A stretch of DNA of 64,000 nt, from assembly GCF_000496695.1 (NCBI RefSeq), contig NZ_BAUJ01000019.1, forward strand, positions 1 through 64,000, read 5' to 3'. Of this stretch, positions 1 to 64,000 are shown piece by piece. Source of the DNA: Vibrio halioticoli NBRC 102217 (GTDB lineage: Bacteria; Pseudomonadota; Gammaproteobacteria; Enterobacterales; Vibrionaceae). Below the pieces are notes generated by a model. The model did no database searches. It saw nothing but the letters and a program-made list of their open reading frames with translations, and was not told where the DNA came from. Positions within the stretch are counted from its first letter, which is position 1; each line of letters begins with the position of its first letter. The translations under genes and the position numbers were made by a program.

Positions 1-27
1 CGATTGGTATAAGAACACCGATTCAAT

Positions 28-64
28 AAAAAACGGCCATGTGCATCACACATGGCCGTTTTTA
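28..64. terminator. Bidirectional rho-independent terminator after add
   Basis: A 13-bp perfect stem (31-43 with 49-61) with a 5-nt loop is flanked by an A-run on the left and a T-run on the right, so it can terminate in both directions. It lies 40 nt beyond the stop of the minus-strand adenosine deaminase gene. Confidence 0.85.
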
Positions 65-99
65 TATCAATTCTAGTGAGTCATTCACTCTCTTGGGTT

Positions 100-1101
100 T
101 TACAACTCGTCGACGTAATTTCGAAGCTCTTGTTTGATTTCATCACTGGCAAAGCTTTGATCTACGCTGTTTAAATAGATAGACACATAGTCTTTCTGCG
201 AAAGATAAAACTGCTCACAGACTTTTTGCACTTCTTGAGTCATGGTGGTATTGGATACTGTTCTGTTATCCGTATTGATGGTCACTGCCAGACCTTGTTT
301 ATAAAAGCGCTTAGCTGGGTGTGACTCTATATCTTGGACTGCTTTAGTTTGTACATTACTGCTAGGGCAAGTCTCTAAGCCCACATTACCATTGCGTACG
401 GCTTTAAAACCACCGGAATGATCAATGATATGGATGCCATGTCCAATACGTTCCGCTTTTAAAAGCTCAATCGCATCTTGTACATTTTGTCCATTACCTT
501 GTTCACCCGCGTGTATGGTGACGTGAAACCCTTTTTTACGTGCATACTTGGCTTCTTTTACGAAGTCATGGCAGAAATCTGCCGCTTCAGCACCTGCAAG
601 ATCAAACGCAACCACGCCTTTAGTTAAGTATTTAGCGCCTTCATCGATAACCAGCTGAATGTCGTCTTTTGGCATAGTGCGTAAAATACACAGGATATAG
701 TTGCCACGGATATCGTAGTCAAGTTCTGCGCGTTTCATACCTTTGACGACAGATGAAATGATTTGCTTAACGGTTAACCCCTTTGCTGTATGCAATAGAG
801 GCGCAAATCTCAGTTCAAGATATTTGACGTTTTCTTTAGCGGCATCTTCAAACACTTCATAAGAAATTCGTTCTAGAGCCTTTTCAGTTTGCATCACTTG
901 TAGAGGCAACTCAAAACGAGTCAGATACTCTTTTAGGTCAACACAGGTTTCCGGTGCAATCATTAAGTTTCGGATCACCTCAACGTCTTGGCTAGGTAAT
1001 TCGATGTTTTGACCTTCTGCTAGGTCAATGATTGTTTCTGGTCGCACACTGCCATCTAAATGGCAATGCAGGTCAATTTTTGGCAGAGAGCAAAAATTCA
1101 T
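100..1101 (-). CDS. add: Adenosine deaminase
   Basis: 333 residues, full length for the family. Catalyses hydrolytic deamination of (deoxy)adenosine to (deoxy)inosine in cytosolic purine salvage. The N-terminal [16 protein letters not shown] carries the HxH zinc ligands and the following HAGE-type motif (VTIHAGEQG) holds the third His and the catalytic Glu; SINTDN-type [10 protein letters not shown] near residue 275 supplies the last metal/catalytic Asp. The ATG at 1101 has an AAGGTGA ribosome site. A purine riboswitch aptamer sits about 45 nt upstream, so translation is probably induced by adenine as known for V. vulnificus add. Confidence 0.95.
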
Positions 1102-1144
1102 AAGTCGTCACCTTTATATAAGAGACATGAATAAATAAAGACAA

Positions 1145-1216
1145 TGAATTCATAATCAAAGGTTATTGGCCTTTGGTAGAGACTCCCACACCGTATCAGG
1201 GGGATTATATGAAGCT
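1145..1216 (-). promoter_or_regulatory. Adenine-sensing purine riboswitch (add leader)
   Basis: On the minus strand the sequence carries the purine aptamer hallmarks: P1 strands TTCATA/TATGAA, the ATATAATC junction, the P2 loop TGATACG, the central GGGAGTCTCTACC, P3 and the closing TTGATTATGAA. The base equivalent to position 74 is U, the adenine-specifying choice (C would mean guanine). It closely parallels the studied V. vulnificus add aptamer and lies between the promoter region and the add Shine-Dalgarno, consistent with translational control. Confidence 0.93.
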
Positions 1217-1327
1217 CGATTGCGAGCTGATTTTAGCAACACAAACGCCTTGTTACAAACTGTAAAGAGTAGGAAAAATGGGAAATTACTATGAATCAAT
1301 CACTTATTTGTAGTTTTGTATGACAAC

Positions 1328-1343
1328 TACCCAAAGAGGGGTA
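1328..1343 (+). promoter_or_regulatory. NarP/NarL-type 7-2-7 heptamer pair
   Basis: TACCCAA-AG-AGGGGTA matches the inverted TACYYMT-N2-AKRRGTA site of NarP/NarL with one deviation. It is centred 28 bp upstream of the FNR box, the usual arrangement of nitrate/nitrite-responsive activation of nirB. Seen directly in sequence; regulator identity is inferred. Confidence 0.6.
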
Positions 1344-1356
1344 TATTTGGGTGAAA

Positions 1357-1370
1357 TTGATCTGGATCAA
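1357..1370 (+). promoter_or_regulatory. FNR box of the nir promoter
   Basis: TTGATCTGGATCAA is a perfect FNR half-site pair (TTGAT-N4-ATCAA). A good -10 (TACAAT, 1392-1397) lies downstream so that the box is centred about 41 bp before the expected start of transcription, i.e. a class II FNR promoter. Predicts anaerobic induction of nirBDC. Confidence 0.85.
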
Positions 1371-1438
1371 TTTTACAATGCCGTTCCTACATACAATCGC
1401 GCAAGTTTTGTAAATTTTAAAGTTTAAAGGAATCCACT

Positions 1439-3997
1439 ATGAGCAAGATGAAGCTAGTTATCATCGGGAACGGCATGGTTGGACATCGTTATATTGAAGA
1501 TCTGGTAGAAAAAACAGATGTTTCAAATATGGATATTACCGTGTTCTGTGAAGAGCCCCGTATTGCCTATGATCGAGTCCACCTTTCTTCGTATTTTTCT
1601 CACCATACCGCTGAAGAGCTTTCTCTTGTTAAAGAAGGTTTCTATGAAAAACATGGGATTAACGTTTTAATTGGTGAACGCGCTATTAACGTTAACCGCG
1701 AAAACCGCATTGTGCATTCTAGTACGGGTCGTGAAATTGCCTATGACAAATTGGTGATGGCAACCGGTTCTTACCCATTTGTACCGCCTATCAAAGGTAA
1801 CGAAAGCAAAGACTGCTTTGTTTACCGTACTATCGAAGATTTAAAATCCATAGAAGCAACAGCCAAAAACAGCACAGTAGGTGTGGTTGTTGGTGGTGGT
1901 TTGCTTGGCCTTGAAGCGGCAGGTGCACTGCGCGCATTGGGCGTGGAAACGCACGTGGTTGAATTTGCACCTAAACTGATGGCCGAACAGCTTGACCAAG
2001 CGGGCGGCAATCAACTGCGTCAGAAGATTGAGCGTATGGGCGTGAATGTTCACACTAGTAAAAATACCCTAGAAATTGCCCCTGAAGGTAAAGAGTTGCG
2101 TAACGTTATGCGTTTCGCTGACGGCAGTGAACTTGAAACTGACTTTATTGTGTTCTCTGCAGGTATTCGTCCGCAAGACAAACTGGCGCGTCAAATGGCA
2201 TTAGATATCGCGCCTCGCGGCGGTATTGCGATCAACAACCATTGCCAAACGTCAGACGACAATATCTACGCTATCGGTGAATGTGCGTCGTGGAATCAAC
2301 ATTTCTACGGGCTAGTTGCGCCGGGTTACAAAATGGCAACCGTAGCCGTGGATCATATTGTTGGCAATGAAAGCCAGTTTGAAGGCGCTGATATGAGCGC
2401 AAAATTGAAGCTGCTTGGCGTAAAAGTAGGTTCAATTGGTGACGCAAATGGTCGCACTCCTGGCTGTAAAAGCTTTGTTTATCAAAATGAAGAGCTAGAA
2501 GTCTACAAGCGTTTGATTGTTTCTGAAGATGGCAAAAAACTGCTTGGCGCTGTTATGGTCGGTGATACCTCTGACTATGGCGATTTGTTGCAGCTGATGC
2601 TCAATGAAATCGAGCTTCCAGAACACCCTGATGCCTTGATTCTTCCTGCACACGCCGGCGCAGAAAAACCGACTCTTGGGGCGGATGCTCTGCCAGAAAG
2701 TGCGGTAATTTGTTCTTGTTTTGATGTGACTAAAGGTCAAATCGCAAAAGCGGTCGCTGATGGTCATCATACAGTGGCAGATATTAAAGCTGTGACTAAC
2801 GCGGGCACCGGTTGCGGTGGCTGTATTCCTCTTGTGACGTCGGTACTTAATGCTGAGCTTGCTAAAGCAGGCGTGGAAGTGAAAAGCGATGTTTGTGAGC
2901 ACTTTGCGTATTCGCGACAAGAGCTATTCCACCTTATTCGCATTGAAGAGATCAAAACCTTTGATGAGTTATTAGAGAAGTACGGTAAAGGTTACGGCTG
3001 TGAAGTGTGTAAACCTTTAGTGGGCTCTATCTTAGCGTCTTGCTGGGGCGAGCATATTCTTAAACCGCAACTGGTTAAGCTGCACGATACCAACGATAAC
3101 TTCCTCGGTAACATCCAAAAAGACGGCACTTACTCTGTTATCCCACGTATGGCCGGCGGTGAAGTGACTCCGCAAGCCTTAGCAGCGTTGGCAAATGTAG
3201 CGGCGGAATATGACTTATACACCAAAGTGACCGGCGCACAGCGTATCGGTTTATTTGGCGCACACAAAGACGATCTTCCAGCCATTTGGCGCAAACTGAT
3301 TGAAGCGGGCTTTGAAACAGGCCAAGCGTACGCTAAAGCACTGCGTATGGCGAAAACCTGTGTTGGTTCTACTTGGTGTCGTTATGGCGTGCAAGATTCT
3401 GTGGGCCTTGGCTCTATGATTGAAAATCGCTACAAGGGCATTCGTACGCCACATAAGATGAAGTTTGGTGTGTCAGGTTGTACTCGTGAATGTGCCGAAG
3501 CTCAAGGTAAAGATTTAGGCATTATTGCTACCGATGCGGGCTGGAATATGTACGTATGTGGTAATGGCGGCATGAAACCTCGCCATGCTGATTTACTGGC
3601 AACCGACCTTGATCAAGAAACTCTGATCAAATACATCGACCGCTTCATGATGTTCTACATTCGCACGGCTGCGCCACTGCAACGCACGTCAGTGTGGCTA
3701 GAAAACCTAGAAGGTGGCGTTGACTACTTACGTGACGTGATTGTGGAAGACAAGCTTAACATCAACGCTCAGCTTGAAGCCGATGTAGCAAAACTTGTTG
3801 AAGAATATCGCTGTGAGTGGACTGACACTATCAACGATGAACAACAGTTGACTCGTTTCTCGCACTTTATTAACTCAGATCTTCGTGATGATAACGTTGT
3901 CTTTGTTGATGCACGTGAGCAACACCGCCCAGCGACCTTCACGGAAAAACATCCTGAAGCCAAAGGCGACATCTTTCACGAAGCGATTATTGATTAA
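1439..3997 (+). CDS. nirB: NAD(P)H nitrite reductase, large subunit
   Basis: 852 residues. Cytoplasmic siroheme enzyme reducing nitrite to ammonium with NAD(P)H. Domains in order: FAD/NAD-binding oxidoreductase (GNGMVG at residues 10-15 and a second VVGGGLLGLEAA nucleotide site), a BFD-like [2Fe-2S] domain (CSCFD then GTGCGGC), and the nitrite/sulfite reductase half-repeat with the [4Fe-4S]-siroheme cysteines in CVGSTWC and GCTREC. First gene of nirB-nirD-nirC-cobA, behind NarP and FNR sites. The start ATG follows AAAGGA. Large antisense frames inside it are shadows. Confidence 0.97.
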   Translation: MSKMKLVIIGNGMVGHRYIEDLVEKTDVSNMDITVFCEEPRIAYDRVHLSSYFSHHTAEELSLVKEGFYEKHGINVLIGERAINVNRENRIVHSSTGREIAYDKLVMATGSYPFVPPIKGNESKDCFVYRTIEDLKSIEATAKNSTVGVVVGGGLLGLEAAGALRALGVETHVVEFAPKLMAEQLDQAGGNQLRQKIERMGVNVHTSKNTLEIAPEGKELRNVMRFADGSELETDFIVFSAGIRPQDKLARQMALDIAPRGGIAINNHCQTSDDNIYAIGECASWNQHFYGLVAPGYKMATVAVDHIVGNESQFEGADMSAKLKLLGVKVGSIGDANGRTPGCKSFVYQNEELEVYKRLIVSEDGKKLLGAVMVGDTSDYGDLLQLMLNEIELPEHPDALILPAHAGAEKPTLGADALPESAVICSCFDVTKGQIAKAVADGHHTVADIKAVTNAGTGCGGCIPLVTSVLNAELAKAGVEVKSDVCEHFAYSRQELFHLIRIEEIKTFDELLEKYGKGYGCEVCKPLVGSILASCWGEHILKPQLVKLHDTNDNFLGNIQKDGTYSVIPRMAGGEVTPQALAALANVAAEYDLYTKVTGAQRIGLFGAHKDDLPAIWRKLIEAGFETGQAYAKALRMAKTCVGSTWCRYGVQDSVGLGSMIENRYKGIRTPHKMKFGVSGCTRECAEAQGKDLGIIATDAGWNMYVCGNGGMKPRHADLLATDLDQETLIKYIDRFMMFYIRTAAPLQRTSVWLENLEGGVDYLRDVIVEDKLNINAQLEADVAKLVEEYRCEWTDTINDEQQLTRFSHFINSDLRDDNVVFVDAREQHRPATFTEKHPEAKGDIFHEAIID

Positions 3998-4011
3998 TAA
4001 GGGGAGTCACA

Positions 4012-4335
4012 ATGAGTTACCAATCGATCTGTAATATCGACGACATCGTAGCGGGAACAGGCGTTTGTGCGCTAGTTGATGGCCAACAAGTTGCGGTATT
4101 TAGACCTTCAAAAGAACAGAAGGTGTTTGCTATTTCAAACACTGACCCTTTTGCTCAATCAAATGTGCTTTCACGCGGATTGATCGTGGAACACAAAGAA
4201 GAGCTTTGGGTAGCCAGCCCGTTAAAGAAACAGCGCTTTAACTTAAGCACAGGCGTATGCATGGAAGACGAGCGTTTTAACGTTCGCGCTTTCAAAGCTC
4301 GCGTGACTAAAGGCGCAGTTGAAATTTCTGCATAA
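4012..4335 (+). CDS. nirD: Nitrite reductase, small subunit
   Basis: 107 residues, Rieske-fold small subunit of the NirBD complex. As in other NirD proteins the fold lacks the CxH cluster ligands of true Rieske proteins. It begins 14 nt after nirB with a GGGGAG ribosome site and is clearly cotranscribed. Cytoplasmic, partner of NirB. Confidence 0.93.
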   Translation: MSYQSICNIDDIVAGTGVCALVDGQQVAVFRPSKEQKVFAISNTDPFAQSNVLSRGLIVEHKEELWVASPLKKQRFNLSTGVCMEDERFNVRAFKARVTKGAVEISA

Positions 4336-4432
4336 GAGATTTAATAGCGAAAAGGTTTCTTGTCTTGCCTTGGTTTTTCCAGGGTAAGGGCAGGGAGCCT
4401 TTGACTATTCAATTTTAACTTTTAACTTTTAT

Positions 4433-5284
4433 ATGGATAGCAAAATGAATGATTTTAAACCGGCAGAATTTGTGCAGACAATGGTTGATGTTGGCGAAGC
4501 CAAGGTAAAAACCAGCGCAAGAGATCTTATTCTTCGTGGCATTATGGCAGGTATTATCTTGTCTATCGCTGTGGTAGTTGCCATTACTGCCATTGTACAA
4601 ACCGGTATCGGTGTGGTGGGTGCGCTTGTATTCCCTGTGGGATTCTGCATTTTAAGCTTGATGGGCTACGATTTGGTCACGGGCGCTTTTGGTCTAGCAC
4701 CATTGGCAAAATTTGATAATCGTAAAGGCGTCACTTGGGGTAAAGTACTGCGTTGTTGGGGCTTGGTGGGTCTTGGTAACCTTATTGGTTCACTGATTGT
4801 GGCTTACTTAGTTGCGGTATCACTAACAGCAAACTTTTCAATTGAACCTAACGCGGTTGCACACAAATTTATCGCAGCTTCTACTGCACGTACCGTAGGT
4901 TTTGAAAACATGGGTATGGATGGATGGATTACTTGTTTCGTACGCGGTATTTTCTGTAACTTAATGGTATGTCTTGGCGTTATTGGCAACATGACCTCTC
5001 GTACAGTGGCAGGTAAAGTGGTAGCCATGTGGTTACCTATCTTCATCTTCTTTGCCTTAGTATTTGAGCATACTGTAGTGAACATGTTCCTATTCCCACT
5101 AGGTATGATGCTAGGTGCTGATTTTGGTATTGCAACTTGGTTGAACTTTAACCTTATCCCAACAATTTTAGGTAATATCGTTGGTGGTTTATTCTTTACC
5201 TGTGTGCCGCTTTACCTTACTCATATTAAAACAGCGCCAGCCATTGAAGCGCAACAAGAGAAAGTACAAAAAGTAACAGCTTAA
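4433..5284 (+). CDS. nirC: Nitrite channel of the formate/nitrite transporter family
   Basis: 283 residues as drawn; a start at 4445 (MNDFKPAEFVQ) is at least as likely because GGATAG lies just before it. FNT-family pentameric inner-membrane channel with six hydrophobic segments and family signatures such as the FVRGIFCNLMVCLG segment. It would import nitrite for NirBD. It lies 97 nt downstream of nirD in the same orientation, as in other nir operons. Confidence 0.93.
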   Translation: MDSKMNDFKPAEFVQTMVDVGEAKVKTSARDLILRGIMAGIILSIAVVVAITAIVQTGIGVVGALVFPVGFCILSLMGYDLVTGAFGLAPLAKFDNRKGVTWGKVLRCWGLVGLGNLIGSLIVAYLVAVSLTANFSIEPNAVAHKFIAASTARTVGFENMGMDGWITCFVRGIFCNLMVCLGVIGNMTSRTVAGKVVAMWLPIFIFFALVFEHTVVNMFLFPLGMMLGADFGIATWLNFNLIPTILGNIVGGLFFTCVPLYLTHIKTAPAIEAQQEKVQKVTA

Positions 5285-5290
5285 GTACAA

Positions 5291-5325
5291 AATGGTCTTA
5301 TCGTGCTCGGTACGATAAGGCCATT
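5291..5325 (+). terminator. Hairpin between nirC and cobA
   Basis: A roughly 15-bp stem (AATGGTCTTATCGT pairing with ACGATAAGGCCATT, one G-U) closes a short loop. Only a broken T-run follows, so it may be a partial terminator, attenuator or mRNA-end stabiliser within the operon. Confidence 0.5.
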
Positions 5326-5380
5326 ATTTATAACAAGTGATCTGAGGTTTTGCATAGGTCACTTCTTATAAATAATATTT

Positions 5381-6154
5381 GTGAGCTTTACGATGACATG
5401 TAACCCAACCTCAATAAATTCAACGGGATTTGTCTCTTTAGTGGGCGCCGGTCCTGGTGATCCTGATCTATTAACGGTAAAAGCACTGCGTCTAATTCAA
5501 AAAGCGGATGTGGTTGTTTACGATCGCTTGGTCTCTGAAGAGATCATGGCGTTGGTTAACCCTGCTGCGCAAAGAATCTATGTAGGCAAGCGTCTTAACC
5601 ATCATTGCGTTCCACAAGATCAAATTAACCAAGTGTTGATTGACCAAGCAAAGCAAAATAAGCATGTCGTGCGCCTAAAAGGCGGCGATCCCTTTATTTT
5701 TGGTCGTGGCGGGGAAGAACTAGAGAAATTGGCTGATGAGCAAATTCCATTTGAAGTGGTGCCTGGGATTACTGCCGCTTCCGGATGCACGGCTTATGCA
5801 GGGATACCGCTGACTCACCGTGATCATGCGCAAAGTGTGCATTTTATAACGGGTCACTTGAAAAAAGAGGGCATGGATATTGATTGGGCGAGTCTAGCAA
5901 AAGGTAACACCACATTAGTCTTTTATATGGGGCTTAAAGAGAGCGCTAATATTCAGCACAAGCTGACTGAGGCCGGTCTTTCTGAGCATACATCGATTGC
6001 CATTATTGAACGTGGCACTACGGCACAACAGCGTGTTCTGACAGGACAATTAAGTGACTTGTCGAACATTGCTGAGCAAGCGATTAGCCCATCTTTAATT
6101 GTGGTGGGTAGTGTAACTAGTTTACATTCTCAATTGAACTGGTTTAACAGATAA
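5381..6154 (+). CDS. cobA: Uroporphyrinogen-III C-methyltransferase (SUMT)
   Basis: 257 residues from GTG; an ATG at 5393 is the alternative start. SAM-dependent methylation of uroporphyrinogen III to precorrin-2, first step of siroheme synthesis, which supplies the NirB cofactor. Family motifs: [12 protein letters not shown] near the N terminus, YDRLVS, and [16 protein letters not shown]. It is a stand-alone SUMT, without the CysG dehydrogenase/ferrochelatase half. The nirBDC-cobA arrangement is common in gammaproteobacteria. Confidence 0.92.
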
Positions 6155-6473
6155 TATGTAGAACAGAAGCTCTATTTTGCGGGAATATAACGGATCAAAG
6201 TTATAGTTATACTGATTTATCTAGAAGAGTTCGTTAGGTTTATTGTTTTTAAGTTAATTAATGTTATTTGCCTTATTTTATGCCTTTAAATCAACCGTAT
6301 AACAACGCTTTTTGTTACGTTATTTTCAGCTTTAGTTGTGAACTAGGTAGGGTTTTTAAGCTTTAATAGCGTAAAAACACCGAAAACAATCCATTCTTAC
6401 TATAACAAGTTGTAATATAAAGCTTCAGGAGAACCTTCAAAGTAATACATTGCTTTAGCAGGGAAAGCTAAAT
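6155..6473. other. Intergenic region, AT-rich, no gene seen
   Basis: About 320 bp without a credible ORF. Just before the next gene the sequence TTTAGC-AGGGAA-AGCTAAA can fold so that the Shine-Dalgarno AGGGA lies in a small loop. No strong promoter could be assigned by eye. Confidence 0.4.
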
Positions 6474-7316
6474 ATGAAAAAACCTTCTCTGAGAGTGACA
6501 CCATTCTCAGGTACTCTAGTGTATTTCCTAGGGTTAGTACTAGTGACAACACTTTCTACTTATCAAGGATATTCGGCGTCTGTCCCACAAGCGTCTTTCT
6601 TTGTACATAGTTGGAAGTGGCTGATCAGTATCCTCTTTTGTTGGGGGCTATTACTGATCTTTTTTACTAGTGCAAGACAAACCCTTAGAGCAATTTGGGC
6701 ACTAGTCGCCATTATTGCCGCGTTAGGTATTGGCTGTTTTGCTGGTTCGCATACCAAACAGCCAATTCGTGAGGAACTTGTACTCTCTTTGACGACGTTA
6801 TCCTCGGTGGCGCAAAACACCCCAGAGCCTATCGTTCTGCCACAACCAACGGAACTGAGCCCAAGCTTTCAACAAGCAGTGATGGAGTCAGGTTGGTACT
6901 CTATTTTAGATCTCTCACGTCTGCAAAATGATCGTAATCTTATCGAAAGCTACGCCATTATTAAGGATACCCGCTCGGTTATTTTTAATCATTTGCTGAA
7001 AACACAACAAAAAGTGCATGATCTTGAGCAAGAGCTTTATGAGCATGAAGCGAGCGCTGAAATTGAAGCAAGCTATATTGACGCACAAATTTTGCATGCC
7101 AAACAGCAGAAGAAATTATGGGAATCGGAGCTATCGGCCATTAATGAAGTGCAAAGTATTATCCAAATGCTTGATGCCAATCGCGATGGTTGGGTAATAC
7201 AAGATGGTGCTATCGTCTTTTTCTCTCATTTAGATACTCGACAATTTAAAGATATCACGACAAGAATCCAAGCCATTGCAACCCATCAGAAAAAATTAAT
7301 TGAAGCCGAAAATTAA
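6474..7316 (+). CDS. Uncharacterised inner-membrane protein with coiled-coil tail
   Basis: 280 residues; not recognised. Three hydrophobic segments (roughly residues 13-30, 43-62, 68-90) are followed by a soluble, strongly charged region (about 150-280) rich in Glu, Gln and Lys with heptad-like spacing, probably a coiled coil. Starts at ATG after AGGGAAAGC. It stands alone between the nir operon and the convergent lipoprotein gene, so context gives no function. Confidence 0.7.
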   Translation: MKKPSLRVTPFSGTLVYFLGLVLVTTLSTYQGYSASVPQASFFVHSWKWLISILFCWGLLLIFFTSARQTLRAIWALVAIIAALGIGCFAGSHTKQPIREELVLSLTTLSSVAQNTPEPIVLPQPTELSPSFQQAVMESGWYSILDLSRLQNDRNLIESYAIIKDTRSVIFNHLLKTQQKVHDLEQELYEHEASAEIEASYIDAQILHAKQQKKLWESELSAINEVQSIIQMLDANRDGWVIQDGAIVFFSHLDTRQFKDITTRIQAIATHQKKLIEAEN

Positions 7317-7628
7317 TTATCACGCTTATCTAGCAATCACTTTATCCTTATCTTCCCCAATGCTACTTTGATGACACTTAATTCATGCACATGCATGAGT
7401 GCTGTTATATTTATTGCATTAGGGAAGGGGGCTTTCCCGTCATACTAAATAACGGGTTATTCTAGCTTGTTAAAATGCTCGATAATTGGGTTAGAATGTT
7501 TGATGGTAAAATAATTACTTATCGAAAAATTCCGCTTTGTTATCGAGCACTTTTCCTGCGCTATTAGTGATCACTTACTGAGTGTGATTAGTATTCGATA
7601 TATTAATATTCGATATCAATATTCGACA
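7317..7628. other. Intergenic region with dispersed repeat and short tandem repeats
   Basis: Convergent intergenic space. It contains a copy of a dispersed repeat (7548-7595) and next to it three approximate tandem copies of ATTCGATATTAAT between about 7592 and 7632. No gene seen. Confidence 0.6.
7548..7595 (-). repeat. Dispersed short repeat, copy 1
   Basis: On the minus strand this reads AATACTAATCACACTCAGTA then AGTGATCAC...TAGCGCAGGAAAAGTG and matches the plus-strand sequence at 39308-39355 in all but a few positions over about 48 bp. It contains the palindromic core AGTGATCACT. Function unknown. Confidence 0.8.
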
Positions 7629-8174
7629 TTAATACAGGATAGTATTTTGATCCTCATTGATGATGTATTGCAGTGGTTCAGAGCCATCATAAAACCATAT
7701 TTCAGCTAATAATGAACTGTATTGCTGGGCATAGGTAATATCGATTTCAGCGGCTCCTTTCGTCAGTGAACTGTTGGCGATTCGATAGGAATAGTCAGGT
7801 ATATAGCGACCATCATCGGTGGTTTTATATTGGCTATACAAGGAGATGTAAGCACGTTCGGTGCTAAATCCCCCAATATCTACTATTAAGCTCTTTGAGC
7901 GAGTGGGATCATAGTCAAAGTCTGCGGGTACGGTAAGATCTTGCATGGAGCGCAGAGTGGCTGTTTCTGGCGCACTTTTCGGTACAGGGATTTCCTCGAC
8001 TAACGTCGTATCATCATTGGCTATGGGTGTTTCAATCGCTGAGGAATCAGTTTGTGGCCCTTCTGATGAATCAGAGCCACCTCCGCCACAACCGATTAAC
8101 ACACTGCTTAGCATAGCGCTGATGGTTAGCGTCGATAACGTAGGATGTGTTGTCCATTTGGTTAATGTATTCAT
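7629..8174 (-). CDS. Small secreted lipoprotein, unknown function
   Basis: 181 residues starting MNTLTKWTTH; the longer frame would overlap the upstream gene, and GAGGT precedes this ATG. A signal sequence ends in the lipobox LIGC, followed by a Gly/Ser-rich linker and an acidic stretch, so it is probably outer-membrane anchored. The rest is a small beta-rich domain I do not recognise. It lies 16 nt after the LruC-domain gene and is probably cotranscribed with it. Confidence 0.8.
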   Translation of the reverse strand: MNTLTKWTTHPTLSTLTISAMLSSVLIGCGGGGSDSSEGPQTDSSAIETPIANDDTTLVEEIPVPKSAPETATLRSMQDLTVPADFDYDPTRSKSLIVDIGGFSTERAYISLYSQYKTTDDGRYIPDYSYRIANSSLTKGAAEIDITYAQQYSSLLAEIWFYDGSEPLQYIINEDQNTILY

Positions 8175-8190
8175 AATGATGACCTCTGCG

Positions 8191-10335
8191 TTAGTTTGAT
8201 GAGTTGTAGATTTTTGATTGAACGGCGCGACTGCGCTTATGCCAACTATTTTTTTGTTTACCGCCAGATTCAGCGTATTCGGCAAATTCTGGATAAGCGT
8301 GTACCAGATCGGTGCGCTCTAGAGGCCATTGCCATTCTTCGGTCATTAACAGTGCCCAAGGCAGATTACGGTCGGTTTTAAAGTAAATACCTTGTTCTGG
8401 GTTGCTTGCATCCACCCCGAGATTAAACATGGCTTCGGCATTAAATTGCTCTGTGGGTGCAACATCAGCGAGGTGGACTTCCCATTGGCGACCAGGTTGG
8501 AAAGGCAGTCCCTCACCGTGATAGTAGCCAGGAGTGGCGAAAATGAAGGGGTCATAGGGCATAGCGCTCAAATTTGAGCGATCGCTGTTATCCTTCAAAG
8601 TGATATGCAATTCAAAATTGAAGTTTTCATTTTCTATGCAGTCAATTTGCGTTCTAAAAAATGCGCAAGTGTCGGTTTTATAGAGGGTTAAATCCTGTTC
8701 AACTATAAAGATAGCTTCGTTGCTACTGAGCTCTAACCCATTATTTTCAAGTTGGGTACCATTGTGATATTGACGGGTTAACTCGGTATCGATGCTGTTT
8801 TTATCTAACCCTTGTAAGCGCACCGCAAAGCCATTGTGATAATCGGCTCCCACTGCAGACAATCGCCCTTGGATCAGTGATTTTTCTACCTGTTGATTAC
8901 GCAGTACTTCAGTAACTCGATAATGAATAACGACATCATTCATATCGTAATCAGCGGTATAGGGCCAATTATCTTCATAGGCAAGGGTGGCATATCCGGT
9001 TTCACTGGGGAAGTGTCGAATAGTAATGCCTTCGCTAGAAACGGTAATGGGATGATCTTCAACTTCGCCAGATGTGGCGCCGCCATAGTAATTCAATCCT
9101 TGTTGCTGACTGAATCTAAATCGAGACCAAGTGCGCCCATCGACGGCGTTATACGCTACCGTATAAGTAAGGGGGTTGATCCCTGGAGATAAAAGTACGT
9201 CGGAAAACACTTTTTCTCCGTCATCGTCAAAGTCACCGTCTTGGTTCCAATCAAACCATGCGGATAAGTATCCTTGAGTCGAAGCATTCACAGTAACAAT
9301 CGAGTCAAGCCCCGGCTCTATAGCCGTGACAAACCCCACGCCTGATTCATCTGAAAGCCCGCTGCTATCATCACTTAAAGGAGCGACAAGGCCATCTTGT
9401 TCACCGTCGGGTGCTTGAGTGCCTAAGTAAGTAATGCCGTCAATTTGATGGCGAGGTCCGTTGTTTTCTAAGGTAGTTTGGTAGCTTTGCGGTGCGTCAC
9501 CAAAGTCTATTGTAGAGTCTTCATCAATCAGCGGGGCATTGGCACAGCGTGCGCCATCGTTTTGCGATGAACTTGGGCCATCGGCAAATTTAAGAGCAGG
9601 GACTATTCCTTGGGCAATTTTGTTGGGATCAGAAAGATCAATGCGGTAAATATGACCATCTTGGTTTCGCGAGACGTAGTAGTTGCCGTTAACGTCAAAA
9701 TAGCCTGCGCCAAAGGTTCCCGTTTCTCCAGTATCACCTATCTCAGTTGTGACTCCAGTGTCAGTATCGAAGCTGTATAAAATGCCGCTGCTGTTGTCTA
9801 CGCCATATAGTTGTCCGTCTTGTGGGTGAAATGCAAAGTCTGTTAGGTTGATTAGGGCATTAGCGGTAATTCTTTCTACTACTAGCTGTGCGCGAGGATC
9901 ATCATCTAGTGGCGCAAGATCGACTTTGAACAAGCCTTTTCCTTTGCGATACAGAAAGTAAACGTTGTTGGCGACATCGCCCACATAAAAGGTGTGGTCT
10001 GTTGGTAGGCCGACCGTATTTAAAACCTCTGCTTGAAAGTCTTCACCTAAACGGACGAGCTGTTTATTGCTGGTGTCATAGCCATAGATATAACGACTAT
10101 CAAAATCAAACCCTACACCATTGATATTGGCATCTAAACCCGTGTCTGATTGCAGCAGAGCAGTTTGGCCTGTGACTAGGTTAATGCCATATACCTGAAC
10201 AGGGTTGGCTTGAAACAAATACGCTTTACTTGGGCAAGTTTCAAAAGAGGAGGCATCGGCGTCTAACGGAGCAAAGATGGCTGACACAACCAGAGCTCCT
10301 AATAGAGTGTTATTGAATAGTGCGTGGTTTGGCAT
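8191..10335 (-). CDS. Secreted LruC-domain protein
   Basis: 714 residues from the ATG at 10335, chosen because AGGGA lies in front of it. Signal peptide (cleavage near DADA-SSF). The N-terminal half (about 30-290) resembles the repetitive DUF6923-type beta domain (YGYD, YGVD, FDTDTG); a GEVEDHPITV motif near residue 440 is followed by the LruC domain (DYDMNDVVIHYR and following residues). LruC proteins occur with surface or matrix exports in Vibrio and relatives. A sigma-54 promoter and SypG-like palindrome upstream suggest coregulation with the adjacent syp polysaccharide. Confidence 0.85.
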   Translation of the reverse strand: MPNHALFNNTLLGALVVSAIFAPLDADASSFETCPSKAYLFQANPVQVYGINLVTGQTALLQSDTGLDANINGVGFDFDSRYIYGYDTSNKQLVRLGEDFQAEVLNTVGLPTDHTFYVGDVANNVYFLYRKGKGLFKVDLAPLDDDPRAQLVVERITANALINLTDFAFHPQDGQLYGVDNSSGILYSFDTDTGVTTEIGDTGETGTFGAGYFDVNGNYYVSRNQDGHIYRIDLSDPNKIAQGIVPALKFADGPSSSQNDGARCANAPLIDEDSTIDFGDAPQSYQTTLENNGPRHQIDGITYLGTQAPDGEQDGLVAPLSDDSSGLSDESGVGFVTAIEPGLDSIVTVNASTQGYLSAWFDWNQDGDFDDDGEKVFSDVLLSPGINPLTYTVAYNAVDGRTWSRFRFSQQQGLNYYGGATSGEVEDHPITVSSEGITIRHFPSETGYATLAYEDNWPYTADYDMNDVVIHYRVTEVLRNQQVEKSLIQGRLSAVGADYHNGFAVRLQGLDKNSIDTELTRQYHNGTQLENNGLELSSNEAIFIVEQDLTLYKTDTCAFFRTQIDCIENENFNFELHITLKDNSDRSNLSAMPYDPFIFATPGYYHGEGLPFQPGRQWEVHLADVAPTEQFNAEAMFNLGVDASNPEQGIYFKTDRNLPWALLMTEEWQWPLERTDLVHAYPEFAEYAESGGKQKNSWHKRSRAVQSKIYNSSN

Positions 10336-10408
10336 GGTGATTTCCCTATACATTATTGTTAACTAAACGGCTGACTATATTCATGTTTTTCACATGTATT
10401 GTTTATCT

Positions 10409-10424
10409 TCCAAGATGCGTGCCA
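10409..10424 (-). promoter_or_regulatory. Predicted sigma-54 promoter of the LruC gene
   Basis: Minus strand TGGCAC-GCATC-TTGGA matches the -24/-12 consensus TGGCAC-N5-TTGCA except at the -12 C. It lies about 75 bp before the LruC start and about 50 bp downstream of the SypG-like palindrome, as at the syp promoters. Confidence 0.65.
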
Positions 10425-10473
10425 ATTTTTCGCAACTTAAATCAGGGAAATCATCGGGTTTTATACTGTTTTG

Positions 10474-10490
10474 ATTCTCAATATGAGAAT
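10474..10490 (-). promoter_or_regulatory. SypG-like enhancer palindrome (LruC promoter)
   Basis: ATTCTCA-ATA-TGAGAAT is a perfect 17-bp interrupted palindrome, matching the TTCTCANNNTG core reported for SypG binding in V. fischeri. Same motif family as at 13609, 22310, 27726 and 35090. Confidence 0.65.
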
Positions 10491-10517
10491 TAGCAAAAAA
10501 TGAATGTAAAAATGAAA

Positions 10518-10550
10518 TAGCCCAACGCATAAATACAATACGTTGGGCTA
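10518..10550 (-). terminator. Terminator of the sypP-Q-R operon
   Basis: A 10-bp perfect stem (TAGCCCAACG with CGTTGGGCTA) is followed on the minus strand by ATTTCATTTTT. It lies about 30 nt past the sypR stop. Confidence 0.8.
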
Positions 10551-10578
10551 AGGCAGGCGTGTATGTAAGGTGCTGGTA

Positions 10579-11217
10579 TTATTGACCTCGTCCGTCAACC
10601 ATAATCCAAAGTGTTCTTACGGTAATGTGAAAATCGGTACTGAGCCAACTAAGGAAACTACTATGAGAAAGGGCATAGCTATGATCAAAGCCAACTTTTG
10701 AACGTACATCATCGATGCAGGTATCGTAGCCTTGATTCACTTGTGCCAATCCGGTAATTCCTGGTAATACACCGTAAGTACGGTCAGCAAAAAATGGGAT
10801 TTGATCTTCAAGGGTTTTATAGAAAATTGGACGCTCAGGGCGCGGGCCAATTAATGACATTTCGCCTTTTAATACATTAATCAGTTGTGGCAACTCGTCC
10901 AGTCTGGTTTTACGAAGTATTCGTCCAACAGGTGTGATCCTAGGATCGTGCTGGGTTGCCCAACTGGCGCCTTTTGCTTCTGCATCTTGGTACATGGTGC
11001 GAAATTTAATGATTTCAAACAATGCCATTTCATTCGGGGTTGATTTTCCGACACGTAATTGACGATAAAACAGTGGTCCTTTTGAGGTCGCTAAAATGGC
11101 GATGCTGATAATTGGCAATAAAGGCAATAACAAAGCGATGCCAATAATAGAGCCGGAGATGTCGAAAAATCGTTTGCCGATGCTGATCGCGGCATTTTTT
11201 TTGGTCAAGGTGTACAT
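10579..11217 (-). CDS. sypR: SypR, undecaprenyl-phosphate sugar-1-phosphate transferase
   Basis: 212 residues, full-length bacterial sugar transferase (WcaJ/PglC catalytic type, single N-terminal membrane hairpin at about 20-42). Family motifs KRFFDI, KFRTM, RKTRLDELPQL, GPRPE and PGITGLAQ are present. It would start assembly of the polysaccharide repeat on the lipid carrier. Last gene of the sypP-Q-R unit, matching the position of sypR in V. fischeri. Confidence 0.88.
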   Translation of the reverse strand: MYTLTKKNAAISIGKRFFDISGSIIGIALLLPLLPIISIAILATSKGPLFYRQLRVGKSTPNEMALFEIIKFRTMYQDAEAKGASWATQHDPRITPVGRILRKTRLDELPQLINVLKGEMSLIGPRPERPIFYKTLEDQIPFFADRTYGVLPGITGLAQVNQGYDTCIDDVRSKVGFDHSYALSHSSFLSWLSTDFHITVRTLWIMVDGRGQ

Positions 11218-11240
11218 AATAATTCCTTTTATATGATGTA

Positions 11241-12413
11241 TTAGTGATTGTTTTTAATAATTAAATAGCGAACACCGCCAATGAAATTTGCGGTGTGTCC
11301 CATGCAAAGATAATGGATAAGTCCTAAGAGCTTAATATTGGTGAGTGATGGAAGTAACCAACACATAATGCTGGTGGTAAAAATGGCGATTTGAGCATAA
11401 AAGGCGAATTGGAAAACCGCATATTGCTGCAGGATCGCACTGCTAATTAGGGTAATGAAGATCAAGTAGGGAGTGAGCAATCTAAGGCCTTTACCAGAAA
11501 AGAAAGCAAAAGCGATATTTTTGAATTTAGGGTGAAACAAGCCGAATAATGCGATGGCTTGTTGCATGTTTCCGGCCGAAATTCGTACACGACGAGCAAA
11601 ATCATCCTTTAAAGAGGTTGGCTGCATTTCGGTCGCGATAACGTCAACGTCATAGTCGGCCAGATACCCTTTTTCAACAATTTGCATCGGTAGGATGAAG
11701 TCATCGTTAATGCTATTGGAGGCAAGCGGTTGAAATAGGTGACTGCGGAAGATATAAAAAGCGCCATGAGAGCCAATAGATGTCGCTAGATTGGCTTCTG
11801 CAGCTTTTAATTGGCTTTGATATTGCCAATATTTTTGTTCGCCATCACTACCTGAATTAAATAGTAAATAGCTCCCATTAACGACGCCTACCTTTTGATT
11901 ATTGAAATGTGTTTCAGCCACCAATAGAGCATCAATTGAGACCAGTGATGTCACATCACTGAGCACAGTTAAGTCACTGCTGATATTAGGCACAACTTCG
12001 TTGATAATGGCGACTTTGCCTCGGTTTTGCTTATGTTCAATCACTTCAAAAAGAGTATCAGCGCAAATGGCTTCTTGAATTGTGGCGGTTGCCACCTCAA
12101 ACGTGTTGTCTGTACAGCCATCGCAAATGATTTTGACGACCAGTTTTTGTTTTGGGTAATCCAGTGCAGCGGTGTTACGAATCTTGTCGGCAATCCATGC
12201 TTGTTCGTTGTATGCCGGTATCACAAAAGTGACAGTGGGGCGGTTTGAGTCTTGTTGACACGGTTTAAAGTGGCGTTGACTGGTTGGAGACGATTGTTGG
12301 GATGTTTGTTTTGTCCACCATTTAAGCAGTAATGGATAGCCGGCATGATGATAAATAATCAGTAGACTAGCGGTGATAAAAACAGTGCTTAGCAGCATAT
12401 GATAGTGAGACAT
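11241..12413 (-). CDS. sypQ: SypQ, family 2 glycosyltransferase
   Basis: 390 residues from MSHYHMLLST at 12413, one base after the sypP stop. N-terminal membrane segment, then a GT-A domain (VTFVIPAYNEQAWI, ICDGCTDNT, and a later QRRVRISAG-like RRVRISAGN), and C-terminal membrane helices (about 300-380), as in processive polysaccharide synthases. Position and architecture match V. fischeri sypQ. Confidence 0.83.
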   Translation of the reverse strand: MSHYHMLLSTVFITASLLIIYHHAGYPLLLKWWTKQTSQQSSPTSQRHFKPCQQDSNRPTVTFVIPAYNEQAWIADKIRNTAALDYPKQKLVVKIICDGCTDNTFEVATATIQEAICADTLFEVIEHKQNRGKVAIINEVVPNISSDLTVLSDVTSLVSIDALLVAETHFNNQKVGVVNGSYLLFNSGSDGEQKYWQYQSQLKAAEANLATSIGSHGAFYIFRSHLFQPLASNSINDDFILPMQIVEKGYLADYDVDVIATEMQPTSLKDDFARRVRISAGNMQQAIALFGLFHPKFKNIAFAFFSGKGLRLLTPYLIFITLISSAILQQYAVFQFAFYAQIAIFTTSIMCWLLPSLTNIKLLGLIHYLCMGHTANFIGGVRYLIIKNNH

Positions 12414-12414
12414 G

Positions 12415-13500
12415 TTAAGCAGCCTCCTTAGCAAAGAGTTGCGAATATTTAGTGACAACGTCACGAATATCATGATTGTTCACTACAAAATCACGAGGTG
12501 AACCGGTGTTAAATCGAAAGGTTTCAATGGCCGATGCCAATTCGTTAGGGCTATTGGGAGCAACAAGTAGGCCACTGTTGGGACATAAGGTTTCGTTGCT
12601 AGCACCGACATCAGTGACCAGTGTTGGAATAGCACATGCTTGAGCTTCAATGGCGGTAAGTGGAAATCCTTCATGTCGAGATGGCAGGCAAAACAAGTCT
12701 AAACTTTGATAAAAACAAGGCATGTTATCCACACGACCAAGAAATAGTACTCGCTCTTGTAAATCCAATGATTTGACTAGGCCAATTAATGACGTCATTT
12801 GTGAACCGTCACCGGCGATGGCAAGCATGTATTGTTTGGGTAATAGTGAAAAAGCGTGAATAAGCAGATCGTGGCCCTTAACAGCCTCTAATCTTCCTGC
12901 ACTACCGATGATAATGGCGTTTTCTGGGATATTTAGGGTTCGGCGTGCCGATAGTTTGTCACCGGGTAAAAAATGTTTGGTATCAATGCCATTGTGGATG
13001 GTGGTTAATTTAGCGTAAGCAAACAGATCATTTAAACGCTGCTCAACTTTAACCGCATCTGCAACTAGAACCGGTTTCACCCAATTGAGTAGAAGCTTTT
13101 GAATTTGTTGATGTTTAAAACGATTGAGGTGCCACACATCATGCTCGGTGTGTACTTTTGAGCGCACACCACTTAATTTTGCAGCGACCCCGGCATACAA
13201 AAGAGGGCCAATGTGATGAGTGTGCACCACATCAACGGATAACCCTTTAAACAGTGCACATAAATCAGAGAAAGTTTTGCTGCAAAATCGCTCAGGCTTA
13301 TTTAAGAATATCAACTGCCGAGAAAACGCCTGTAAGCGTGGCCATTTGGCCATAGCATCCGTTTTTGTCCCTTGTAGGCTAACAATATAGACATCATCGT
13401 TAGCATCACCAAAGGTAATAAAGTCCAACGCTAGGCTCTCTATACCTCCGGGCGCTAAGTGTTGCACTACATGAATGATTGTTCTGCGTCCTTTCTTCAT
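12415..13500 (-). CDS. sypP: SypP, family 1 glycosyltransferase
   Basis: 361 residues from MKKGRRTIIHVV at 13500, preceded by AAGGAATT; the longer frame would begin inside the promoter. GT-B fold glycosyltransferase (GT4 type): N-terminal HLAPGGIESLALD, C-terminal GSAGRLEAVKGHD, LFCLPSRHEGFPLTAIEAQACA with the EX7E pattern. Cytosolic transfer of a sugar to the growing repeat unit. It has its own sigma-54 promoter just upstream. Confidence 0.85.
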   Translation of the reverse strand: MKKGRRTIIHVVQHLAPGGIESLALDFITFGDANDDVYIVSLQGTKTDAMAKWPRLQAFSRQLIFLNKPERFCSKTFSDLCALFKGLSVDVVHTHHIGPLLYAGVAAKLSGVRSKVHTEHDVWHLNRFKHQQIQKLLLNWVKPVLVADAVKVEQRLNDLFAYAKLTTIHNGIDTKHFLPGDKLSARRTLNIPENAIIIGSAGRLEAVKGHDLLIHAFSLLPKQYMLAIAGDGSQMTSLIGLVKSLDLQERVLFLGRVDNMPCFYQSLDLFCLPSRHEGFPLTAIEAQACAIPTLVTDVGASNETLCPNSGLLVAPNSPNELASAIETFRFNTGSPRDFVVNNHDIRDVVTKYSQLFAKEAA

Positions 13501-13544
13501 AACAATTCCTTGTTCAGCTTTATCTTTCGTCTTGGGTAATACGA

Positions 13545-13560
13545 TGCATGACTCGTGCCA
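13545..13560 (-). promoter_or_regulatory. Sigma-54 promoter of sypP
   Basis: Minus strand TGGCAC-GAGTC-ATGCA, one base from the -24/-12 consensus, 45-60 bp before the sypP start. Equivalent to the known internal sypP promoter of V. fischeri. Confidence 0.8.
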
Positions 13561-13608
13561 AACGGTAAGCAATTGAAATTTAGAGTAATTAATTTTCATA
13601 GTGATTTT

Positions 13609-13624
13609 TTCTTACTATGAGAAT
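13609..13624 (-). promoter_or_regulatory. SypG-like enhancer before sypP
   Basis: Minus strand ATTCTCA-TAG-TAAGAA, a near-palindromic TTCTCANNNT site about 55 bp upstream of the sigma-54 element. Foreign-looking DNA starts just beyond it, so the promoter survived intact. Confidence 0.65.
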
Positions 13625-13653
13625 CAATTTGAAATTCAGCCAAGATAAATAAC

Positions 13654-13753
13654 ATTTACGGTGTGTGTCCTTAAAAGAAAAAGACTCAGATTCGGTGTGT
13701 GTCCTTAATTGCGTTTTAATTGCGAGAGTGCAAATTTCAAGACCTGACCCCAT
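13654..13753 (+). repeat. REP-like repeat cluster left of the VOC gene
   Basis: Two copies of GGTGTGTGTCCTTAA (13660-13674 and 13694-13708) followed by TGCAAATTTCAAGACCTGAC and CCCAT (13729-13753). The whole unit recurs in the same order and orientation at 14241-14335. Such GTGTGTCCTTAA and GACCTGACCCC sequences resemble REP elements associated with RAYT transposases in Vibrio; that association is from memory, not tested. Confidence 0.75.
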
Positions 13754-13829
13754 ATAATTGCTTTTTGGAGAGGGCTTGCTGATAGTAAATAAACAAGATG
13801 GGTACATTTTTGATATTGGGAACTTAAGA

Positions 13830-14231
13830 ATGACGCAGGAAGTTAAGCAACAAATAGGCAATATTGCCTTGGTCGTAAAGAGTTATGACGATGCGATTGA
13901 GTTTTATACTAAAAAACTTAATTTTACTTTGCTGGAAGATACAGACCTTGGCGGAGGAAAGCGTTGGGTTCAAGTCTCACCACCAAACTCTAATGGAACC
14001 AATTTATTATTGGCGCAAGCCAGTACAGAAAAACAAAAACGAGTGGTTGGAAATCAAACGGGTGGGCGAGTGTTCTTATTTTTGCAGACTAATGATTTCT
14101 GGCGAGACTATAACCAAATGAAAGTGAATGGGGTTAAATTCAACGAACAGCCCCGTACAGAGAGTTACGGAACCGTCGCAGTATTTCAAGATCTCTATGG
14201 TAATAAATGGGACTTATTACAACTCAATTGA
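13830..14231 (+). CDS. VOC-superfamily protein (glyoxalase/dioxygenase fold)
   Basis: 133 residues from MTQEVKQQIGN; the longer frame runs through the repeat and is unlikely. Vicinal-oxygen-chelate fold: IALVVKSYDDAIEFYTKKL at the N terminus and VAVFQDLYGNKWDLLQL at the C terminus, typical of small lactoylglutathione-lyase-like or antibiotic-resistance-like proteins. Substrate unknown; the usual first-strand His is replaced by Leu-Val (IALVV), so metal binding may be altered. It is framed by two copies of a REP-like unit inside the otherwise conserved syp locus. Confidence 0.8.
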   Translation: MTQEVKQQIGNIALVVKSYDDAIEFYTKKLNFTLLEDTDLGGGKRWVQVSPPNSNGTNLLLAQASTEKQKRVVGNQTGGRVFLFLQTNDFWRDYNQMKVNGVKFNEQPRTESYGTVAVFQDLYGNKWDLLQLN

Positions 14232-14240
14232 ATGCTTAAA

Positions 14241-14335
14241 TTTGGTGTGTGTCCTTAAAATATTAGAAAAATTTATGGTGTGTGTCCTTAAAATTTTAGC
14301 GACTAGAGTATGCAAATTTCAAGACCTGACCCCAT
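14241..14335 (+). repeat. REP-like repeat cluster right of the VOC gene
   Basis: Two copies of GGTGTGTGTCCTTAA (14244-14258 and 14277-14291) and TGCAAATTTCAAGACCTGAC plus CCCAT (14311-14335), a direct repeat of the unit at 13654-13753. The two units bracket the VOC gene. Confidence 0.75.
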
Positions 14336-14646
14336 CATCTGCCCCTACTATCGCATAAGCACTCGATTGCATTTATATTCATAATTTATTTCCACTTTTT
14401 GTTATTTTTTATGTTTTAAGAAAAACCTAAAACACCCATCTATGAATCATATGTCATATATAATTCTGCACTGATGTATAAAATCTAGTGCTTATAGTGT
14501 GTTCACAAATTAATACACTATTTTACTCTTTATGTTTTTTTTAGAAAAATTTGTTGACCACCGTCAATTTTTTTAGATTAAATATGCGCATAATACCGCC
14601 TAAAGGGCATTTCTATATGCTGTAGTTAACTAAAAAAGAGGTGGTT
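14336..14646 (+). promoter_or_regulatory. AT-rich leader of the yjiH-yjiG-M20 operon
   Basis: No gene seen. It holds a small inverted repeat TTGAC-CACC-GTCAA at 14554-14567, whose left half can serve as a -35 with ATTAAAT about 17 bp downstream, so it may be an operator overlapping the promoter. The ribosome site is AAGAGGTGG. Confidence 0.4.
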
Positions 14647-15393
14647 ATGACTCAGCCGTTTGATAAAGACGTTAAAGTCGGAATTGGTAGTTACGTAGCG
14701 TTAGCTTTTGCTGTCGTGTTCTTTTCTGGATTCATGCAATCAAGTGAGTGGTATGGGGTTTTTGACTTTACAACTCTAAATGGTTCTTTTGGCAAGGTTG
14801 CTTATGCAGTATCCGAGACGGCAGATGGTGTGCAAGCTGCTACAACGTCTTTGCGTGGTAAAGGTGGTAGTGGTGCTCGTGACGGTTTCATTTTCGCATT
14901 AACTCTTATCCCAACCGTGATGTTTGCTCTAGGTATGATCAACGTTCTTGAGCACTATGGTGCACTTAACGCAGCTCGTCGATTATTGACTCCTCTTCTT
15001 CGTCCATTAATTGGTATCCCAGGTAACTCGGGTCTAGCACTGATCGCTTCTTTGCAAAGTACCGATGCAGGTGCGGCAATGACTCGCCAGTTAAAAGATG
15101 AAAAGCATTTAACTAAGCGTGAAACTGATATCTTCACCATGTTCCAATTTACCGCAGGTGCTGCAATTGTGAACTTCTTCTCATCAGGCGCTGTGCTGTT
15201 TACGTTAACCAACCCAGATGGCTCGATTGCAGTTCCATCGTCGATTGGTCTGGCTGTAATTGTAATGTTTGCCTTCAAGTTTATTGGTGCAAACTTGTTC
15301 CGAGTTTATCTAAACATTACCGAAGGTAAAGAAGGTCAAGACAACGAGAAGAAAGACAAACAAGAGAAAACATTGACTGAGGAGACAGCATAA
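14647..15393 (+). CDS. yjiH: YjiH-family membrane protein (nucleoside-recognition/Gate domain)
   Basis: 248 residues; ATG at 14647 chosen because AAGAGGTGG precedes it. Several hydrophobic segments and the Gate/nucleoside-recognition signature (GIPGNSGLALIASLQSTDAG). In E. coli yjiH-yjiG precede the isoaspartyl dipeptidase iadA; here the partner is an M20 peptidase, suggesting the pair transports a peptide or amino-acid product. Function unproven in the family. Overlaps yjiG by one base. Confidence 0.85.
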   Translation: MTQPFDKDVKVGIGSYVALAFAVVFFSGFMQSSEWYGVFDFTTLNGSFGKVAYAVSETADGVQAATTSLRGKGGSGARDGFIFALTLIPTVMFALGMINVLEHYGALNAARRLLTPLLRPLIGIPGNSGLALIASLQSTDAGAAMTRQLKDEKHLTKRETDIFTMFQFTAGAAIVNFFSSGAVLFTLTNPDGSIAVPSSIGLAVIVMFAFKFIGANLFRVYLNITEGKEGQDNEKKDKQEKTLTEETA

Positions 15394-15860
15394 TGAGCGA
15401 AGTCAAAGCGAAAAAACCTATGGTGACAGATATTTTTGTTGAGGGTGCTAAAAAAGGCTGGGTTATCGCAACTACCTCAACAGTTCCAAATGTTTTAATG
15501 GCATTTGTTATCATCAAAGCATTGCAAATTACTGGTGCTCTAGATCTTATGGGTTCTATCTTTGCTCCTGTGATGGCTGTTTTTGGTCTACCGGGTGAAG
15601 CAGCAGCTGTGTTAATTGGCGCATGGATGTCAATGGGTGGCGCAGTGGGCGTGGTGATTACTTTGTTTGACCAAGGTATTCTAAATGGCGCACATATTGC
15701 GATTCTGGCACCTGCTATTTACCTAATGGGTTCGCAAGTTCAATATATGGGTCGCATCATGGGACCTATCGGCACTGAAGCTCGTTATATTCCGGTGATG
15801 ATTGCTATCTCAATCATGAACGCATTTGGCGCCATGTTTGTCATGAATATGATTCTTTAA
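15393..15860 (+). CDS. yjiG: YjiG-family membrane protein
   Basis: 155 residues, hydrophobic, with a matching Gate-type segment (GLPGEAAAVLIGAWMSMGGA). Start overlaps the yjiH stop (TAATG), so the two are translationally coupled and probably form one transporter. Followed 9 nt later by an M20 peptidase gene. Confidence 0.86.
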   Translation: MSEVKAKKPMVTDIFVEGAKKGWVIATTSTVPNVLMAFVIIKALQITGALDLMGSIFAPVMAVFGLPGEAAAVLIGAWMSMGGAVGVVITLFDQGILNGAHIAILAPAIYLMGSQVQYMGRIMGPIGTEARYIPVMIAISIMNAFGAMFVMNMIL

Positions 15861-15869
15861 GGACTCGCG

Positions 15870-16994
15870 ATGAATTTTTCCCTAAACGAATATCTAGAAG
15901 AGCTTCGCCCTTTAATTAATGTAGATTGTGGTACTTATACCGTTGCCGGTATTGAGGTGATTGCGAACCTCATGGCTGAAAAATATCAATCAATGCCTGG
16001 CTGGACAGTTAAGCGTATTGACTGTGGTAAAGCGGGTGTAGGGCTTGAAATTCGCAACCAACCTGATGCTGATCATATCGATGTAATGATGATCGGGCAC
16101 ATGGATACGGTGTTCCCTGTTGGCACAGTTGCTGAACGTCCAATGTCTTTGGATGCAGAAAAAGCTTATGGCCCAGGTGTTTCTGACATGAAATCAGGTT
16201 TGCTGAATGTGGTATACGCATTACGTAACCTAGATCAAGCGGTATTAGACAAGCTATCTATTTGCATCTGCATGAACCCAGACGAAGAAACCGGTTCCAT
16301 GGATTCGGTTGATTGGATTCAAGCAACGGCTAAAAAAGCTCGCAATGTGTTAGTGATTGAAGCGGCGCGCGCGGACGGTGGCTTAGTTAAAGCTCGTAAA
16401 GGCATGGCACATTACAAAATTACCTTCAATGGTAAAGCGGCCCACGCTGGCAACGAGCCAGAAAAAGGCCGCAGTGCGATTACTGAAATGGCCAACTGGA
16501 TTTTAGCAATCAATGCGATGACTAATTTTGAGTCAGGCACAACGCTAAATGTCGGTGTCGTTTCAGGTGGTGCAGGGGCGAATATCGTACCTGATCTTGC
16601 CACTGCTATTGTTGATGTTCGTTTTTGGGATAATGCGGAATACGATCAAATTGATGCTCTTCTTAAACAAATGATCGAAACCCCATTTGTTGAAGACGTC
16701 ACTATTGCCATTGAACGTGAAGCCTACAAACCGTCTATGGTACCTTCAGAACTCACTGAGCCACTAATGGCAATGGTGCAAGAGTCGGCCGATGAGCTAG
16801 ATATCGATATTAACTGGAAAGAGGTCGGCGGCGGCTCAGATGCTAACAACACTGCTATCTTAGGTGTGCCAACACTCGACGGATTAGGCCCTATTGGTGC
16901 AGGCTTTCACAGCGCGGACGAATATCTGCTGCTTGAGTCGATAGAACCACGCATCAAATTGCTAATGAGTGTGCTAACTAAGCTCGCTAAATAA
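15870..16994 (+). CDS. M20-family metallopeptidase (glutamate carboxypeptidase-like)
   Basis: 374 residues, cytoplasmic dizinc peptidase resembling carboxypeptidase G2/ArgE-type enzymes. Metal-ligand motifs are all visible: GHMDTVFP, GVSDMKSG, the catalytic Glu pair in PDEETGS, IEAARADG, and GAGFHSADEY near the C terminus; GKAAHAG marks the dimerisation domain. Cotranscribed with yjiH-yjiG, so the three may take up and cleave a peptide or acyl-amino acid. Confidence 0.9.
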   Translation: MNFSLNEYLEELRPLINVDCGTYTVAGIEVIANLMAEKYQSMPGWTVKRIDCGKAGVGLEIRNQPDADHIDVMMIGHMDTVFPVGTVAERPMSLDAEKAYGPGVSDMKSGLLNVVYALRNLDQAVLDKLSICICMNPDEETGSMDSVDWIQATAKKARNVLVIEAARADGGLVKARKGMAHYKITFNGKAAHAGNEPEKGRSAITEMANWILAINAMTNFESGTTLNVGVVSGGAGANIVPDLATAIVDVRFWDNAEYDQIDALLKQMIETPFVEDVTIAIEREAYKPSMVPSELTEPLMAMVQESADELDIDINWKEVGGGSDANNTAILGVPTLDGLGPIGAGFHSADEYLLLESIEPRIKLLMSVLTKLAK

Positions 16995-17015
16995 GTTCAT
17001 TTCTTAGCTCTAATT

Positions 17016-17050
17016 AAAGCCGCGAGTATGGTTACTCGCGGCTTTGTTGT
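17016..17050 (+). terminator. Terminator of the yjiH-yjiG-M20 operon
   Basis: A 13-bp perfect stem (AAAGCCGCGAGTA with TACTCGCGGCTTT), 4-nt loop, followed by GTTGTTTT. Confidence 0.85.
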
Positions 17051-17261
17051 TTTACAATTATTCTCATATGACAATATTAAATCTGATACGCACATATATT
17101 CACATAAAACTAAAACTATGTGGAATATACTTCATATGCATTAAATTATTTGTAATAGAAAAATTCATTGAATGTTGATCTATAACATATAGATGTTATT
17201 TCTCTGGTTCTTTGTCGCTATGAACAATAGGTAATTTCCATTAATATATTTGAATAAATAT

Positions 17262-18407
17262 ATGATGGTTTTTGGTGATGAAGTGTTGAGTTGGAAGACT
17301 TGGAAACAACGATATTCAAAACAAATAGAGCATGTGGCAGGTTATGAGGAAGCATTTGTTGATCGAGTCCTGACTCAACTACCCGAAGTAACGCCTAATG
17401 ATGTTGTTCCTCAATATCACTTTAAGGATGATAATGGGAAAAATCGTTATATTGATTTTATGATAATTAATAAATCGAAAGGTTATTGCCTCCCAATTGA
17501 GCTTGACGGTACTTATAAAGATGTTAATCATCAGCGATGGAAAGACTTTTTAGTTCGTCAAAATTCACTGATTACTAAGTTTGGTGTTGTTTTAAGGTTC
17601 ACAAATAAGCAAATGCTGTTTGAATCAGATAAAATAATTCGTAAAATCAATGATACTTTATATATTCAATCAAAAAATAAAATGACCGATGAATATAAAC
17701 AAAAAGAGCGAGAGAACTTAGTATCTTGGTATGACGAGAAATTAAATAATTTGGAAGAGAAGAATAAGAATACTACTGATATAAGATTACAAATTAATGA
17801 GCTTCGCTCTTTAATTTTGGATATGCAATCAAAAAACGATACCAATAATAATCTGGATACACATCAAAAAAGTAACAATAGAAATAAAGGTATAGCTATT
17901 GGTGTTCTTGTATTAATGTTAGTTATTGGTGGAGTATTCTTTATATCTAGTAGTGATAATATTTATGATATTAACGAATCTACTCCAACTAAAATAGAAC
18001 CTAAAAATACTACTAATTTTGAACCGGAGTCTTCACCAGTTAATACATGGAAAGAAGTTTCAGACTCCGAAATAAAACAAGTATTATCTTCCGCTTCTTG
18101 GATGCCTAATGGTGCAGTATCTTCTAAATCTGCATCGAAGTACGTTGGTGATTATAAAACTATTTGTGGTGTTATTTCACAAATTAGTGATTTTTCAAAG
18201 GGTACATATTTGAACTTTGATGAAAAATTCCCTAAATCAACATTTAGCATGGTGGTTTGGAGTAATGACAAAAAAAATATACTAAACGGTAAGTTATCGT
18301 TTGAGTATTTTCTACATAAAAAGGTATGTGTGTCAGGAAAGATTGCCAAATACAAAACCCATATACAAACTACGGTAAATTCAAGAACACAACTAGATGT
18401 TTTTTAA
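17262..18407 (+). CDS. Membrane-tethered PD-(D/E)XK-like nuclease with C-terminal OB fold
   Basis: About 381 residues from the ATG at 17262 (TTG at 17250 is an alternative; no good ribosome site for either). Numbered from the TTG start: an N-terminal nuclease-like domain (40-135) with RYIDF (D69), IELDGTYK (E84, D86, K90) and WKDFLVRQNSL, the pattern of DUF559/Vsr-like endonucleases; a charged coiled coil (145-195); one transmembrane helix (214-233); and an OB-fold-like domain outside the membrane (about 292-380; TICGVISQISDFSKG, VCVSGKIAKYK). AT-rich unlike neighbours, suggesting transfer. The next gene encodes a secreted version of the same OB domain. Not recognised as a named system. Confidence 0.75.
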   Translation: MMVFGDEVLSWKTWKQRYSKQIEHVAGYEEAFVDRVLTQLPEVTPNDVVPQYHFKDDNGKNRYIDFMIINKSKGYCLPIELDGTYKDVNHQRWKDFLVRQNSLITKFGVVLRFTNKQMLFESDKIIRKINDTLYIQSKNKMTDEYKQKERENLVSWYDEKLNNLEEKNKNTTDIRLQINELRSLILDMQSKNDTNNNLDTHQKSNNRNKGIAIGVLVLMLVIGGVFFISSSDNIYDINESTPTKIEPKNTTNFEPESSPVNTWKEVSDSEIKQVLSSASWMPNGAVSSKSASKYVGDYKTICGVISQISDFSKGTYLNFDEKFPKSTFSMVVWSNDKKNILNGKLSFEYFLHKKVCVSGKIAKYKTHIQTTVNSRTQLDVF

Positions 18408-18416
18408 GGAAGCAAA

Positions 18417-18782
18417 ATGAAAAAATTACTCATATCATTATTTAGCATGCTTGCTATGTCATTTAGTGTCCATGCGACCGAGGCAAGAATAGAAGCATAT
18501 AAAGCTCCTTTTCATGTAGGTGAAACCGTAATGGCGTGTGGAAAAGTAGCACAGGTATCTCAGGGAAAGAAATCGCAGTATCTAAATTTAGATAAATCTT
18601 ATCCAAATCAAACTCTAACAATATTAATCTGGAATAGAAACCTTAACCCCTTTGAAGAACGTTTTGGTAAATTAGATAATCTTGAAGATCAAAAAATCTG
18701 TGTTCGTGGAAAGATTACAGAGTACAAGAATAAGCTTCAAATTCAAGTTTCCAATCCTCAGTATTTACGTTTAATGAAATAA
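18417..18782 (+). CDS. Secreted OB-fold protein paired with the membrane nuclease
   Basis: 121 residues: signal peptide (cleavage near VHA-TEA) and a small OB-fold domain. It aligns by eye with the C-terminal domain of the preceding protein: both have a CGxVxxxSxGxxxYLNxDxxxP core, a ViW/LIW strand, and a terminal KxCVxGKIxxYKxxxQxxV block, and share the Cys pair, likely a disulfide. It starts 10 nt after the nuclease gene with AAGGAAGC, so the two form an operon. Periplasmic location is predicted; nucleic-acid binding is inference. Confidence 0.78.
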   Translation: MKKLLISLFSMLAMSFSVHATEARIEAYKAPFHVGETVMACGKVAQVSQGKKSQYLNLDKSYPNQTLTILIWNRNLNPFEERFGKLDNLEDQKICVRGKITEYKNKLQIQVSNPQYLRLMK

Positions 18783-18790
18783 GAAAAGAT

Positions 18791-18834
18791 TAATACGGTG
18801 CTTCTTAATAGAAAATAGGAGCACCGTATTTTTA
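18791..18834 (+). terminator. Terminator of the nuclease/OB operon
   Basis: An 11-bp perfect stem (18792-18802 with 18820-18830) and T-run, directly after the OB-fold gene. A-rich on the other side, so it may also serve the convergent sypO transcript. Confidence 0.8.
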
Positions 18835-18909
18835 TTGAGCATATATTATAATTTTTATCGGCTATATCAAGGACAGGCACCGATACAAAAATAAAAAAAC
18901 GTAAATTAA

Positions 18910-20334
18910 TCAATGAGAAGCAGGCGATATCACCATAATGGGTATCGACGTTACGGATTTGACATCCACTTCATTTCGTATTGTGGTGTCAAACAGTTCT
19001 AATATAATGGCAATGCCTGTGCCAAGTCCTAATCCACCGATTAATCCAATAATGAGGTAGATAAACATAGGCCAATTTGAAGGTGAGCTTGGGGTGAAAG
19101 GCAGATCGATAATTTTGACTCGCTTATTTTCTTCAAACACGCCCAACGCCCCTGTGAGTTGCGCCATTTCGTAGCGTTGTACTAACTCTTCATACAACTG
19201 ACGTTTCATTTCTACTTCTCTTTTCAAGCTATAAATTTCTTTGACGTTGTCTCCATAGCCTTGGGTTTTTGTTTCTAGTTCTTGGATCATACTGCGCAGA
19301 CGGTCTGTCTCTTCGGTGAGGGCTTCAAAACGGCTGCGTATTTGTTGTAGATTTTGCAATTGGCTCATCAATAAAGGCTGAATGCTCGCGATATTGTTGA
19401 TGCTTTGACTGCTTGCCATATTTCGTAATTGATCGGTATTTAGACTTGGTTGATTGGAATTGAGTAACACCTCACGTTCTTGTTCCAAACGGTTTAGTTC
19501 TCTTTGTTTAGCTTGAACTGAGCTGTGATTTTGGGTGTATCGTGCTTGAAGTAAGGTTAACTGGCTGCGAATTTCGATGATCTTGTCTTCAATACGTCCC
19601 ACTACTGGATTGGTGCTCGACAGTTGTTGGTCTAGCGATCCTAAGCTTCGCTTCACACCAAATAACTCGGCTTCTTTTTCAGCAAGGCTTTGCTTTAAGA
19701 CAGCAATGCGAGCATAGCTTTGGCTTTGGATCTCTGGGGTAAGAGAGGAGTGAATATTGGTGTAATCTGCCAGTTTTTGCTCCGCCAACTGCAACTCTTC
19801 AAAACGTTTGTTGATGTGTTCGGTTAAAAAGGTACTTGAATCGCGAATGGACGAGCGTTCAGGGGCCAGTAATTGTTCAATAAAATGGTAACTGACGGAC
19901 TCTAATAGTTCCTTCATACCTTCTGGTGAGCGCGCAGAATATTCTATTTTGAGCAAGTCTTTTCCTTGTTGGATTACGCGTAGATTCATCGCAATTTTTG
20001 CCATTATTTGATCTTTTTCATAATCAGAACTGCTGTCATCAACAAGCGCTAATTCTTGCGCGACTAAAGACAAAACATGCCGACTTTTTAACAGTGTCTG
20101 CACGGCACTGAAGCGATCATTTAACCCAGTAGAGACTGCAAGATCTTGTAAAAATGGGTTCATTTTGGCTGTTTCTTGGATCAGCATGCTGGTATGTGCT
20201 TTGTACTGTGTTGGGGCCAGTTGCGCAACGCTAACCGCGACGATAGGTAATATCAAACTTGGTAGAAATATGACCCAGCGTCGGCGCCAAGCACTGACAA
20301 TAAGTTCGGCGATGCGTATTTTTAATTCAATCAT
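18910..20334 (-). CDS. sypO: SypO, polysaccharide chain-length determinant (Wzz/PCP-2a-like)
   Basis: 474 residues from MIELKIRIAEL at 20334, which overlaps the sypN stop (ATGA) and is preceded by GGAG. Wzz domain: membrane segments at about 20-40 and near the C terminus (YLIIGLIGGLGLGTG), a long periplasmic coiled coil between, and a proline-containing stretch (PFTPSSPSNWP) before the last helix. Controls length or export of the Syp polysaccharide. No fused tyrosine kinase. Confidence 0.88.
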   Translation of the reverse strand: MIELKIRIAELIVSAWRRRWVIFLPSLILPIVAVSVAQLAPTQYKAHTSMLIQETAKMNPFLQDLAVSTGLNDRFSAVQTLLKSRHVLSLVAQELALVDDSSSDYEKDQIMAKIAMNLRVIQQGKDLLKIEYSARSPEGMKELLESVSYHFIEQLLAPERSSIRDSSTFLTEHINKRFEELQLAEQKLADYTNIHSSLTPEIQSQSYARIAVLKQSLAEKEAELFGVKRSLGSLDQQLSSTNPVVGRIEDKIIEIRSQLTLLQARYTQNHSSVQAKQRELNRLEQEREVLLNSNQPSLNTDQLRNMASSQSINNIASIQPLLMSQLQNLQQIRSRFEALTEETDRLRSMIQELETKTQGYGDNVKEIYSLKREVEMKRQLYEELVQRYEMAQLTGALGVFEENKRVKIIDLPFTPSSPSNWPMFIYLIIGLIGGLGLGTGIAIILELFDTTIRNEVDVKSVTSIPIMVISPASH

Positions 20335-21449
20335 AACAACTCCAAAATCCAATCAACAAATTCAGATCTTTGCTGCCAACTTTGCTGTTTTACGCATTGG
20401 CTATCGCAAGGGCTAAGCGCTTGAACATTCTGTAGTCGTTCTATCAATTGCTGTGTGCTATTTATGCAGTTAACTTGCTCGATAAATGGGGTAATTGCAG
20501 GGAAGTGGGTGCTAATGATCGGAGTCCCACAAGCAATGTATTCCATAAGTTTTAAAGGGCTACAGGCTTTGATTTGCTCATTCAATAAAAATGGCAGCAA
20601 GCTGACATCCCAATGCTGGCAATAACGGGGCAGTTCATGGTGAGGTTTAGGACCTAGTAGGTGAATGTTACTGAGATTAGCAAAGGGATTGTGGTTAAGC
20701 TCATTGTGTCCAATGAACACAAAATTCCAATTGGGGAGGGCTTTTGCTGTTTGATTGATCAAATCATAGTCTAGCCAAGTTGATAAGCTGCCGTAAAATC
20801 CTGCGATTGGCTTGCCGGTAGGTAAATCGTTTGCAGGTGTTGTGGGCGTATTAAATAGCGGATAGTTTACGCCATGACGAAGCAGTTGCGTTTTGCAGGC
20901 AGGAAATCGCTGTTGCATTGCTTCGCTGGCAGTCAGGATCAAATCGGCTTTATCCGTCAGGGTGCTTTCATGCTCTAAAACAGTGGCGTGATCGACTCCG
21001 GCCAGCGAACCAAAGTCATCTCCGCAATAATACACGACTGACGAGTCATTAATATGTCCGCAAAGATCGGCCGCAGTTGGCAAGGAAGTCCATAAAATTG
21101 GATTGTTAAACTGCAGCTCATTTAGGATTGGACGCAACTGTTGACTCATCCATTCTTTAGCAAAATGACGTTCCCATTTGAAGCGAGGTGCAGGTAAGGT
21201 TTTAAGGTTGATCACCTTGATGTTGCTGGGAATCGCCTGATTGGATTGAAATGATGGCAGTTTTTGCTCACTGACAGAGAATAATTTACGACAAGCACGC
21301 TGCACATCTCGTACTGATAAAGTAGGTTTTCGCAGGCCAATGGAGTTAACCCACAAGATGCGGCGCTGAGGGTTTAAGCCCGTTATGATATGTTGCGTAC
21401 TTGAAGGAAGGCCGCCGAAATCTTCACCAAAAACAATGAGATCGCGCAT
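20331..21449 (-). CDS. sypN: SypN, glycosyltransferase
   Basis: 372 residues, GT-B type glycosyltransferase resembling the family with PIAGFYGSLSTWLDYDLI and a C-terminal SPLKLMEYIACGTPIIST donor-binding segment. Cytosolic. Lies between sypM (1 nt gap) and sypO (4-nt overlap), the same position as sypN in V. fischeri. Sugar specificity cannot be read from sequence. Confidence 0.82.
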   Translation of the reverse strand: MRDLIVFGEDFGGLPSSTQHIITGLNPQRRILWVNSIGLRKPTLSVRDVQRACRKLFSVSEQKLPSFQSNQAIPSNIKVINLKTLPAPRFKWERHFAKEWMSQQLRPILNELQFNNPILWTSLPTAADLCGHINDSSVVYYCGDDFGSLAGVDHATVLEHESTLTDKADLILTASEAMQQRFPACKTQLLRHGVNYPLFNTPTTPANDLPTGKPIAGFYGSLSTWLDYDLINQTAKALPNWNFVFIGHNELNHNPFANLSNIHLLGPKPHHELPRYCQHWDVSLLPFLLNEQIKACSPLKLMEYIACGTPIISTHFPAITPFIEQVNCINSTQQLIERLQNVQALSPCDSQCVKQQSWQQRSEFVDWILELL

Positions 21450-21450
21450 A

Positions 21451-22188
21451 TTAAGCTCCTTGCTTTGTGCTGTAAGTGTGGGCGATGTGCTTAATCACTT
21501 TTGCTGGAACTCCAGCAGCAACCACATAATCGGGAATATCGGTTGTCACCACGCTACCCGAGGCAATCACAGCGCCTTTGCCAATGCTCACGCCCGCTTT
21601 AACGATGCAATTGGTTCCAAGCCAGCAATCTTTTTTTAAAATGATGTCGCCAATTTGTGAAATATCATCCGGTTTTCCTTGGGCGCGTTTCGTCGCATCC
21701 AATGGGTGGCCTGAGTAGCCAAATAAATTGGCTTTTCCAGCAATGCGAACATTATCTTCAATGACGACTTTGGTTCCGACGGCTATGGTCGTTTGCCAAC
21801 CTATACCGACGTTAGAGCCGATTGTCAGTTGTGGATCACTGACGTGCGCGCTGGCGCTAAAGGTGGTGTGTCCTGAAATGCGGCAGTCATCGCCAAGGCT
21901 TATTGATAAGGGACCAGAAATAAAAGGGATGCCACCGTAAAGATAGAGAGACTTGCCTGATTGTGAGCAGTAACCTCGAAAAGCGGGAGTGTAAAACAGC
22001 ACTCTTGTCAGAAAATGTACGCTGTTGCGTACTAGCACATATCCGCTATATAGGGCGCGATTGATACCGTGAGGAAACCGAATATCACACACGCGAAGGG
22101 CTTTTGCGATAGCAAACAACTTCTTACCGAAAGGTGTTTGGCTTGTTTTGAGCTTTTGTTTACATTGATTAATTGTGAACACCTTCAT
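21451..22188 (-). CDS. sypM: SypM, hexapeptide-repeat acyltransferase
   Basis: 245 residues from MKVFTINQCKQ (AAGGATGG lies at proper distance). Left-handed beta-helix acetyltransferase: repeated hexapeptides such as IGSNVGIGWQTTIAVGTKVV and the typical end VSIGKGAVIASGSVVTTDIP. Probably O-acetylates the polysaccharide or a lipid-linked intermediate. First gene of the sypM-N-O unit, with its own sigma-54 promoter. Confidence 0.87.
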   Translation of the reverse strand: MKVFTINQCKQKLKTSQTPFGKKLFAIAKALRVCDIRFPHGINRALYSGYVLVRNSVHFLTRVLFYTPAFRGYCSQSGKSLYLYGGIPFISGPLSISLGDDCRISGHTTFSASAHVSDPQLTIGSNVGIGWQTTIAVGTKVVIEDNVRIAGKANLFGYSGHPLDATKRAQGKPDDISQIGDIILKKDCWLGTNCIVKAGVSIGKGAVIASGSVVTTDIPDYVVAAGVPAKVIKHIAHTYSTKQGA

Positions 22189-22246
22189 GGCAACCATCCT
22201 TAGCGCACTGATATTGGAAAAATTCTGTATTGTTCAATTTAAGTAA

Positions 22247-22262
22247 TACACAGAACGTGCCA
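22247..22262 (-). promoter_or_regulatory. Sigma-54 promoter of sypM
   Basis: Minus strand TGGCAC-GTTCT-GTGTA: perfect -24 half, weaker -12 half. It is about 60-75 bp before the sypM start, in the context TTTCTGGCACG shared with the sypA promoter. Confidence 0.7.
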
Positions 22263-22306
22263 GAAATATAAAGCCTTAAAAACAGTGGCTTACCAATCAA
22301 TGAAAA

Positions 22307-23692
22307 CTAATTCTTAATTTGAGAATCATTTTGAACTATGTGAGACACGCAAATAATCAACGCCGCTAAAATATAGATAGGCCAAACGAAGGCTTGAGTT
22401 AGGAAGGTACCCGAGGCAATAGTGCCAATTAGTCCTGCGTATACGGCATTGGCAGAACTGACTAGGTAACCCTCAGGTTTTGGCATACGTTTTAATTGCC
22501 GATTGGAGCGTTTAGCGGTGCGTACAAGAGAGACAATTAAGGCGATAAATACGGTTAATCCCACAAACCCAGTTTCAGCAAGAACACCGAACCAAGTGCT
22601 GTGCACTGCATGATTAAGCCCATCCCAATGCGAGCTGTAAAAATAATAGTTGGAATAAAAATTATTAATTCCGACACCGGTAAAAGGGTTGTGCACAGCC
22701 ATTTTTATCGCCGCTTGCCACGCATATAAGCGTCCCATCGATGAAGAATCAATTCCGGCTTCAGCTGCGCCGCCAGAAGCTCTATCAGCAATACCGGCTA
22801 CAAAATACAGCGCAAATAATCCGATTGCCCCCACACTAACTAGTAGCAATTTTGAGCGAACAGCTTGGCTAATAAAAACCGCATACACGGCAATCATCCC
22901 CAATAATCCGCCACGACTTTGGGTGGCAACAATGGCCATCGATAATAAAACCAGAACGCATAACCCGACCAATCGAGGAAAGAATCTAAGGTGAGGGTTA
23001 AATAGAAAGCTGGCACAAAAAGCCAGTGGAAATAACAATACTAACGCCAAATCATTAGGGTCCCCAAGCATCGAACCTATTTGGCGTCCAATAGTAACGC
23101 GAGTACCTTCGACCAGCCCAATGCCATTGATTGAGTTGAATAATGCAACGCACGCCACTAATGCGCCTGCGATAATGATGGCCCAACATATTTTTCGCAG
23201 CTGTTGTTTGTTATTGATGATCCAGATAATGGCTAACGTCATCAACATTATTTTCCAATATACGCCTTTAAAGGTTGCGATGGCTTCAGCTCGGTTTGTA
23301 GCAAATGCCAACCCTATGCTAACCAATACCCAAAATGCCACTAACCATTTCATTGAAGGGTGCCAATAAATGCTCAGTTTTCGACTGATAAAGGCATGCC
23401 AACACAAAGAAGCAAGCGCCCCTAATGACAATAGTAACGGCAATTTGAACGGCATTAATTGGGGTATCACCTCATGAATTCTAAAAAATGAAAATAAAAC
23501 GAATAGAGTGACAAACCAAAACAGATGTTTGATTACCAATAAAGCCGCGATTGGAAGCAGGCACAACGCAAGCCCCGTAAGTGGATGAGGCACTTTCCAC
23601 CACAACAAAGCAATCATGCTGATGACAAATAGTGTCAGGGTAACACTGACAGCAATCTTGTTATCTTGTAAGCCTTCGCCACCATTATTCAT
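22307..23692 (-). CDS. sypL: SypL, O-antigen-ligase/polymerase-like membrane protein
   Basis: 461 residues, about twelve hydrophobic segments, with the Wzy_C/O-antigen ligase signature (TQSRGGLLGM and later NPFTGVGINNFYSN, then HSTWFGVLAETGFVG). Periplasmic polymerisation or ligation of repeat units. Its start overlaps the sypK stop by 8 bases. Confidence 0.86.
   Translation of the reverse strand: MNNGGEGLQDNKIAVSVTLTLFVISMIALLWWKVPHPLTGLALCLLPIAALLVIKHLFWFVTLFVLFSFFRIHEVIPQLMPFKLPLLLSLGALASLCWHAFISRKLSIYWHPSMKWLVAFWVLVSIGLAFATNRAEAIATFKGVYWKIMLMTLAIIWIINNKQQLRKICWAIIIAGALVACVALFNSINGIGLVEGTRVTIGRQIGSMLGDPNDLALVLLFPLAFCASFLFNPHLRFFPRLVGLCVLVLLSMAIVATQSRGGLLGMIAVYAVFISQAVRSKLLLVSVGAIGLFALYFVAGIADRASGGAAEAGIDSSSMGRLYAWQAAIKMAVHNPFTGVGINNFYSNYYFYSSHWDGLNHAVHSTWFGVLAETGFVGLTVFIALIVSLVRTAKRSNRQLKRMPKPEGYLVSSANAVYAGLIGTIASGTFLTQAFVWPIYILAALIICVSHIVQNDSQIKN
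22310..22326 (-). promoter_or_regulatory. SypG-like enhancer before sypM
   Basis: Minus strand ATTCTCA-AAT-TAAGAAT, 48 bp upstream of the sypM sigma-54 element; it overlaps the last codons of sypL. Same palindrome family as at the other syp promoters. Confidence 0.65.
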
Positions 23693-25124
23693 GAGCTTGT
23701 TCCTGTTTTATTGAGCTGCTTGTGGCTTGTTGTAGAGAAATGGTTTTCTTTGCAGGTAACTGATAAATAGCCAAAAACAGCAATGAACTTATCACAAAAA
23801 GTAGCAAGCTCATGAGTGGCGAACTGTTGTGGATACTGATCAGTGTCGAGATAGCAATCAAAGGGTACAAGCATAGCCTGATTGTGCGAAAGGGAAGAAA
23901 ACAGCAACCTTGAGACAAGTAATAAACAAGCGCTGCACGCAGCAACTGCGCACAACCAATACTGATCATGATTGACCAGATACCCCATTGATAAGTGATT
24001 GCGCACCAAGTCACAGTACATAGGGTGATGCTAAAGTTGACCCACAAAATAGTGCGTGTTTGTTTTTGGTAAAGTAGTCCAAGATTAAGTAGTTCGGTAA
24101 ATTCTTTACCCAGCACCATAAAAATAGCGCCAACAAGTAAGCTTGCGGCAAATGCATACTGCTCGGTGAGCGCAAAATGCAGTAAGTATTGGCCAAATAC
24201 AGCAACGCTAACAGAAGCGATACAGATATAGATAACCCCAATTTCGGTGATTTTGGCTGCTTTTTGTTTGTTTTTATCTAGCATAGCGTAACGTTTTGGT
24301 AACCACCACATACCAAAAGGTTGGATGAGAACGCACAATGCTAAGGCAAATTTAGCGGCAATGGCGTATTGCCCCACCATATACAGTGATTCAGCTTGAA
24401 GCATAAACCAGCGCTCAGCCCCATTTAACCCAAAAGCGATAATACTCGATAGCATCAGGGGTAATGAATAACTTAGTGCGGTATTTACCAAACGGACATT
24501 AGGTAAACAAAATCGAAGTTGACTGCTGTAGATGAGTGCAAAGAATTGTGCACAATGCGCTATAAACCCTGCTAGAAGCACTCCAATAACGTCAAAATCA
24601 AGCAAAAGAGCACCGATCACTAAAGTGACTTGTAACACACTGGTACCAATACAAATCTGACAAAAGGCTTTGATTTTGTCTTGCATTCGAAGCCACGCAA
24701 GACAAACCGCAATCGCTCCTTCAATAGTTAGAGAAAGCCACAAAATCAACACGGTGTCTTTTGAAAGCACCCAGCTTGCCGACCACTCTATTGCTGTAGT
24801 GATCAACAACCCAATCGTTGCTAAACAAATAGAAATCATCAAGGTCATTGAAAACAGCTGATTGGCCACTTCTTGCTTGCGCTGATTAGAGTTATTGTTA
24901 GAGCAGTAACGATACAAAGCTTCATGCAAACAACCAGAGAGTAAGATTCCGATGAATGAGGCCGTTACGGCTAAAAGCTCTAATTCACCTATTTGTACCG
25001 GCGACAGAAACCGCGTAGTAATCGGTAGCATGATTAAGGACAGGCCTTTCATAAAAAATAACGAAAGGGCGTAGCAGACCATTTGTGTCTGCCCGTTTGA
25101 CAGGCGAATAGTGAGCTTTTTCAT
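23685..25124 (-). CDS. sypK: SypK, polysaccharide flippase (Wzx/MATE-like)
   Basis: 479 residues, 12-14 predicted membrane helices, polysaccharide-biosynthesis transporter family (N-terminal FMKGLSLIMLPITTRFLSPVQ-type start). Would flip lipid-linked repeat units across the inner membrane. Overlaps sypJ by 4 bases and sypL by 8. Confidence 0.86.
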   Translation of the reverse strand: MKKLTIRLSNGQTQMVCYALSLFFMKGLSLIMLPITTRFLSPVQIGELELLAVTASFIGILLSGCLHEALYRYCSNNNSNQRKQEVANQLFSMTLMISICLATIGLLITTAIEWSASWVLSKDTVLILWLSLTIEGAIAVCLAWLRMQDKIKAFCQICIGTSVLQVTLVIGALLLDFDVIGVLLAGFIAHCAQFFALIYSSQLRFCLPNVRLVNTALSYSLPLMLSSIIAFGLNGAERWFMLQAESLYMVGQYAIAAKFALALCVLIQPFGMWWLPKRYAMLDKNKQKAAKITEIGVIYICIASVSVAVFGQYLLHFALTEQYAFAASLLVGAIFMVLGKEFTELLNLGLLYQKQTRTILWVNFSITLCTVTWCAITYQWGIWSIMISIGCAQLLRAALVYYLSQGCCFLPFRTIRLCLYPLIAISTLISIHNSSPLMSLLLFVISSLLFLAIYQLPAKKTISLQQATSSSIKQEQAHE

Positions 25125-26398
25125 GACTCTTCTCCTGTACGTTCAGCAGTCATTGCTTGCTGATGACTCTGCAACGGGTCAGCTTTAATAGCATTGACTA
25201 TTTCTCTATAACATTCTTTGGCTAAGTAAGTGGCGGCAAGTTCCTTGCCTGATTGAGCAATAGCATAGAAACGTTTGATATCACGACTAATATCACTCAT
25301 CACTTGGCTTAAACTATGGGCATTATTGGCCTCATATTTAACACAATGCACACCATCTTTTAGGTGCCTGTCCCAAAAAGCGCCGTCTTTGGGTATCACG
25401 ACAATTAGGCCTGAAAAGAGCGCTTCTAGGGTGGACAGTCCGAAGGGCTCATTGATGCTGGTGGAAATATAAACATCGGATTGAGCGCGGATATCATCAA
25501 GGTTTTCTGGCTGATGATGCCAATGTATCGGTTTAATTGTGGTGTCTATTTTTGATTGTTCGAGATTGGCATTTTGCGGTTTGATGTAACATACCTGCAC
25601 GCTTGATGATTGATTAAGTGGCGTGATAGCAGTGGCATGCAGCAGAAGATCTAGGCCTTTCCATTTCAATAAAGATGCTGCCCAGAAAAATTGAACTTGA
25701 TGGGGGGTGGCTGAAAAGCGATGCCTAGAAGGCAGATTTTGTTCATCTAAGCCATTAGTAAAAGGCATAAAATGTTTAGGCAGTGAGGTGACTTCCAAGC
25801 AATCGAGTAATGTGCGCATGCTTGATTGCAAATAAAAACAGGCATGCCCTTGCATTAAGCACCACTGCACAGCGCGGCTTTTTCCAACCGGACCGTGGAT
25901 AAGTTGAATGACTCGAATACTTAACAGCTTACCAACCACATAACCGGCAAAGTCCACTCCAGGCCCTGAAGCCAGTAATATCGAAGTGGGTTTTTTACCT
26001 TGGCTTAGCCAAATAATGAGCGTAAAAGCCAGTAGGTAAAGGGATAAATAGACTTGTTTGACCCAATAATATAGACCTTGTGTACGGGTCGCTAACCCTT
26101 TTGGAAGCCACAATGCGCTGCTCGATGTGTCCTCAGAATTGAGCCAACTTTGCTTGCATGCGCTTAACACATAAAAGTGTGTGTCCTTAAAACGAACAGC
26201 CTTAGAAGGGGGTTGAAAACGGTGTGTGTCCTTAATTGAGGCCTTGTCATTTGTAGGGTTACCAGTTGAAGGATTGCCCGTTGAATGTTGCTGGCGGTTA
26301 ACTTGTTTGATGGCAAGTAGGGTCGCCACTTTTGATCCTCCATGGTAAGGGATTGGATCAAACACAATGCATGGATTAGTTGGCTGGTTAGGCGTCAT
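25121..26398 (-). CDS. sypJ: SypJ, family 1 glycosyltransferase with in-frame REP insertion
   Basis: 425 residues, GT-B glycosyltransferase: HGPVGKSRAVQW, FFWAASLLKWKGLDLLL, and SINEPFGLSTLEALFSG with the EX7E donor site. Overlaps sypI (11 bases) and sypK (4 bases). Residues about 36-76 form a low-complexity insert (repeated TGNPSTGNP, then two KDTH boxes at 56-59 and 71-74) encoded antisense by two REP-like repeats, 45 bp apart and so in frame. The insert falls between the N-terminal SKVATLLAIKQ and FYVLSACKQSW segments and may be tolerated as a loop. Confidence 0.82.
   Translation of the reverse strand: MTPNQPTNPCIVFDPIPYHGGSKVATLLAIKQVNRQQHSTGNPSTGNPTNDKASIKDTHRFQPPSKAVRFKDTHFYVLSACKQSWLNSEDTSSSALWLPKGLATRTQGLYYWVKQVYLSLYLLAFTLIIWLSQGKKPTSILLASGPGVDFAGYVVGKLLSIRVIQLIHGPVGKSRAVQWCLMQGHACFYLQSSMRTLLDCLEVTSLPKHFMPFTNGLDEQNLPSRHRFSATPHQVQFFWAASLLKWKGLDLLLHATAITPLNQSSSVQVCYIKPQNANLEQSKIDTTIKPIHWHHQPENLDDIRAQSDVYISTSINEPFGLSTLEALFSGLIVVIPKDGAFWDRHLKDGVHCVKYEANNAHSLSQVMSDISRDIKRFYAIAQSGKELAATYLAKECYREIVNAIKADPLQSHQQAMTAERTGEES
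26176..26235 (+). repeat. REP-like repeat pair inside sypJ
   Basis: GTGTGTGTCCTTAA at 26177-26190 and GGTGTGTGTCCTTAA at 26221-26235, the same sequence and orientation as the four copies flanking the VOC gene 12 kb away. Read antisense by sypJ as two I/F-KDTH boxes. Confidence 0.8.
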
Positions 26399-27620
26399 AG
26401 TGACCTCGCAACTGTTGTTGAATAGGGCGCATTACTCGAGTGTGAAAGAGGGTTTTTAATGGGCGTAACAAGCCTTTCATTAAATCCAACCATGTTAGAG
26501 AAGGCTTATTGAGTAATTGTTGGTAAATGCTCTCAATGTTGTCGGTATTAGTTTGTAATGAGAAGTGCGCCTTTGCTATTTGTCGTCCATTGTTTGCCAG
26601 AGTGTGTCTCAGGCTTGGATCATCAATGAGTGTTTTAATTGCTTGAGTAAGCGCCTTAATTTCATTATGTCCATTTTGGTAAAGCAGCCCATTGACCTTA
26701 TCTTCAATTACTTCAGCAATCCCGCCAACGTGAGGGGCCACCACGGCAAGTCCGGCCAATGAAGCTTCGACAAGCACTAAGCCAAACGCTTCACTTCTGG
26801 CACCGCTGACAAAAAGATCGCATCCGCCACTTAACCATTCACCAACATTGCTCTGTTCGCCCACAAAATGGACGTTATTTAATAGATGCAGGCGTTTTGT
26901 TTGCGCAATTAGATTCAGACGCTCGCTTCCTTCTCCAATAATGATCAGATGGTATTCGTCCGGGGTATTGTTTAAAGAAGCAAGGGCCTGAATGAGTTTA
27001 TCAAAGCCTTTTCGATGAATAAGAGAGCCGACACTGATCAAAATCTTTGCACCTTGTGCAATGTTAAGTCTTTGTCGTATATCGATATTTTGGCTAAGAC
27101 GTGTGTTTGGTATGCCGTTATGGACCACAGCAAGCTGAGAGTTTGGGTAGCCTTCGTTTAATAAAGGCTTAGCAACGGCATGACTGACAGCAATCAGTTG
27201 CTGCGCGCAATGCAGGGTTAGGGTAAAGCGATCATGCAGATTATAAGGACTATGTATTTGGCACAGCAGTGGCGTGTTATGGATTTTTGCTGCCAGTGTC
27301 ATCCATTGACATGCTGCGCCACTGTTTACATGAATGAGCCCAATATTATGTTGTGCAAGGATGTGGGTTGCAGTTTGGTATTGCCCAAACCACTTACTCA
27401 GTGAAAAGGAGCGCTGCTGCAAATCAATCAGAGAAAATTCAGAGTAATAAGTGGTGATATTCTTTGACTGCAACTTACTGTGCATGACCGAGTTATTGGT
27501 CCAAACCACCGCAGTAAAACGCGATGAAAGGGTTGCAATGAGATTGAGTAGACACATCTCACTGCCTCTGATCCAATGGTCCCCATAATGGACAAAAAGG
27601 ACTTGGGTAGTTGGGGGCAT
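26388..27620 (-). CDS. sypI: SypI, family 1 glycosyltransferase
   Basis: 410 residues, GT4-type glycosyltransferase: GSEMCLLNLIA near the N terminus, ILISVGSLIHRKGFDKLI, and SGARSEAFGLVLVEASLAGLA donor-site pattern. Preceded by AGGGAG. First gene of the sypI-J-K-L unit, behind the best sigma-54 promoter of the locus. Confidence 0.86.
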   Translation of the reverse strand: MPPTTQVLFVHYGDHWIRGSEMCLLNLIATLSSRFTAVVWTNNSVMHSKLQSKNITTYYSEFSLIDLQQRSFSLSKWFGQYQTATHILAQHNIGLIHVNSGAACQWMTLAAKIHNTPLLCQIHSPYNLHDRFTLTLHCAQQLIAVSHAVAKPLLNEGYPNSQLAVVHNGIPNTRLSQNIDIRQRLNIAQGAKILISVGSLIHRKGFDKLIQALASLNNTPDEYHLIIIGEGSERLNLIAQTKRLHLLNNVHFVGEQSNVGEWLSGGCDLFVSGARSEAFGLVLVEASLAGLAVVAPHVGGIAEVIEDKVNGLLYQNGHNEIKALTQAIKTLIDDPSLRHTLANNGRQIAKAHFSLQTNTDNIESIYQQLLNKPSLTWLDLMKGLLRPLKTLFHTRVMRPIQQQLRGHYDA

Positions 27621-27663
27621 TGCGTTCTCCCTAAAGCGTATATTTAATGATTACTTTAGGTAT

Positions 27664-27679
27664 TGCAATTAGGGTGCCA
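27664..27679 (-). promoter_or_regulatory. Sigma-54 promoter of sypI
   Basis: Minus strand TGGCAC-CCTAA-TTGCA is a perfect -24/-12 element, 45-60 bp before sypI. Confidence 0.9.
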
Positions 27680-27725
27680 ATTTTAAGTTGTTGTTTTAAA
27701 TAAAGATTATATGGATAGGGGTGTT

Positions 27726-27742
27726 ATTCTTAAATTGAGAAT
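27726..27742 (-). promoter_or_regulatory. SypG-like enhancer before sypI
   Basis: Minus strand ATTCTCA-ATT-TAAGAAT, about 50 bp upstream of the sypI sigma-54 element, near-perfect inverted repeat. Confidence 0.7.
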
Positions 27743-27770
27743 CAGTTTAAGAAAGATTAAGTAACCGCCG

Positions 27771-28874
27771 TTAACTTTGATAAAGAGATAAGATTTTTGG
27801 TACTACCGCCTGAGTTGAATAGTGCTGCTCAATGGTGTTTATGGCATTGTTTGCCATGTGCTCTTTTTCCGGTGTTGTCATTTCAAACCATTGCTGTAAG
27901 CATTGCGATAAGGCGGTAATATCATCCACAACCCAACCATTGCTAGCTTGATCAATCAGTTTTTCTAATGCGCCAACATTGAGCGCAAGCACAGGTATTC
28001 CTCTAGACATGGCTTCTAAGGCGGTCATAGGTAGGCCTTCAAATCGTGAGGTAATAATAAGCAGTCCAATGTTTTGCCAGCATTGATGCATGTCATTGCT
28101 AAATCCGAGCAAATGAACATTATGCAGCGCGCGTTGGGCTAATTCTTCTTGCATTGGCCCGTCGCCGTAGACGTAAAATGAATGTTCAGGATGTAGCATA
28201 GCCAAATCTAAAAAAGAGTCGGGACCTTTTTCGTGGCTCAATCGCCCGACAAACGCCAGTTGTTTACCTTGGCTCTTAATGGCTGATTGCATACCGACAA
28301 AATTATTTAAGCAGTGGCTTTTAACTGGCAGTCTTGCTTGTATTTGCGGGCTGACGCACAGGCTATGCTTGGACAGTGGCGAGCTGTATCGGTCAAGAGC
28401 GTCATACAGACGAACTTTGCCACTGGGCACTTCTCCGGCATGATAGGTTGTAATTTGCTGGGTGAGTCCCGGTACAGTTTTTACCGCCAATTTACTGATT
28501 ATACTGGCTTTATAGCCATGTGCATGAATGGCCATCGGTTGGTGTTTTTTTATCGCACGTCTTAGTTGCCAGCATTGTTGTGCAATAGAGTGATTTGATG
28601 GCGCTTTTGTTACATTGGGTTGACTGGCTAAATTTTTAGGGCGAGTTAAATCGGCAAGATAATGGAAAGCAATAGATGCTTGTTCAAGCTTAGCCACAAT
28701 AGCGGAAGGTGTTGAAAATTGGCTCAGTAGCACCACTTTAACAGGCACATTAAAATCGGCAATGCCTCGCGCCAATTCGATTACATGAGTTTCGATACCG
28801 CCAAAGGTGAAGCTATCTAGCAATAGCCACACCTCATTTGGGGTAGTGGGGTTATTCGCTGGTTTGCAAATCAT
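27771..28874 (-). CDS. sypH: SypH, family 1 glycosyltransferase
   Basis: 367 residues from MICKPANNPTTP at 28874; the longer frame is inside sypG. GT-B glycosyltransferase: FTFGGIETHVIELARG, LAFVGRLSHEKGPDSFLD, and TSRFEGLPMTALEAMSRGIP with EX7E. It overlaps the sypG stop by about 23 bases, so expression is linked to the regulator gene. Confidence 0.83.
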   Translation of the reverse strand: MICKPANNPTTPNEVWLLLDSFTFGGIETHVIELARGIADFNVPVKVVLLSQFSTPSAIVAKLEQASIAFHYLADLTRPKNLASQPNVTKAPSNHSIAQQCWQLRRAIKKHQPMAIHAHGYKASIISKLAVKTVPGLTQQITTYHAGEVPSGKVRLYDALDRYSSPLSKHSLCVSPQIQARLPVKSHCLNNFVGMQSAIKSQGKQLAFVGRLSHEKGPDSFLDLAMLHPEHSFYVYGDGPMQEELAQRALHNVHLLGFSNDMHQCWQNIGLLIITSRFEGLPMTALEAMSRGIPVLALNVGALEKLIDQASNGWVVDDITALSQCLQQWFEMTTPEKEHMANNAINTIEQHYSTQAVVPKILSLYQS

Positions 28875-30444
28875 CTTCGGTTTCCCATTGTTGCTTTTTG
28901 CGATAAACCGTAGAAGGGCTAAGGTCGAGCAACACCGCCGCATTGATCACGTTACCGTCACAATGTTTGATGGCATTTTGTATGGTTTCCCGCTCAACTT
29001 GCCACATAGGTTTGATAACGTACTCTTCTGCTCGGGCTACATTGTTTGGCATAGCTTGAGCATCATGAGTTGTTGGAGCGTGAGTTGTCGGAGCATGGTG
29101 AGTTTTTTCATCTGGCGATGCCGATTCAAATTGCGTTACAGGCGCAGTCGCTTGGTGGCGTTCGGCGTCTACTGGAGCTGGGGTAATCGATTCTGGGGCC
29201 ATGGATTCTGCAGTCATATGCACTGTAGTAACGGGCTTAATCGGAGCTTTTGTCACAGCTGTGGTGTTGACAGATACAGTGTTCAAGGGCGGTGGCAGTT
29301 GGCTTACTTCCACTTTGGTGCCATCGTTTAATACCACAACATTGCGCATGATATTTTGTAATTGACGCACATTGCCGGGCCAAGGATAATTTTTCAGTCG
29401 CGCTTCAGTTTCAGCGGTTAAGCCGGTGAATTTTTTACCATCTTGTTTGGCATACAGTTTTACAAAGTGCTTGGCTAAAGTGGCGATATCTTTGTCGCGC
29501 TCTCGTAAAGGCGGCAGCGTAATAGGGATAACATGCACTCGATAGTACAGATCTTCGCGAAAACGACCTGCTTCTATTTCTTTTAATGGGTCTTTATTGG
29601 TGGCACAGATGATGCGTACATCACCCTTTAGTTCTTTACTGCTACCAAGGGGAGTCACGCTACCGGTTTGCAAAAAGCGTAGCAATTTTTTTTGCATTTC
29701 CAGTTCCATTTCACACAACTCATCCAAAAATAAAGTGCCGCCATGTGCCTGCATTGCTGCTCCTTTGCGGTCGGTGGTTGCGCCGGTAAAAGCACCTTTA
29801 ACATGACCAAAAATCTCACTTTCCATTAAGTCGCGCGGTATCGCGCCGCAGTTGAGCGCAACAAAAGGCTTATCGGCGCGTTTACTTTGTTTGTGTATGG
29901 CTTCTGCGCACACTTCTTTACCTGTACCACTTTCACCATTAATAAAGACACTGGCGGTGGTCGGCGCTGCGGCATCAATAATTTTATACACCGCTTGCAT
30001 AGGCAGGCTTGAACCAATAAAACCATGATAGTTAGGTCGATCAAATTTCGATTCAAACTTGTTAACTAAGCTCTCTAGTTTTGTACGTTTAAGGTGCAAT
30101 GCTACGGATGTTTTTAGACGGTCAGCGGTAATGGGTTTTTCAAGAAAATCATCGGCGCCTTTTTGAATCAAATTCACCGCAGTATTGACTGAGCCATGTG
30201 CGGTAGCAATGATGACCGACGTGGCGACCTCTTGCTCATTGATCCAGTCTAAAATTTCTTCACCTGTGGTGTCGGGAAGTTTTAAATCGAGAATGACGAG
30301 TTGTGGGGTATGATGCTGAATAAAGCGCTTCGCATCTTTACCTGTCTCCACATGAAATAGGTCGTACGCTTCATCCTTGACGTATTGTTTGTATAAAATG
30401 GCCAGTGAGTTGGAGTCCTCAACCAGTAGTACTTTTGGTCCCAT
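28852..30444 (-). CDS. sypG: SypG, sigma-54-dependent response regulator
   Basis: 530 residues. Receiver domain (phospho-acceptor Asp in LVILDLKLPDT), sigma-54 AAA+ domain with Walker A GESGTGKE and the sigma-54 contact loop GAFTGA, a Pro/Thr/His-rich linker (about 395-475), and a Fis-type helix-turn-helix at the C terminus (NAAVLLDLSPSTVYRKKQQW). In V. fischeri SypG directly activates the syp promoters. The five TTCTCANNNT palindromes here are its expected targets. Confidence 0.92.
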   Translation of the reverse strand: MGPKVLLVEDSNSLAILYKQYVKDEAYDLFHVETGKDAKRFIQHHTPQLVILDLKLPDTTGEEILDWINEQEVATSVIIATAHGSVNTAVNLIQKGADDFLEKPITADRLKTSVALHLKRTKLESLVNKFESKFDRPNYHGFIGSSLPMQAVYKIIDAAAPTTASVFINGESGTGKEVCAEAIHKQSKRADKPFVALNCGAIPRDLMESEIFGHVKGAFTGATTDRKGAAMQAHGGTLFLDELCEMELEMQKKLLRFLQTGSVTPLGSSKELKGDVRIICATNKDPLKEIEAGRFREDLYYRVHVIPITLPPLRERDKDIATLAKHFVKLYAKQDGKKFTGLTAETEARLKNYPWPGNVRQLQNIMRNVVVLNDGTKVEVSQLPPPLNTVSVNTTAVTKAPIKPVTTVHMTAESMAPESITPAPVDAERHQATAPVTQFESASPDEKTHHAPTTHAPTTHDAQAMPNNVARAEEYVIKPMWQVERETIQNAIKHCDGNVINAAVLLDLSPSTVYRKKQQWETEDDLQTSE

Positions 30445-30476
30445 AAAACATCCTTTTAAACCAATGAGTTACTAAT

Positions 30477-30899
30477 TTATAGTTCGTCTTTTAAGCTTTG
30501 CAAAGCGGACTGTGATTCGAGGGCTAAATTTGTTAGCAATTCGGCATTTTGTAGTGCGTTAGCGTACTGTTTATTCTGGCACTCAAGCTCAATCGTTTTG
30601 GCAAGTTTGCCTAACGCACACACACCAATGGCTAAAGACGTCCCTGCGAGCGTATGACTTTCAAACTCTAGAGTTGAGTAATCTTTATCTTTGGCAGCTT
30701 TGGCCATTATGGTGATTCTTTGTTGCGATTCTTCAAGGTAGCTGTCAATCAGAATAGGCAAGACTTCAACACTGGTATCACTGATGATTTGTTGTACGGT
30801 AGTATGATCAATAAGAGGCTCTGGCACGGCAATAACTTCCTTGTGTTGTACTGTGTTGATTTGCTTTTTTGTAAATAGACTGTAAAAAGCCTTTAACAT
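30477..30899 (-). CDS. Stand-alone HPt phosphotransfer protein
   Basis: 140 residues. A histidine phosphotransfer four-helix bundle with the phospho-His in SHTLAGTSLAIG (residue about 83, consensus HxLKG/AxS). It occupies the place where V. fischeri has sypE and sypF; in that species the HPt domain of SypF is the essential relay to SypG. Here the HPt appears as a separate gene, 32 nt upstream of sypG, and neither an RsbU-type SypE nor a SypF kinase is present in between. Good AGAGG ribosome site. Confidence 0.85.
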   Translation of the reverse strand: MLKAFYSLFTKKQINTVQHKEVIAVPEPLIDHTTVQQIISDTSVEVLPILIDSYLEESQQRITIMAKAAKDKDYSTLEFESHTLAGTSLAIGVCALGKLAKTIELECQNKQYANALQNAELLTNLALESQSALQSLKDEL

Positions 30900-30954
30900 T
30901 GAGTATTCCTCTTATTTATCAATATTTCTAGTATTAATTAACCCTTTTTAGAGT

Positions 30955-31710
30955 CTACACGGCGTGGTTTAAAAAGGACCAGCGACGAACGTATCGGTTG
31001 AATCTCTCTTTCATCTTTTTCGGCATAATGCGATTGCGTCCTATCAAGTGGCATAGCTGTTGCGATAACGTCTGTTGAGCGTATTGATTGAGCAATACAG
31101 CAAATATATTGGCATTAGCCGTGGTCAAATAATCGATGGCTTGGCTCAGCTGTTCTTTATTGCTATTGCCGGCCCCTAATGCAATAAAAGTTGTGTCACA
31201 GGCATTGGCGATAACAGATTGAGAAATGCGGGTTTGATTCTGATTTATAGCACCTGCGTCAATGACGATTCGATCATATTGACTAAACCAAAGTTCAAAC
31301 TGTTTTGCGAGTGAGCGAGGGTCTCGATAGGGCATTTGTTGATTTAAGGTGCTAGGGACAGCCACACCGCTAAATATTTGTAGCGTGTGGCGGTTTTGCA
31401 CCCAATGGACTTCTGATCTTGGAAGGCTAGCGCTTTCAAGACCCGCGTTTTCAATACCAGGGCTTTGAAGATCAGCCTCTTCAATCACAGAGTTTTTAAT
31501 AGGCAAAGTGTGTTCAAACTGCGGATTTTCTAGATTTAAATCGACGAGTAAAGTGCGATAACCCGATAGCATATATTGCTCGGCGAGTGCACAGGCAAAG
31601 GTCGTCACACCCGCACGAGGTTTGTTACCAATTAGGCAAACACTGCGCATGTTGGCCAGTTCTAATTGCAGAAACATGGGCGTTAATTCTGAATGGGTGC
31701 AGTGAATCAT
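30955..31710 (-). CDS. sypD: SypD, CpsD/ParA-like P-loop protein with altered Walker A
   Basis: 251 residues, chain-length/tyrosine-autokinase (BY-kinase)-like MinD fold: GNKPRAGVTTFACALAEQ as the P-loop, LLVDLNLENPQF as Walker A', DRIVIDAGAIN as Walker B. The expected GK(T/S) lysine is Val (AGVTT), and no C-terminal tyrosine cluster is seen, so kinase activity is doubtful. Start overlaps the sypC stop (TAATG). Confidence 0.8.
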   Translation of the reverse strand: MIHCTHSELTPMFLQLELANMRSVCLIGNKPRAGVTTFACALAEQYMLSGYRTLLVDLNLENPQFEHTLPIKNSVIEEADLQSPGIENAGLESASLPRSEVHWVQNRHTLQIFSGVAVPSTLNQQMPYRDPRSLAKQFELWFSQYDRIVIDAGAINQNQTRISQSVIANACDTTFIALGAGNSNKEQLSQAIDYLTTANANIFAVLLNQYAQQTLSQQLCHLIGRNRIMPKKMKERFNRYVRRWSFLNHAV

Positions 31711-33794
31711 TACAATGCTCCTATCAATATGATGGTGGTAGCAATTTTTAAGACATCATCCAGTCCATTGCGTGCTTTTTCCATCAAGCTTTCGCGCTGA
31801 TGAGGGATGTAAACGGTGTCTCCTGCGCGAATGACAGGTAACTTGCGAAAGTTTGCTGTTTTACTAAACTCCACCAAATCAAAAACTCGAGCTTGGCTTT
31901 GGCAACAAGACATATTGACCACGCTGATCTTTTGCAAATAGGCTTGCTCACTTGGGCCTCCTGCTTCTGCAAGCAAGTCTAAAAGAGTCATATTGTCATC
32001 AAACACATATCGTCCGGGATTGTTCACTGCGCCTAATACGCGCACCGTAGATTCTTTTGAACGGTCGAGCCAATTTTTGTCTTTTTCTGGGATATAGATG
32101 GTGTCGCCGGTGGTGACAACGGGAAGCAGTGATTCATCTCCTGTCTCGAAATACAAAGACAGATTCAATTTACTGACCTGTGAATAGGTTTTATCACGAT
32201 GAGTAATGCGGATGTTATGAATGTCAGCGTCTTTGGTTGGGCCATCGGCAGCCGACAGAATATCTAAAAAGTGCATTTCTTTGGTGAAACGATAGCGCCC
32301 GGGAGCATTGACTTGACCAAACACATAAATAGACGCTTCTGATTTTTGACGTACCCACTGAGATTTATTGTCAGAAGGGTCTTGTGGCAGGTCGTGCACA
32401 CGAATGATAGAGCCTGCGGCGATATGGGGCAGTTGTGAGCGCTTAGCACCATTTCTGATATAAGCATCTAAATCAAATACTTGTACCTTTCGTTCGCTAT
32501 CAACCACTTCGATGGTGGTCGTATCGGCTCGCAAGGTGGGGCCACCCACATGGGCTAACAGATCCATGAGATCCATTTCATCGGACCATTCAATACGTCC
32601 CGGACGTACCACCTCACCAATAACGTTAACCGCGCGATCTGGGGATATTTTTAACCATGACTTCTCGTTCATATCGGTTTTTTCAGGAACGAAAATAGCA
32701 TCTCCGTTGGCAATAGTCGGTGGTCGAACGCCGCCTAGACCTTCAGTGAAAGCGGTAAGATCAAACTTGATTACGCGCCCATCTGCTTTGATTAAGCGGA
32801 TTTGACGAGATTCTGCAAAGCGGGTCGGCCCGCCAGCATTGGCTAGAATATCCATGAAGGTAGCACCAGGTTTACCTTCAAATGCGCCGGGGGCGGCGAC
32901 TTCGCCCATGACATACACCATGTTGGCACCTGATTTGATCTCTTCTTCCATTTTTGGCACAAACACAATGGCACCGGGATTTAAGCGCGGCAGTAACGAT
33001 TCGTCGCCACTATCTAGATAGCGCTTTAAGTTAAAAATGGTTGGGGTATTGCCAGAAATAACGCGAATTTGCTCAACGCTGGCATAACGAGTGACGCCTC
33101 CTGAGCGCATGATGATATCCACCAAGTCGGTATTGGCTTTAAAGCTAAAAGAGCCGGGCGCATTTACTTCGCCAAATACTTTAATGGCTTTGCGTGAATC
33201 AGCGCTATCGCCAGCATTTGCCAGTTTGGCAGCATCAAATTCTTGCTCAATGTTACCCACCATTGGCGAGGCGGGAACAAAGATCGTATCTAACGATTTC
33301 AGTTTAGGCAGGCTAGTTTCACTTCCTGTATCTAAGAACGTTTTGTAGTTAAATTCATTGATGTCACTGCCACGCTTAATTTGCAGTTTATTTAGCTGAG
33401 CACCAGGGCGAATACCCCCTGCGGCGTACAGCGCCATTTGAATGGTGGAGGATTCAGGGAGTGTGTATTCTCCCGGTGAGCGCACATAACCTTGAATTGA
33501 TAATAAAATTTGACGCTCAGATACGTAAATACTGGCGTTAGAGAGATCGCGGTACACTTTGCTTAAAGCGTCTTTAACCACTTTGCTTAGCTGCTCTTCC
33601 TCAAAGCCTGCCACATACGTTGGGCCCACCTCTGGCAAAGTGATTCGCCCTGATTTATCCACCTGAAAGCCTTTGTTTAAGGATTCTTCTCCGGGAAGAT
33701 TGACTTGGATAAGGTCGCCAATTTGCACCGGTTTCGCCATAACATGGAAACTGATACTTGCCATCATAATCAGTAAAATCTTAAAGATGTTCAT
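31710..33794 (-). CDS. sypC: SypC, outer-membrane polysaccharide export protein (Wza-like, multi-SLBB)
   Basis: 694 residues. Signal peptide (ending near VMA-KPV), Poly_export domain (about 20-90), then six or more SLBB repeats recognisable by recurring GEVxxPGxFxF...DLLxxAGGPT...GDTIFVPE blocks. Much longer than Wza (about 380), typical of SypC-type exporters. No obvious Cys lipobox at the signal end. Overlaps sypB by 14 bases. Confidence 0.88.
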   Translation of the reverse strand: MNIFKILLIMMASISFHVMAKPVQIGDLIQVNLPGEESLNKGFQVDKSGRITLPEVGPTYVAGFEEEQLSKVVKDALSKVYRDLSNASIYVSERQILLSIQGYVRSPGEYTLPESSTIQMALYAAGGIRPGAQLNKLQIKRGSDINEFNYKTFLDTGSETSLPKLKSLDTIFVPASPMVGNIEQEFDAAKLANAGDSADSRKAIKVFGEVNAPGSFSFKANTDLVDIIMRSGGVTRYASVEQIRVISGNTPTIFNLKRYLDSGDESLLPRLNPGAIVFVPKMEEEIKSGANMVYVMGEVAAPGAFEGKPGATFMDILANAGGPTRFAESRQIRLIKADGRVIKFDLTAFTEGLGGVRPPTIANGDAIFVPEKTDMNEKSWLKISPDRAVNVIGEVVRPGRIEWSDEMDLMDLLAHVGGPTLRADTTTIEVVDSERKVQVFDLDAYIRNGAKRSQLPHIAAGSIIRVHDLPQDPSDNKSQWVRQKSEASIYVFGQVNAPGRYRFTKEMHFLDILSAADGPTKDADIHNIRITHRDKTYSQVSKLNLSLYFETGDESLLPVVTTGDTIYIPEKDKNWLDRSKESTVRVLGAVNNPGRYVFDDNMTLLDLLAEAGGPSEQAYLQKISVVNMSCCQSQARVFDLVEFSKTANFRKLPVIRAGDTVYIPHQRESLMEKARNGLDDVLKIATTIILIGAL

Positions 33795-34608
33795 AGCCGC
33801 CTCCTTGGGCTTTAGTCGAAATAATATCGATACTGACTCGACGGTTTGTTAAACGAATAGCAGGGGTATCACCTTCGGTTAGTGGTAGGGTTTCACCAAC
33901 AGATAAGGTTTGGATTCGGGCGGTTTCTAGCCCAAAAATAATCAAATAACGTTCGACTTGTTTTGCGCGGCCCATTGCCAGTTTTTCATTGTATTCGGCG
34001 CTGCCTGACATATCGGCGTGGCCTGTGACGCTTAGTTTCAAATGTCGATGCTGCTTTAAAATACTGGCGGCTTGCGCAAGGTGTCCCATGTATTTTGGGT
34101 TTATTTCGGTGGAACCGACTGCGAATTGATTATCAATATTAAGCAAGTCAACTAGCTTGGTGATGATGACTTTATCACTTTGAAATGCACTGTTTTGCGA
34201 AGGTGGCACACACTGAGTTTCGCCAGTGACATAGTCCAATTGAAGCTCAAGTTTATTAAGGTTTTTTCTTAAAATAACAATGTCGTTAGCGGCATCTAGC
34301 AATAAGTTACCTTCTAACTCCCTAGCAATGCGCTTTTCTTTGGTTTCTGCTTGAATAACAGCCGCGGGAAAACACCACTGAGCACCTTGGTTTATCAGGC
34401 TATCGAGCTGCAGCTTGGCAAGGTGGAAATCAAAACGTAAACCATGTTCAGGACCTAGCGGCTCCTCTGGGAATACGGGAGAGAAATCAGACATAGCGGT
34501 ATATTCTCCCATACCACCAGCCCCATCATCAGGGTAGCTTGTACAACCAGTCAAAATTAGTGTGGCTAATAATATTGGGCTGATTGTGCGAGGATGTATC
34601 CATTTCAT
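33781..34608 (-). CDS. sypB: SypB, OmpA-family lipoprotein
   Basis: 275 residues. Lipobox LTGC near residue 22, then an uncharacterised region and a C-terminal OmpA peptidoglycan-binding domain (LSVTGHADMSGSAEYNEKLA...GRAKQVERYL). Envelope component of the Syp export apparatus. Between sypA and sypC, as in V. fischeri. Confidence 0.87.
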   Translation of the reverse strand: MKWIHPRTISPILLATLILTGCTSYPDDGAGGMGEYTAMSDFSPVFPEEPLGPEHGLRFDFHLAKLQLDSLINQGAQWCFPAAVIQAETKEKRIARELEGNLLLDAANDIVILRKNLNKLELQLDYVTGETQCVPPSQNSAFQSDKVIITKLVDLLNIDNQFAVGSTEINPKYMGHLAQAASILKQHRHLKLSVTGHADMSGSAEYNEKLAMGRAKQVERYLIIFGLETARIQTLSVGETLPLTEGDTPAIRLTNRRVSIDIISTKAQGGGYEHL

Positions 34609-34659
34609 CGTTTCTCTCCATCTGACGTTGTGTTATGACTCACTTCCTTGTGAGTGACT

Positions 34660-34992
34660 TTAGTGTTCAAGAGCGGCGTCTTGCGTGGTCACTGGAATGG
34701 CTTGTCCAATGCGCAGCAGCTCCATCATTTTCAATGGTTGTCCGTGTGCATTTTTGATACTCATATTGCGATCGCTTTCAACCAAACGTTTATACAAATA
34801 CACAATGGCGCCAATTCCAGAGGTGTCCATAAAGTCCACATGTTCTAGGTCGATTTCAATTTGCGGATGAAAATCATCGCTGAGCACATCATCAATGCAT
34901 ATTTGCGCCTGTTTACTGGCTTGAGCATTAAAATCACCAAAGACCGCTAGAGTCAGTAGAGTGTCGCTTGATTCGATTTTTTGTAGTTCCAT
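34660..34992 (-). CDS. sypA: SypA, STAS-domain protein
   Basis: 110 residues, STAS (anti-sigma-factor-antagonist) fold with the phosphorylatable Ser in MDTSGIGAIVYL. In V. fischeri SypA promotes biofilm formation and is switched by SypE phosphorylation. No SypE is found in this window, so control of SypA must differ or be encoded elsewhere. First gene of the long sypA operon; good AGGAG site. Confidence 0.88.
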   Translation of the reverse strand: MELQKIESSDTLLTLAVFGDFNAQASKQAQICIDDVLSDDFHPQIEIDLEHVDFMDTSGIGAIVYLYKRLVESDRNMSIKNAHGQPLKMMELLRIGQAIPVTTQDAALEH

Positions 34993-35041
34993 GACATGAT
35001 CTCCTAATTAAACATCGCTCTTGTGAGCGTATTTAATAGAT

Positions 35042-35057
35042 AGCAGGAAGCGTGCCA
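35042..35057 (-). promoter_or_regulatory. Sigma-54 promoter of sypA
   Basis: Minus strand TGGCAC-GCTTC-CTGCT, a good -24/-12 element 50-65 bp before sypA. Confidence 0.82.
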
Positions 35058-35089
35058 GAAATATTATTATTTAAAAACAATGACTTATT

Positions 35090-35114
35090 GGCTTTTCTCA
35101 AATTGAGAAAAGCC
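35090..35114 (-). promoter_or_regulatory. SypG-like enhancer before sypA
   Basis: An 11-bp perfect inverted repeat around AAT: GGCTTTTCTCA and TGAGAAAAGCC. It is the most symmetrical of the five TTCTCA...TGAGAA sites and lies about 45 bp upstream of the sigma-54 element. Confidence 0.75.
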
Positions 35115-35264
35115 GTTTCCTATTTTGATAACGTTGGATTTTTAAATGGAGAAGACTGTGATTAGGCTCATTTAAGAGTACAAGGACAAACGATAAAGGG
35201 GCTTGTGGCAAGTTGTTAAACGACAGCTTAATGTTGCTAACGAAAAACCTAAGGTAAACAGCTT

Positions 35265-36974
35265 TTAATTTTTACACCATTTTACTAGCATGTTTTGAAT
35301 ATCGGCGGAGCGATAAGGCTTAGTTAATACATCATCCATACCACAGTTAAAACACATCTCGCGCTCAGAAAGTGTGGTGCTTGCGGTTAGGGCAATAATG
35401 GGCATGTTCATCCCAAGATCGCGGATTTTTTGCGTTGCTTCAAAGCCATCCATAGTCGGCATTCGGCAATCCATTAAAATCATGCTGTAAGATTTGTTTG
35501 AAGTGGCGGTTACGGCTTCTAAACCATTGTTGGCGATATCGGGCACGATATTGAGCTTAGCCAACATCTCTTTGATGATGATTTGATTCATACGTATATC
35601 GTCTACCACTAATACCGACAGGTCTTGCGGTAGCAATTTAGTTAATTGCTTTGCAGGGTCTTTCGCAGCACTTGGCAGATGATCGACCTTGCGTAGCGGG
35701 ATTTGGCCAGTAAACGTGGTGCCGACGTTGAGGGTACTTTGTAGACTAATAGAACCGCCCATAAGTTGTATCAGTTGGTTACAAATGGCAAGCCCAAGTC
35801 CGGTACCTTCAAAACTGCGTTTGCTTGAGCGGTCAACTTGGGTAAAGGGTTGAAAAAGTTTTTTCTGCGCTTTGGGGCTAATACCAATCCCCGTATCAAT
35901 CACTTGAAACTGCAATTGACCATTATTCCAACCTAAATTGAGCGTCACCGAGCCTTGGTCTGTAAATTTCACCGCATTGCCAATAAGATTGACAAATATT
36001 TGCGTGATACGCTCCATATCACCTTCTACGGCGCAGGGCACATCATCTGCGAGGTTAATGTGAAAGCTGAGAGCACGCTCCTGCGCTTTAGAGTTAAAAA
36101 TGCTGGATAAAGTTTTTAGTAGCGAACGTATTTCAAACTTACGCGGCAGTAGAGTAAACATGTCGGCGTTTATTTTGCTGTAATCCAGTAAATCATTAAT
36201 GATGACACGTAAGAACTCGCCCGATTGCGACAGGTTCTCTACCAGATCTTGTTGGTGATCATCGAGTTCTGTTCCTTGTAGCAACTCGGAACTGCCCAAT
36301 AAACCATTGAGCGGAGTGCGTAATTCATGGTTGATCATGGCTAAAAAATCGCGAGTGGCGCGCTCGGATTGTTCAGCCTTTTTCCTTGACTCAATATTGC
36401 GATAAATAATTTGCTGACGGTTAACGGCGCGACACAAAAGATCGGCAATTAAACGCAGAGGTTGCTCAATAAATTGGTGATCTTGTTCGGTGTCTTGTAC
36501 GCCGATACTGAGTTGGCCTATCTTTTCTCGATTAACAATCAATGGAATATCAAGCTGTGACCCTCGCCACTGCAATTTGAAACTGTCTGGGTTTATCTGG
36601 GTTTGATGGCCGTAAAAGGGCTGTTTAAGTCCTAAATTGAGAGTGGCGTTTAATTGCAGGTAGCAGGTTTTAATAAGCGAGCTTTCACACACCTTGCCAA
36701 CCAATTGCGATAGTAAAACGTCATCCAAGTGGTGGTCTAAAAATGCTCGTCCAAAATAGATAAGTAGGGCATCGATTTGCTGTTGAAACTCAAGTTTAAG
36801 AATGTCTTGTGCCGATGACTTCTCCAACTGAGCGACAGCCAGTTCAAGCTTTTGATTGGTTTCAAAAAGCTCTAGGCTTTTTTGCTCTAACAAACTTTCC
36901 GCTTGTTTTCGAGATGCCATTTCTCGAGCCAGTTTGCGTTGTATTAGCTTTAAATCAACATCTTGATCTGTCAT
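35265..36974 (-). CDS. H-NOX-associated hybrid histidine kinase
   Basis: About 569 residues from MTDQDVDLKLI at 36974. Order: N-terminal coiled coil (10-65), a GAF-like or unknown sensory region (70-205), HisKA with phospho-His in MINHELRTPLNG, HATPase (NLIGNAVKFTD, DTGIGI, GTGLGLAI), and a C-terminal receiver (LVVDDIRMN, phospho-Asp in LMDCRMPTMDG, KPY). No membrane segment and no HPt domain, so it needs an external HPt; one is encoded in the syp operon. Directly downstream of the H-NOX gene. Comparable to HahK/HnoK kinases. Confidence 0.88.
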   Translation of the reverse strand: MTDQDVDLKLIQRKLAREMASRKQAESLLEQKSLELFETNQKLELAVAQLEKSSAQDILKLEFQQQIDALLIYFGRAFLDHHLDDVLLSQLVGKVCESSLIKTCYLQLNATLNLGLKQPFYGHQTQINPDSFKLQWRGSQLDIPLIVNREKIGQLSIGVQDTEQDHQFIEQPLRLIADLLCRAVNRQQIIYRNIESRKKAEQSERATRDFLAMINHELRTPLNGLLGSSELLQGTELDDHQQDLVENLSQSGEFLRVIINDLLDYSKINADMFTLLPRKFEIRSLLKTLSSIFNSKAQERALSFHINLADDVPCAVEGDMERITQIFVNLIGNAVKFTDQGSVTLNLGWNNGQLQFQVIDTGIGISPKAQKKLFQPFTQVDRSSKRSFEGTGLGLAICNQLIQLMGGSISLQSTLNVGTTFTGQIPLRKVDHLPSAAKDPAKQLTKLLPQDLSVLVVDDIRMNQIIIKEMLAKLNIVPDIANNGLEAVTATSNKSYSMILMDCRMPTMDGFEATQKIRDLGMNMPIIALTASTTLSEREMCFNCGMDDVLTKPYRSADIQNMLVKWCKN

Positions 36975-36998
36975 AGCAATTCTCAGTATTGAGGTCAA

Positions 36999-37541
36999 TT
37001 AATCAAGTAAAGTGATGTTAAAGCGAACTTCACTGCCGCTGTCATTTAAAGGCTTCATCTGTATATTGAGCTGCTGTCCAAAGTGGTTGGCACAACCTTT
37101 TATCAGCCCCAAGCAAACGTGCGACATACAGCGAGCACTTTTATAATTCAGTATTAGCTCAGTTTCTGTTTCGGAAATAAACTCAAATGAAGGTGGCACA
37201 GCGTCAGGGTAGAGTTTTTTCACTTCTACGTGAATATAGTCTTCAACATGACGAATAAACTCAAAGCTATTGGTGCTATGCGCTAGTGCTGCGGCTGGTG
37301 GCATAGTGGCGAGCAGTTTTTTAAATACTGATTCACCAAACACTTCTTGCAGGTGCGCTGCCGGAATATCAGAGGTTTTACTTAGGTTGACAATAAGCGT
37401 GACCAGATCTTTGTGATCGTAACTGCCCACCGAGGTGTAAATACCTTCATCTTTAGACATTTCTAATACTTGATCCAACACCTCTAAGCCAAAGTGGTTT
37501 TCGACCAACTCTAAAAACTCAGTGAAAATGATTCCTTTCAT
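36999..37541 (-). CDS. hnoX: H-NOX heme nitric-oxide sensor
   Basis: 180 residues, full-length HNOB domain beginning MKGIIFTEFLELVE. Proximal heme ligand in EDYIHVEVKKLY (about His-104) and the propionate-binding YxSxR as NYKSARC. Cytosolic NO sensor that in related bacteria inhibits the cognate kinase; in V. fischeri HnoX/HahK represses syp in response to NO. Here it adjoins the kinase and lies next to sypA, a direct genetic link. AGGAGA ribosome site. Confidence 0.92.
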   Translation of the reverse strand: MKGIIFTEFLELVENHFGLEVLDQVLEMSKDEGIYTSVGSYDHKDLVTLIVNLSKTSDIPAAHLQEVFGESVFKKLLATMPPAAALAHSTNSFEFIRHVEDYIHVEVKKLYPDAVPPSFEFISETETELILNYKSARCMSHVCLGLIKGCANHFGQQLNIQMKPLNDSGSEVRFNITLLD

Positions 37542-37848
37542 TGTTACTTTCTCCTAACAAACGTGCATTATCAATAACGATTCTTGTACAGGATCATAAG
37601 AAAAACAATAACTTCAGGTTAATTTGTCGATAAAGTGTGTGTTAGAGGGGAAATTACATTCCATTATCCATGAAGCGCAAGGTTAATTCTTTGTGAACAC
37701 TTATTTTTTAATCAGGGACTCAATCACTCTTTTGATGAAAAGGTAAGCCTGAATCACTGCTTTGGCTGTGGATTTAGATTTGATGAAAATGAAAGATAAA
37801 TATCCAAGGTAAGGTCTTTAAATAAACAGTCAGCTTAAGGAGGCTTGT
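37542..37848. other. Divergent intergenic region hnoX / DUF1223 gene
   Basis: About 305 bp containing the promoters of both divergent genes. No obvious sigma-54 element, NO-regulator box or hairpin was found by eye. AAGGAGG lies before the plus-strand gene. Confidence 0.4.
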
Positions 37849-38592
37849 ATGCGCTTTATTTTATCGACGTTCCTTTTACCTTTAGTGACACAAATAGTGA
37901 GCTTAGGTACAGCCTATGCGCAAAGTGATTATCAAGTCTGGTCACATCAAGGAAAGCCGGCGCGCCTCATTGAGCTTTTCACCTCTGAAGGGTGTTCTAG
38001 CTGTCCGCCAGCGGATACATATTTGTCGAAATTTACCGCTAGGGAAGATTTGTGGCAGGGGATCATTCCGTTAGCTTACCATGTAGATTATTGGGATTAT
38101 ATTGGTTGGAAAGATCGCTTTGCCCATCCCTCTTTTAGTCAAAAACAACGTCTTTACCGCAGTTATGGGGTAGTCGCGAGTGTCTATACTCCAGGTTTTG
38201 TGGTGGATGGTAAAGAGTGGCGAGGCTTTTTCAATCCACTGAGTCGCACGCTTCCGCAAGCTCTAGGAGCAGTGGCGCCTAAATTGCGGTTAGAGCGTCG
38301 TAATGATAATTACAGTGTCACGTTTTTAGGCGAGGGAACTTATACCGCGCATATTGCATGGTTGGCGATGGGTGAGAAAACAGCAGTGAAAAAGGGCGAA
38401 AATAGGGGCAAAATCCTACACCATGATTTTATTGTGTTAGAACAACAAATAGCGGATCAGCGTACTCAAGCTCAGTGGACGTTTTCCCCGAATGATAGAG
38501 ATAACACTAGAAAGATTGACGCTGTTGCAGTGTGGCTGACTAAGCCAGGTGAATTTGCCCCTTATCAGACAGTGGCAGGTTGGGTACGATAA
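37849..38592 (+). CDS. Secreted DUF1223 thioredoxin-fold protein
   Basis: 247 residues with a signal peptide (ending near AYA-QSD). DUF1223 proteins have a thioredoxin-like fold; the characteristic ELFTSEGCSSCPPADTYL with a CxxC motif, YHVDYWDYIGW and TPGFVVDG are all present. Periplasmic thiol chemistry is likely but the family's substrate is not known. Strong AAGGAGG ribosome site. Confidence 0.85.
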   Translation: MRFILSTFLLPLVTQIVSLGTAYAQSDYQVWSHQGKPARLIELFTSEGCSSCPPADTYLSKFTAREDLWQGIIPLAYHVDYWDYIGWKDRFAHPSFSQKQRLYRSYGVVASVYTPGFVVDGKEWRGFFNPLSRTLPQALGAVAPKLRLERRNDNYSVTFLGEGTYTAHIAWLAMGEKTAVKKGENRGKILHHDFIVLEQQIADQRTQAQWTFSPNDRDNTRKIDAVAVWLTKPGEFAPYQTVAGWVR

Positions 38593-38691
38593 ATTAATCG
38601 AAATAGAAATAAGTTTGTTTCATTTATGAGATTGTTTTGTCTTTTTAGTTTGGTAGAGTGGTCAAAATACTTAATTAAAGAGAGCAGACGG

Positions 38692-39309
38692 ATGCAACCA
38701 AAACTTGAAAAATATCAGGGTGTTATTTTTGATATGGACGGCACTCTTATCGACACTATGCCCGCTCATGTGGCGGCTTGGCAAACAACAGCCGATGAGT
38801 TCGGTTTTGATTTTGATCCTGCTTGGTTACACAGTTTAGGCGGAATGCCTAGCCATAAAATAGTGCTAGAAATAAATCGTCGTTTTGGCTTGGATCTGGA
38901 TCCTGTTTTAGTGTCTGGCTTTAAACTGCAGCAGTTTGCGCAAAATGAAGTCAAAGGTGAGCTGATTGAGATCACGCATCAAGTGCTGCTAGACAATATG
39001 GATGACAAGAAAGTGGCGATAGGCACCGGCGCTCAACGACAAGGGGCGCACGAGTTACTAAAATCACGTGGTGTATTTGATTATTTTGACGCGGTAGTCA
39101 CAGCAACTGAGGTTAATAACCATAAACCGTTCCCGGATACCTTTTTGTTAGCCGCTGAGCAGATAAAATGTCAACCGAGCCAGTGCGTAGTGTTTGAAGA
39201 CACACTATTAGGTTTACAAGCGGCACATGCGGCCGGAATGGATTGTTATTTAGTGACCGAGACAGGCTTTGTGTTTAAACCCGTAGCGGAAGCGGCATTT
39301 ACTGAATAA
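38692..39309 (+). CDS. yqaB: HAD-family sugar phosphatase (YqaB-like)
   Basis: 205 residues from MQPKLEKYQGV; the longer frame lacks support. HAD subfamily IA: FDMDGTLIDTMPAH (nucleophile and acid/base Asp), GTGAQRQGA, KPFPDTFLLAA, and FEDTLLGLQAA. Resembles the YqaB/beta-phosphoglucomutase-like phosphatases acting on fructose-1-phosphate or 6-phosphogluconate. Substrate assignment is by family only. Confidence 0.8.
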   Translation: MQPKLEKYQGVIFDMDGTLIDTMPAHVAAWQTTADEFGFDFDPAWLHSLGGMPSHKIVLEINRRFGLDLDPVLVSGFKLQQFAQNEVKGELIEITHQVLLDNMDDKKVAIGTGAQRQGAHELLKSRGVFDYFDAVVTATEVNNHKPFPDTFLLAAEQIKCQPSQCVVFEDTLLGLQAAHAAGMDCYLVTETGFVFKPVAEAAFTE

Positions 39310-39355
39310 TACCAATCACACTCAGTAAGTGATCAGAACTAGCGCAGGAAAAATG
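39308..39355 (+). repeat. Dispersed short repeat, copy 2
   Basis: AATACCAATCACACTCAGTA then AGTGATCAG...TAGCGCAGGAAAAATG; inverted with respect to the copy at 7548-7595 and nearly identical to it. Sits right after the yqaB stop codon. Confidence 0.8.
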
Positions 39356-39369
39356 AGTTTATGAAAAAC

Positions 39370-39399
39370 AAAAAGGACTTCCGTTATGAAGTCCTTTTT
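39370..39399. terminator. Bidirectional terminator between yqaB and the FKBP gene
   Basis: 11-bp perfect stem AAAAAGGACTT / AAGTCCTTTTT with an 8-nt loop, serving the convergent genes. Confidence 0.85.
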
Positions 39400-39427
39400 C
39401 AGTTTATATCAATTACTACTACTGGCG

Positions 39428-39910
39428 TTATTTAATATCCAGTAGTTCAACATCAAAAATTAGTGTTGCAGAGCCAGGGATTGGACCGTTGCCACTTTTG
39501 CCGTAGGCAAGGTTGCTCGGGATAAAGAAGCGGAATTTATCACCCACAACCATCAATTGTAAGCCTTCTTGCCAACCGTGAATCACGCGATTAAGTGGAA
39601 ATTCGATAGGTTTATCACGCTCAACCGTGCTGTCAAACACTGTGCCGTCGATCAGTGTGCCATGATAATGCACTTTGACGATACTGGTTGGTTGTGGGTG
39701 GATTTCTCCATCACCTTTAACTAATACTTCGTATTGCAGGCCGCTGTCTGTAGTGACTACGCCTTCACGCTGTCCGTTTTCTTGCAAAAATGCCTGACCA
39801 ATAGCGATATTTTCTTTCCCCGTTTTGTGATTGGTCCAAACGCGGTAAATCATGAATGAAGCCAATAGCACGACTATGGCAGGAATGAGAAACTTAGACA
39901 TGTGAGGCAT
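39428..39910 (-). CDS. FKBP-type peptidyl-prolyl isomerase, membrane anchored
   Basis: 160 residues (a start at 39901 is also possible). One N-terminal membrane helix or uncleaved signal (about 6-22), then a short linker and a complete FKBP domain (VKVHYHGTLIDGTVFDSTV, VIHGWQEGLQLM, FFIPSNLAYG, LIFDVELLDI). Likely a periplasm-facing foldase. Coupled (TAATG) to the upstream DsbA-like gene, suggesting joint action on exported proteins. Confidence 0.88.
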   Translation of the reverse strand: MPHMSKFLIPAIVVLLASFMIYRVWTNHKTGKENIAIGQAFLQENGQREGVVTTDSGLQYEVLVKGDGEIHPQPTSIVKVHYHGTLIDGTVFDSTVERDKPIEFPLNRVIHGWQEGLQLMVVGDKFRFFIPSNLAYGKSGNGPIPGSATLIFDVELLDIK

Positions 39911-40539
39911 TATCCTTTAGAAATTAAGAAGTTAATTGTATTGGCAATTGATTGAACATCATCATGAGCCGATGTGATCACCATATATTTGCCGTTTATG
40001 ATAAAGGTAGGAACTGAATTAATCATGCCTTTACCGGTAATATCGGCCGCGTTTGTAACCGCTGCGAACAGTTTTTCTTTCTGCGCTTGGTTGAGATCAT
40101 AAGGTGAGGTCATGCCTTTATTATGAAATGCATTTTCTAATTTTTGTTTTCTCTGAACAGAGGTTAAGTCGTCACTGGCATGATAGAGGTTAAACAGTTC
40201 TGTCATCATTTCTTGATCAGGTTTACTTGAATCGGATTGCATGGCAGCAGCATAGTAGAACATGGCTGCAGCTTGTGCGCTTTCGTTGAAAGTAACGTGC
40301 ACTTTACCGATAGGCTGATTAATACCTTGTTCTATTTCAGGCAGAAATTTTTCCATTTGTAGGCAATGCCCACAGGTTAATGAAAAGACTTCGACAACAG
40401 GCTCTTGTATCAAGCTACTGATGTCGTTAGGCAGTTCAGAATATTGCTTGTTTAATTCTGGTGTTTGATTTTCACTGCAGGCCGTCAGTAAAATCAAAGA
40501 AGCAAACAGCAGGCTAAGTGTTTTGATTATTTTTATCAT
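39910..40539 (-). CDS. DsbA-like thiol-disulfide lipoprotein
   Basis: 209 residues. Signal peptide with lipobox LLTAC, so a lipid-anchored periplasmic thioredoxin-fold protein. Active site SLTCGHCLQM (CGHC) and the cis-Pro loop SVPTFIINGKY. DsbA/DsbL-type oxidase or reductase by family. Operon with the FKBP isomerase. Confidence 0.85.
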   Translation of the reverse strand: MIKIIKTLSLLFASLILLTACSENQTPELNKQYSELPNDISSLIQEPVVEVFSLTCGHCLQMEKFLPEIEQGINQPIGKVHVTFNESAQAAAMFYYAAAMQSDSSKPDQEMMTELFNLYHASDDLTSVQRKQKLENAFHNKGMTSPYDLNQAQKEKLFAAVTNAADITGKGMINSVPTFIINGKYMVITSAHDDVQSIANTINFLISKG

Positions 40540-40608
40540 AGTCTGTTAAGTCTTTATTGTAGGGTGGGTTAATGGGCGATAGAGATTACCGCCCTTAAAG
40601 TAATGTGT

Positions 40609-41913
40609 TTATCTGTCCCAGTACGCTTCCTCTAGGCTGTCTTCTCGTTCTGGCAGTGTTTTTGAAAGACGAGGAGAGTGTTGAGTGAGCAATTCATAAC
40701 TGACACGGTTTGCGTATTTGCAAATTTGCGATAGAGATGAATAGGTTAAATATGGAGCATGATGTTTTTGTGATGCTGGAACATTTCTTTTGTGGTACGT
40801 GTTAGCCGCAATATCATGCAGCAATGCAGATAACGCGCCATCGCCTGCGCCATTGGTATTTTTAATTTCCAGAGGGCCGCCTAAATAAGGTGATATGTGC
40901 GAGTAAATGCGCACAGGCTCTTGGCAGTCGGTATAACGCATAGGGCGGCTATATTCGAATTTATTAAATTCAGGAATATTTCCTGGTAACAAGATAGATT
41001 CAGTTGGGCGTTTGCGTTCGTTTTCAGTGTAACCGGCCATATACAACCCAACAGAGCCTGCGGTACACAAGACCAAATCTACCCATTCTAAGGTTTTATC
41101 GGCTGCCAAAAGAGGATCTTTTTCACCGGTTAAGGCTTCCCCTTCTTCTTCGTTCATCGCTACGATAGTGACATTCGCTTTGATGAATTGCTGCCACCAA
41201 TCGGCATTGCCTTCAATAACGTATTTTGTGCCTAAGGTTAGCACTACCGGGATATTGTTTTGTTTGGCGATTTCCACAGCGCGTTGCACCGCTTGTGGCA
41301 TCGGGTCTTCTGGCTTGCCACGCATTAGGTAAGAGGAAACCACGAGCGCACTGGCTTTTTCGAACACATATTCAGGAATGCTTTCTGGAAGCAGTTGATT
41401 CATGTCGCCTTCGTTAATTGCAAAGGTGCGTTCGCCATCATCGGAAATCAGGGTATAGCAACGACCAATAGAACCGTCTACTTTTTGCAGGTGATTAAGG
41501 TTTACTCTCGAAGAGGTTCGACATAAGTAACGATAGGCGTAGCTACCCACATCAATATTTTTCGACATCACGCCCAGTAACACAGATTTACTGTCGGCCA
41601 ATACTGAATAGTTGTGCAAGGTGTTGCCAATGGTATCGCCAGGGTGCTCGTGGGTAATCAAGTCTTTTTCTACCAATTCTTGGTAAAGAGCATCAGCCAC
41701 TTCTTGCTCAACCACCAGAGAATGGCCTTTGCTCAAAGAGTACTTTGCCAAAAAGTCATCACTTACGCGCGCTTCAATATCTACAATCGTTTGTCCCACA
41801 CCCACTATGGTTGGTCTTGATAACTTAGGGGTTTGACGGATCTGATTTACTAATGGATCGCGAGAATGGATCGGGAAGTAATGCTTTGACTTTCTTTGAC
41901 CTGGAAACTTCAT
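40609..41913 (-). CDS. gsk: Inosine-guanosine kinase
   Basis: 434 residues, PfkB-family nucleoside kinase matching Gsk in length and N terminus (MKFPGQRKSKHYFPI). Anion-hole/catalytic motif NTNGAGDGALSALLHD and substrate region VGVGQTIVDIEA. ATP-dependent phosphorylation of inosine and guanosine in purine salvage. Single-gene unit; no clear ribosome site. Confidence 0.92.
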   Translation of the reverse strand: MKFPGQRKSKHYFPIHSRDPLVNQIRQTPKLSRPTIVGVGQTIVDIEARVSDDFLAKYSLSKGHSLVVEQEVADALYQELVEKDLITHEHPGDTIGNTLHNYSVLADSKSVLLGVMSKNIDVGSYAYRYLCRTSSRVNLNHLQKVDGSIGRCYTLISDDGERTFAINEGDMNQLLPESIPEYVFEKASALVVSSYLMRGKPEDPMPQAVQRAVEIAKQNNIPVVLTLGTKYVIEGNADWWQQFIKANVTIVAMNEEEGEALTGEKDPLLAADKTLEWVDLVLCTAGSVGLYMAGYTENERKRPTESILLPGNIPEFNKFEYSRPMRYTDCQEPVRIYSHISPYLGGPLEIKNTNGAGDGALSALLHDIAANTYHKRNVPASQKHHAPYLTYSSLSQICKYANRVSYELLTQHSPRLSKTLPEREDSLEEAYWDR

Positions 41914-41939
41914 AAATTCGTAACATAAAATATAGATAT

Positions 41940-41967
41940 GCAGAGTATATCGCAGGGAATACTCTGC
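41940..41967 (-). terminator. Hairpin between creA and gsk
   Basis: GCAGAGTAT pairs with ATACTCTGC around a 10-nt loop, downstream of creA on the minus strand. The T-run is poor, so termination is only possible. Confidence 0.4.
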
Positions 41968-42019
41968 TCTTATCTATAACTGGCTAATTTGTAGGCGGTT
42001 AAACCTGCATAAATAAACC

Positions 42020-42586
42020 TTAGTAGGATACATCACTATTTTTAGCCGTGGCATCACCAACCGTCATTGGTTTAGCCGGCTCGGTGGTATTGCTTTTAGC
42101 AGATGATGAGGCTGTTGGCGCTGTGCCAGCAGGGTATTGGTAGGCCGCTGTACCCCATAATGGAACCGTTGATAGGCTGTGTTTATAACTGCCGGAAGTC
42201 TCTTTAGTGGAGTAAGACACATACATTAAAGTTTGTGAGTTTTTATCCAAAATACGACGAATTTTCATCGTTTTAAAGAAGACACTTTTTGATTTTTGAA
42301 AAACGATTTCACCGGATTTTGATGTGTCAATTTTGGCAATCATGTCTGCGGTAATTTCGCCAGTTTGTCGGCAAGAAATTGCTGAATCGGAAGGATCGGC
42401 AAGATCTAGATTCGCTTCAATGCTCGCAACATGACAGGTAACGCCAGTGACGATAGGGTCAACTAAAATATCGATTTTGATATCTTTAGTCGTAAAAAGA
42501 CCAAGCGAGACATCACCAACTTCGTTTTTATCACACCCAACAAGAGTGAGTGCCAGCAGTGGAGCTAAAAGAGCAATTTTCTTCAT
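42020..42586 (-). CDS. creA: CreA-family protein with C-terminal extension
   Basis: 188 residues. Signal with lipobox LVGC, then the conserved CreA core (GDVSLGLFTTKDIKIDILVDPIVTGVTCHV...DPSDSAISCRQTGEI). The last 40 residues are a low-complexity Ala/Ser/Thr tail not typical of E. coli CreA (157 residues). Exported protein of unknown function. Confidence 0.85.
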   Translation of the reverse strand: MKKIALLAPLLALTLVGCDKNEVGDVSLGLFTTKDIKIDILVDPIVTGVTCHVASIEANLDLADPSDSAISCRQTGEITADMIAKIDTSKSGEIVFQKSKSVFFKTMKIRRILDKNSQTLMYVSYSTKETSGSYKHSLSTVPLWGTAAYQYPAGTAPTASSSAKSNTTEPAKPMTVGDATAKNSDVSY

Positions 42587-42738
42587 TGCGGTTTTCCGAG
42601 AAATTATTAAGCCTATTAAGTACGTTAGAGTTTAACACATAGCGTCAGTCTTGTTTAAATAAGCGTTTGTTTGATAAAGAATTGTTCCGGCGTTATTCCG
42701 GGTGTATCCTTTAATCAAATTTTAAAACGAGCATCATT

Positions 42739-43311
42739 ATGAGTAATGAGAAGTCAGAATCTAATATTGAACAACTACAGCAACAAAAGAATCAGTGGCT
42801 TTTTTCTCAGGTGGATGTGGACTTTCCTACGCGCGAAAGTGTATTGGGTAAGGCTTGTTATCTTGATTTGATTGAAGCGGAAAATACGATTGACGCTATA
42901 GAATTGTCAAAGATAGAAGCGCAATCAGCATATGCACAATTAGATTGGATAAAGGCCGATTTTCACAAATTGACGGTGCTCTTTTCACAATTTTTTGCCA
43001 AGCATAGCCAAGTTCCAGTGGCATCTAAAGAATATCTACAAGAGTTCTTTGCGCAGATCATTTTAGATGAACAAGCACCACATTCATTGTGGTTAGGTTT
43101 CTCTGGTAACGAGGTGGCAGGGGTTGCTATCGTTTCCCTGTCTCATGATCCGCTATCCCAAGTAGGCGTCTTAGTGTCAGATTTACTGCTCGATGATTCG
43201 CTAAACAGCAACGCTGAAATTTCATCCATACTCAATATTTTTTCAAATCAGTTAGCTCAAATCGAACATAAGCAGTGCATCTACGTGCATAAGGCGACAT
43301 GCATAAAGTGA
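42739..43311 (+). CDS. Hypothetical protein
   Basis: 190 residues, soluble and acidic; not recognised. The central part (LDEQAPHSLWLGFSGNEVAGVAIVSLSH) has alternating strands reminiscent of an acetyltransferase core but without a clear acetyl-CoA loop. Weak ribosome site (CGAGCATC). Monocistronic. Confidence 0.6.
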   Translation: MSNEKSESNIEQLQQQKNQWLFSQVDVDFPTRESVLGKACYLDLIEAENTIDAIELSKIEAQSAYAQLDWIKADFHKLTVLFSQFFAKHSQVPVASKEYLQEFFAQIILDEQAPHSLWLGFSGNEVAGVAIVSLSHDPLSQVGVLVSDLLLDDSLNSNAEISSILNIFSNQLAQIEHKQCIYVHKATCIK

Positions 43312-43437
43312 TCTGAGTCGGTTAATGAAAAACTTATCGTGCCTGAGCTAACAGTAAACAAATTAGTCTTTTCCCACTGGGCAAATTCTTGGTTATAAAG
43401 GGATTATAATCAGTGGAATGCTACGGAAAGGCAATCA

Positions 43438-44094
43438 ATGAAATGTGTGATTTTTGACTGTGAAGGGACGTTAGTTGATAGCGAAAAGCTATGCTGCCAA
43501 GCTTTGGTCAGTGTATTTAACAGCTTTGGCGCGCAATTAAGTATGGAAGACACGCTCAAGCATTTTAATGGTGGCAAGCTCACTGATATTTTGCTAGAAA
43601 CCTCTGAGAGGCTCGGCGTTAAAGCCGACATTGATCAGTTGGCGATGATGTACCGCGAGAAAAGTAAGGTACTTTTTCAAGACCAATTAAACCCATCTAA
43701 AAATGCCATTATGGTTTTAGATAAGCTTAAAGAAATGGATATCGAAGTGTGCGTTGTTTCAAACGGACCGCTGAGCAAACTAGAGTATAAATTGGAAATC
43801 AGTGGCTTAGCTGGTTATTTCAAAGATGCTATGTTCAGTGCTTTTGAGGCGAACAGCTGGAAGCCTGATCCTGATCTTATCCAATACGCCGCAATGGGAA
43901 TGGGTTTTCAAGGCAAAGACTGCTTGTTTGTTGATGATACGCTACAAGGTGTTCGTGCCGGTGTGGCGGCCAACATCACCACCTTGCATTATCGTCCCAA
44001 TCACTTATCACCAAAATCGACCGCAGAAGGCGCGATCAGTATTCATGATTTAAGTGAAATTTTGCAATTTTGTACTGCAGAGTCAGTTAATTAG
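43438..44094 (+). CDS. HAD-family phosphatase (YieH-like)
   Basis: 218 residues, HAD IA fold. Nucleophile motif FDCEGTLVDSEKL, in which the usual DxDGT is DCEGT (second acidic residue Glu), as in the YieH/6-phosphogluconate phosphatase group; VVSNGPLSKLEYKL, SWKPDPDLIQYAA, and FVDDTLQGVRAG. AAAGG ribosome site. Confidence 0.82.
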   Translation: MKCVIFDCEGTLVDSEKLCCQALVSVFNSFGAQLSMEDTLKHFNGGKLTDILLETSERLGVKADIDQLAMMYREKSKVLFQDQLNPSKNAIMVLDKLKEMDIEVCVVSNGPLSKLEYKLEISGLAGYFKDAMFSAFEANSWKPDPDLIQYAAMGMGFQGKDCLFVDDTLQGVRAGVAANITTLHYRPNHLSPKSTAEGAISIHDLSEILQFCTAESVN

Positions 44095-44183
44095 CACTCG
44101 TATTCGTACTGGATTTAGCACTTAGCGTTCCGCCGTAAGTCGAGTATACTCAGTTAAAATTTAATTGAGGTTTCCTACCTATA

Positions 44184-44675
44184 ATGAATCAGCTTGCGCC
44201 TAGAAACCAAGTGGCTATTTTTGCTGACGTGCAGAATATCTACTACACCACTCGTGACGCTTATCGTCGAAACTTTGACTACAACGCGTTTTGGGCATTG
44301 GCAATGGAATATGGAGACATCGTTTCTGCACATGCCTACGCAATTGCCAGCCAAGATCCTAAGCAACGTCAATTTCATCATATCCTGCGAGGGATTGGTT
44401 TTCAGGTAAAACTAAAGCCTTATATTCAACGTGCAGACGGCAGTGCGAAAGGCGATTGGGACGTGGGTATTACCATAGATATTATGGAAAAAGCTCGCGA
44501 CGTAGATACCATCATTTTGCTCTCTGGCGATGGTGATTTTGAGCTTTTGGTGAAGCATGTTGCGCAGCACTACAACTGCAAGGTGATTGTATTGGGCGTA
44601 CCTCAACTGACTGCCAATGGTTTGATTGAGGCGGCCAGCGAATTTATCCCCATTAAAGATGCGCTTTTGAGATAG
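44184..44675 (+). CDS. NYN-domain protein (LabA-like)
   Basis: 163 residues, complete LabA-like NYN domain: AIFADVQNIYYT (first catalytic Asp/Asn), KGDWDVGITIDIM, and LLSGDGDFELLV. NYN domains are PIN-like ribonucleases; the conserved Asp residues are intact. Function in Vibrio unknown. Confidence 0.85.
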   Translation: MNQLAPRNQVAIFADVQNIYYTTRDAYRRNFDYNAFWALAMEYGDIVSAHAYAIASQDPKQRQFHHILRGIGFQVKLKPYIQRADGSAKGDWDVGITIDIMEKARDVDTIILLSGDGDFELLVKHVAQHYNCKVIVLGVPQLTANGLIEAASEFIPIKDALLR

Positions 44676-44705
44676 CACTTTTTATATAAAACACCGCAAA
44701 ATAAC

Positions 44706-44783
44706 CAGAGCGCCCGTCTAGGAATACACGGACGAATACCGCTAAATACACTTACGCGTGATTAGCGTAAGTCAGGCGCTCTG
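44706..44783. other. Nested hairpin between convergent genes
   Basis: Outer stem CAGAGCGCC (44706-44714) with GGCGCTCTG (44775-44783) encloses an inner stem ACTTACGC/GCGTAAGT (44750-44757 with 44765-44772). It lies between the NYN gene and the minus-strand DUF2986 gene and may be a terminator-like or other structured RNA element. Confidence 0.45.
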
Positions 44784-44794
44784 CTAGGTAATTG

Positions 44795-45007
44795 TTAGTC
44801 TTCTTTTTGTTGTGACGGCGTAGCATCAGTCACAGTATCTGTCGCATTTTCGTCTGCTTGCACATCTTCAACTTGAGCTGCTTCTTGCTCCATCTTCGCC
44901 CGTTCACTTTTTGAAATGTACTTTGGCTTGTTTGAACTGTGCAGTTTAGAGTTCTGCTTCTTTATTTTCTTCTTTAGGATCTGATTGATCTTCTTCTTAC
45001 GGTTCAT
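44795..45007 (-). CDS. DUF2986 small basic/acidic protein
   Basis: 70 residues: Lys-rich N-terminal half (NRKKKINQILKKKIKKQN) with the DUF2986 pattern SNKPKYISKSERAK, then an acidic tail. Family restricted largely to Vibrio and relatives; function unknown. AAGG ribosome site. Confidence 0.82.
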   Translation of the reverse strand: MNRKKKINQILKKKIKKQNSKLHSSNKPKYISKSERAKMEQEAAQVEDVQADENATDTVTDATPSQQKED

Positions 45008-45230
45008 TTTTTGACCTTAATTCGCATGACGGCGCTAAGACTAACATAAACCGTTAATGCGTGCTGTAAATTGGTGAAAGAAGGCAATAATTGTCTTTAA
45101 GTGAATTGGGGCTGTACCTTGGTCACGCTTTACAAAAAACACCATAGAACCGACTAGGCAATTACTTTCGTATTTTGGCAATGAACGTATACTCTTAAAA
45201 TACATAATAAAATTATTAGAAGTAGGCGAT

Positions 45231-46322
45231 ATGACTAAAACGTATGCGGAAATTTCAGGCTGGGGAAAGTGCTTACCACCAACAGTATTGAGTAATGATG
45301 ATCTAGGTACATTTTTAGATACCTCAGATGAATGGATAAAGCCAAGAACCGGAATATCTGCGCGTAGAATTAGTCATGTACAAACCTCGGATTTGGCCAC
45401 CGTTGCCGCGCAAAGAGCGATGGATTGTGCCGGTATTGAGCCGGGTGATTTGGATCTTATTATTGTTGCGACTTGTTCACCCGACACCCTTATCCCTAAT
45501 ATTGCGTCTAAGGTACAAAATAATTTATCGGCATTTAAAGCCGCCGCCTTTGATTTAAACGCAGCTTGTACCGGCTTTGTGTATGGCTTAGAAACCGCAA
45601 CGCGCATGATTCAAGCAGGCAATTATCAGCACGTGTTGGTGATTGGCGCAGAGAGACTGAGCTTTTTCATTGACTGGACTCAGCGTGACACCGCCGTATT
45701 ATTTGGTGATGGCGCAGGTGCGGTGGTGCTGTCAAAAACTGAGCAAGAAGTTGGGTTACTACAAAGTAAACTGGGCTGTGATTCTGAAGGGCGTGACATC
45801 TTAGCGGTGCCTAGCTTTGGCACGTCAATGCAAAGATTCGCCGCCGATAATGGCTATTTCACCTTTAACTTTGTCGGGCGTGAGATCTTTAAACGTGCGG
45901 TAAAAGGCATGGGCAGTGCGGCGCATCATGTATTAAACGAAGCGCAGTTATCGACCTCTGCCATTGACGTGGTGATTCCGCATCAAGCCAATGTGCGCAT
46001 TATTCAAACTTTGTGCGATATGGCAGGGATTGAGCAAGAAAAAGCGTTTATCAATATCCAAAATTACGGAAATACATCAGCGGCGACTGTGCCGATTGCC
46101 TTGTGTGAAGCAGCCGAGCAAGGCGTGATAAAGCCGGGCAGTGAAATATTAACCGCTGCGTTTGGCGCTGGATTAACTTGGGGGGCAGGGCGTATTCGTT
46201 GGGGCCAGCGAGTTACGCCAATAAAAGAGAGCGATGCAAGGCTGCCTAAATGTGAACAAACGGCATTGCAGTTGCTAGACCAAGCTATTTTGCATTGTAA
46301 GAACAATCCTAATAGAGGCTAA
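45231..46322 (+). CDS. 3-oxoacyl-ACP synthase III-like (FabH family)
   Basis: 363 residues, ketoacyl synthase III fold with the Cys-His-Asn triad in [17 protein letters not shown] and NYGNTSAAT. Slightly longer than the housekeeping FabH (about 317) and not located in a fab cluster, so it is probably the second FabH-type enzyme found in vibrios, initiating fatty-acid or related synthesis. Confidence 0.87.
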
Positions 46323-46367
46323 TCGGCTCTCATTGCATCAACCTTATTCCTTATCTTTGTTTGTCTT

Positions 46368-46408
46368 GCTACAGCATTAAGCAGCGCCTGTTTAATGCTG
46401 TAGCTTTT
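46368..46408 (+). terminator. Terminator after the FabH-like gene
   Basis: 13-bp perfect stem (GCTACAGCATTAA with TTAATGCTGTAGC) followed by TTTT. Confidence 0.85.
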
Positions 46409-46517
46409 AATTTATCGAATTTTAAGAAACCGAGTAGGACTGGCTATTTTCTTCCCGCCACCTTCAATTTCATACTGTCTTTATTCATTACTATCTTCAT
46501 TACTATCAATCCCAAAA

Positions 46518-46557
46518 TGCAACTCATTGCTCTATTAATTAAGTGCAATGAGTTGCA
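46518..46557 (+). promoter_or_regulatory. Perfect hairpin in the leader of the peptide transporter
   Basis: TGCAACTCATTGC pairs perfectly with GCAATGAGTTGCA around an AT-rich 14-nt loop, with no T-run. It ends 8 nt before the leftmost possible start codon (GTG 46566), which argues that the true start is further downstream and the hairpin is in the leader. Confidence 0.5.
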
Positions 46558-46565
46558 GTTGATTT

Positions 46566-48200
46566 GTGCAATATAAAAATGTGACCCACTTCTCAAGCGG
46601 TTTGTTTGCTAACGTAACGCGCGTGCTAGAAGGATTTCTATCGCCAAGATCCAGCTTTGCTGGTTTAGATATTCAAACCGTTTTAGAGATAAACATTTTG
46701 CAAACAATATCGAAAACACCAACACCTGAGAAGAAGCTCATTCGCTCTCAGGTATTTAACGTAACAACGATTACGTTCTTTGGGCAGTTCGCCTCTTACT
46801 CCATCATGTCAATCTTCATTCTGTTCCTAACCTTGCCAATGGCTCGTGATGGGCTAGGGATGACAGAGAAAGAAGCGTATGAATTCATGGGTGTAACCCA
46901 AGCTATCGGTTATATGATGCCAATTATCGGCGGTTATGTTATCGATAAATATCTCGGTATTCGCCGCGGTATTACTTGGGGTGTATGTTTAGTCGCACTG
47001 GCTTATTTGATTATTTATATCGGCAGCTCCAATGTTCACACGCTAGGTACACGTGCCTTTATTATGGCGTATGCGCTACTTCCTGCTATCAACTCATTGG
47101 TAGCATCACCAACTTCAGCACTTGTAAGCCGCATTTACAAAGGCGATGACGCGGGCAGTAAATCAGGCATGACCTTTTACTACATGGCCATTAACGTAGG
47201 CTCACTTATTGGTATTGGTCTTGCGCCAATGTTAATGGATAGCCCTTACGGCGTTATGTCTGTGCTAGCGTTAGTGGTTTTAGGTAAATCAGCCGCTGCA
47301 ATTAACTTCATTGTTAAACGCAACATCTACACCAATGTAATTGATGATCTGGATAAGCAACCAATGACGATTGGACGTCTAATTCCGGTGGTATCTTACA
47401 TCGTTGTGGGTTACGCGATTGCATATTACTCATACCTTAATCCGCACGTAAGTACCTATTTGATTGGTATTGGTTGTACTGTTGGTATTTTGGCGTTTTG
47501 TATTCGTACTATGTTGCTTAAAGGTGTGGATCGCACTAAACAATTAATTGCCGCATTTTTGATTTTGGTCGCGATTGTATTCTTCGTGTTATACAACCAA
47601 ATGGCCACCACCATGATCATGTTTACTAAGAACAATACGGACTTTTCCTTGTTCGGTATTATTCTGTCTCCGGCTCAGTTCCAGTTGATTAACCCATTGG
47701 TTATCTTAGCAATTGGTTCGCAATTGCCTAAGTTCTACAACCGCTTTGTTCGCTTTAGTATTCCTTATCAATTCGCTGTGGGCGTAGTGCTCTCGGGTCT
47801 GTCGATGCTTGCGCTTTGGTATGGCGCATCAACCGGTTACGAAACAGGGATTGCTAGCGCAAACTATGTAGGTCTTTCTTACCTAATCGTAACTATTGCT
47901 GAACTGTTTGTGAGTGCGGTAGGTCTGTCTATGATTGGTCTCTATTGTCACCCTAAAATGATTGCCTTTGCGATGGGCGCTTGGTACTTAGCTTCTTCTA
48001 TGTCGAACCTGATCTCTGGTCAGTTAGGTAAGATCGTTGCGATTCCACAAGGTGGCGAAGACAAAATTGCTAGCATCCACGCTTACGGTGATTACTTCTA
48101 CTCTATGGGTTGGAGTGGCATGATCGTCGGTGGCGCACTGTGTGTTGTGATGTACATGTTGCACCGCTCACTGGCTAAAAAAGGCATTACTATCGCTTAA
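46566..48200 (+). CDS. POT/PTR-family proton-dependent oligopeptide transporter
   Basis: 544 residues from the leftmost GTG; the first about 45 residues do not look like the family and a later start (for example TTG at 46697, giving LQTISKTPTPEKK) is likely. Twelve to fourteen membrane helices with PTR2 features: FGQFASYSIMSIFILFL, IGYMMPIIGGYVIDKYLG, FYYMAINVGSLIG. Imports di- and tripeptides with protons. Monocistronic. Confidence 0.85.
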   Translation: MQYKNVTHFSSGLFANVTRVLEGFLSPRSSFAGLDIQTVLEINILQTISKTPTPEKKLIRSQVFNVTTITFFGQFASYSIMSIFILFLTLPMARDGLGMTEKEAYEFMGVTQAIGYMMPIIGGYVIDKYLGIRRGITWGVCLVALAYLIIYIGSSNVHTLGTRAFIMAYALLPAINSLVASPTSALVSRIYKGDDAGSKSGMTFYYMAINVGSLIGIGLAPMLMDSPYGVMSVLALVVLGKSAAAINFIVKRNIYTNVIDDLDKQPMTIGRLIPVVSYIVVGYAIAYYSYLNPHVSTYLIGIGCTVGILAFCIRTMLLKGVDRTKQLIAAFLILVAIVFFVLYNQMATTMIMFTKNNTDFSLFGIILSPAQFQLINPLVILAIGSQLPKFYNRFVRFSIPYQFAVGVVLSGLSMLALWYGASTGYETGIASANYVGLSYLIVTIAELFVSAVGLSMIGLYCHPKMIAFAMGAWYLASSMSNLISGQLGKIVAIPQGGEDKIASIHAYGDYFYSMGWSGMIVGGALCVVMYMLHRSLAKKGITIA

Positions 48201-48242
48201 TGTGATTTCCCCATTATTAAGGGAAACCTTAGTGGAATAGCA

Positions 48243-48281
48243 AAAAATGGCAGCTTAGACCAAGGTCAGCTGCCATTTTTT
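48243..48281. terminator. Bidirectional terminator after the POT transporter
   Basis: Stem AAAAATGGCAGCT / AGCTGCCATTTTT with a 12-nt loop between convergent genes. Confidence 0.85.
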
Positions 48282-48314
48282 ATGTCGTTAATTTGCTACT
48301 TTCACCAGTACCTT

Positions 48315-49385
48315 TTAGCTTTGTTTAAGCCCGGCAATAATAGGGTCATCTTTTGCTTTCATAACGCTAGGATTGACGCCGTAATGACGAGTGGTAAAGG
48401 TAAAATCTTGTCCTTTAGTATCGATATTGTTTTTGGCAGAGTCTCCGCAGTTGAACGAGACAGTGATCGTACCATCTTGGTTGGTATCCCAAGTATTTGA
48501 GCTAATGTGACGTACGCCTTCCATCAAGTATTTGTCGGAATCATACGCAGTAATCGAGGTGAAAAATTTATTTTGTGGGTCGTTAAAGGTCGCGCTGTAA
48601 CAGACGTTGGCTTTTAACTTGGCGCTGTTGGCGTATTTATTCCCCACAAAGGCCTCTGGGCTTGCGCCGCCCCAGCCTGCTGCATTCTCTAAATTCCACT
48701 GATGCAAGTCAGTGACTTGTTCACTAGTGCGAGGGAAGGTATAGGTGAATTTATCCATAGAGTTGACCTCTTTGGTGTAGTTTTGCACCCAAGTTTCCAC
48801 TTCGTCATAGTTATACGGCTGAACTTGGTAATCTGTGGCAAAGTTAAAATCAGCGACATTGACCTTGTCTAATTGCTCAACCGCGTGCTGGATGCCTTTT
48901 TCTGTGCCTGAGCGATAAATCAGCATCGCATATTCTGACTCAACAGCAAGTTCATACACACCATCTTCAACCACATAGTGTTGCCCATGACCGCGCTCAG
49001 TTACTACTTGTACGGCTAAATAGTTGTCTGTCTTAGGTATCGAAAAGCTCACCTTGCCATTTTCGGCTTTAACGATAGCCACGCCATATAAGGTATCATC
49101 GTTCATCTGCACTGTTGGCGCCGCTTTGCCGCGTGGAGGCAGGTTCTGCATGATCACAAATTGAGAGTTCGCGCCTTTGCTTGTCCAGTTACGATAATTA
49201 CGTGCGGTCTCAGCGTGCGAGAAGTTGTCCGCAGTGACGGTGAGTGTTTGTGCTTTTGAACTGTGCGTATTTTCAGTAGCCATCACGTTTGGTGCTAGCG
49301 ATACTGCAGTGAGCAGGGCGGTAGCGAGCACTACATGAGAAGAAAGTGCACGAGAAACAAATTTATTTGGGCGAGCGTTAAGCAT
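48315..49385 (-). CDS. Exported DUF1254/DUF1214 protein
   Basis: 356 residues. Signal peptide (ending near VMA-TEN), a DUF1254 half (about 45-200; TARNYRNWTSKGANSQFVIMQ, DDTLYGVAIV) and a DUF1214 C-terminal beta domain (YSATFNDPQNKFFTSITAYD...WDTNQDGTITVSF). Family of unknown function. Isolated gene. Confidence 0.82.
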   Translation of the reverse strand: MLNARPNKFVSRALSSHVVLATALLTAVSLAPNVMATENTHSSKAQTLTVTADNFSHAETARNYRNWTSKGANSQFVIMQNLPPRGKAAPTVQMNDDTLYGVAIVKAENGKVSFSIPKTDNYLAVQVVTERGHGQHYVVEDGVYELAVESEYAMLIYRSGTEKGIQHAVEQLDKVNVADFNFATDYQVQPYNYDEVETWVQNYTKEVNSMDKFTYTFPRTSEQVTDLHQWNLENAAGWGGASPEAFVGNKYANSAKLKANVCYSATFNDPQNKFFTSITAYDSDKYLMEGVRHISSNTWDTNQDGTITVSFNCGDSAKNNIDTKGQDFTFTTRHYGVNPSVMKAKDDPIIAGLKQS

Positions 49386-49602
49386 GGTTGTAACCTCTAA
49401 AGTGCGAATAGCAAAGATGCCAATTTGAGTATAGAAAACAATATGTTAGTCACAAGCTCCGTTTGTCACTGTGTTGCTTTAAAGAGACTTTAAGAGGGTT
49501 TAGATGGAATTTGAAATGACGTTAATCAATAGCTGATATTCGATATGTGGATATGGTAGTGAAATCAATGACCTAGGAGTGAACTCCTAGGTCATAAAAT
49601 AA

Positions 49603-51261
49603 TTAGGCGGTGGCGATTTTGTAGGTGCGATAGCCACCAAGTAAGTTTTTCGCTTTAAAGCCATTATTGACTAACTGGCGATAGGCAACATTGCCACGCA
49701 GGCCAACTTGACAATAAATGATGATTTCTTTGTCTTTTGGCAGTTCATGCATGCGCTGACGCAGTTGATCGACAGGAATATTGATATCCCCTGCAATATG
49801 ATTGCCGTTTTTGCGCTCGGCTGGGTTTCGCACATCAAGCAGTAACTGCTCATCAGTTAGGTGTGCAATCTCATCAAAGTGAATAGGGGTTGCGTCGCCA
49901 TTAATGATGTTATTTGCCACAAAAGCGGCTTGGTTAATAACATCTTTAGCACTACCAAAAGGTGGCGCATAGGTGAGCTCTAAATGTTGCAGTTGTTGTA
50001 CGCTCATGCCAGCGCGTTGCGCGACCGCCATTACATCAATGCGTTTATCGACGCCGTCTTTGCCCACCGCTTGCGCGCCGAAAATTTTGCCTGATTGTGG
50101 GTCAAATAGCATCTTAAAGGAGACGGTTTCCGCGCCCGGATAGTAGCTAGCATGACTTGCTGTATGCACATACACTTTTTCATAAGCTGTGCCGCTTTGC
50201 TGTAATTGTTTTTCATTCATGCCGGTTGAGGCAACAGCTAAGTCAAACACCTTACATATAGCGGTGCCTTGGGTGCCTTGATAGCTTTGCTCTCTACCTA
50301 GCATATTATCGGCGGCCATGCGCCCTTGACGATTGGCAGGCCCTGCAAGGGGAACAAGAGTGGGGTTACCTGTGACAAAATCTTGCTCTTCAACTGCGTC
50401 TCCCACAGCATATATAGAAGGGTCGCTAGTCTGCATTTGCGCATTGGTGTAAATGCCGCCAGTAGCACCGATGCGCAGCCCTGCCTCTTTAGCGAGTTGA
50501 GTTTCGGGGCGGACGCCAATCGCCATGATCAAAATATCGGTATCACGGGACTCACCATTGCTGAGCTGAAGTTTCAGTGATTGGCTGTTTTGATGATGAA
50601 GGTACTCGACCGATTGCAAGGCCACGCCAAGTTTTAGATCGACGCCTTTATTGCGGATCTCTTCATGGACAAAGCCTGCCATTTCGCGATCTACTGGCGT
50701 CATTACTTGCTCGGCCATTTCAATTAAACTGGTTTTGATGCCAAGTTGCTGGAACGCTTCCATCATTTCAAGGCCGATGAATCCGCCGCCCACTACAGTG
50801 GCGTGCTTAGGTTTATTACTGCGTAGCGTATTTAAAATGCGATCCATATCGGGAATGTTACGCAAGGAGTGGGTGAGAGGGTTATCAAGCCCAGCAATAG
50901 GCGGAATTATTGGCGCAGCACCGGGACTAAGCAGCAGGAAATCATAGCGTTCGGTATATTCACTGCCATCAATGAGATTTTTAACCGTGACGCTTTTGGC
51001 TTGGCGATCAATGGCAATCACTTCGTTCATCACGCGCACATCAACATTAAAGCGAGCTAAAAAGCTGTCTGGTGTTTGCAGTAACAGTTTACTTCGATCT
51101 TTGATGTCACCACCAATATGGTAGGGTAGACCACAGTTGGCAAAGGACACAAATTCGCCCCGTTCAAACATGATGATTTCTGCGTCTTCACTTAAACGAC
51201 GTGCACGAGCCGCCGCTGATGCACCACCTGCTACGCCACCGACGATGAGAATTTTAGTCAT
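49603..51261 (-). CDS. CoA-disulfide reductase with C-terminal rhodanese domain
   Basis: 552 residues from MTKILIVGGVAGG at 51261 (GGAGTG at proper distance). FAD/NAD(P)H oxidoreductase with the single redox Cys43 in FANCGLPYHIGG, as in CoADR and NADH-dependent persulfide reductases, a second nucleotide site (VVGGGFIGLE), and a rhodanese domain (about 455-550) with catalytic Cys in YCQVGLRG. Likely reduces CoA- or polysulfide persulfides. Divergent from a BigR-like repressor and sulfur transporters. Confidence 0.9.
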   Translation of the reverse strand: MTKILIVGGVAGGASAAARARRLSEDAEIIMFERGEFVSFANCGLPYHIGGDIKDRSKLLLQTPDSFLARFNVDVRVMNEVIAIDRQAKSVTVKNLIDGSEYTERYDFLLLSPGAAPIIPPIAGLDNPLTHSLRNIPDMDRILNTLRSNKPKHATVVGGGFIGLEMMEAFQQLGIKTSLIEMAEQVMTPVDREMAGFVHEEIRNKGVDLKLGVALQSVEYLHHQNSQSLKLQLSNGESRDTDILIMAIGVRPETQLAKEAGLRIGATGGIYTNAQMQTSDPSIYAVGDAVEEQDFVTGNPTLVPLAGPANRQGRMAADNMLGREQSYQGTQGTAICKVFDLAVASTGMNEKQLQQSGTAYEKVYVHTASHASYYPGAETVSFKMLFDPQSGKIFGAQAVGKDGVDKRIDVMAVAQRAGMSVQQLQHLELTYAPPFGSAKDVINQAAFVANNIINGDATPIHFDEIAHLTDEQLLLDVRNPAERKNGNHIAGDINIPVDQLRQRMHELPKDKEIIIYCQVGLRGNVAYRQLVNNGFKAKNLLGGYRTYKIATA

Positions 51262-51305
51262 TGCTATCACTCCAAACTTAGGGTTGATTAATGTTGTGTA
51301 GTTAT

Positions 51306-51380
51306 AATATAAGTTAATTCTAATATTAATCCAGCTAAATTTGAAATTACTTATTTAGTATTGACTAATATAAAGAATTG
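51306..51380. promoter_or_regulatory. Divergent control region of the persulfide module
   Basis: AT-rich space between the reductase and the ArsR-type regulator. Contains an imperfect inverted repeat AATATAAG-N6-CTAATATT (51306-51327) and two direct ATTGACTA boxes 16-17 bp apart (about 51360 and 51376). Candidate operators for the BigR-like protein; assignment is inference. Confidence 0.45.
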
Positions 51381-51428
51381 ACTAGACTAATCCAATGTCG
51401 TTATCCAATTCTAAGCTGAGTTTATCGT

Positions 51429-51755
51429 ATGAATATAGAAGATAAATTAACCTCAGAGACCACCTCTATGAAAGTACTTAAAAGCAAAGCGGACAATGTC
51501 GCATCAGTGCTAAAAGTGCTTTCTCATAGTGAGCGTTTGATGGTGCTGTGTCAGTTGATGGAAGGGGAAAAACAGGTCGCTGACTTGCAAAATGGCTCTG
51601 TGCTACATCAATCAGCACTCTCTCAACACCTTAAAGTGTTGCGAGATAATGAGCTTGTGCAAATAAGAAAAGAATCGCAAAAAGTGTTCTACTCGCTAAA
51701 GAATAAACAGGTAGAGCAACTCATTACATCCTTATATCAAATCTACTGTCGTTAG
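51429..51755 (+). CDS. BigR/SqrR/YgaV-type ArsR-family repressor
   Basis: 108 residues, winged helix ArsR fold (LHQSALSQHLKVLRDNELV as recognition helix). It carries the Cys pair of persulfide sensors: Cys41 in LMVLCQLMEGE and Cys107 at the C terminus, equivalent to the two Cys of BigR. It probably derepresses the divergent reductase and the downstream transporters on sulfane sulfur stress. Confidence 0.88.
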   Translation: MNIEDKLTSETTSMKVLKSKADNVASVLKVLSHSERLMVLCQLMEGEKQVADLQNGSVLHQSALSQHLKVLRDNELVQIRKESQKVFYSLKNKQVEQLITSLYQIYCR

Positions 51756-51765
51756 GGAGAAAATT

Positions 51766-52188
51766 GTGGAATTTACTGTGCCTTGGGCTTCATTGTTTGG
51801 CGGTATGCTGTTAGGTGTATCTGCTTCGATATTGCTGTTATTTAACGGGAAAATAGCAGGAATTAGCGGCATCGTGTCTGGTTTATTAAAAAACCAAACG
51901 GGTGATAAAGGTTGGCGCTGGCTATTTGTATTGGGCATGATCGCGGGTGGATTACTAGGGGCAACGGCGTTTGGCGCTATGATCCCAATTAGCTATGACA
52001 GTCAGTTGTGGGTGCTATTGCTCGGCGGTTTGCTGGTGGGGTTAGGCACTAAAATTGGCAATGGCTGCACATCAGGCCACGGCATTTGTGGCATTGGTCG
52101 TTTATCTAAACGTTCGCTAGTGGCAACCTGCGTCTTTATGCTGGCAGCGGGTGTTACCGTGTTTGTTCGTTTGCATTTGTTGGGGTAG
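51766..52188 (+). CDS. YeeE/YedE-family sulfur transporter half (PmpA-like)
   Basis: 140 residues from GTG, four hydrophobic segments, DUF395/YeeE motif GTKIGNGCTSGHGICGIGRLS with conserved Cys. Pairs with the next gene. Such half-size proteins accompany BigR and persulfide reductases and are thought to move thiosulfate or persulfide sulfur. 10 nt after the regulator gene. Confidence 0.86.
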   Translation: MEFTVPWASLFGGMLLGVSASILLLFNGKIAGISGIVSGLLKNQTGDKGWRWLFVLGMIAGGLLGATAFGAMIPISYDSQLWVLLLGGLLVGLGTKIGNGCTSGHGICGIGRLSKRSLVATCVFMLAAGVTVFVRLHLLG

Positions 52189-52191
52189 ATC

Positions 52192-52608
52192 ATGTTTAAA
52201 ATAGTGTCTTTAATCGCTGGCGTGTTGTTTGGTTTAGGTATGGCGGTATCCGGTATGGTCGATCCGGTTAAAGTGATTGGATTTTTAGATGTCGCGGGCA
52301 ATTGGGACCCAAGTTTAGCCTTTGTTATGGGCGGTGCGCTTAGCGTATTTTTGCCTGTCTATCTTTTGGTGATTAAGAAACGAGAAAAATCTGTGCTTGG
52401 TTTGAGCTTTTCGTTAGCCACTAACAATGCCATTGATAAACGTTTGCTCACTGGTGCGAGTATTTTTGGCATTGGTTGGGGATTAGTGGGAATTTGCCCT
52501 GGACCGGTTATTTCATCGTTAGGCAGTGGCAATATTCAGGCAGTGTTGTTTGTGGTTACAATGCTAACAGGGTTTGTTTTTGGTGACAGGGTCACTAAAT
52601 TAAAGTGA
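52192..52608 (+). CDS. YeeE/YedE-family sulfur transporter half (PmpB-like)
   Basis: 138 residues, four hydrophobic segments, second half of the YeeE fold with GLVGICPGPVISSLGSG carrying the conserved Cys. Starts 3 nt after the first half; the two presumably form one transporter. Confidence 0.86.
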   Translation: MFKIVSLIAGVLFGLGMAVSGMVDPVKVIGFLDVAGNWDPSLAFVMGGALSVFLPVYLLVIKKREKSVLGLSFSLATNNAIDKRLLTGASIFGIGWGLVGICPGPVISSLGSGNIQAVLFVVTMLTGFVFGDRVTKLK

Positions 52609-52790
52609 ATAATGCTAGACGCACATTAATGGCGAGACTGAGTAGTGTACCTTGAAAATGTGAAATAAAACGTTTATTAGACAATAACTTATGATCCTTG
52701 AATCACACATCAAATACCGCTTATGCTAAATTACCGCCTAGAAATATGATATGCGGCAAAGTAGACATATCCTGATGTACAGAGGGTTTT

Positions 52791-53633
52791 ATGAAGTGGG
52801 ATCAACACCAAAGGTTTAGGCTAATAGAGTTAATTGCCTATTGGGAAGGTCGCTTAACGACCAAGCATTTGTGTGAAAGCTTTGGTATTGGTCGTCAGCA
52901 AGCCTCAAGAGATATCAACTTTTATATCCAACATATCTCTAAGACCAATCTTATTTACGACAGCAGTCTTAAAGGCTATGTACCCAGCGAGTGTTTTTCT
53001 GCCAAGTTCATTACCGGTCATGCTCAAGAGTTTTTGAATTTGCTGGCAAGTCAGGAAGCCAATGCCAATATCTTCGCGCCGATGGAGTTTACGGGCGGAG
53101 CGGCATGTTCGTTGCCTATCCCTGTGCGCGAAGTTAATGCTGAACATGTACGGAAAATTTTGCTAGCCGCAAAAGGAGAATTAAGGCTAGAGATCGCCTA
53201 TCGCTCCATGAGCCAACCCGTTGCCGAAAAACGTGTTATCACGCCTCATTCTATTGTGTGTACGCCATTGCGCTGGCACGTTCGTGCTTATTGTGAAAAA
53301 AATCAACAGTACCGAGATTTCATTTTAAGTCGATTTGAAGGGACATTGACGCTTCTTGATGGATCACCATATAACAAACAACAGGACACTCAGTGGCAAC
53401 GCAGTGTCGATATTGTATTTGCGCCCGATCCGCGTCTTTCAGATAAGCAAAAAGCGATCATTCAATATGAATATGACATGCAACAGGGCACATTTATTGT
53501 GCCATGTCGTGTGGCGCTGCTTCGCTATACCTTGTATGCGCTGAATGTATACCTAGATTATGAGGATACGCTGGTCGGGCGCCAGCAATTGATTGTGGTG
53601 AATCGCGATGAGATCCTTCGGCATATGGGTTAG
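52791..53633 (+). CDS. WYL-domain transcriptional regulator (BrxR/CapW-like)
   Basis: 280 residues: N-terminal winged helix (KHLCESFGIGRQQASRDINFYI), central WYL domain (ITPHSIVCTPLRWHVRAYCEKNQQYRDFILSRF) and C-terminal dimerisation extension. This architecture is that of BrxR/CapW repressors which often guard defence operons; here no defence gene is adjacent. The closest candidate system lies about 5 kb downstream on the other side of nrdD. AGAGGG ribosome site. Confidence 0.82.
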   Translation: MKWDQHQRFRLIELIAYWEGRLTTKHLCESFGIGRQQASRDINFYIQHISKTNLIYDSSLKGYVPSECFSAKFITGHAQEFLNLLASQEANANIFAPMEFTGGAACSLPIPVREVNAEHVRKILLAAKGELRLEIAYRSMSQPVAEKRVITPHSIVCTPLRWHVRAYCEKNQQYRDFILSRFEGTLTLLDGSPYNKQQDTQWQRSVDIVFAPDPRLSDKQKAIIQYEYDMQQGTFIVPCRVALLRYTLYALNVYLDYEDTLVGRQQLIVVNRDEILRHMG

Positions 53634-53667
53634 AGTATTTTTATCTTCTTTCACATCACTTGTATAA

Positions 53668-53690
53668 CGCCCTGCAAACAAAACAGGGCG
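53668..53690. terminator. Hairpin between WYL gene and EEP nuclease
   Basis: CGCCCTG pairs with CAGGGCG around a 9-nt loop between convergent genes; no T-run, so a weak terminator at best. Confidence 0.4.
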
Positions 53691-53725
53691 CACTTGCTAG
53701 CCTCTATTTAATCCTGCAAAGATAA

Positions 53726-54649
53726 TTAATCCTCCAAAGAAAACGACACTGGACAGTGATCACTAAGCTGATAGTTCAGCACATCTTGCTTAGCATACAT
53801 ATTCTGTTTCGGCAGCGAGTAGCTTAAATCCGAACTGACGATGATGTGATCAATCAAGCTTCTAAATCTATGGGTTTGATTTGGGTTACGGTTTGAGCGT
53901 ATTTCACATTTAGCTTGGCTGGTTTTACTGGCAAGTTGCGCTTTGTGAGTGTCATGGGTGAGGGTTTTCCACAACCAGTCGCCTTTATAAGCAAGGTTAT
54001 GATTGAAATCCCCCAAAATGATATAAGACTGCCCGCGACTTTCTCGTTGTACTATCCATTGGTTTAACTTTTGTGCTTGCTTTTGCACTATGTCGCAAGA
54101 GCGGTTGCGGTTCTTCTTGCCCTTACAACCGGCTTTGAGATGCACTGAGAGCAGGTGAATGTGTGTGGGGGCTTTTGCAGATGGGATTGCGGATGCGATT
54201 TCGATGTAAGTAGCAAATCGCAGTTTACCGCCTCGCTCGACATTTAAATCAATGTCGGGGTGTTCAATTACATTAAGGTCTTTTTTAAAGGCAACTCCGG
54301 TGTACTGATTGATGTCACCAAATTGCTTGGCGGAGTGTTTAGCAAGTGCACGCTCAGAAAGCACCACAGTGTATTGCCTGCCCACTACGCGCTGAATGGC
54401 CTCAATACTGTCGACTTCTTGAAAAGCGAGTAGATCCGGTTGAATGTTTTGCAAGTAACGAGAGAGGGTGGAAAAGTCATTTTTGTCACGCTGACTTTCG
54501 GCAAACTGTGGATAACTTTGCGTAGAAAGCCAGGCTAAATTCCAAGTGGTTAATTTTAAATCTACCGCATAAGCACTTGCGGACACACATATTAGAAGCA
54601 ACATATAGCAAGTAAATGCAAGTGCTTTTTTTCTAAATATTATTTTCAA
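53726..54649 (-). CDS. Exported endonuclease/exonuclease/phosphatase-family protein
   Basis: 307 residues. Signal peptide (ending near AYA-VDL) and an EEP fold: TWNLAWL, FQEVDS (catalytic Glu), LSVHLKAGC, LGDFNHN, and SDHCPVSF at the C terminus. Probably a periplasmic or secreted nuclease or phosphodiesterase. Confidence 0.85.
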   Translation of the reverse strand: MKIIFRKKALAFTCYMLLLICVSASAYAVDLKLTTWNLAWLSTQSYPQFAESQRDKNDFSTLSRYLQNIQPDLLAFQEVDSIEAIQRVVGRQYTVVLSERALAKHSAKQFGDINQYTGVAFKKDLNVIEHPDIDLNVERGGKLRFATYIEIASAIPSAKAPTHIHLLSVHLKAGCKGKKNRNRSCDIVQKQAQKLNQWIVQRESRGQSYIILGDFNHNLAYKGDWLWKTLTHDTHKAQLASKTSQAKCEIRSNRNPNQTHRFRSLIDHIIVSSDLSYSLPKQNMYAKQDVLNYQLSDHCPVSFSLED

Positions 54650-54797
54650 AAGTTGTCATCCCCGTTCATCGCCCATCGCAAAAGTACTTTAAAAATTGCA
54701 ACCCATACTAAAAAAAAAATACGTTTTTTTTTGTTCTGTGAGTGGAGTAATTTACTCGCAAAAGATCGGCCCTAAAAAAGGACACTTGACCTTTATT

Positions 54798-54811
54798 TTG
54801 ATCTAAATCAA
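54798..54811 (+). promoter_or_regulatory. FNR box of the nrdD promoter
   Basis: TTGATCTAAATCAA is a perfect FNR site; TTAAAT at 54834-54839 fits as the -10 with the box centred about 41 bp before the start. Predicts anaerobic expression of whatever follows. Confidence 0.85.
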
Positions 54812-54843
54812 TAAAAAAGTGTGGCACATCTCGTTAAATACGC

Positions 54844-54890
54844 CCACAATATGTAGTGTCGAATATCAAATTAAATACCCTATATAGTGT
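54844..54890 (+). promoter_or_regulatory. Tandem NrdR boxes
   Basis: CCACAATATGTAGTGT (54844-54859) and ATACCCTATATAGTGT (54875-54890) both resemble the NrdR consensus ACACWATATATAGTGT and are exactly 31 bp apart start to start, the usual three-turn spacing of NrdR pairs. They overlap the expected transcription start, so NrdR would repress. Confidence 0.8.
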
Positions 54891-54922
54891 ATCTGTGTAT
54901 ATGCTGTGGGTAAGGAGAAATT

Positions 54923-55984
54923 GTGAAACCAGTTGTTTTAAAAAGAGACGGTTCTCTTGCCCCTTTCGCCAAAGATCGCATTGTCGAAGCTATCAAAAGT
55001 GCAGGATCAGATGTTGATCAGTGCCTATCGGATTATGCTGAAGACGTTGCAAAGCAGGTAGAGGGACAACTGGCGGGTAGCCACGAAGTGGATATCCAGC
55101 AAATCCAAACCTTAGTCGAAAATGAACTTATGCAAGGCCCATATAAAGGTCTGGCTCGTTCTTACATCGAGTATCGCCATGATCGTGATAAAGCGAGAGA
55201 GAAGAAAAGTGTTCTTAACCAAGAGATCCAAGGCCTTATTGAGCAATCAAATGCCGATCTGTTGAATGAGAATGCCAACAAAGATGGCAAAGTGATCCCA
55301 ACTCAGCGCGATCTGTTAGCGGGCATCGTGGCTAAGCACTACGCCAAAACACATATTCTTCCTCGTGACATCGTACAAGCTCATGAGCAAGGCGATATCC
55401 ACTACCACGATCTTGATTACGCACCGTTTTTCCCAATGTTTAACTGTATGCTTATCGATCTTAAAGGCATGTTAACACATGGATTTAAGATGGGTAATGC
55501 TGAGATTGATACACCAAAATCAATTTCTACAGCGACAGCGGTCACCGCGCAAATCATCGCGCAAGTGGCTAGCCACATCTACGGCGGTACCACCATCAAC
55601 CGTATTGATGAAGTGCTTGAACCGTACGTGATGAGCAGTTACGAAAAACATTTAGAAGTGGCGAAAGAGTGGGATATTCATGATCCTAAAGCATTTGCGC
55701 GCTCTCGCACGGAAAAAGAATGTTACGACGCATTCCAATCTTTAGAATACGAAGTAAACACACTGCATACCGCAAACGGACATTATGTGGTAGAAGTTTT
55801 TTCAAATGATGTGGGTGTATGTATGTCTCAGAAGCTCACGGTTCCTCAGCTAGATTACATAACCCCAGTATTAAAAGGCTTTGATGAGTCTAATCTATCT
55901 TCCTATCCAGCATTAAAAGTTATGCGAGAGTACTCTCACATTTTTGCAGCAAATGACGCTAACTTTCTTGCTATTGCAGCTTAA
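54923..55984 (+). pseudogene. nrdD: Truncated resident anaerobic ribonucleotide reductase fused to a foreign tail
   Basis: 353-codon frame from GTG (AAGGAG before it). Residues 1-286 are genuine NrdD: ATP-cone (VVLKRDGSLAPF) and the beginning of the catalytic barrel up to EVNTLHTANG. At about base 55782 homology stops in the middle of the conserved NGQTPF region and 68 unrelated residues (HYVVEVFSNDV to NFLAIAA) follow. All active-site cysteines after this point and the glycyl radical are missing, so it cannot work. It retains the FNR/NrdR promoter. Codon usage looks more host-like than in the copy downstream. Confidence 0.88.
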
Positions 55985-56006
55985 TCCAATTACGTAGGAC
56001 AAAATA
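55783..56006 (+). other. Foreign junction segment between the two nrdD copies
   Basis: About 220 bp of unrecognised sequence that starts inside nrdD and ends at the second nrdD. It keeps the truncated frame open for 67 codons. Likely the left end of the inserted element; no repeat or integrase remnant identified by eye. Confidence 0.5.
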
Positions 56007-58148
56007 ATGATCATGAAACCAGTAACTAAATCTATCGTTATTAAACGTGATGGGGCGAAAGTGCAGTTTAATCCTGAACTGATTAAATATGCCGTACAAG
56101 CTGCTGCCGAGCAGGTAGGTTCTGTAAAACTTGATTTGAGCGATATTGTTGCCGCAAATGTAGCGGAGCAACTGATGAAGAAAGCTGAAATCAAAATTAA
56201 TGATATACAGAAGTTAGTAGAATCTGAATTGATGCATCATGATGAGGATGTTGCTAGAGCGTATATCGAATACAGACACGATAGAGATATCAAGCGTGAA
56301 AAAGCTAGTGCTCTTAGCTCTGAAATTTCAGGCTTAATCGAACAAAGTAATGCTGAGCTATTAAACGAAAATGCAAATAAAGATGGTAAAGTTATACCAA
56401 CTCAGCGTGATTTATTAGCAGGTATTGTATCTAAACACTACGCTAAAAATCATATGCTGCCACGTGATGTCGTGTCAGCACATGACATTGGTCAAATTCA
56501 TTATCACGATCTTGATTACTCGCCATTCTTCCCAATGTTTAACTGTATGATTGTTGACTTAGAAAATATGTTGACGAATGGTTTTCGAATGGGTAACGCT
56601 GAGATTGAGACTCCTAAGTCAATTCAAACAGCCACCGCAGTTACAGCGCAAATCGTAGCGCAAGTAGCAAGTCATACCTACGGTGGTACAACGTTAAATC
56701 GCCTAGATGAAGTTTTAGCACCTTACGTTACAGCCAGTTATGCAAAGCATCTTGCAACTGCTGAAAAATGGAATATTCCTGATACGAAAGCGTATGCAAA
56801 AGAGTTAACAGAAAAAGAGGTGTTTGATTCTTTTCAATCACTAGAATATGAGATCAACACGCTATTTTCGAGCAATGGTCAGACTCCTTTTTTAAGTATA
56901 AACATAGGGTTAGGAACATCGTGGGAATCTAGGCTGATCCAAAAAGCTATCTTTGATAATCGAATTGCTGGTCTGGGTAAGAGCAAGAAAACAGCGGTGT
57001 TCCCGAAGTTAATTTTTACGATTAAAGACGGAATTAATCATAAACAAGAAGATCCAAACTACGACATTAAACAGTTGGCATTAAAGTGTTCAACTAAGCG
57101 CATGTATCCAGATATTCTGAATTATGACAAAGTTGTCGAAGTAACTGGTTCATTTAAAGCTCCAATGGGCTGTCGTAGCTTCTTAGGTAAATATGTTGAT
57201 GAGCAAGGCAATGAAATTCATGAGGGTCGTAACAACCTTGGCGTTGTAAGTCTAAATCTACCTCGTATTGCTATGGAAGCAGAAGGTGAAGAACATAAGT
57301 TCTTCACAATTCTAGATGAACGTATCGCATTGGTTAGAAAAGCTCTTGAGACACGTATTGATCGCTTGAGAGGAGTTAAAGCAAAAGTTGCTCCTATTTT
57401 GTATACCGAGGGCGCTCTTGGAGTTCGTTTAGATCCTGAAGATGAAGTTTTGGATGTATTCAAAAATGGCCGAGCTTCAGTATCAATGGGTTACATTGGC
57501 ATCCATGAAACGATTAATGCTTTATACGCTAACTCTGAAGAACACATTTACGATAGTGAAGAGTTACGTCAAAAGGGTATAGCTATTGTTAAGCGCCTTA
57601 AAGATGCGACAGAGGCTTGGACGAAAGAAACGGGGTGGGGCTTTAGTTTATATAGCACTCCTTCTGAGAATCTTTGTACTCGATTCTGCTCGTTAGACAC
57701 TAAAGAATTTGGTGTGTTAGAAAACGTTACAGATAAAGGCTATTACACAAATAGTTTCCATTTGGATGTTGAAAAGAAAGTGAATCCTTATGACAAGATT
57801 GACTTTGAGATGCCATACCCTGCTTTAGCATCAGGTGGTTTTATCTGTTATGGCGAATACCCGAATATGCAACACAATCTTGAAGCTTTAGAAAATGTTT
57901 GGGACTACAGCTATTCTCGTGTGCCTTACTACGGAACTAATACTCCTATTGATGAGTGTTATGAATGTGGATTCACAGGTGAATTTGACTGTACGAGTAA
58001 AGGTTTTGAGTGTCCAAAATGTGGTAATCATGACTCGAAGAAAGTATCAGTAACCCGAAGAGTTTGTGGCTACCTAGGTTCTCCTGATGCAAGACCGTTC
58101 AACTCAGGTAAGCAAGAAGAAGTGATTCGAAGAGTTAAACACATGTAG
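56007..58148 (+). CDS. nrdD: Anaerobic ribonucleoside-triphosphate reductase (imported complete copy)
   Basis: 713 residues, full length (E. coli 712). ATP-cone, catalytic ten-stranded barrel with SSNGQTPFLSINIGLG, zinc site CYECGF...CPKCGN and glycyl-radical site RRVCGYLG (Gly688). Reduces NTPs to dNTPs without oxygen. Its central part is closely similar to the truncated copy upstream (for example QSNA-LLNENANKDGKVIPTQ in both) but diverged elsewhere and more AT-rich, so it is a paralogue from another lineage, not a tandem duplicate. AGGAC precedes ATG; the gene probably relies on readthrough from the resident promoter. Confidence 0.95.
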   Translation: MIMKPVTKSIVIKRDGAKVQFNPELIKYAVQAAAEQVGSVKLDLSDIVAANVAEQLMKKAEIKINDIQKLVESELMHHDEDVARAYIEYRHDRDIKREKASALSSEISGLIEQSNAELLNENANKDGKVIPTQRDLLAGIVSKHYAKNHMLPRDVVSAHDIGQIHYHDLDYSPFFPMFNCMIVDLENMLTNGFRMGNAEIETPKSIQTATAVTAQIVAQVASHTYGGTTLNRLDEVLAPYVTASYAKHLATAEKWNIPDTKAYAKELTEKEVFDSFQSLEYEINTLFSSNGQTPFLSINIGLGTSWESRLIQKAIFDNRIAGLGKSKKTAVFPKLIFTIKDGINHKQEDPNYDIKQLALKCSTKRMYPDILNYDKVVEVTGSFKAPMGCRSFLGKYVDEQGNEIHEGRNNLGVVSLNLPRIAMEAEGEEHKFFTILDERIALVRKALETRIDRLRGVKAKVAPILYTEGALGVRLDPEDEVLDVFKNGRASVSMGYIGIHETINALYANSEEHIYDSEELRQKGIAIVKRLKDATEAWTKETGWGFSLYSTPSENLCTRFCSLDTKEFGVLENVTDKGYYTNSFHLDVEKKVNPYDKIDFEMPYPALASGGFICYGEYPNMQHNLEALENVWDYSYSRVPYYGTNTPIDECYECGFTGEFDCTSKGFECPKCGNHDSKKVSVTRRVCGYLGSPDARPFNSGKQEEVIRRVKHM

Positions 58149-58157
58149 TGAGGCTAA

Positions 58158-58628
58158 ATGAATTACCATAAGTACCATTCAGTAGATGTAGTGAACGGAG
58201 AGGGTACTCGCTGTACCCTGTTCGTGGCTGGTTGTGAACACAATTGTAGAGGGTGTTACAATAAATCTACATTGAACCCTAATTCAGGTCATCTGTTTAC
58301 CCAAGAGATCGAAGAGCAGATAATTGCTGATCTTAAAGATAAACGTATAAAGAGACGTGGTTTATCTTTATCTGGCGGCGATCCTCTTCATCCTGCTAAC
58401 TTAGAACAAATTTACCAATTAGTTTTAAGAGTAAAAAAAGAATGTTCAGACAAAGATATTTGGATGTGGACAGGTTACACCTTAGCTGAATTAAACCCAA
58501 AACAGCAGGCGATCGTGGAAAATATAGATGTGCTTATTGATGGGAAATTCGAGCAAGATAGTTATGATCCTGGATTACTGTGGCGTGGCTCTAGTAATCA
58601 GGTAATTCATCACTTTAAAGATATTTAA
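58158..58628 (+). CDS. nrdG: Anaerobic NrdD-activating enzyme
   Basis: 156 residues, radical SAM activase with CEHNCRGCYN (Cys26, 30, 33) and LSGGDPLHPANL. Generates the glycyl radical on NrdD using SAM and a [4Fe-4S] cluster. 9 nt after the complete nrdD copy. Confidence 0.95.
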   Translation: MNYHKYHSVDVVNGEGTRCTLFVAGCEHNCRGCYNKSTLNPNSGHLFTQEIEEQIIADLKDKRIKRRGLSLSGGDPLHPANLEQIYQLVLRVKKECSDKDIWMWTGYTLAELNPKQQAIVENIDVLIDGKFEQDSYDPGLLWRGSSNQVIHHFKDI

Positions 58629-58640
58629 ATCAATGATAGA
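58629..58640 (+). repeat. 12-bp direct repeat, left copy
   Basis: ATCAATGATAGA immediately after the nrdG stop; identical to 62438-62449 beyond the three-gene operon. With AAG after one variable base the match is 15 of 16. Confidence 0.6.
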
Positions 58641-58652
58641 CAAGGAGTGGTT

Positions 58653-59684
58653 ATGGCAGATTATATTAAGTACTTACCAGTTGATAATGGCGATAGCATT
58701 TTAATCAAGTCGGGTTATAAGTCAGTTCTTACGGACATTAAGTACCGTACTTCAGATGATGATGTTTATGATATTTTTGATGATATTAAAGACGCATGCT
58801 CAGACAATAAGCTAAGTCTTTATGTGTCTACTCATCAAGATCAAGATCATGTGTTGGGCTTTTCTGACGTATTTCATTGTGGCACTCCAGTCAACTGGAA
58901 AAACGATGGAAATACGTTACTAGTTTGTGAAATTGCATGCTCTGAACGAGCATTGACAGAAGATAAAACAGATCAGTCACGAGCGATATTAAACGAAATT
59001 CGCCGCCGTAACAGGCTCATAGGTACAGTTGACGCAGATAAGGATGGGAATCGCTTAAAAGTAGTCAAAGAAGGTGATAACTTATCGATGGGAACCAAAC
59101 TTAAAGGCAAAGTTTTAGCCCCAAACGGTGAAGAGGCTGATGGTGAAAGCCGTAATAACAGTAGCGTGGTCGTGCGTTGGATTTATAGTGGTGATAAAAA
59201 TAGTACCAAGATTCTTTTAGGTGGTGATGCTGAATGTGAAGTTTGGGAGCGCCTTGATACTGACTACAAAGCTGAAGATCTAGATTGGCATTTGTGTACT
59301 GCACCACATCATTGTAGTTTGACTCCTTTAGCAAAAAAAGAAGACAAGACAGATAAAAATAGCGACTACGTAGATAATGACAAGGCTATTAACGCTCTTA
59401 ATCATCCGTTGGGAAAAGCATTCGTAGTATCTTCTTCTAAAAAAATTAAACGGGATGATGATAATCCACCTCATTACAAAGCCAAGAATAAGTGGATTTC
59501 AATACTAAAAACTTCTGAGACAGATGAATCCAAAGAGCGTTTTTTCTGTACAGCAGAGCATGAAGAAAAAACAGCTCCTGTGGTGTTTACTTTGAATGAT
59601 AACGGTATAACTCTAGAGAAGAAATCAAAAAGTAATAATGCTACTAAAGCTACCGCAGTCAACAAGCCTACTACATATGGATAA
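58653..59684 (+). CDS. ComEC-like metallo-beta-lactamase hydrolase with Gly-ending tail
   Basis: 343 residues from the ATG at 58653 (AAGGAG 8 nt before it), 24 nt after nrdG. MBL fold of the ComEC/Rec2 type: STHQDQDHVLGF (H61, D63, D65, H66, matching SHxDxDHxGG), NNSSVVVRWIYSG, ILLGGDAE (D192) and TAPHHCS (H219-H220, cf. PHHGS). Free-standing, without membrane helices. After the domain the chain ends in a Lys/Asn/Thr-rich, presumably flexible tail of about 25 residues ending TTYG. That resembles the C-terminal Gly/Ala tails of CBASS cyclases that are conjugated by Cap2. First gene of a three-gene operon. Confidence 0.86.
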   Translation: MADYIKYLPVDNGDSILIKSGYKSVLTDIKYRTSDDDVYDIFDDIKDACSDNKLSLYVSTHQDQDHVLGFSDVFHCGTPVNWKNDGNTLLVCEIACSERALTEDKTDQSRAILNEIRRRNRLIGTVDADKDGNRLKVVKEGDNLSMGTKLKGKVLAPNGEEADGESRNNSSVVVRWIYSGDKNSTKILLGGDAECEVWERLDTDYKAEDLDWHLCTAPHHCSLTPLAKKEDKTDKNSDYVDNDKAINALNHPLGKAFVVSSSKKIKRDDDNPPHYKAKNKWISILKTSETDESKERFFCTAEHEEKTAPVVFTLNDNGITLEKKSKSNNATKATAVNKPTTYG

Positions 59685-59689
59685 TTAAT

Positions 59690-61912
59690 ATGCCAGAACT
59701 ACCAGATTGGATTGGTTATGATGTTAGGGTATTAGAGCAGCACGAAGACGTGCTGCTCTCTTCTATTATCATATTGGAACAGTCGGTTGATGTTTGTTTT
59801 GATATTCATTTCCCTCATTACCCTCAAGCTCACGATAAGCGAATTCATAATCCAGAAAAAATAACGTTAAGTTACGCTAAAACTGAGGCAAGAGGTGCGC
59901 CTGATGTTCTGGCGATTCGAGATGATTTCCCTCGACATCTACCACATTTAAATCCAACGAAGTTGACTTCCCCAGTCTCGATCTGCTTATGGCGTAAAGG
60001 TGGAACTAAAGCTCTATACATACAGAAAGGTATTGAAAGTCTTATTGACGTTCTACAAGAGTGGTTGGTTGACGCATCTTTGGGAGATCTAAATACTGAT
60101 GGTTGGGAGCCATCCCCTCGAACGAGTTGTGCAAGCCTAGTTACAAATGCACCGAAGTTGCAAGAGATGATATGCAACCCTAAGAGCGCAGGGATGCTAT
60201 TACAGCTTGAGACAAAAGTCTGTTTTAGTAGATTCAAGGGGACGCCATTTGGTGTTTCAGCCAGCAAAGCAATTATTAACCTTAAAAATATTGATAGCTA
60301 TGTTAACGCAAGGAAAAACGGTCAATGTGTTACGAAGCAGGTAAGCGTTAAGGGAGAGAAGCTTGAACACCTAAACACGTTTGTCTTAGTACCAAGCCAT
60401 AGTTATGCCAATGATATTAATGATAGCCGTGAAATAGAATCTCTAGCTGATCTTAAAGCGTTTGCATGCGATGACATTTATAACGACTTTATTGAGATTG
60501 TTGAGTCTGAGTTTTCTCGCTTCAATGAAGAGCGAGCAGTTATAGTTGTTATTGCCAAACGCAGACCTAAGGCGATGATCTCAGAAATAATGGGGCTTTC
60601 TAAAGATGAAGAGTGTAGAAAAGTTGAGCTGCTTCCGTTTCTAATCCACTATCGTAAACGAGAAATTCAGGTAGACTTTTTATCGCTACGCTCTCGAATG
60701 AATCCAGAAGAGTTAGCCCAAATATCTGGGGTTGAACCCAACGGTGGCTCGTTAGGTTTTATCGGTGCAGGTGCGTTGGGATCTGCAATCTCAGATCAAT
60801 TAGCGAGATCTGGTGTATACAAAATCAAACAGTGGGATAGGGATAGCATAGAGTTACACAATTCTGCTCGTCATGTTTGTATCGACTCCACTTTTGAAAC
60901 ACCAGTGTTGTCAACTAAAGCGAGAATGGTTGTGGAGCGGCTAAAACAGTTGAGTGAAGAGCATCGAAAGGGAGTTGAAGGTTTCGATAAGCACTTTGAA
61001 ATTCAAAATGAACGAGGCGTTTGCTCTAAGCTCGATTTGCTTATAGACACTACTGGTTCAGATCTCATGGGATCATGGCAAGAGCGTCCTTCATGTGCAG
61101 TAACACGAGTTTATGTTTCCGATAGCGGGCGAATTGGTGTAATACAATGCTTGCAAAGTAATGGGGACGGTGCAGATATCCTAGATCTTGATGCATACCT
61201 TATCTTATCCTCGACTCGGATTGGGGCGTTACGTGACTGGTTGATTCGAGATGCCTCTCTAGAAGCTAAACTAATAGGCTTAAGTTGTAGTAGTGAAACT
61301 TTGGCTTTACCTTGGTCTTCAGTACTTAACCATGCTTCAACGTTTGTACCTTTGATTAGAAAGCAAATGTCTGAGTCGAGATCAATGCTGGGTATCAATG
61401 TTTTAGATGACGATGGTCTTCCTCAGGGATACATGCAAGTAGCTAAGCAGGATGAACTGATATTTGAAGCTCAAACCATTGCTGACGCTGATGGTGTAGA
61501 GTGGTATATTACCGTTCATTCGTCTGTGACAGAGAAGTGCGATAAGGTCACTAGTGAATATGCGCCAAAAGAAGCTGGCGGTTACTTATGTGGCTTAGTG
61601 AATATGGAGCTAAATCGCATCTCAATAGTGTTTGCATCGAAAGGTAAATTTACTTCTACTGCAACTGGGCTAACTCTAGAACCCATTGATGAAGATAATG
61701 AGTTTAAGGCGCTAATGGAAAGTTGTAATGAGATGTTGTTGCCTCTCGGAACATGGCATTCTCATCCTAGTTCTACATCCAAAGAGTCTAGTACTGATAT
61801 GCGTACATTGGAAGAAGTTACGAAACAAAAGCAGCCACTACCGTTTGTAATGCTAATCAAAGGAGCTGATGGTATAAACCTTCAAGTAGGGTACAACAGG
61901 AATTTTGACTAA
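59690..61912 (+). CDS. E2-E1-JAB triple-domain ubiquitin-like conjugation protein
   Basis: 740 residues. N-terminal E2-like domain (about 1-150) with catalytic Cys99 in PVSICLW and the EWL helix after it; a linker/beta region; an E1/ThiF domain with GAGALG (359-364), Asp383, and LHNSARHV (Arg394), and a candidate E1 active Cys533 in GLSCSSETLALPW; and a C-terminal JAB/MPN peptidase with Glu628 (KEAGGYLCG), H690-S-H692-P, S700 and D703, i.e. a complete JAMM zinc site. It joins in one chain what CBASS type II splits into Cap2 (E2-E1) and Cap3 (JAB). 5 nt after the MBL gene. No separate ubiquitin-like protein is encoded nearby. Confidence 0.9.
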   Translation: MPELPDWIGYDVRVLEQHEDVLLSSIIILEQSVDVCFDIHFPHYPQAHDKRIHNPEKITLSYAKTEARGAPDVLAIRDDFPRHLPHLNPTKLTSPVSICLWRKGGTKALYIQKGIESLIDVLQEWLVDASLGDLNTDGWEPSPRTSCASLVTNAPKLQEMICNPKSAGMLLQLETKVCFSRFKGTPFGVSASKAIINLKNIDSYVNARKNGQCVTKQVSVKGEKLEHLNTFVLVPSHSYANDINDSREIESLADLKAFACDDIYNDFIEIVESEFSRFNEERAVIVVIAKRRPKAMISEIMGLSKDEECRKVELLPFLIHYRKREIQVDFLSLRSRMNPEELAQISGVEPNGGSLGFIGAGALGSAISDQLARSGVYKIKQWDRDSIELHNSARHVCIDSTFETPVLSTKARMVVERLKQLSEEHRKGVEGFDKHFEIQNERGVCSKLDLLIDTTGSDLMGSWQERPSCAVTRVYVSDSGRIGVIQCLQSNGDGADILDLDAYLILSSTRIGALRDWLIRDASLEAKLIGLSCSSETLALPWSSVLNHASTFVPLIRKQMSESRSMLGINVLDDDGLPQGYMQVAKQDELIFEAQTIADADGVEWYITVHSSVTEKCDKVTSEYAPKEAGGYLCGLVNMELNRISIVFASKGKFTSTATGLTLEPIDEDNEFKALMESCNEMLLPLGTWHSHPSSTSKESSTDMRTLEEVTKQKQPLPFVMLIKGADGINLQVGYNRNFD

Positions 61913-61914
61913 AA

Positions 61915-62412
61915 ATGAAAGAGTTACTAACTAAAATCTCATCTTATAACTTGTTTAATTACTTGTTTCCAGGTGCATTGTTTGTCGTTCTATTAGAAAA
62001 ACTTACACATTTTTCACTAAGGCAGGATGATTTAGTTCTAGGTGTTTTCTTTTACTATTTTCTTGGTTTGGTAATCAGTCGTATGGGTTCGGTCTTTGTT
62101 GAGCCTGCTCTTAAGAAGCTACGAGTTGTTAAGTTTGCTGACTATGCGGATTATTTACCAGCGTCAAAAGAAGATGGCTTAATTGCTACACTTTCGGAAC
62201 AAAATAACATGTTTCGGACTTTATGCTCTGTGATGATGTGTTTAGGTGGGGCGAAAATATGGGAATTTTATTCGTTACAGTACCCCTGGGTCATTGAGAA
62301 TATGGAGGCTATCGTAATCTGTGGGCTGGGGATATTATTTGTTCTAGCCTATAGAAAACAGACAGCCTATATTAGTGCCAGAGTGACTCGCCACACAAAT
62401 AAAAAAAATTGA
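61915..62412 (+). CDS. Small four-helix membrane protein of the conjugation operon
   Basis: 165 residues, starting 2 nt after the E2-E1-JAB gene. Predicted membrane helices at about 12-29, 41-60, 99-117 and 129-147 with a soluble loop (65-97). The N terminus KISSYNLFNYLFPGALF resembles short membrane proteins seen beside other defence genes. It may be the membrane effector or the membrane anchor of the system; not recognised as a named family. Confidence 0.78.
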   Translation: MKELLTKISSYNLFNYLFPGALFVVLLEKLTHFSLRQDDLVLGVFFYYFLGLVISRMGSVFVEPALKKLRVVKFADYADYLPASKEDGLIATLSEQNNMFRTLCSVMMCLGGAKIWEFYSLQYPWVIENMEAIVICGLGILFVLAYRKQTAYISARVTRHTNKKN

Positions 62413-62632
62413 TAATCATATTAGTTTTAACTGAACCATCAATGATAGAGAAGTGAGTTAAGTTCTTTTCGTTCAGCTTTCATTGAATAGATTCGCTTCG
62501 CTCAGCGATGCTAATGAAAGCCTAGCTCTTGGACGGATCTCAAATTAGTACTATTGATCACTTTGTTATCTCTCCTCGCTTATCCCTATGGATCGCTCAT
62601 TATGCGGTTTAGCTATGCGACTTTTCGCTTTG
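62413..62632. other. Spacer after the conjugation operon
   Basis: Holds the right 12-bp direct repeat and a possible stem-loop GCTTTCATT (62476-62484) / AATGAAAGC (62513-62521) with an inner TCGC/GCGA stem; this may end the operon transcript. No gene seen. Confidence 0.45.
62438..62449 (+). repeat. 12-bp direct repeat, right copy
   Basis: ATCAATGATAGA, identical to 58629-58640, 26 nt after the last gene of the three-gene operon; the two copies bracket the operon. Confidence 0.6.
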
Positions 62633-62768
62633 TGTCCGAAATGCGGCAACTAGGATTTTAAAATGTCTCCGTGACTCGAAGATTGTGTGGTAATCTTGGT
62701 GCTTGACCGTTTAGCTCAGGTAAACAAGAAGGAGTGTTTACCTGAGCTAAACACATGGACTGAGCATA
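62633..62768 (+). pseudogene. nrdD: Decayed 3' end of nrdD
   Basis: Recognisable relic of the NrdD C terminus: TGTCCGAAATGCGGCAA corresponds to the CPKCGN codons, followed by GTGACTCGAAGATTGTGTGG (cf. VTRRVCG) and the CTCAGGTAAACAAGAAG stretch (cf. SGKQEE), ending at a start codon context AAATG as in the intact copy. In-frame stops and frameshifts are present. Contains a perfect 16-bp inverted repeat (62710-62725 / 62736-62751). Confidence 0.8.
62710..62751. repeat. Perfect 16-bp inverted repeat in the nrdD relic
   Basis: TTTAGCTCAGGTAAAC and GTTTACCTGAGCTAAA around the loop AAGAAGGAGT. The left arm is nrdD-derived; the right arm replaces the nrdD sequence expected there. Confidence 0.85.
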
Positions 62769-62769
62769 A

Positions 62770-62874
62770 ATGAATTATCATAAGTATCATTCAGTTGATG
62801 TTGTGAACGGAGAGGGGACTCGTTGTACCCTATTTAAACAAGACTTGTATGATCCAGAGCTGTTATGGTGGTTG
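62770..62874 (+). pseudogene. nrdG: Remnant of nrdG with internal deletion
   Basis: The first 22 codons of NrdG (MNYHKYHSVDVVNGEGTRCT and LF) are intact and then jump to KQDLYDPELLW, matching the EQDSYDPGLLW near the C terminus of the complete copy. The radical SAM cysteines are in the deleted part. The frame then runs into the antisense of the recombinase gene. Confidence 0.85.
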
Positions 62875-63502
62875 GAGTTTGTGAAGCCTTCCATCGGTAA
62901 TAGGTTGCACGCCCTAAGTTGTATGTTTTTAAAGCTTCAGGGAGTTTTTCGACTCCCGCATTTACCATTCGGTGAACCTTCTCACATTTTATAGCTGTCT
63001 CTGGATTTGCTTGCCTGCCTTTAAACTTACCGTGGTTTTTAGCTTTTTCAATGCCTTCACGCTGTCTTCTACGTCTATCTTCGTAATCTTTAGAGGCTGT
63101 GGCAGCCAAGATTTCGATTAGCATTGAATTTACTGATTCCAGCACTCTTTGTTGCATTTCATCTTGAGTTTGCTCTAAGACTTTAAAGCTAGTTGCTACA
63201 TCACAAGCAACAACCTTTAAGCCTTTTTGCTCTATTTCTGATCTTAACGTTTTCCAGTTAGAAGAAGTAAGGCGTGTTAATCGATCTATTTGTTCAACGA
63301 GGATAATATCGCCTGGTGATGACTCTGATAGTAAACGAGTCAGTTCGGGTCGAGCGACCTTGCGTCCTGAGTAATTCTCGATATATTCGACAGAATTTAA
63401 TAATGATAGATTATTTAGCAAAGCCTGTTCGTGGATATATTCTCTGGCTCGCAATGCGTCTGCTTCAGAAGTTGATGCCCTCAAGTAGATCCTAATAGTC
63501 AT
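62834..63502 (-). CDS. Small serine recombinase (resolvase/invertase family)
   Basis: 222 residues. N-terminal catalytic domain with the Ser10 nucleophile in YLRASTSEADALRARE, SGRKVARPELTRLL, and the DRLTRLT arginine motif; long E helix; C-terminal helix-turn-helix (PEALKTYNLGRATYYRWKA). Size and layout fit Tn3-type resolvases/invertases. The last about 13 residues (TTITALDHTSLV) are read from the antisense of the nrdG remnant, so the natural C terminus was probably changed by the insertion. Convergent to the operon. A 33-bp palindrome lies in front of it. Confidence 0.88.
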   Translation of the reverse strand: MTIRIYLRASTSEADALRAREYIHEQALLNNLSLLNSVEYIENYSGRKVARPELTRLLSESSPGDIILVEQIDRLTRLTSSNWKTLRSEIEQKGLKVVACDVATSFKVLEQTQDEMQQRVLESVNSMLIEILAATASKDYEDRRRRQREGIEKAKNHGKFKGRQANPETAIKCEKVHRMVNAGVEKLPEALKTYNLGRATYYRWKASQTPTTITALDHTSLV

Positions 63503-64000
63503 AAAAAGCCTCGCGGTAGTCTAATATGTACAACTTAAACGATACAGTATCATTTAAGTTGTCACAACTAATTTTCTGGGTGTAAATGAGACAATTTATA
63601 CATCGTCTTGACTGTTCTATATAAGTATACCTATTAGAGACATATAGCCTACTAAGTTAATCGATTTATAAAGTTAATTAATAGCAATAGTATTATTGCT
63701 GAAGGTTAAGATATATTTCGAATAGGTTAAGTGTAGTTCACTAGCAACGGGAATAGGTGTTTTTTAATCTAGATATCCTTATTAACAAAAATAAAAACAC
63801 TGCCTCAATATAGATTGTAAACATAGGTAAAATGCATCATGTTTCTAACGGATTTAAAATATTATTTCTTGGGTTAACTTTATAAACTCAAGGATAATAT
63901 GGCGTAATAATACCTGTCGTCAGATATTTAATAATACACGATTAGAGACAAAAATATATATTATTGATGTGGGCTAAGAGATTAAAAGTAAATAATCAGT
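63503..64000. other. AT-rich end of window, no gene seen
   Basis: About 500 bp upstream of the recombinase. Contains the 33-bp palindrome at 63530-63562; beyond that only AT-rich sequence with several GTTAATT motifs and no credible ORF. The right end of the putative element is not visible. Confidence 0.5.
63530..63562. promoter_or_regulatory. 33-bp palindrome before the serine recombinase
   Basis: ACAACTTAAACGATAC, a central A, and GTATCATTTAAGTTGT: 16-bp arms with a single mismatch, 27 bp upstream of the recombinase start. The size and symmetry fit a recombinase crossover/binding site or an autoregulatory operator. Confidence 0.75.

Follow-up and report, generated by a model that had tools for sequence, protein, structure and literature searches.

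In CBASS, Cap2 conjugates the cyclase via its C-terminal Gly or Ala and Cap3 releases it again (PMC10097602); one such system attaches its cyclase to PspA (PMC11153139). According to a 2025 review, Cap2 was then the only known system of this kind to activate a protein that lacks the beta-grasp fold (PMC12355090). Bacterial E1- and JAB-type enzymes are also found in the Bub and Bil systems, which have a ubiquitin-like protein (BubA). A further architecture, listed as row 6a by Iyer et al. (2006; PMC1779556) and named 6A-MBL by NCBIfam (NF058523/NF058524), places a metallo-beta-lactamase (MBL) gene beside a gene for a fused E2-E1-JAB protein. The relevant sections of the 2006 paper do not propose the MBL as a modifier, and our sole source for an anti-phage activity of 6A-MBL is the NCBIfam name. 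PADLOC lists another pairing, PDC-M48, of a membrane protein with a ComEC-like MBL.

The window analysed here is the whole stretch of 64,000 nucleotides from Vibrio halioticoli NBRC 102217 (contig NZ_BAUJ01000019.1, positions 1 to 64,000). At 58653-62412 (+) it carries an operon of three genes, encoding the MBL P0001, the E2-E1-JAB protein P0002 and P0003 (Table 1). We propose that this is a divergent 6A-MBL operon and that its MBL is very probably a non-ubiquitin conjugation substrate, as the CD-NTase is in CBASS, a reading that is inferred from sequence alone and for which there is no biochemical evidence.

Results

The operon and its proteins

The window operon meets the 2006 6A-MBL architecture, with E2, E1 and JAB domains in that order on one chain and encoded beside a specialised MBL. 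P0002 matches the NCBIfam model 6A-MBL_cap2_3 over most of its length (295 bits, cut-off 320) and P0001 matches 6A-MBL_enzyme at 212.8 bits (cut-off 220); both fall just under the cut-offs, which makes the operon a divergent relative rather than an equivalog. The P0001 and P0002 reading frames do not overlap, and P0001 has a possible alternative start, a GTG two codons upstream of 58653.

Table 1. Features of the three-gene operon in the window.
Feature	Position	Strand	Basis
MBL-fold protein P0001 (343 aa), proposed conjugation substrate	58653..59684	+	NCBIfam and model
HxDxDH metal motif, P0001 residues 61-66	58833..58850	+	H61, D63, D65 and H66 in 67/67 aligned rows
HHCS motif, P0001 residues 219-222	59307..59318	+	67/67 aligned rows
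P0001 C-terminal tail, residues 322-343, ending KPTTYG	59616..59681	+	Low pLDDT; motif kept in homologues
Gly343 (GGA), proposed point of adenylation and conjugation	59679..59681	+	ORF reading; homologue conservation
P0001 stop codon TAA	59682-59684	+	Direct reading
E2-E1-JAB protein P0002 (740 aa), proposed conjugating and deconjugating enzyme	59690..61912	+	Pfam, NCBIfam, model
C99, proposed E2 catalytic cysteine	59984..59986	+	62/63 rows, one gap; role by analogy
GxGxxG nucleotide-binding motif, E1 domain, residues 359-364	60764..60781	+	Three Gly in 63/63 rows
C533, proposed E1 catalytic cysteine	61286..61288	+	63/63 rows; role by analogy
JAB metalloprotease core E628, H690, H692, S700, D703	61571..61798	+	61-63 of 63 rows
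P0003, 165-aa membrane protein, proposed effector	61915..62412	+	PADLOC PDC-M48A, 6e-62; membrane nature judged by eye

A Pfam search of P0001 gave no significant match and did not recognise the MBL. An AlphaFold2 model built on a 43-row alignment has an MBL fold up to residue 321 (mean pLDDT 84.7), and the nearest solved structure is the ComEC MBL domain (9ic4, E 1.1e-14), with which a profile search concurs; a ComEC-type fold is thus predicted. The MBL active site is intact, with H61, D63, D65, H66, H219 and H220 present in 67/67 rows and D192 in 66. The last strand of the model spans residues 318-321 and pLDDT is below 50 over 326-343. The original prediction, that the MBL ends in a flexible tail of about 25 residues with a terminal Gly, therefore held for the tail and its Gly, by ORF reading and model, and is corrected in length to a predicted disordered stretch of about 18-22 residues. 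The final 22 are EKKSKSNNATKATAVNKPTTYG. As the NCBIfam MBL model stops at P0001 residue 318, the tail lies outside it.

Pfam assigns Prok-E2_A, ThiF and Prok-JAB domains to P0002. Its residues were compared across 63 homologues of the 69 representatives described below, six shorter or different rows being excluded; R373, D383, N391, R394 and K410 are retained in 61-63 of the 63, and P0002 itself has all of the conserved E2, E1, ATP-site and JAB residues. The catalytic roles of C99 and C533 are assigned by analogy. The closest structure to the P0002 model (mean pLDDT 78.7) is that of Cap2 bound to CdnD02 (7to3, E 2.6e-24), followed by BubCD (e.g. 9ea4). The structural matches also include the E1 relatives ThiF, MoeB and MccB, whose chemistry suggests another reading: the MBL tail may be adenylated to yield a thiocarboxylate or other small modification, or the MBL may be attached to a lipid or small molecule instead of protein. 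We consider this unlikely, since P0002 combines a JAB domain with a conserved E2 cysteine, a better fit to the transfer and cleavage of an amide link.

Conjugation of the MBL itself, our preferred reading, has its closest parallel in type II CBASS. In both, E1-E2 and JAB enzymes accompany a first-gene enzyme whose tail carries a Gly or Ala, and the effector slot varies, with patatins among its occupants. The MBL operons differ in having an MBL-fold substrate and E2, E1 and JAB fused in one chain, and there is no CD-NTase among the three genes of the window operon. By analogy, then, this operon would work like type II CBASS without being a member of it.

Conservation of the MBL tail

Four MBLs were used to scan 84,980 species genomes, giving 200 confirmed stretches of which the best 80 were taken, and loci were added from genome searches, plasmids and viral contigs. 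The set held 116 ORFs above 200 bits, 103 of them distinct, which reduced to 69 representatives at 80% identity. Scans of IMG/VR with P0001 or P0002 found no relative, phage records held no match to P0001 at 1e-3, and P0002 matched only one fragment among plasmids at 1e-15.

The last residue is Gly in 40 of the 69 representatives, one of which (L148) has no E1 gene behind the MBL, and in the other 29 there are 1-6 residues after the last Gly. Three of these 29 were set aside, namely L118, whose frame is broken, and L097 and L107, both ending in Ala; this left 66. All 66 have [HAYF]G followed by no more than seven residues, whereas 5000 shuffles of the 40-residue tails gave this in 14.1 on average (sd 3.3, max 25). 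A terminal Gly is present in 40/66, where shuffling gives 8.1 (sd 2.7, max 18). The [HAYF] class was picked after the data had been seen, the terminal-Gly test is that of the original prediction, and the shuffles do not correct for kinship among homologues.

When 68 rows were anchored on the motif, the pairs were HG in 45, AG in 15, YG in 4, FG in 2, YA in 1 and FA in 1, with Pro (41 rows) or Ala (23 rows) four positions before the Gly; the anchor itself demands [HYFA]G, save in the two Ala rows. A further 1-6 residues lie beyond the Gly (or Ala) in 28/68 rows, so the claim of a terminal Gly holds only in part, and in these homologues trimming by the JAB domain would probably be needed. The KPTTYG of the window is nearest in type to two tails from Bacteroidota, QPSTYG-SKPI and KPSGYG-AEAI (L121 and L150). 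A variable C terminus among homologues would have counted against the original prediction. This was not what we found, the motif being present in 66/66 and the two MBLs with a different E1 ending in Ala, the CBASS alternative.

Closer to P0001 there is less to compare. In a first MAFFT alignment of nine sequences, seven of them distant (25-32% identical to P0001), Gly343 is the sole invariant column past residue 277, although for L005 and L012 it was an internal tail Gly that the program placed there. The single close relative, L004, is 89% identical and has three amino-acid changes in residues 322-335, while its last eight codons show two silent changes and no amino-acid change, although these numbers are small. 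Because P0001 has only this one close relative, the case for tail conservation rests mostly on homologues that are about 30% identical.

A sceptical explanation is that the Gly has no role and is a by-product of tail composition or gene overlap. Many homologue tails are indeed rich in Ala, Ser and Gly, and many of the operons have a 4-base overlap. However, shuffling the same tails gives far fewer terminal Gly residues than are observed, overlapping operons occur both with and without residues after the Gly, and the window genes do not overlap; we regard this explanation as very unlikely.

Other MBLs do not share the tail. None of 14 control representatives has a terminal Gly/Ala or the tail motif, though two (L074 and L010) have a Gly within the last 9-10 residues. 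They came from alignment A5 and from further MBL ORFs of the loci, among them second MBLs encoded behind the E1 gene in some of the operons under study and MBLs adjacent to PDC-M48A proteins. Left out of the count were four ORFs that are fragments or chimeras (L008, L129 976-1176, L131 and L148 3114-4082) and one that is open-ended (L011 4279). All 14 are distant MBLs rather than sister genes whose E1 has been lost. Plasmid MBLs without an E1 were considered as controls and rejected as unusable, because in most of the plasmid regions fetched a ThiF or Mov34 gene lies right behind the MBL; the exceptions were L148, which has none and lies beside IS elements, L151, which has such a gene only as an unannotated ORF, and L155 and L156, which look broken up. 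Changes of the penultimate residue numbered four on the MBL tree and three on the E1 tree (65 rows, without L097 and L107), both far below shuffles, and these counts did not tell the hypotheses apart.

Search for a ubiquitin-like gene

When ORFs of 60-180 aa lying on the same strand and no further than 1.5 kb away were clustered by BLAST, no family was found in more than 5 of 68 representative operons. A small ubiquitin-like gene in related operons would have refuted the idea that the MBL takes the donor role, and none recurs, unlike in the Bil and Bub systems. The test was by sequence only and some loci are short, so that highly diverged genes could have escaped; the absence holds for the operon surroundings only and a gene elsewhere in the genome is not excluded.

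One possibility is that a host beta-grasp protein, for instance ThiS or MoaD, is what the E1 activates, the MBL being no more than a target or partner. Iyer et al. (2006; PMC1779556) suggested an endogenous ThiS/MoaD or an operon-encoded ubiquitin-like protein, and elsewhere E1-JAB proteins do use ubiquitin-like proteins, as in the BubCD structures. This would leave unexplained both the Gly/Ala-ended tail of the MBL and the change of tail with change of E1 described below, and we think it unlikely.

A natural exchange of E1 and tail

The strongest evidence for the MBL as conjugation substrate is a natural swap, support that the original prediction did not foresee. The MBLs of L107 and L097 (which has a near-copy, L098) score above the NCBIfam cut-off, at 399 and 419 bits respectively, and the nearest MBL cores in the set, 54-56% identical to L107 and 59% to L097, carry HG tails. 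Behind these two MBLs lie separate E1-E2 (Cap2-like) and JAB (Cap3-like) proteins, and both MBLs end in Ala. The best PADLOC profile of the E1-E2 protein is PDLC00836 (476 bits) for L107, shared with L161, and PDLC00855 (620 bits) for L097, shared with L165 and L167. Plasmid relatives of the two E1-E2 proteins adjoin CD-NTases (L161, L162, L163, L165, L166 and L168) or a nucleotidyl cyclase (L167, PycC at 728 bits, and L164, by reading).

The L097 MBL tail is PRPVTPVKPAGFA; its PVTPVKPAGFA is as in unrelated cyclases beside related Cap2s. The first-gene tails compared with it are NRDVTPTKPAGFA (L164), NTPRTPTTPKGFA (L165), DTPRTPKKPDGFA (L166), NRPTGPAKKDGFS (L167) and AHPVTPNKSAGFA (L168). 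In end-aligned BLOSUM62 scores over 14 residues, the L097 tail scores 29-57 against these five and at most 6 against the 66 MBLs (15 with trimming allowed). The likeness is weak for the L107 tail (SGRRYA), which scores 16, 16 and 6 against GGGRHA, GGGRHA and DGDERYA and at most 8 against the MBLs. Further genome matches were found for both E1-E2 proteins. Among four for L097, the upstream ORF ends in GFA or GFG in three and is unreadable in one; among five for L107, three have upstream GGGRHA, GGGRYG, or GGRYA then GSALP, one has no upstream ORF in the stretch, and in L177 the ORF lies 142 bases away and has an unlike end. Taken with the L097 and L107 tails, these neighbours indicate that tail type goes with the E1-E2 clade and not with the fold. 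The matching of tail to E1 in the swapped operons is shown; that the tail follows the E1 is our inference from it, strongly backed by L097 and modestly by L107.

The GGRYA followed by GSALP is in L175, so residues past the conserved Ala are not confined to MBL operons. In L167 (951-5619) the gene for a PycC cyclase whose Cap2-type tail ends DGFS shares an operon with Cap2- and Cap3-like genes, and a TIR gene lies next to these; L164 reads like the same operon with a tail ending PAGFA. Pycsar-type cyclases may possibly be conjugated too; our literature search found no paper on PycC with Cap2.

Discussion

Our proposal that the MBL is conjugated rests on its [HAYF]G tail, the predicted disorder of that tail, the conserved E2, E1 and JAB residues, the Cap2-like model of P0002, the lack of a recurrent ubiquitin-like ORF beside the operons and the swap. 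The MBL would be the ubiquitin-like donor of its own operon, even though its fold is unlike ubiquitin. The E1 domain of P0002 would adenylate the C-terminal Gly of the tail and take the MBL onto C533, the E2 domain (C99) would pass the whole MBL to a target, and the JAB domain would remove it again, having first trimmed the tail where residues follow the Gly. The donor role suggested in the original prediction is thus supported by sequence, while the adenylation, the thioester, the trimming and the isopeptide bond are inferred only. By analogy with the CD-NTase of type II CBASS, conjugation may prime, raise or place the activity of the MBL in phage infection, with the third-gene product, in the window a membrane protein, as effector. 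The conjugation half of this proposal is well supported by sequence; the activation and effector half is inference, and the conjugation target, the substrate hydrolysed by the MBL and any switching of the effector are speculative.

A bolder reading, towards which we lean without great confidence, is that what E1-E2 enzymes of bacteria recognise is a portable C-terminal tail and not a fold, such that immune enzymes of at least three unrelated kinds (CD-NTase, PycC and the ComEC-like MBL) wear the same tail types, one type per E1 clade. If so, the MBL would be a further non-ubiquitin class under ubiquitin-like control, and an enzyme could be recruited by gaining a tail. A Gly tail on a whole MBL, together with E1-matched tails, would if true make conjugation of immune enzymes a general bacterial scheme. 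Judged from sequence alone, the operon would combine an enzyme resembling nucleases with activating and cutting machinery of the ubiquitin type. The portable-tail idea is directly testable, and tractable operons are found on E. coli plasmids.

The operon and its name were known already. In the literature searched, bioRxiv and most subscription papers being outside its scope, we found no paper naming 6A-MBL, or on an MBL tail or an MBL conjugated by E1-E2 enzymes. Closed or unpublished work may nevertheless describe the role of the tail; as the NCBIfam name implies a described anti-phage system, this role is perhaps already known to others.

The third gene and the genomic setting

The third slot of the MBL operons is variable and in this resembles the CBASS effector slot. 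Across 103 distinct operons a downstream same-strand ORF is present in 72, absent in 21 and cut off by the locus end in 9, and one operon has no E1. A membrane-like family is the most frequent occupant (36), followed by a second ComEC-like MBL (11) and a different membrane-like family (7). Patatins were identified by annotation in L152 and L154 and by Pfam in L140, and L073 encodes a protein like P0003. Membrane nature was judged by eye in this census, several single ORFs are probably not genes, and the entries for L097 and L107 are their JAB genes.

P0003 is a strong match to PDC-M48A of PADLOC, whereas PDC-M48B matches P0001 only weakly (38.6 bits, residues 5-221); at 1e-10, PDC-M48B had no match in 229 genomes. 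P0003-like membrane proteins also lie beside another ComEC-like MBL in the PDC-M48-like pairs L135, L142 and L125, one of them on a 5.5-kb Citrobacter plasmid. These MBLs end in YPAEQEK, YPLDTED and TYKFTC respectively, without Gly, and no adjacent E1 was found.

Upstream of the operon in plasmids L120, L145, L146 and L155, the opposite strand carries a gene for a WYL-domain regulator. Of 5426 complete E. coli genomes, 31 have an operon at least 80% identical in DNA to that of L146 (plasmid pSE11-2 of E. coli SE11), located on plasmids in some and on chromosomes in others.

In the window, duplicated and diverged pieces of anaerobic ribonucleotide reductase genes lie on both sides of the operon (55163-58222 and 62632-62994); 55163-55698 and 56262-56797 are 72% identical, and 58010-58222 and 62632-62834 are 75% identical. 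It is possible that the operon was brought in with its own nrdD-nrdG stretch. A serine recombinase gene (Pfam Resolvase) lies directly behind the operon at 62834-63502 (-). Past the window, ORFs of the same contig (L137, C91 64126-78166) look by eye like a DUF262 protein, a Gabija-like pairing of a helicase with an OLD-type ATPase, and a type I restriction system, which suggests a defence-island setting.
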